NCBI GenBank assembly: GCA_000310025.1
Contig: FN648909.1
Location: 1-22,472, forward strand
Source: Ectocarpus siliculosus
Lineage: Eukaryota > Sar > Phaeophyceae > Ectocarpales > Ectocarpaceae
Direction: 5' to 3'
Length of the DNA: 22,472 bases
The translations under genes and the position numbers were made by a program. Shown here piece after piece: positions 1 to 22,472 of this stretch; the stretch's first letter is position 1; every line of letters begins with the position of its first letter. The notes under the pieces were generated by a model, which ran no database searches, had not been told where the DNA came from, and saw only the letters and a program-made list of their open reading frames with translations.

Positions 1-1278
1 GCCTACAACAATTCCGTGAACCAGTCGACTGGATTGGCGCCGAACGAGATCCATATCGGACGCATTCCGCGGCTTCCGCTTTCGGTCTTCGATCATCCAA
101 CGGTAGGTGGTCATCAAAGCTTAGCCCGTGACCAACTCGAGTATTGCAACTTGGCTGTCGATCGTCAGCGCCGGGCCTACGACCTGGTCCGTGAGTACAA
201 CGCCCTGAAGATCTCGCGAGTCGAACGCCGTAATTCATCCCTGCTGGACGCCATCCACAAGCTCCCGCAATTTACTGTTGGCGGGTGGGCTTGGGTCTAC
301 AACACGGCTGCTACAATTCGACAGGGTGTGCGGAACGACACGGATCACCAGGTGCTCAAGGCCAAATTCGCGCTTTCCTGGACGGGGCCTTACAAAGTTC
401 TTGCGGTGGGTCCCGCGTCGGCCGACGCCACCCCAGATGGAAGCCCGTTGGCGCGTAAACTCCTCTACCTGGACCTGCCTTCTGATCTTTCCGGCCCAGC
501 AGCTCGATGTCGCGTATCTGTCCTTCGTTGCAAGCCCTGTCGCAATCCGTACGAGAAGGACGACCTGCCCCAATCTCTACCCGCTGAGCTTTCGCGTTAT
601 GTCCTGCACTCTTTCGGCGATAAATGTCCACCGTTTCACGTCACCGCGGATGATGTGTCGGTGCCTGTCGGGCGCCTCGAGGTCGACTACATTTCGGGAC
701 ACCAATTGGTGCGGGGCCGTAGCGGCGTTCTCGCTGTCCTGTACCAGACGCATTGGCTAGGCCTGACTACTCCTTCTTGGGAACGGGAGTCCGACCTCGA
801 TCAATTCCGTCGACACATCCTCTTGTACTGGTCTCGAGAGGTCTGCCAAAGCAAGCAGGGTAACCGCACGTATCGAGTGGCTCGGACACGCGCGGCACAA
901 CGGGAGCTCGCCCGGAATCGTGGCGAACGCTATTTGCCTCCTGGGGCTGACCTTGTGCTTCACGCGACTTGGCTCCGTCGATTCAGCATTTCGCCCCTTC
1001 CAGTAGGAGCGCGGCTGTGGTACAAGGCCCGCGACGGATTATGGTGGACAGGACGTATTGGTGCTCATCAGGATGGCTCGTACATCGTTCGATTTCTGGA
1101 TGACCCGGGCCCCAGCGTTCTCCCTCTGCCAGCGCACCTCTACTCCACCGCCTTGGACGCCGTCTGTGGATCGTGGTGTTTAGAAAAACATCGCTCGCGC
1201 CCTTTGGGCGACGCCCGGGATCGCACTCCTCCCATTACTGACTCCTTACCGTCGGCTGTTCCCAATATTTCTTCCTAG
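1..1278 (+). CDS. Ty3/gypsy polyprotein C-terminus (integrase end, chromodomain, Tudor-like domain), 5' partial
   Basis: This is the last part of a gypsy-class Pol polyprotein. The reading frame is already open at base 1 (codons AYNNSV), so the true start lies outside the window; the GTG at 16 is not a real start. Counting residues from base 16: residues 1-25 are the end of the integrase core region (NQSTGLAPNEI, GRIPRLP). Residues 88-132 are the integrase C-terminal GPY/F module (KFALSWTGPYKVL). Residues 216-272 match a chromodomain (GRLEVDYI, VLYQTHWLGL, PSWERESDL, LLYW), expected to guide integration to marked chromatin. Residues 327-388 form a second small domain (PVGARLWYKARDGLWWTGRI, YIVRFLDDPGP) with the pattern of a Tudor/Agenet-like beta-barrel; this is inferred from pattern only. 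The stop is TAG at 1276-1278. A long non-coding 3' region, a polypurine tract and a probable LTR follow. A related fragment lies at 14194-14700 on the other strand. Confidence 0.85.
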   Translation, partial: AYNNSVNQSTGLAPNEIHIGRIPRLPLSVFDHPTVGGHQSLARDQLEYCNLAVDRQRRAYDLVREYNALKISRVERRNSSLLDAIHKLPQFTVGGWAWVYNTAATIRQGVRNDTDHQVLKAKFALSWTGPYKVLAVGPASADATPDGSPLARKLLYLDLPSDLSGPAARCRVSVLRCKPCRNPYEKDDLPQSLPAELSRYVLHSFGDKCPPFHVTADDVSVPVGRLEVDYISGHQLVRGRSGVLAVLYQTHWLGLTTPSWERESDLDQFRRHILLYWSREVCQSKQGNRTYRVARTRAAQRELARNRGERYLPPGADLVLHATWLRRFSISPLPVGARLWYKARDGLWWTGRIGAHQDGSYIVRFLDDPGPSVLPLPAHLYSTALDAVCGSWCLEKHRSRPLGDARDRTPPITDSLPSAVPNISS

Positions 1279-2536
1279 CGTCGCCGTTTTAGGTTCGAGC
1301 TGGTCTACCTTGGATTTTGTTTGTTTGTTCGTTTGTTTGTTTGTTTTTTTTTTCCTTTCCTTCTTGTTTTCTCCGAGTGGTTTGCCTCTGAACACTTGGA
1401 AAAAGAGTTCCCCAAGTTTCGTCGGTGTTATTTGCCTCTGAACACTTGGAAAAAGAGTTCCCCAAGTTTCGTCGGTGTTGTTTGCCTCTGAACACTTCAA
1501 CAACGAGTTCCCCAAGTTTCGTCGGTATGTTCGCCTCTGACCAGGCAAACCCCGAGTTTCTCGTGTTTCCCTGGGTTCGCCTTTCGCCAACTCATTTTTT
1601 TTTAGCTCCACCGTATCGCCGAAGTGTCATCTAGGCTTGTTACTTCGGGCTTCCATCCCGTGGCGTCGTCTTCTCCCGTGGACATTCGTCGTCGTCCACA
1701 CTTCGTTCCACTTCGTCTCCGTCATCGCTACCTGCCGGCGACGCCTTCATCATCGTCGAGCCCTTGAGTCGTTGTGTTGTTGTGTGTATCTCTGCGATTT
1801 TTCTGTGTTATCTGAGTCTTCCTGTGTTGTGCTTTGCCCGCGCGCCAGGGAAAGTTCGTCAGATCGCTTCTCAGACGTTGATCATTCATGCTTTGCATTC
1901 TTGGTTTTCATCAGGTCTTGCCGTGGCCGCCTCTCTATACGGTTTGAGTTCTCTGACACTCTGGAAATTGTTGTCAGTGTGTTCGCCTGTCATTCATTTC
2001 TCCTGCTCTTCTTTGACGCTTTCCTAGATTGGTTGCGTTGATATCTTCCCCTTTACGTCGCGTCCAGTATCAAAGGCCGTATTCGTTCGGAAATTTTGCT
2101 TGGGTTTTGAGTTTTGTTGCAGCATTTTGGGGCTCTCTCGGGTAGTCGCCCTCATTCCTCCCATTGTTATACGCGCGGGTGCGCGTAAACGAGTGGTGTG
2201 TGGCGTTTAGGTTTTGACTTTATTTCTCTTGCCGTCGTCTGTTGCGGATAGCGTCCTGTGCAGCACTACATATTTTTCTTGGCCTTATCCCTTCATTGAT
2301 AGGAGCGTTGTCATTGAGATGTCGATGTGTCGTCTCGTGGCCGTTCGCATCCATCTTTCGTCTCAATGATGGTGTGGGGGTTGATTCGGGATGTTTCTAC
2401 AACTCACCCTCCTTTTTGGATGTTTTGTGAAGAGTCATATCTTCGATTCATGAGCATCAATCGTCAGCTAAAATCTTCGTTGTAGCTTTTAGGAGTTGAG
2501 CATTGATTTGAGTATAGAATCTGCATATATGATATT
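1279..2536 (+). other. Gypsy 3' non-coding region between pol stop and polypurine tract
   Basis: About 1.26 kb without a convincing gene. It opens with a GTTTG-rich simple repeat (about 1317-1352) running into a T tract, then 50-bp tandem repeats (1381-1580), then T/C-rich sequence. The ORFs here are short and give Cys/Ser/Phe-rich translations without recognisable domains. The minus-strand gypsy fragment at 13440-14700 also has a GTTTG/T-rich stretch just after its coding end, which supports this being element sequence and not host DNA. A long 3' spacer between pol and the LTR is known in several gypsy lineages. Confidence 0.6.
1381..1580 (+). repeat. 50-bp tandem repeat, three units plus a diverged fourth
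   Basis: Units run 1381-1430, 1431-1480 and 1481-1530, each beginning TTTGCCTCTGAACACTT and ending in CCCCAAGTTTCGTCGGT plus a few bases. Units 1 and 2 differ only at the last base. Unit 3 has CAACAAC in place of GGAAAAA. A fourth, decayed unit (TCGCCTCTGACCAGG and onward) covers about 1531-1580. The units abut with no spacers. Confidence 0.9.
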
Positions 2537-2549
2537 CAGGGTGGGCTAG
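2537..2549 (+). promoter_or_regulatory. Gypsy polypurine tract (plus-strand primer site)
   Basis: The G-rich stretch AGGGTGGGCTAG lies directly before a TGTTA that fits an LTR start. The 18-bp string covering the tract and LTR start (CAGGGTGGGCTAGTGTTA) recurs exactly at 15099-15116, again before a TGTTA. Conservation of exactly this boundary at two loci with otherwise diverged flanks supports a reverse-transcription priming site. Confidence 0.55.
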
Positions 2550-2739
2550 TGTTAAGGAGTGTGGCTGCTAGCTTAAATAGGGTACATCTTATTGTTGATA
2601 GGATGTGGGTCGGTCTCAGGAGGTATACCCTTCAGACACCTACCCTCTTAGGATTTTGTCTAGTCTGCGTACCCCCCTGAGGTGAAGTTGGATCCCCACT
2701 TCACCTCAGACCCTTGCTGATCGTCTCTCAGCAATAACA
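2550..2739 (+). mobile_element. Probable 3' LTR of the gypsy element, short (about 190 bp)
   Basis: The stretch starts with TGTTA right after the polypurine tract. A matching inverted end, TAACA, occurs at 2735-2739, which would give a 190-bp LTR. The 3' boundary is a guess from these 5-bp inverted ends, since the 5' LTR is outside the window. It holds a strong hairpin (2677-2709) and a second one (2714-2734) close to its 3' end. Confidence 0.4.
2677..2709. repeat. Perfect 12-bp hairpin in the probable LTR
   Basis: CTGAGGTGAAGT at 2677-2688 pairs without mismatch with ACTTCACCTCAG at 2698-2709 across a 9-nt loop. A second hairpin of 7 bp (TTGCTGA / TCAGCAA, 2714-2720 with 2728-2734) follows within 5 nt. 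Transcribed, the pair could form a double stem at the RNA 3' end, possibly acting in polyadenylation or strand transfer; that role is inferred. Confidence 0.8.
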
Positions 2740-3158
2740 AGCAACTTTCTCATCTCTACGTGATCGTGGACAAGCGTGTCAACGACAGAACCTACCTTCA
2801 TCTATCTCTAGGAGCAAGCTACCACCCACGGCTTCCCCTCCTTTAAACTCATCCGAGCCTCATGTCCCCACCACTGGACAGACAGCTCTGCGGTGTGCGT
2901 CTAATGTAAATGTGTAGGTGTTTGTTGATCGGAAGCTGTGGAAGGAACTGAGGGGAGGGTGGGTTGAGACAAGGTCCACCAGCCTCAAATGAACAACTTG
3001 CCTACAACCAGGAGCACATCCAGACTATGAGCTGCTGGGAGGTGGCCAAAACATTTTTTTCCTTGTACTCTCTATCGACGCCATCTTCTCAACATATGTA
3101 TCTGTTGCGGATTGAAATGCTGCTTAAAAAATAGCGGTGTAGAACCCAAAATTATAGG
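2740..3158. other. Intergenic sequence, no feature recognised
   Basis: No ORF with recognisable content, no RNA gene and no repeat seen elsewhere in the window. It separates the probable gypsy LTR from the foldback element. Confidence 0.5.
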
Positions 3159-3163
3159 CTGAG

Positions 3164-4432
3164 ACCCATGTTTATGGTCGCCAAATCTTTGAAAAAAATC
3201 TTCAAATGTTATCAAACATTTGCGCGCGAATATCTGCCAGAGGAACATTTGAGTACCGTTTTTATGGGCAAACAAATCTTTATCGTGTGGTTTTCTCGAA
3301 ATGCATCGCACGTGCGGCGGGAATCGTGGTCTACTGCTACCAAACGATTTGTGACCTGTTTGTGACAGACAAACCACAAATGCGTCATGGAAACTGAATG
3401 TAACGAGCTCGCAAAGGGCTCCCCACAACCCTTTATGCACTGAGCTGATGCTGTGCCCGCCAATATGTGGCGATAGCGCTCCGGGCGTGCGAGAAAAAAT
3501 GTTCTCGGTGTCAAAAAGAGACCAAAACGTGCGTCAGCGCTTCCCAACGGCAAAAAGTCGGCCGCTTGAGAGGACATGTGAGTACTAAACTATCCAGCTC
3601 TCGTCCTCTAGACCATCGATTCATGTTTTATCTTCTTGGTTGTCTTCTCCATCAACGACTCTCATCCGGTTGTGCGTGGGTTAGCAGTGGCCGCGCTCAG
3701 CCGGCAGGGAGGCACATCGTTGTGCGCGCAAAGTTGTGGACACAACGTTTTTGTCGGTCTATTTTTTCACTTGAATATAGAGGGCTTGTTCCTCCGTCCC
3801 AAAAAAGACTTTTTCAACACATCGAGTTCACAGCGACGCGCCTCCCTGCCTGTTGAGTACGTCCACTGCTGAACCACGCACACCCGGATGAGAGCCGTTG
3901 ATGGAGAAGACACCCAAGAAAACAAAACATGAACCGATGGTCTAGAGGACGAGAGCTGGATAGTTTTGTGCTCACCTCTCCTCTCAAGCAGCCGACTTTT
4001 TGCCGTTCGGAGACACAAACCACGCTTTCTCCGTGCCCTCCAAACCACCCCTGTCTGTTTGTTTTTTTGTGCACGCTTGACGAGCTCCCGCCATGTATCA
4101 GCCGGCAAAACATTGACACGGTGACGCTAGGGTTGCCCGGATCCCTCTATGAGCTTGCTACGTTGAGTGTGCGCTGCGCAGTGCTTGGTGTTTAGGACGG
4201 AAGGGGCGGTCGGCTACTAATCTCGCCGCTCTTGGGAAACATTTTCGCGACCTGCCCCATTTCAAAATGTTTGAGAATATTTTGTCAAACGAGCGACTTT
4301 TGCCCCATTTCAAAATGTTTGAGAATATTTTGCCGAAGATTTTCTCCCATAAACAGTGAAACAAAATCTTTGTCCGCAAATGTTTGAAAATATAAACATT
4401 TTCGCAAAGATTTGGCGACCATAAACATGGGT
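3164..4432. mobile_element. Foldback-type element with long imperfect inverted repeats and 5-bp target duplication
   Basis: The ends are inverted copies of ACCCATGTTTATGGTCGCC, continuing to AAATCTTTG (left end at 3164, right end at 4432). Outside them CTGAG occurs as a direct repeat (3159-3163 and 4433-4437), a good target-site duplication. The inverted similarity resumes strongly in the inner arms, about 3546-3716 against 3836-4006, which by eye agree at roughly four of five bases over about 170 bp (for example GGCAAAAAGTCGG, CCAGCTCTCGTCCTCTAGAC). The middle of each arm is less alike. A spacer of about 120 bp (3717-3835) separates the arms. No transposase frame is present, so it would be non-autonomous. 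A 5-bp duplication does not identify a superfamily. All ORFs inside are short and mirror one another because of the inverted repeat. Confidence 0.8.
4253..4332 (+). repeat. Two 32-bp direct repeats inside the foldback right arm
   Basis: TGCCCCATTTCAAAATGTTT followed by GAGAATATTTTG occurs at 4253-4284 and again, identical, at 4301-4332. The left arm has no matching pair, so the copy arose after the arms diverged. Confidence 0.85.
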
Positions 4433-4437
4433 CTGAG

Positions 4438-4640
4438 TCTTACGGTCTGATTATTTCCGGATTGGATTTGGGGGGGGGGGTCTTTTTCTGAGCCAAAAAA
4501 ATAATTTGGGCGTCTTACGGGTAGGAAAATGAAAAATTCCAACAGCCCCAAATCTAACAGAACCAATTCCAACAGCGATTCCGGCCGGCCTGTTATAAAA
4601 TTGGCCCACTTTCCAACAGCGATCCTGTTGCAATATCGCA
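4438..4640. other. Spacer between foldback and hAT-like elements
   Basis: About 200 bp without a gene. It has a G run near 4471-4480 and three copies of TTCCAACAGC (near 4537, 4566 and 4610), two of them followed by GAT. No further assignment is possible. Confidence 0.5.
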
Positions 4641-5169
4641 GTTAAAAATAGGCCCTTCCCCCGTCGGCGATTTTTCTTTTTTTTTTTCGGCGATTCACGA
4701 TTTTTTTTCGGCAAATACTACTGATGGAAAAAAAAACTTTTTCGGCGACATTCGGCGATTCAGTATGTTTTTTCGGTGAGTCCTGTTTCATTTTCGGCGA
4801 TTTTCGGCGATTTTCTTATTTTCTTCGGCTGCTACCTCATGCTATTTTTAACTTCAGCGACTTCATCGAAGCGACTTTCGCGACGCAACATGTACTTCTA
4901 GTACACACAAACGAGCGGGTCGCGAGGCTGTCGACTGTTGGACTGCTGCAGAGGTCACCTGCCGGCGATTAGCGAACGAAGTAGTTTGCCCTTTTATTTC
5001 TTTGCTAGAGACAGCATAACAGCATGCAATATTCCTAACCTGCACTCAACATCGAAAAAGTTCTGAAATAGGATAGGATGACGCGCGACTTGGGGGCAAA
5101 AAAATGTTTTGCTCCTACGACCTACGACACAATAAAGACATAAGCATTAAATTTACAAATCACAGGTCT

Positions 5170-5865
5170 TCAGTCGCTGTCTTCATCGCTGTCATCGCTT
5201 TCGTCGCTACCGCCGCCGCCGTTGTTGGCATCTGCGGCGCTTTCCTCCTTCTCTTCTGAGCTACTTTGGACCCTGCCCCTGTTGTACTTGAGCAGTGCGG
5301 TCGCTGTACACGCTCTCTTCTTGTCGTTCATTAAAGCAACACCGCAGGATGGAAAACACTCGTTCCATGAACGCAGAGGATGGTTGCAAAAGCGGCATCG
5401 ATTTTGAAGTTTCGGCGGAAGTGGTGCCACCAACGCTATGTTGGCGTGCAGAGAGGCCCTGCTGCTAGAAGAAGCTGAACCAACAGAAGAGACCCGCGAC
5501 GAAGCTCTTGCACCGGAAGCAGGTGGTGCGGCTCTGCCGCTGCCGCTGCTGCCGCTGCCAGTGTTGCCGCTGCCTCTGCTCCCGCCGCTGCCGCTGCCGC
5601 TGTCGCCGCTGGTGGCAGCCGCGGCACTTGTCTTTTGGCGGACAAATTGCACCTCATTATTGTCCGAATCCCCTTCGCTTTCACTGCTATTATCCCACCT
5701 ACTATTAGAGCAGGCTTGCATACCGCTAAGAGGCGACGACATAGCACCGCCGTTCAGCCGTGTGTGAAGCTGTGCAGCTGTACAGAGCTGCAAACCTATG
5801 ACATGTAATAACATGTTATTATATGTCATAGCCTTCTGCTTTGTAGAGCTACGAAGGAGGTACAT
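5170..5865 (-). CDS. Unrecognised Ser/Gly-rich acidic protein with a Cys cluster, inside the hAT-like element
   Basis: An open frame of 231 codons in the middle of the hAT-like element. If translation starts at the internal Met 42 (position 5742), the product is 190 residues and avoids the palindrome that overlaps the first codons. In order: an acidic Ser-rich stretch (SSESEGDSDNNE, residues 60-71); a Gly/Ser low-complexity run (about 85-118) and a Ser-rich run (about 121-138); a Cys cluster C157-x2-C160-x9-C170-x3-C174-x11-C186 with H162 nearby; then a highly acidic tail (SDESDDSDEDSD). The Cys spacing could bind zinc, but I cannot match it to a named finger. On the minus strand an AATAAA lies about 170 nt after the stop (4993-4998). 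It could be a captured host gene fragment, an accessory ORF, or a chance frame in repetitive DNA. Confidence 0.4.
   Translation of the reverse strand: MYLLRSSTKQKAMTYNNMLLHVIGLQLCTAAQLHTRLNGGAMSSPLSGMQACSNSRWDNSSESEGDSDNNEVQFVRQKTSAAAATSGDSGSGSGGSRGSGNTGSGSSGSGRAAPPASGARASSRVSSVGSASSSSRASLHANIALVAPLPPKLQNRCRFCNHPLRSWNECFPSCGVALMNDKKRACTATALLKYNRGRVQSSSEEKEESAADANNGGGGSDESDDSDEDSD
5796..5831. repeat. Near-perfect 36-bp palindrome
   Basis: CTATGACATGTAATAACA is followed by its own inverted copy with one mismatched pair (GTAATAAC against ATAATAAC, counted from the outside). The central 16 bases TAATAACATGTTATTA are perfect. Weaker inverted similarity extends outward to about 5772-5856 (AGCTGTACAGAGC against AGCTCTACAAAGC). 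The palindrome overlaps the first codons of the ORF at 5170-5865. Confidence 0.85.
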
Positions 5866-6051
5866 ACAGGGGCACCGTGAATTTAATCGGCGACAATCGG
5901 CGACATCTTTTTCGATTCGGCGGAGCCCCCTTCAGAATCGGCGACTTTTTTTTTTCCCCGGCGATTTTTTTTTCAGCTGTTTTTTTCGGTGACATTTTTC
6001 AGAAATCGGTGTTTTCGGCGATCGCCGGCGGGGGAAGGGCCTAGTTAGAAA

Positions 6052-6739
6052 TGGGGGGGGGTACTGTGGTGCGGAGTCACCATGTTCTTGCTGAGTGAGA
6101 CTGCAGCAGTACTACTGTATACATGTACGCTCAAACAAACTGGCCCCGAGGGGTCCGCAAGTCAATAGAAATCAACGATAGATATTCTGGAGTCCTCCGC
6201 TCCCTCTGCGTGTTATGCGAGGTAACAACTGAGACTAGGAGTCAGCATCACGGCCCAGAGAGAAAGAGGTACACCCACTTGGTTCAATCTTTGTGCTTCA
6301 CACGCAAGCAGAGACAAGGCTATCTGACCCAGAAAAAGAGAGAAAAAAGAGCGACAAAGAGATCAAGAGAAAAAGAGACTCCATCGTTATGTACATAATG
6401 TATACAACGATTTTTCGGCTTTTCGATTCCGATAGACAAGACTACGGACTGACATGTCCCTTTCACCCCCGACGGGACCGCGCGCTCGTTGAGTGCCGAA
6501 ATTCTTCACCACTTCCTTGCCTCTCCCAACACCGTCCCTTCTTGCCGCCCCTACAAACCCTCTCCCCGTAGCAAGCTCATAGAGGGATCCGGACAACAAT
6601 CCTTCTTCTTCCTCTTTCCTTCCTCCCGGACACTCACCACCATCTGCCCTGGATGCTGGCCCCCGGCCCCAATGGGGGGCGGGGGGCCAATCCCTAACCC
6701 TAGTATTGATACATTGGGGGGAAACGTTCGCCACACTTT
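6052..6739. other. Non-coding spacer with a GC hairpin
   Basis: No convincing gene. It contains a purine-rich run near 6320-6380, a 25-bp segment (6568-6592) that is an exact inverted match to part of the foldback right arm (4137-4161), a very GC-rich inverted repeat at 6658-6688 with G runs able to form a quadruplex, and two telomere-like CCCTAA units at 6692-6703. Confidence 0.5.
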
Positions 6740-6962
6740 AGTCTTTTAGTTGGTATCCTCGAAAATCTTCTAGTGGACAAGGTCAGGGGTTCGAATCGTG
6801 GCGTGAGCGAGCTTTTCTTTCTATAAACATCGATGGCAAATCACCGCAGGAGGGGTGGCTTGGGGACGAGAAACTTTCTCTGTGGTCACGAGTGGGAGCA
6901 AACGGCACAAATATAATGCTGTGATAGGCACTGATGTTTTGAAGTGAAAACCAAAACATGCA
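6740..6962 (+). mobile_element. tRNA-derived SINE, copy 1
   Basis: The head carries degraded internal RNA polymerase III promoter boxes: an A-box remnant TTTTAGTTGG (6744-6753) and a B-box GGTTCGAATCG (6788-6798, one change from GGTTCGAATCC). The head and a body of about 150 bp match copy 2 at 18324-18635 in the same order (AGCGAGCTTTTCTT, then ACCGCA, AACGGCAC, AATGCTGTGA, TTTGAAGTGA). Copy 2 has about 95 extra bases just after the head. The sequence is not a functional tRNA gene. Confidence 0.7.
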
Positions 6963-7506
6963 TTATATACTCATACGGTGGAGCATCGCGGGCGGTGGGT
7001 CATAAGTTGATAGAGGTCGAGTAGGTCTGCGAGAACGGCTGATGACGTGTGCGTGCGCCCATGTTGATGCTGTCAATCATGTTCATGTAGGGACGTGCGT
7101 ACAGTATATACAGTTCGGGACCTCTACACTAGATCATTTCCTTTCGTGGGTAATGAAAACTTCGTGTTCAATGCATTTGTCCCTACCAAGACGCGCGTCA
7201 CCAATCCATCCTGCATTCGGTGCGCCAATAACCCTTGTTTTTTTCGTGGAAATTTTTTGACGATACCAACGATTGATTGTAACTTGATGCAGAGTTGCTG
7301 TTGTAGGAAGAAGAATATAGTGGCTTAATGGCGGTCGTCTCTGTTGATATCATTGAGTGTCACTTGTTCAGCACGTGACAATGCTGAGACGAGGCATATG
7401 AACATCTTAACTACGATCGTCCCCGCCCGCGTCATGGGTCGATTTCGGAAGACGCGGTATGAAAAGTTGGTCGAGGGTCCAATAGGGGGAATCCCTGGTA
7501 TTGCTG
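6963..7506. other. Sequence flanking the copia insertion, no gene recognised
   Basis: About 540 bp of unique-looking sequence. The short ORFs here have no recognisable content. Its right end, joined to 13034 onward, reconstitutes the site before insertion (GCTG-CATAC-TACATTAACG). Confidence 0.5.
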
Positions 7507-7511
7507 CATAC

Positions 7512-7731
7512 TGACAGCAGTTCAGCAGTTGTCTGGGCTGCCGTGTGCTGCTGTGTAGTTGGCAGTAGTGGCGCAGTTTGGGTAGATAAACACAGAGTGA
7601 TTCATTAACATACAAAGCGACCAAGCCTGCCTTCACCTGACGGTTACAGACTTGAAGTCACGCCTTCACAATACTGCACAAAACCCATGCAGTAGAATAG
7701 AGTCAGTTCTTGCACTACAATACTCCTGACA
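7512..7731 (-). repeat. 3' LTR of the copia element
   Basis: 220 bp, identical to 12809-13028. It is bounded by the target duplication CATAC on its outer side and by a purine tract on its inner side. It should hold the RNA 3' processing site. Confidence 0.96.
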
Positions 7732-7825
7732 TGTCCTCTCAAGAGCTACGGCATTCTAATTCTGAAATACAAGACACGATCTTCTCTCTCTCAATGTCCT
7801 CTCAAAACGATATCAATGTCCTCTC
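7731..7825 (-). promoter_or_regulatory. Copia polypurine tract region, motif present three times
   Basis: On the minus strand GAGAGGACAT lies at the edge of the 3' LTR (7731-7740, its last base being the first base of the LTR). The same 10-mer recurs at 7794-7803 and 7816-7825 in the same orientation. The first, next to the LTR, is the likely plus-strand primer; the others may be duplicates or extra primers. Confidence 0.55.
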
Positions 7826-7959
7826 CAACAAATGTCTACGAATACGTGCTTTCTGAATAACTCAAAAACGATACTCACTAACTGCCATAGTTTTCAAGCA
7901 GCGAAATGTTTTCTTCTTATCATACGAATGCTCTTCCAACCGAAATCTCCAACTCATGC

Positions 7960-10900
7960 TCACACTCCAAGCAACAGAAGGCGGTTCTGCAGGAACTTCA
8001 CAGCTCCCGAACTCTTGGTGAGGATGTCCGCCCTCTGCAGGTTGGTTTCGATATACTCGACATCTACCACTTGCTTTTCTACAAGAGACCGAACATGGTG
8101 AAATTTGACATCGATGTGCTTGGTGCGCGGGGTGATTTTCGCGCTCCTGCTAAATGAGACAGCACCAGAGTTATCCTCGAAAACGACGGTTGCCTGCTCC
8201 TGCTTCTGATTCATGGACTCTAGCAGGTTCCGGAAGTGGATGACCATGACGCACCCCTTTGACAGTGCGACGTACTCGGCCTCTACCGTCGATATAGCCA
8301 CCACCGTTTGCTTCTTCACCGTCCATTCCACCGGGCCACCTGCAAAGTACAAAACAACACCGGTAGTGGAGTACCCGTTGTCTAGGTCACCGGCGTGGTC
8401 AGAATCCACATATGCCGTTAGGTTGTCTCCGTCGTCGGCGTCCTCGCGGTATGTGATCCCGATGGAGGTCGTCCCCTTTAGGTACCTGAGTACCCGCTTC
8501 AGCTTCACCATTGCTCTGGGACCGGGCTTCGCCATGCTCTTCGCTAGTACCATCACCGAGTGAGTAATGTCCGACCTCGAGCCCCGGCTGAGATACAGGA
8601 GGCTTCCTACGGCGGACCGGAAATACGTGGTGTCCTCTGGAGACAGAACCGCCTCCTCCACGATGCTGATCGGTCCGGGCTCAGCCGGAGTCTTCGCCGA
8701 GCGAGCATCGGCCGTTCCGAACTTGTCAAGCACGGCGTTCGCGTACGTGTTCTGCGAAAAGAGGATCACCCCGGCGTCGATGTTCCTTTCAATCGCCATG
8801 CCGAGGAGGAACTTCGCATCTCCAAGGTACACCGTGTCGAACCGCTCCTTCAGCTGTTCGATAACTGTCATCACCAGATCCTCGTCGCTCCCCGAAAATA
8901 GGATGTCGTCGACGTACACGAGAAGGAGAACCTCTCCCGCGTTGAGGCTGTATAGACAGGGATCCGCCGGGCTCCGAACGAATCCGATCTCCATCAGATA
9001 CTCGTGGAAGGTGCCGTTCCAGCCTTTCGGGGAGAGACGCAGCCCGTACAGCCACGCCTTAAGCAGCCACACCTGCCGTGCTTGTTCCGGAGAACACTCG
9101 AATCCTTTCGGAGGGATTACGAAAATCGGTTTCGCATTCTTGGGGACCCGTGCATGCAGGAACGCCGTCTTGATGTCGGCTTGCTTTAGAACAAAACAGT
9201 TTTGAGCAGCGTTAGCGACAAATAGATGAACTGTTTCCATCGACGCCACAGGCGCTGCCTTATCTTCGCCCGTGTCAGCTTGGTGAAAACCTTGAACCAC
9301 AATGCGGCTCTTGAGACGAACAGGTTCTCGGTCTTGGTTGTATTTTACCTTGAATAGGTATTTGGCCGGAAGCGCCTGAGCACCCTCCGGCAGGTCTACC
9401 CAGTCGAACACGTCATGCTCGACCAGTGATCGTCCTTCGTCACGCATGCTTTCTTTCCACGCGTCAGCATCCGGTCCACTCACCGCTTGGCTGTAGTTGG
9501 CCGGGTCAGGGGGCATGTAGCCCGCCTCACCGGGGCTTCCTGTCCCGGTGGCTCCGAGTACACTCCCAGTAAGCAAGGAATACTCCATCCGCTCGTACGC
9601 CTTCTCCGCCGTGTGCAGATCCATAACCGTTCGTGGCACGGGGTTCCTGCCGCTCCGGCGAAGGCCTGGCTCCTGCTGCTGGGGCGTCGGTTCCATCCCG
9701 CCATCGTCCTTCTGTTCTTCTTGATTTTCTTCTTCGTCGATCGTTTCCTCCCAGCCGGGCTGGTAAATTATCCTGCCGGGCTCGGGCAGCGGGTCCGCTC
9801 CTACCTTGGGGGGAACCACGTCGCGCGGGTCTTTCTCGCGGAAGGACACTTCGCCGGAGTTGGTGATCTTCGAGGGTTCTGTGGGGTCCCAAAGCCTGTA
9901 CGACCTGCTCTTAGAGTTGTAACCAACCAGATACATCTTCTTGGCCCTGGCGGCAAGCTTGTTGGGCCGGAACCTCGCTTCCTCGTGCTTGAAACAGACC
10001 GAACCAAATTCGTGCATGTGCTTCAAGCTGCCGAGCGGTTTGCCTTCCCATACCTCAAGTGGTGCCTTGCCGTCCAATGCTTCCGTGGGTGTGCGGTTCA
10101 GGATGTAGATTGCGGTCTTAAAAGCTTCAGCCCACAGGCGGCCCGGGAGATGCGGTGCACCCAAGAGGAGGCGGCGCGTCGTGGCTATAACAATGCCAAA
10201 ACCACGCGCGGCGATGGCGTTACCCTCAGGGACGTACGGGGCGTTGGTCGTGATTTTGATTCCAAGTGATTGTGCCAACGCGTCGAACCTTCCCTTGAAT
10301 TCGGCCCCTCCATCGCAGTTAACTGTATCTAGGCAAATTCCTAACGGGTCAGCAACCTCCTTGACAACCGTTTCCAGCCCTTCGGCAGCTTCATCTTTCG
10401 TTTTGATGGGAATCCCCCACCTCATGCGCGAGTTGTCGTCCGTAAACATCACTGCGCGCCGGCTACCACCGTATGACTCTTCAGAATGCGGCCCCCACGT
10501 GTCGACGTGCACGAGCTCAAGCCGTGCGTCGGCGCGAGGACGATCAGACGGAGGGTGGCTGCTCTTCTTGCTGTTTCCGGCGGAACATACCTCGCAATCT
10601 CCGGACTCGATGTTTCGGTTGAATTTTACTCCCGAGTGCTCCTTGTCCGCCAGCAGCTGGAGAGCGCGCGGGTTGCAGTGGCCCATCCTCCGATGCCACA
10701 AGTGCGCGTCGACCTTGGTGCGAAACAGTTTCGCGGATCCGTCCAGGCTCACGTCGTCGACGATGATATTGACCACGTACATCCGCGGTACTTCTTTCGA
10801 GATGGGAAACGCGTGCTGACCGCCGCGAAGAGCTGGCGGGGTAGACATCAGATCACACAGCACCCCCTTTTCTTCCAAAGCTCCAACCGAAAATATGTTT

Positions 10901-12765
10901 GCTCCTAGGTCCGGTACCAGGAGAACTTCCAGCGACACAGGGATTGTTTCGTTCTTATCGTTCCGTAGGCCAAATTTTAGCTTGCCTTTCTGGGTTGCGT
11001 TGGACTGGCCACAGGACCCTTCGACTTGAACGTTGCAGGCGTACCTCTCGCCTACGTGCGTTGCGGCAGGGGATTCGGCCCAAACCATGTGGCTTGATGC
11101 CGCGGTGTCTATGAACACTGTCGTACTTTCAAGGGACTTGACCTGTTCCTTGACTTGAAAAACGCTGGTGAATGCAACGGTCTCCGTTGCACCAGGGGCT
11201 TCCTCCACCTGAACGTGCACGGCGGCGGGCTCATCGTCCATCGCCACTCCAGGCGTCTTCAGCGCCTGCACGTCACCAACAGCATCAGCGCGCTCCTCAG
11301 GCGGCGCCACAGCAAGCGCTTCTAGCACCTGCGTATCTCCAGCAGCGCAGGCCTTGGGCTGCGCCACAGCAGGCGCCTCGAGTACCTGCGGATATCCAGC
11401 AGCGCGCTCCTCGGGCTTCGCCGCAGCAGGCGCCTCCAGCACCTGCGTATATCCAGCAGCGCGCTCCTCGGGCTTCGCCGCAGCAGGGACTTCTGGCACC
11501 TGCGGGTATTCAGCGACGCGCTTCTCTGCTTGCGTCGCGGCGGGCACTTCTTGCACCCGCGGGCAGTCATCGATTATAATTGAGAAGTCTTCTAGACCCT
11601 TGCTACCTCCCCGGACCTGCGTGAACCATGCCTGAGTGGTGGTGGATTCCTGCGATACGTTTGCCTGTTCTTTGGCGTCCTCCGCCTCATTCGAGAGGCG
11701 AAGAGGGCAGTTTTGCCACTGGTGCTCGGTCGAATTGTGGCAGTACCTGCAGCGTCTCTTGCGGTCTTGGCCATTCTGCTGACCCCGTCCTCGACCTCCA
11801 CCGGAGTTTTGGTTGCCGCGATCTTTTCCGCGTGCACCTTGGGCGCTGCTAGCGCCACGTCCTCCTGATGGGTTCCCGTTCGAGTTGGTTCCACCGCTGC
11901 TGCTGTTGCCGTTCGAGCTGTTGTTCCCGTCCGCGTTCCTGCCGCCATTTCCTCGGCGGTTGCGTCCACGTCCACCGTGTTTACGGAACTCGCGTGCTCC
12001 TCCATGCACGGTCGTGTTGAGCGCACGGCCGTGGCTTCCAGGGCCGTCGTCATTGGTAGTATCCTTGCCCCTGATCTGCAGAGAGTGGAAAGCAGTGGCT
12101 CGGTGTGCCACACGTTCAAAATCCAAGTTCAAATCGGAGTTGTCGTCTCGCGACTGCTCGCACACCAGCGCAGCTTTGAATTGTCCGTATTGCTGGTCAG
12201 GTAGCGCGTTCAAGAAGGTGTGGGTTTTGCGAGTCGACACGACCTTGTCACCAAGCGCTTCGAGCTCTGCGGAAATGCGGCGCAACTCTTGGATTGCGCG
12301 CGCGGGGTCGTATTTGTCGGCGGCTGTGACGGACAGGGCTCCTAGCTGTTGCTGCAGCTCTTGCATCCTAAACGCTCCAGTCTTTCGGTACTTTGCTTCC
12401 AGGGCGAGAAATGCAGCACGTCCGTCACCCCACTCCTCAGGATAAACGGCGTTGAAGGACCCTACGACTAGAGACGCAGCACTCTGAAATCCCTCGGCGC
12501 ACTCCGACGTCGCTAAATCAAGCCGCGTGAACAGCCTACCGTTCTTTTGTTTGAAAGCACGCTTCTTGGTCTCGTACGCCGCGACCGCATCCGCCGTGCC
12601 ATCCACCGGAGCTTCCGGAGCCTTCTCGGTCCCAGACATAACCTCGCCTAGGCCGGTCTCGTACATGATCGAGCGGAACAAACTCGACCATCTGTGGTAC
12701 TCATTAGGATTTCCGTTGAACGGGACGTATCCTTGCTTGAAGATGTTTGCAGACGACGTAGACAT
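7960..12765 (-). CDS. Copia Gag-Pol polyprotein (1601 aa), integrase catalytic Glu replaced by Ala
   Basis: A single frame encoding all copia functions. The start at 12765 is fixed by in-frame stops just upstream (TAA, TGA). Residues 1-230: Gag. 255-337: Gly/Asn/Arg-rich RNA-binding region. Zinc knuckle C339-x2-C342-x5-H348-x4-C353, one residue longer than the usual x4. 402-527: 19-residue tandem repeats (QVLEAPAAAKPEERAAG type). Protease active site D553 (IDTAASSH). Integrase zinc module H691-x4-H696...C724-x2-C727, then core D755 and D818. The third catalytic position, expected Glu in the NGVAER-like motif, is Ala853 (NAIAARGF; codon GCG, plus strand 10207-10209). Reverse transcriptase has D1197 (QADIKTAFLHA) and YVDD 1284-1287. 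RNase H has D1454, E1495 and D1531. No frameshift separates Gag from Pol. As it stands this copy should make RT and RNase H, but its integrase should be inactive. Confidence 0.96.
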   Translation of the reverse strand: MSTSSANIFKQGYVPFNGNPNEYHRWSSLFRSIMYETGLGEVMSGTEKAPEAPVDGTADAVAAYETKKRAFKQKNGRLFTRLDLATSECAEGFQSAASLVVGSFNAVYPEEWGDGRAAFLALEAKYRKTGAFRMQELQQQLGALSVTAADKYDPARAIQELRRISAELEALGDKVVSTRKTHTFLNALPDQQYGQFKAALVCEQSRDDNSDLNLDFERVAHRATAFHSLQIRGKDTTNDDGPGSHGRALNTTVHGGAREFRKHGGRGRNRRGNGGRNADGNNSSNGNSSSGGTNSNGNPSGGRGASSAQGARGKDRGNQNSGGGRGRGQQNGQDRKRRCRYCHNSTEHQWQNCPLRLSNEAEDAKEQANVSQESTTTQAWFTQVRGGSKGLEDFSIIIDDCPRVQEVPAATQAEKRVAEYPQVPEVPAAAKPEERAAGYTQVLEAPAAAKPEERAAGYPQVLEAPAVAQPKACAAGDTQVLEALAVAPPEERADAVGDVQALKTPGVAMDDEPAAVHVQVEEAPGATETVAFTSVFQVKEQVKSLESTTVFIDTAASSHMVWAESPAATHVGERYACNVQVEGSCGQSNATQKGKLKFGLRNDKNETIPVSLEVLLVPDLGANIFSVGALEEKGVLCDLMSTPPALRGGQHAFPISKEVPRMYVVNIIVDDVSLDGSAKLFRTKVDAHLWHRRMGHCNPRALQLLADKEHSGVKFNRNIESGDCEVCSAGNSKKSSHPPSDRPRADARLELVHVDTWGPHSEESYGGSRRAVMFTDDNSRMRWGIPIKTKDEAAEGLETVVKEVADPLGICLDTVNCDGGAEFKGRFDALAQSLGIKITTNAPYVPEGNAIAARGFGIVIATTRRLLLGAPHLPGRLWAEAFKTAIYILNRTPTEALDGKAPLEVWEGKPLGSLKHMHEFGSVCFKHEEARFRPNKLAARAKKMYLVGYNSKSRSYRLWDPTEPSKITNSGEVSFREKDPRDVVPPKVGADPLPEPGRIIYQPGWEETIDEEENQEEQKDDGGMEPTPQQQEPGLRRSGRNPVPRTVMDLHTAEKAYERMEYSLLTGSVLGATGTGSPGEAGYMPPDPANYSQAVSGPDADAWKESMRDEGRSLVEHDVFDWVDLPEGAQALPAKYLFKVKYNQDREPVRLKSRIVVQGFHQADTGEDKAAPVASMETVHLFVANAAQNCFVLKQADIKTAFLHARVPKNAKPIFVIPPKGFECSPEQARQVWLLKAWLYGLRLSPKGWNGTFHEYLMEIGFVRSPADPCLYSLNAGEVLLLVYVDDILFSGSDEDLVMTVIEQLKERFDTVYLGDAKFLLGMAIERNIDAGVILFSQNTYANAVLDKFGTADARSAKTPAEPGPISIVEEAVLSPEDTTYFRSAVGSLLYLSRGSRSDITHSVMVLAKSMAKPGPRAMVKLKRVLRYLKGTTSIGITYREDADDGDNLTAYVDSDHAGDLDNGYSTTGVVLYFAGGPVEWTVKKQTVVAISTVEAEYVALSKGCVMVIHFRNLLESMNQKQEQATVVFEDNSGAVSFSRSAKITPRTKHIDVKFHHVRSLVEKQVVDVEYIETNLQRADILTKSSGAVKFLQNRLLLLGV
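11185..11562 (-). repeat. 57-bp (19-residue) tandem coding repeats in copia Gag-Pol
   Basis: Within the linker between zinc knuckle and protease, units begin at residues 421, 440, 459 and 478, each 19 residues long; more diverged units lie on either side (about 402-420 and 497-527). The core is QVLEAPAAAKPEERAAG. The repeat is Ala/Pro/Glu-rich and probably unstructured. Confidence 0.85.
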
Positions 12766-12792
12766 GATGACTCGATGTCATTACCCACCAAA

Positions 12793-12808
12793 CGCTAGGC
12801 TCATAACC
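12793..12808 (-). promoter_or_regulatory. Copia primer-binding site, matching the anticodon arm of a tRNA-Met
   Basis: Directly after the 5' LTR the minus strand reads GGTTATGAGCCTAGCG. Its complement, CGCTAGGCTCATAACC, has the layout of a tRNA anticodon arm: stem CTAGG, seven-base loop CTCATAA with anticodon CAT, then the start of the 3' stem. Drosophila copia is known to prime from an internally cleaved initiator tRNA-Met whose 3' end lies in this arm, and its site begins GGTTATGGGCCC. The match suggests the same half-tRNA priming here. Confidence 0.7.
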
Positions 12809-13028
12809 TGACAGCAGTTCAGCAGTTGTCTGGGCTGCCGTGTGCTGCTGTGTAGTTGGCAGTAGTGGCGCAGTTTGGGTAGATAAACACAGAGTGATTC
12901 ATTAACATACAAAGCGACCAAGCCTGCCTTCACCTGACGGTTACAGACTTGAAGTCACGCCTTCACAATACTGCACAAAACCCATGCAGTAGAATAGAGT
13001 CAGTTCTTGCACTACAATACTCCTGACA
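12809..13028 (-). repeat. 5' LTR of the copia element
   Basis: 220 bp, reading TGTCAGGAG...CTGCTGTCA on the minus strand. It is identical to the copy at 7512-7731. It should contain the promoter and the RNA start; I see no clear TATA box. Confidence 0.96.
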
Positions 13029-13033
13029 CATAC

Positions 13034-13439
13034 TACATTAACGTTGGTAGGAACGCAGACAGGTATTCCTACCGCGCTAACCGTTTTGGAGGGGGGCATG
13101 TACAAAGTTTGATCTCGACTCTGCTTTCACAGGTGTGCATCATTCTTGGTGTGACCAAGTTTCATGAGGACATTCCCGGGTATCTTGCACCTACTGTAGA
13201 ACGATTGCAACGATGCGACCGGAACTATTTAGGTGGACAATGCCACTACACTAGGCAAATCACGCTTGTGATCATCGATACCTGACGAAGCAAATTTGAG
13301 TCGCATAAGCAAACAAGCAGCCGTGCATCTGTGCAGCAGCATCTTCCATTTTGTGCATAAATCCGGTTTGTCATGCTGGGAAGGTGTAAACGGAAGTTGT
13401 TTGTAGTTGGGTCGCCGGGTGTGTTGTTTGTGGCAACCT
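13034..13439. other. Flank on the other side of the copia insertion, no gene recognised
   Basis: A short open frame around 13120-13285 has no recognisable domain and, in the longer version, begins inside the LTR. No RNA gene or repeat was seen. Confidence 0.45.
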
Positions 13440-14193
13440 TACAAATTATATTTTAATTGATATTGAACAGTTGTGCTGGTTGGGCGAGCGCCACGTGAGA
13501 TACCCTGTGGGTTCGGACGCACTGCGAACGACACAAACAACCGTGTGTGTGCGCCAGAGGGAGCTCACACATGCGGGCTATAAAGCGAGAGCCAGTAAGT
13601 ACGGTGCTCCGCGCGCGGTCCAATGAAATGGGGGCGGCGACAAACAGGCGGCGGTTGTCGGAGTGGACGTTGAAATATAAAAAATGGAAATATAGTGGAC
13701 CAGGCCCAAGATCAATATTACTCGAAAGCTCAAAACGGGGGTGTCGATGTCGTAGGCTACGGGGGTCGACAGTAGAAGACACGAGCTGCGGGGGAGCAAC
13801 AATAGTACGTGCTCGCAGGAGCTCAAAAGGTAGCGGAAGAAAACACGGTAAGGCTACAGAGGAAAGTAGGCAGCATGGTCGAGCGCCAAACACAAAAGCG
13901 TAGGCCAAAACTTATCACGCCAGCAGACGGCTGTAAGAGCGAGGTGTTTGGGTGGCAACGGCGTCCAAAATAGAAATAAGGCTATAGCGTCAGATGCGCA
14001 AGAAGTAACACAAGAACAAACAAACACAAAAAAAACGATACAAAAAACAAATACAAGGTACAAACCAGCGCCAGGGTCGTAACCAGCCAGGGGCAGATTG
14101 CACCATGGTGGAAAGAGCTGCTGACATGGCGAGGGAATGTATGCAAACAAGAAAACAAGAACAGACGGTCGCCGGTGTCCCAACAAGGTATTT
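13440..14193 (-). other. Probable 3' non-coding remnant of the minus-strand gypsy fragment
   Basis: After the coding fragment ends at 14194, the minus strand runs into a T-rich region with GTTTGTTTG runs (about 14005-14055), as the gypsy element at the left window edge does after its own stop. No polypurine tract or LTR start was found, so the left boundary near 13440 is approximate. Confidence 0.4.
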
Positions 14194-14700
14194 TCACCGG
14201 GCAGTGGCTGAAGGCGGTGCTGTGGTTGCTGAAGCGGGCGCCGTTGTGGTCGAAGTTGGAGCTGTTGTGGCTCCTCGGGATTCGTCGACGTTCCTCCGGA
14301 TGCCACGCATGAAGGAGCTGTTGCGATGTACTTGCAGACACCAGGAACCGCAGACGGCGTGATGTTGGGAGCTGTAGTGGCCGGGGGCGAGGGAGATCTT
14401 GATCGGCCCGGGGTCGTCAAGGAAGCGGACGATGTAGAGGTCAGCAGTGGTGGTGTGTCGCGATATTTTGCCCAACCACCAGAGCGCATCTTTGGCTTTG
14501 TACCAGAAGTAAGCTCCTACGGGTATGGCGGTGGCGCTGAAGCGGCGGATGTAGGTGTCGCGGGGCACGTAGGTGTAGCCAGGTGAAGACGCCCGTTCTC
14601 CTTTGGAGCGGGAGAGTTCTCGAGCAGCGGCTCCTATGCGCATGTTGCGGTACAGACGGTTTTGTCTCTGACTATTTTTGCTTCTTCTGCTTTTGTATTA
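14194..14700 (-). pseudogene. Gypsy Pol C-terminal fragment with the Tudor-like domain
   Basis: Translation from just inside an in-frame stop (TAA at 14698-14700) gives a sequence clearly related to the C-terminus of the gypsy frame at 1-1278. QRNRLYRN and RELSRSKGER match QGNRTYRV and RELARNRGER. PVGAYFWYKAKDALWWLGKI then YIVRFLDDPGP match the Tudor-like domain, and HAVCGSWCL matches DAVCGSWCL. The tail after it differs (Thr/Ala/Pro-rich TTAP repeats). The similarity stops near 14697, where the upstream chromodomain and integrase should be, so the copy is 5'-truncated. The Met at 14643 is inside the homologous region and is not a true start. Confidence 0.8.
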
Positions 14701-15098
14701 ATTTGAGCTTTTTTCTTGTGCTTTTCTTGCGTATCCGGAACTATCCTGGCGTCACACCGTCGTTCTTCGTGACCCCCTTGCAATCGATAGACCCCCCGGC
14801 CTTTTCTTCTCTCTTTATCTGCTTGCTTATGTAGCTCTGCCCCTGCTTCTATCTTTGGACGTTTTTCGCTCTTCTTTGCTCAGCTTTCATAGCCACTGTC
14901 AGCCTGCACGCTGCTTGCCCCAGCTTTCTCCTATTTCAATTCTGCCCTTTTGCTAGCCGAGAGCGTAGCTCTCTTGAAATCCACGTAGAGGTGTGGGAGA
15001 GGTTTGTGAGGCTCCTTATCCTCGAGTCTAGAGTAGATGCCTCAGATGGATTGTTATCTCCCCCTCTTCAGGTTCTAGCCTCTGCGTATATGTCCCCT
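14701..15098 (+). other. Probable plus-strand gypsy 3' non-coding tract
   Basis: T/C-rich sequence with no gene. It leads up to the same polypurine-tract/LTR boundary seen at 2537-2554, so it is probably the 3' end of another gypsy copy in plus orientation, lying head to head against the minus-strand fragment. Confidence 0.35.
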
Positions 15099-15228
15099 CA
15101 GGGTGGGCTAGTGTTATGGTATTTGGACCCTTGGACTAAGATACCATCTGGGCGGGTATATCTTTCTGGAAAATCCCGACCACCTGCCCAGGTTCCCAGC
15201 ATTCCGACTTTAGGCAGGTAGCAGTACA
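15099..15228 (+). mobile_element. Second gypsy polypurine tract and LTR start
   Basis: CAGGGTGGGCTAGTGTTA at 15099-15116 is identical to 2537-2554; the LTR would start at 15112. Downstream the two sequences are diverged, but both have hairpins (here ACCTGCC at 15182-15188 with GGCAGGT at 15213-15219). A possible end is GTACA at 15224-15228, which is uncertain. Confidence 0.35.
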
Positions 15229-15800
15229 ATGGTTACTAGCAGTAGCAAGAGAGTGAAAGCGTTCCACCTTGCTCAGTGTTTTGCCTGGTGTTCCCTGGTG
15301 TCTTGCCTGGGAGTGAGCGATAGCGAGCGACTGAGAGAGAAAGGAAGGATAAGGAAGGAAACAGACTGAAGAAGCGAAGCGGCTCCTACCTGCACACAGT
15401 GGTCGGACTAGCTCCACACTAAACACGCGTCAGAGATCGTCACATCTCGTCACATCTACCTGTAGAGGAGACGGGAGGGCTCCAGATTGTACGTCGTTGA
15501 CTTAAAACGGTTTGACCCTTCGGGTCCATTTTTGTTCAGCCTGCCTTTTGTGGGTAAGATAGCCTGTGACCACGGCAATCGACCGGTCAAGTGTTTGATC
15601 AGTACGGACAGCTAGTGGTACCGCGTAAAGAGATCGGAACGGTTTTTGTTGTGAAGACACCACCAACAACCCTTACGCCCGTGCCGACTACGAAGGGCCG
15701 ACCAATGACACCTCTTTTAGCCTGATTGTTTCGTGTGTCTACTGCTGCATATAGAGGTGCGCGACGACCGCAGGAATGCAGTTGTATACCGACAACCAGT
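15229..15800. other. Non-coding sequence upstream of the D27-like gene
   Basis: No ORF with recognisable content and no RNA gene. The region includes runs of short GA-rich repeats near 15300-15370. It may contain the promoter of the downstream gene, but no motif stands out. Confidence 0.4.
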
Positions 15801-15921
15801 ATGGAGGTTGTGTGTTTCTATCTAGCTTCTTGCCACTTGTTTTTGGCCGTTGACTTGTGTTGCTGTTGGCTCGCGTGTGTTGTGTCCAGTACTAAGCCTT
15901 ACCCAGACAGCGACGAGGCTG
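15801..15921 (+). CDS. Candidate first exon with a signal-peptide-like N-terminus (tentative)
   Basis: ATG at 15801 opens a hydrophobic, Cys-rich stretch (MEVVCFYLASCHLFLAVDL...) that resembles a signal peptide, followed by a polar acidic segment (PYPDSDEAG) and a good donor site (GCTG|GTGAGC after 15921). It leaves phase 1. It could join the D27-like exon through the acceptor at 16641-16642 (GAAG|GAGTTGC), which restores the frame. Stramenopile plastid proteins do need an N-terminal signal peptide, but the usual Phe after the cleavage site is not evident. Treat it as a hypothesis. Confidence 0.25.
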
Positions 15922-16638
15922 GTGAGCGCTCGTGTCGTTTTCGATGTGACAGGCTATTGCTGTCTTTTGCGAGACTGGATCGAGGCGTTGCGATGAGTCC
16001 TTCTCAGCCTAATGCTGCTCCCCCGAATTAGTTTCTAGGCGCTCTGTGCCTGCCGACAAAAAAATGTCGACATGGTGCTTGCGTCCTGGCGGAGGCTGAA
16101 CTCGGCGATTGCGTTGCGATAACCTAGCATGGTTGGGCAGCGTTTTTTTCTCCCTGAACCGCAGTTTTTCCCGAACACACGAACGATTCAATACATGATC
16201 GTGTTGCAGTACATCGGCTCTGCGGGGGGTCGTCCCCTGACTCAATTTGCGGTTGACGCTCTTTCTGTTCTGTGCATAACCTCCACGTTTATCGGGCTGG
16301 TTTCGTATTTCGGATGCCCACGGGATCGTTCTGAAGAATGCCCGAGGCCCAAAGTGCCGAATTTGAAAACTCTACAGAAACCTTTGCGGGACACACAACC
16401 ATGGCTTCTCGCACGTTCTCGCCCGAACCCATTAAGATACTGGTGTCAAAAGGGTTTGCATGGTTATCTACCCTCTACGTCTTACTAGACATGGGGCTGA
16501 GAATATTTCAGATTGATGCGTCCTGTTTTTTCTGTATCCCAATATCACACGTGTGCACCAACGTCGGGGATGGTGTGTCTCTGTTCCTGTTCCTGGTGTT
16601 GTCCGCCGTTTTCCGTACGGAAATGATGGGTCTGGCAG

Positions 16639-19600
16639 GAAGGAGTTGCACAGCTGAGACCGCCGCTTGCGGCGGATTTCTGCAGCGAGAGCTTGCTTGA
16701 CAAGGTAAGACAGACGCAGGCATACGAGTCGGCCGCCTTGTACACCCCCTTCAACTCGTGCTGCTCGCTTGTACAGCTTGCTTGTAACGGTGCACCCCCA
16801 CGTCTTTTCTTCAAATTCGGATTCTCCTCGCACACCTGGATTCCCTGTGGATTCCCTGTGGACACGATATCCACCAAGGCGTCTTCGGCTGTTTTCATCC
16901 GCACAGCGACCCAATGGTAGCGTGGGTTGCGTCGTAAACCTACTGATTGCAGATGTGGGTGCGAATCTCTCTCGGGAGTGAAGAAATGGCAAATCTGCGG
17001 TGGAAAGCGATATTATTTACGGTCCGCGCACAACAATTTGTGCATTCACGTTTTGTGCGATAACTTTCTTTTGAAAAAGAATTGAAACGTGAAACAACGA
17101 TGGTCGTGACCGCCTCGTCGAGATACGTCGATATCTGCAGAGTTTTTTTTGTTCTGACGATATGCAACAATTTTGACAACAATCATACACGGAACTCCCT
17201 GAACACGACATACATCCCCTCTGCATTCACGGAACCCCCGACCGTACCCCCGAAGCCCCCCCTCACCCTCTACATTACGGACACCACATGCTTGCATTTG
17301 TACAGATACCACGCAGACGCATGATCGACAACACCGTTGGGCGTTAAAAGGCACAATATATGAACATTGACGGGTCTATACATGTACATAAACCTATACA
17401 AACACTCGGGGGCAGTCAATCGTAAGGGGTAAGTGCTGAAAATAAGTAGAAGGCCAACATGAAAGAAACAGAAACATGCACAAGGCGCACAACAATCCGG
17501 CAAAGCTACCACGAACTTAAACACACACACACATCACGACGCAGCGTTCTCGGCCACGTCCATCAAAAATGCGCCGTCGTGGCCATCCGAGAGCGCGTCA
17601 TCAGCGCCGGGAGATGGAAAATCATGTTGCAATGCCGGCTTCGGCTTCTTCGAAATCGCCCGACCATTGGCTCTGCGGCTGCCGAACTTCTTCTTCTTAT
17701 CCCGTCCCCTAGGCTTCCCCATGGTGCTTGCGTGCTTGTTTCGTGTTTTGGGCCGCAACGTGTGCGTGTTGTGTGCGCGTGCGTGTTGCCCCATCCAAAA
17801 AAACATTTCCCATGGGGACGGCACAACAAAATGTGGAATATCGCGGAAACCAGATTTTTCCCAACAAAACCCAGTAATACCGACCTAGATACTGAGGAGA
17901 GGAATCGATTGCCGCCATTTATTTTGAAATCGGTCGGTTGGTTATCACCCAAAAAAGATTTCAAACTGATGCTCTACTGTCGATTTTTGAGCGATATCTC
18001 CGTCAATTCACAAAATTTCGAAAAAAAAAAAAGCCCGACCTGGCAAATTGCGAGACGCGTTCGAATCCGTAGAGTTTTTGTAAATCGGCATAGAACACGC
18101 CCCTGGAAAAAAGAATTCAAGTTTTCCCGGTTTTGTGCCGATAAAAAGTCAAGAAAAAAGAAAGAAAGAAAAACTTTCCGTCACTCCATGCGCCTGGAAA
18201 CAGGGCGTTTGCCGGTACTTTCAGATGTCGGAACAACCACCTGTGTGCAGAGAAAAGTTGTCATTTGTGCCGGGAATGTTTTGGATTTTCTGTTGTGCAC
18301 GGACTACAGGAGTATGCACGGTCGCCCCGGTGGTCTAGTTGGTATCCTCGAAACCTTCTAGAGGTCAGGTCAGGGGTTCGAATCCCGGCGTAAGCGAGCT
18401 TTTCTTGCAAAGTGAGTTGTTTCTCTCGCTTCCGCTCCTGGCCTAGTGGATAGCGCTAGTTCGTGTGTACACAGAGGGAAGCGAGTGCTGAACTCTTCTC
18501 GCATTAAAAATCGAAGGCAACGTACCGCAAAGGGGACGGTAGAGAGGGGCCCTTCTGTGTGACCACGGGTTGGAGTATAACGGCACTAATGCTGTGAGCC
18601 CTGATTTGAAGTGAGGACAAGAACAAAAATGCACAGTATCAAGGGAAGGGTGCTTTTTCGCGTTGTTGTCGAAGGCAGTCGCCGCAGACGGAAGGAGGGA
18701 CAGCGACAAACCACGTCGTCCCTGTGCTGCCTTCCTTCTGTGCGATCCCGGTTGCTATGTTAAACAATAAACGAACGGTGTCCACTATAGAACAGAACAC
18801 ACACTCAACATACCCCAGCGTTGCTCAAGTTCTTGGTCTCGCGATTTTTATCTTGAAAGTGCGGGCAAGTGTTAGAGGCCCCCGTTCCTTCCCACGGGGG
18901 GGCTACCGTGCCCACCCACAGTAGTAAGAGTTGATCTGGGGACTATGTTCGCCCAGGACCGATGCAGATGAGTAAAACCTTGATTATCACACACAGTGTC
19001 CCTTCCAGCACGACATAAGTACAGTGAACACATGTGCGTGCTCTCTCTCGATGGGCCCCGCACTTGGACCCCCAATAGCATACCCCCCACACACATATAC
19101 TCTCCAGATGGGATCTTGCATCCAAGTGCCCCAAACAGCAAGCACTAAGCATGCATTGCCCCAATTGAACTTGCACACCGCGTGTGCCTCCTTATGTAAC
19201 CCTTGACATTTGGTCTAAAAACCAAGTCACATAAACCATTGCCCTCCATGCTTGTGTGCTTCGTTGTTGGACCTCCTTTGTGCTGAAGGTCGCGCTAGCG
19301 CTGTTCCGGGTTCTCGTCCAGAAAGAGATCGGGTACAAGTCGGAGGAGCCTGGCTATGCCGGCCTCATCGACGAAGCCCAAAACTACATGGTGATACAGG
19401 CGAGTTCGGCCCCCGTTTTGGCAATATATGCGCGTTGCCATCATTGCATGGCCACCCACCCGAGGGAGACGTCAAGGTGGCTTGTTGAAAGACATTTCCT
19501 TGTAGTGGGGGCTGGCGGCGGGGTGCCCACATTTTGCCAATGCTTGCCCAAGCCACACACAGTCACAGGAGTCGTGGCTTGTTGAAAGACATTTCCTTGT

Positions 19601-21614
19601 AGTGGGGGCTGGCGGCGGGGTGCCCACATTTTGCCAATGCTTGCCCAAGCCACACACAGTCACAGGAGTCGTGTTATTGTTCTAAAGAGTAAGTAGGGTA
19701 ATTCGCGACTGTCGTTCAACCGAGCGGCCTTCAAAGAGGAAAAGCGGTGTCAACCTTTCGCCACGAGGCTCTCGCAGGTGTACCCGATTTGTGCGATGGC
19801 GTGGAGAGCGAATTGAGTTCTGATGACTTTCGGTGTCATCATTGACGGCAAGTCCAAAGATTGATAAGTCGTAGCTCTTTTTCATTCGACGACCCCATTG
19901 AACGACGTCGCTTCAATGCATGTGCATAGATTTCCCTGGATCTTGCATGCGCATTCACTTGGTTTTGTTGTGGCCATACACCCTTGAGGGAATTGCTTAA
20001 GCTTCGGCTCTTGGCCCGACCGTACCGTCCTTGCCGCCTAGCAGCCGCTTTGCGAATACGTTTCCCGATTTACTTTGCACAGCCTGTTGAGGCACGTGTG
20101 CGTTCCCCTCCCCTCCAGTTCCTTTGTGCCTAGGCATGCTGCGCATAGCGCTTATTGCGGCACATATTGTTGGTTTGTCGACGTCTCCCACGAGTATACC
20201 CGCACGAACCCTCACACACCCCTTCCCGCCCCCGTACCTTATTGTGCATGGTGAATCGCCAGGGCGCCTCAGTGGAAGATCAGCAAGACATGGCCGTTCG
20301 AGTTCTGACCACTATCGCCGGCCCCGCTGTTCCCCCTGTGTACAAGCTGTTCATGGCACCATGGCCGTGGGCACCTTTCCTGACCGCGTTTTTCACACCT
20401 CCCTTTTTCAAGGTACTCGCTACGCGCCCCTCTTGGAATGCTTGGTTTGGTACGTGCTTGGCTGTTGCAATGACGGAGTTTCTTTCCCAAACATGTACGC
20501 AAAAGGGTGCCTCGTTGAGAACATTTGTTGTACAGTGGATGCCTATCACTGTATTTGGCTGTTTGCGAAATGTCTGGGTCCGGATGTGTGATGCCTTTTT
20601 TCCTTCGTATTCGGATCCACGAATTTGAATCGACAAGCGAGTTGACGGTGTGCTGTAGCCTAATGTTTTCCTCGAATGACTTCCTGCTGTTCTTTGACGT
20701 ACGAAAGGCAGTACCGCACGGTGTCATCCTCTACTTTGGCTTCCCCTAATCGACCGTGTGGTATTTTCTTTGTTTCTTCATGGCGTCCCTGGCCGTATTT
20801 TTTCTGGAGTTTCTCGTCGGTCCGAACAAGCTTGACGCGCGAAAGGATGACACCCCCGGCGGTGTGTTCGTGGAAAGGTGTCGATTTTTGGAGGAGACCA
20901 ATTGCAAGGTGAGGTGTTACTGGTGATGCCGCTCTTGGTTTGCCCGCTTTATAGCCGCCGTAGCTCCCCCAACCCGCAACACTCATCGCTTGCGCTCGGG
21001 CCATGGCATGTCACCTGGCGGAAATTTACAGTACGGGCCATTGTTTGTTGTCGACATTCATGTCCAGCCACGGTTCCGTAGTACTTCTTTTTTCGGGACC
21101 TGACCATTGAGGCGTTTCGCTGCCAGCAAGCGTAAGCAGACTGTTTCTCAAAATGTTGTCACCCGCTACACCGCGCCCCCACCTTTCTCGATCCCTAAAC
21201 ACGCAAGTCGGCGGCTTGTCGTCGTAATGTGTTGCGAGGGTGTCAGGGTTAGGGCTCCCCGTAACTCAATAGCATGATGGTCGAAATTTCCCTGCTAGTT
21301 GCCCCCGGCCTGTGTTTCTCTTGGCGCAAAGACCCAAGTACCTAACATTCCTCTTGTGTGGCACGCCTTACATGCAACGGGGTCAGGGGTTGTGCACAAA
21401 CATGTGCAAGATCCCGACCGAACGTTTTTTCGAGGAGACGCTGGGCCTGACGATGGCGATGGAGCCAGACTTCGACACGTACGAGTGCCGCCTGAGCTTC
21501 GGCCTCGAGTCGCCCGCGATGGAAGAGGACGACACAGTTCCTCGTGGCTGCCTATCTGGCTGCAGCTGCAAGGAGCTCGGGGCCGTGGTGGCTACCACGT
21601 GTTCGAAACAGTAG
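16639..21614 (+). CDS. D27-like: D27-like (DUF4033) carotenoid-isomerase-family protein, five exons, 5' end uncertain
   Basis: Plant D27 is a plastid iron protein that isomerises all-trans/9-cis beta-carotene, the first step toward strigolactones; algal relatives have unproven roles. Exons: 16639-16704, 19289-19390, 20263-20412, 20810-20908 and 21387-21614, all joined in phase 0 at GT-AG sites (donors AAG|GTAAGA, ATG|GTGATA, AAG|GTACTC, AAG|GTGAGG). They give 214 residues. Exons 1 and 2 join as SLLDK|VALALF, matching the family's WFDQLAI segment, then GYKSEEPGYAGLIDEA. Exon 3 ends PPFFK and continues FLVGP as in family FFxWLVGP. The Cys-rich signature CRFLEETNCK|GLCTNMCKIP spans the last junction, followed by FFEETLG, MEPDFDTYECRLSFG and a C-terminal CLSGC. 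Exon 1 could instead start at 16643. Introns are large and hold a SINE and a tandem duplication. The N-terminal targeting part is not secured. Confidence 0.85.
18324..18635 (+). mobile_element. tRNA-derived SINE, copy 2, within a D27-like intron
   Basis: The head has a clean A box TGGTCTAGTTGG (18331-18342) and B box GGTTCGAATCC (18375-18385), about 32 nt apart as in tRNA genes. The acceptor-stem ends do not pair, so it is not a working tRNA. The body matches copy 1 (6740-6962). A segment of about 95 bp at 18407-18501, absent from copy 1, contains a second A-box-like stretch TGGCCTAGTGG (18439-18449) but no B box. The element sits in the first D27-like intron (16705-19288) in the same orientation as the gene. 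Confidence 0.75.
19477..19673 (+). repeat. Exact 97-bp tandem duplication in a D27-like intron
   Basis: Units 19477-19573 and 19574-19670 appear identical base for base, starting GTGGCTTGTTGAAAGACATT and ending GTCACAGGAGTC. They are followed by the first three bases of a further unit. They lie in the intron between the exons ending at 19390 and starting at 20263. The lack of differences implies recent origin or an assembly artefact. Confidence 0.95.
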
Positions 21615-21901
21615 ACAGATTCCAAGTTCTCGGTATGTATTCGATCCCCTCACGAGATTGCTGCCTTTCTCATAGCCGTATCTGCGAACACAACAATCAG
21701 TTTATTTTGTTTTCTTTCGAATTGCTTCATTATTTCTTCGGTTTCTAGGCTACGTGTTGGGGAGAGAGACGCACGAAACGCTCATCGTCTCTCCGGCCGC
21801 GTTAGCTGCAAAGGCCGGCGTCAACTCTTACAAATCCATCTCTCTCCCCACAAATACTAGCCGGGGGACTACGACTGCAAACGCAGGAGTCCCAAAACTG
21901 A
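21615..21901 (+). other. D27-like 3' untranslated region with a probable intron
   Basis: Eighteen bases after the stop comes a strong donor (TTCTCG|GTATGT, GT at 21633-21634). A pyrimidine-rich tract and acceptor follow (TTTCTAG| at 21742-21748), giving a 116-nt intron in the 3' UTR. The exon after it starts GCTACGTG. An open frame of 63 codons inside it has no recognisable content. A possible AATAAA signal is farther on, at 22224-22229. Confidence 0.45.
21701..21901 (+). repeat. Direct repeat of about 200 bp, copy 1
   Basis: The block from TTTATTTTGTTTTCTTTCG to CAGGAGTCCCAAAACTGA is repeated at 22270-22472. The two copies differ only by two 1-base insertions in the second (AAAA for AAA, CCC for CC). 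It includes the intron tail, the acceptor and the following exon. Confidence 0.95.
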
Positions 21902-22269
21902 CCAAGTCCTCAAATGGTACACACCATTCTACAACACCTGACTAGATACCGAATATTCCCGAACTTATGCCCCCACCTTCGAAAGAAAAGGGATGGGAGG
22001 GCGGGATTTTCTAAACTGCCGCCGCTACTGCGTTAGGCGGCTGCTGCTGTCCTTCCGTTGCTTCACGCGCTCTGTAGCTGTCACACGTTACCCGACTTTG
22101 CTACAGCCCCTGCGTGGACTCGATCACGGAATGACACCCCCAACTATAGACTAATAATTCCAAACACCGTGACCCTGGGTTTCCGGTAGAAAATGAAGCC
22201 AAATTCTAATTCGACTGTTACAAAATAAACACCAGTTTATTCTATCTGCTTCGACGAACAAACCTTCCT
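21902..22269. other. Spacer between the direct repeats, no gene recognised
   Basis: About 370 bp with no ORF of note. It contains an AATAAA at 22224-22229 that could serve the gene upstream. Confidence 0.45.
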
Positions 22270-22472
22270 TTTATTTTGTTTTCTTTCGAATTGCTTCATT
22301 ATTTCTTCGGTTTCTAGGCTACGTGTTGGGGAGAGAGACGCACGAAACGCTCATCGTCTCTCCGGCCGCGTTAGCTGCAAAGGCCGGCGTCAACTCTTAC
22401 AAATCCATCTCTCTCCCCACAAAATACTAGCCCGGGGGACTACGACTGCAAACGCAGGAGTCCCAAAACTGA
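22270..22472 (+). repeat. Direct repeat of about 200 bp, copy 2, reaching the window edge
   Basis: The same block as 21701-21901 at a distance of 569 bp. It may continue past the window end, so the true repeat length is unknown. Confidence 0.95.

What the first reader, a model, noticed from the sequence alone, without database searches (positions are those of the whole stretch)
10207..10209. Young, otherwise intact copia element lacks the integrase catalytic Glu (Ala853)
The integrase core shows D755 and D818 in canonical contexts, but the third catalytic position reads NAIAAR where copia families have an xGVAER-like motif with Glu. Ala853 follows D818 after 34 residues, matching the D-D35-E spacing within one residue. 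The codon is GCG, one base from a Glu codon. Yet the LTRs are identical and the target duplication is perfect, so the copy integrated very recently. Either the change arose in the last replication cycle or just after insertion, or the copy was mobilised in trans by a sister element, or the base is a sequencing error.
Basis: partly seen in the sequence, partly recalled or inferred. Interest (0 to 1): 0.75.

Follow-up and report, generated by a model that had tools for sequence, protein, structure and literature searches.

The report
Private integrase mutation in decaying retrotransposon
One copy of a Copia-type jumping gene, probably in a brown alga, carries a single-letter change that removes a key residue of the enzyme that inserts it; every related copy that was read keeps that residue, so this looks like ordinary decay of one copy and not a new kind of element.

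Summary
Codon 10207-10209 (minus strand) reads GCG, Ala853, exactly where the integrase DDE glutamate belongs. Its explanation is ordinary. The assembly holds seven copies of this Copia family at 95% DNA identity or more over the searched stretch. All six sisters carry Glu at this codon. So do all 28 other places of the clade that were read, sisters included, and 36 of 37 public homologues; the 37th does not cover it. The Ala is therefore private among copies read. It is one of 17 single-copy differences in this copy, 10 nonsynonymous and 7 synonymous, which neutral decay does not exclude. Identical LTRs do not prove a very recent insertion: they are only 220 bp, and if all 17 changes arose after insertion, identical LTRs would still be seen about one time in five. 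None of the six sisters has an open frame across the compared stretch, so 7 of 7 copies look defective. Best reading: a single-base mutation after insertion or in the last reverse-transcription cycle. Assembly error and trans-mobilisation are not excluded but lack positive support. A relocated active site is rejected.

The parts
7507..7511 (.). target-site duplication CATAC, left
7512..7731 (-). 3' LTR, 220 bp, TG...CA termini, identical to the other LTR
7960..12765 (-). single gag-pol ORF, 1601 aa; CCHC knuckle, PR, IN, RT (RVT_2), RH
   Evidence: motifs of knuckle, PR and RH by eye, states
10039..10707 (-). integrase zinc-binding and catalytic core searched in the genome (residues 687-909)
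10207..10209 (-). codon 853, GCG (Ala), at the DDE glutamate position; Glu in 6 of 6 sister copies
10312..10314 (-). codon 818, second catalytic Asp
   Evidence: residue; coordinates by arithmetic
10501..10503 (-). codon 755, first catalytic Asp
   Evidence: residue; coordinates by arithmetic
12809..13028 (-). 5' LTR, 220 bp
13029..13033 (.). target-site duplication CATAC, right

Best explanation
This is a normal Ty1/copia retrotransposon copy that was inserted by an active, presumably Glu-bearing integrase (the TG...CA ends and perfect 5-bp target duplication show integrase-made insertion; that the enzyme had Glu is inferred). It has lost the integrase glutamate by one private base change. 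The change arose either after insertion, as ordinary host mutation of an unselected copy, or as a reverse-transcription error in the last cycle, when the integrase was still made from a Glu-encoding RNA. In either case no helper element is needed. The copy's own integrase is expected to be catalytically dead (inferred from the known role of the DDE triad, not tested). It could move again by integrase only if it borrowed one.
For: Six of six sister copies have Glu with one and the same codon. So do 28 of 28 other places of the clade that were read, sisters included, and 36 of the 37 public homologues, the one left not covering the codon. Ala853 is the only private residue of this copy in core 677-905. 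It is one of 17 single-copy differences, 10 nonsynonymous and 7 synonymous; the neutral expectation is about 70-75% nonsynonymous among non-stop changes, and P(7 or more synonymous of 17) is 0.10-0.22. Other copies decay likewise: sister C9 also has identical LTRs and carries two in-frame stops. Zero differences in 220-bp LTRs has probability 0.21 even if all 17 changes came after insertion.
Against: A hit on the DDE triad is not the likeliest fate for 10 nonsynonymous changes (chance about 2%; about 13% for any of the 21 motif sites listed). The finding was selected because it hit such a site. The window copy is also the only one of seven with an open frame across the compared stretch, which decay alone does not predict to coincide with a catalytic missense. 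Zero LTR differences favours, by about 5 to 1 at most, that few of the private changes came after insertion. Reads were not available.
Confidence: 0.82

Rival explanations
1. Base-calling or polishing error at one position of a small contig; the real copy has Glu.
For: The window is the whole of a short 22-kb contig, C343 of 492 contigs. Three sisters show frame breaks without in-register stops (C138, C26, C465), which could reflect assembly quality.
Against: The change sits among 17 private differences with ordinary transition/transversion make-up (11:6), and the 1601-aa frame is undisturbed. At an assumed accuracy of 99.99%, only about 0.5 errors would fall in 4.8 kb (own estimate, no call).
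Confidence: 0.1
2. The Ala arose before the last cycle, and this copy was mobilised in trans by integrase of Glu-bearing sisters, so the Ala lineage is a non-autonomous one.
For: Trans-mobilisation is inferred for other Copia elements: Tos17 of rice lacks gag (PMC3977881, passages read), and Ectocarpus has Copia families with only a gag-like ORF (PMC12477816, passages read). An internally deleted copy of this same family without integrase has complete LTRs and a perfect target duplication (C96, L073).
Against: No second Ala copy among 7 family copies read. The C96 deletion could itself be later than insertion. A private change needs no helper.
Confidence: 0.06
3. The active site has moved, so that another acidic residue replaces Glu853 and the integrase still works.
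For: The domain shows no other private lesion, and Glu847 lies six residues upstream.
Against: Glu847 is present in all six sisters together with Glu853, so it is not a compensation. No other private residue of this copy lies in core 677-905. Alignment and model place Ala853 at the canonical position.
Confidence: 0.01

Closest known systems
Ty1/copia (Pseudoviridae) retrotransposons of brown algae; nearest named proteins from Ectocarpus sp. CCAP 1310/34 (P0003 etc.)
   Same: Integrase before RT in one ORF, HHCC and D,D of the integrase; the eleven closest public rows have 63-75% identity over the integrase.
   Different: This one copy has Ala in place of the triad Glu; none of the 36 public relatives that cover the codon does.
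Defective proviral or retrotransposon copies with a missense change in an essential enzyme residue (general kind; recalled)
   Same: Complete ends and an open frame, with one inactivating private change.
   Different: Nothing beyond which residue was hit.
Tos17 of rice and gag-only Copia families of Ectocarpus, non-autonomous (PMC3977881, PMC12477816; passages read)
   Same: Elements lacking one essential function.
   Different: Those lack whole genes and are established elements or families; here a single residue is changed in a single copy.

Membership tests
Ty1/copia LTR retrotransposon | integrase upstream of reverse transcriptase; RVT_2-type RT | tested here: met
   Pfam: gag_pre-integrs 677-730, rve 750-846 (28.2 bits, below its curated cut-off of 32.6), RVT_2 1118-1362 (168.4 bits)
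Ty1/copia LTR retrotransposon | LTRs with TG...CA ends and a short target-site duplication | tested here: met
   220-bp identical LTRs, CATAC on both sides
Ty1/copia LTR retrotransposon | primer binding site and polypurine tract | not tested
   not examined by any search
catalytically competent DDE integrase | HHCC zinc-binding motif | tested here: met
   H691, H696, C724, C727
catalytically competent DDE integrase | RNase H-like core fold | tested here: met
catalytically competent DDE integrase | D, D and E of the triad | tested here: not met
   D755 and D818 present, Ala at 853. All three residues are present in 6 of 6 sisters, though in C5 and C23 the integrase is cut by a stop
trans-mobilised non-autonomous lineage | several copies sharing the defect at independent sites | tested here: not met
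   1 of 7 family copies in this assembly has Ala; other strains not examined

The most novel reading that the evidence does not exclude
The only one of the seven copies with a continuous gag-pol frame encodes a full-length but catalytically dead integrase that could still join intasomes. It may persist because it acts as a trans-dominant brake on its family: a self-encoded, missense form of copy-number control.
Probability: 0.02. Interest if true: 0.6.

Novelty: new member of a known kind. Interest (0 to 1): 0.12.

Why it matters
As found, it matters little. It is a clear example that an open reading frame with identical short LTRs does not mean a working retrotransposon, and that 220-bp LTRs give little resolution for dating. 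If the dominant-negative reading were true, it would be a simple way for an element family to limit itself.

Tried and rejected
Relocated active site: rejected, because no other private residue of this copy lies in core 677-905 and the model and alignments place position 853 canonically. The fold comparison gives ranges only, so the residue-by-residue placement rests and on the secondary structure. None of the 50 rows shown is a Ty1/copia integrase, which says nothing either way.

Empty site or second allele: the flank searches gave matches to repeats. No listed match covers the parts next to the element (6957-7510 and 13029-13572). The assembly as searched therefore offers no empty site to compare; only 40 of 2295 and 40 of 1800 candidates were scored there.

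Base rate in more distant Copia families of this genome: not obtained, see below. One search scored 150 of 474 candidates and cut out 30 loci; the codon was read at 28 places from these (window included) and at one more (C25, L041). L026 ends before the codon, and L029 and L030 are one place. At least two further partial places of the clade that span the codon (C24:942987, C34:489213) were not cut out and not read. Two of the 28 places depart from D,D,E: the window copy, and L011, which reads Glu at the first Asp.

Other long ORFs of the window (four given to Pfam) matched no family.

Literature on Glu-less Copia integrases: searches listed nothing on point by title or abstract start; led to the Ectocarpus and Tos17 papers. 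Passages only were read. This is not a claim that nothing is in print.

Dropped data: columns with a gap in any of the seven copies, or with more than two letters, were left out of the private-difference count. Codons with a gap were also left out when effects were classed, which leaves 163 of the 176 singletons. C465, C5 and C23 contain blocks that MAFFT placed poorly, so their counts are less reliable than those of the other four copies. C5 alone supplies 72 of the 176 singletons. Sister frames were examined only over the stretch matching window 7807-12607.

Full report
What is there. The window is the whole of contig C343 of a 189-Mb, 492-contig assembly. No organism is named. The closest named proteins come from Ectocarpus sp. 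CCAP 1310/34, so a brown alga is likely (inference). A Ty1/copia element lies at 7512-13028 on the minus strand. It has two identical 220-bp LTRs, a CATAC duplication on both sides and one 1601-aa ORF with gag-pre-integrase, SH3-like and RVT_2 matches above the curated cut-off and rve and Pol_BBD matches slightly below it.

The test that decides. In the same genome, 7 places match window 9307-11107 at 95% DNA identity or more, the window included. All six sisters have Glu at the codon, with one and the same codon. Counting the more distant places (about 59-76% identity over the parts aligned), 28 of 28 places read other than the window have Glu: 27 from the 30 loci and C25. One locus, L026, ends before the codon, L029 and L030 are one place, and at least two partial places were not cut out. 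Of 37 public homologues, 36 cover the codon and all 36 have Glu. Ala853 is therefore private to this copy among all that were read.

How ordinary it is. Over window 7807-12607 this copy has 17 single-copy differences from its six sisters, against 9 to 72 in the others. Of its 17, 10 change the protein and 7 do not. The neutral expectation is about 70-75% nonsynonymous among non-stop changes, and 7 or more silent of 17 has probability 0.10-0.22 under neutrality. Pooled over seven copies the classed singletons are 109 nonsynonymous, 45 synonymous and 9 stops. The chance that 10 nonsynonymous changes touch one of three triad residues is about 2%, and about 13% for any of 21 listed motif sites. 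That is uncommon, but the finding was picked because it hit one.

Dating. Identical LTRs were read as proof of a very recent insertion. With 2 x 220 bp the resolution is poor. If all 17 private changes came after insertion, 1.56 LTR differences are expected and none is seen with probability 0.21. The 95% limit from 0 of 440 allows about 33 changes in the compared stretch. The other six LTR pairs measured show 0 (C9), 2 (C138), 2 (C26), 1 (C465), 2 (C5) and 2 (C96) differences. C9, also with identical LTRs, has two in-frame stops, so young-looking LTRs and a broken coding region can go together in this family.

State of the family. In the compared stretch no sister is open throughout: C9, C5 and C23 have in-frame stops, and C138, C26 and C465 have frame breaks, some of which could be assembly errors. 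C5's LTR pair spans 9.9 kb, and only one LTR of C23 was listed. So 7 of 7 copies look defective as assembled. C96 is an internally deleted copy lacking integrase, with complete LTRs and a perfect duplication.

Mechanism. The TG...CA ends and the perfect 5-bp duplication mark integrase-made insertion (sequence, read through established knowledge of integrases). The DDE carboxylates hold the catalytic metals (PMC11054761, passages read), so this copy's own integrase is expected to be inactive (inferred). The simplest history is one base change after insertion or in the last reverse-transcription cycle, neither of which needs a helper. Earlier origin with trans-mobilisation is possible, since Tos17 and gag-only Ectocarpus Copia families point to the principle (PMC3977881 and PMC12477816, passages), but no sister shares the Ala. 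Assembly error cannot be excluded without reads.

Verdict. Confirmed as an observation; ordinary as biology.

Noticed in passing
window 11101-11109 (codons 553-555, minus strand); loci L001-L028, L041; P0002-P0014, P0032: The protease signature is D-[T/S]-A in place of the usual D-[S/T]-G across this clade: 26 of 26 distinct genome places read have Ala at the third position (25 with Asp first, one with Asn), as do 8 of 11 covering public relatives, 3 having Gly. A lineage-wide change in an active-site motif may be more interesting than the finding given.
   Followed up: partly
L073 (G000:C96:90950-93500): Internally deleted copy of the same family: LTRs with 2 differences, perfect 5-bp duplication, lacks the stretch equivalent to window about 9031-12372 including all of integrase, with 16 bp shared at the junction.
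   Followed up: partly
window 13573-15454: A repeat whose first 1.09 kb (13573-14665) is inverted relative to its second part (14663-15454) when compared with 5 of 5 fetched copies (L068-L072), with 2-3 bp overlap and about 14 nt missing at the junction; looks like a twin-priming 5' inversion of a LINE, or a local inversion.
   Followed up: partly
window 11220-11567: Six diverged copies of a 57-nt (19-aa) tandem repeat inside the ORF between the gag knuckle and the protease.
   Followed up: no
L011 (G000:C489, about 997895-998545): A related copy (about 66%) with Glu in place of the first catalytic Asp of the integrase.
   Followed up: no
window 6780-6819 and 18367-18406: A 40-nt repeat (93%) containing GGTTCGAATC, which resembles a tRNA B box (recalled motif); perhaps tRNA-derived SINEs.
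   Followed up: no
window 19477-19670; 21692-21854 and 22261-22423: A perfect tandem duplication of 97 bp, and a 163-bp direct repeat with start-to-start spacing of 569 bp near the contig end.
   Followed up: no
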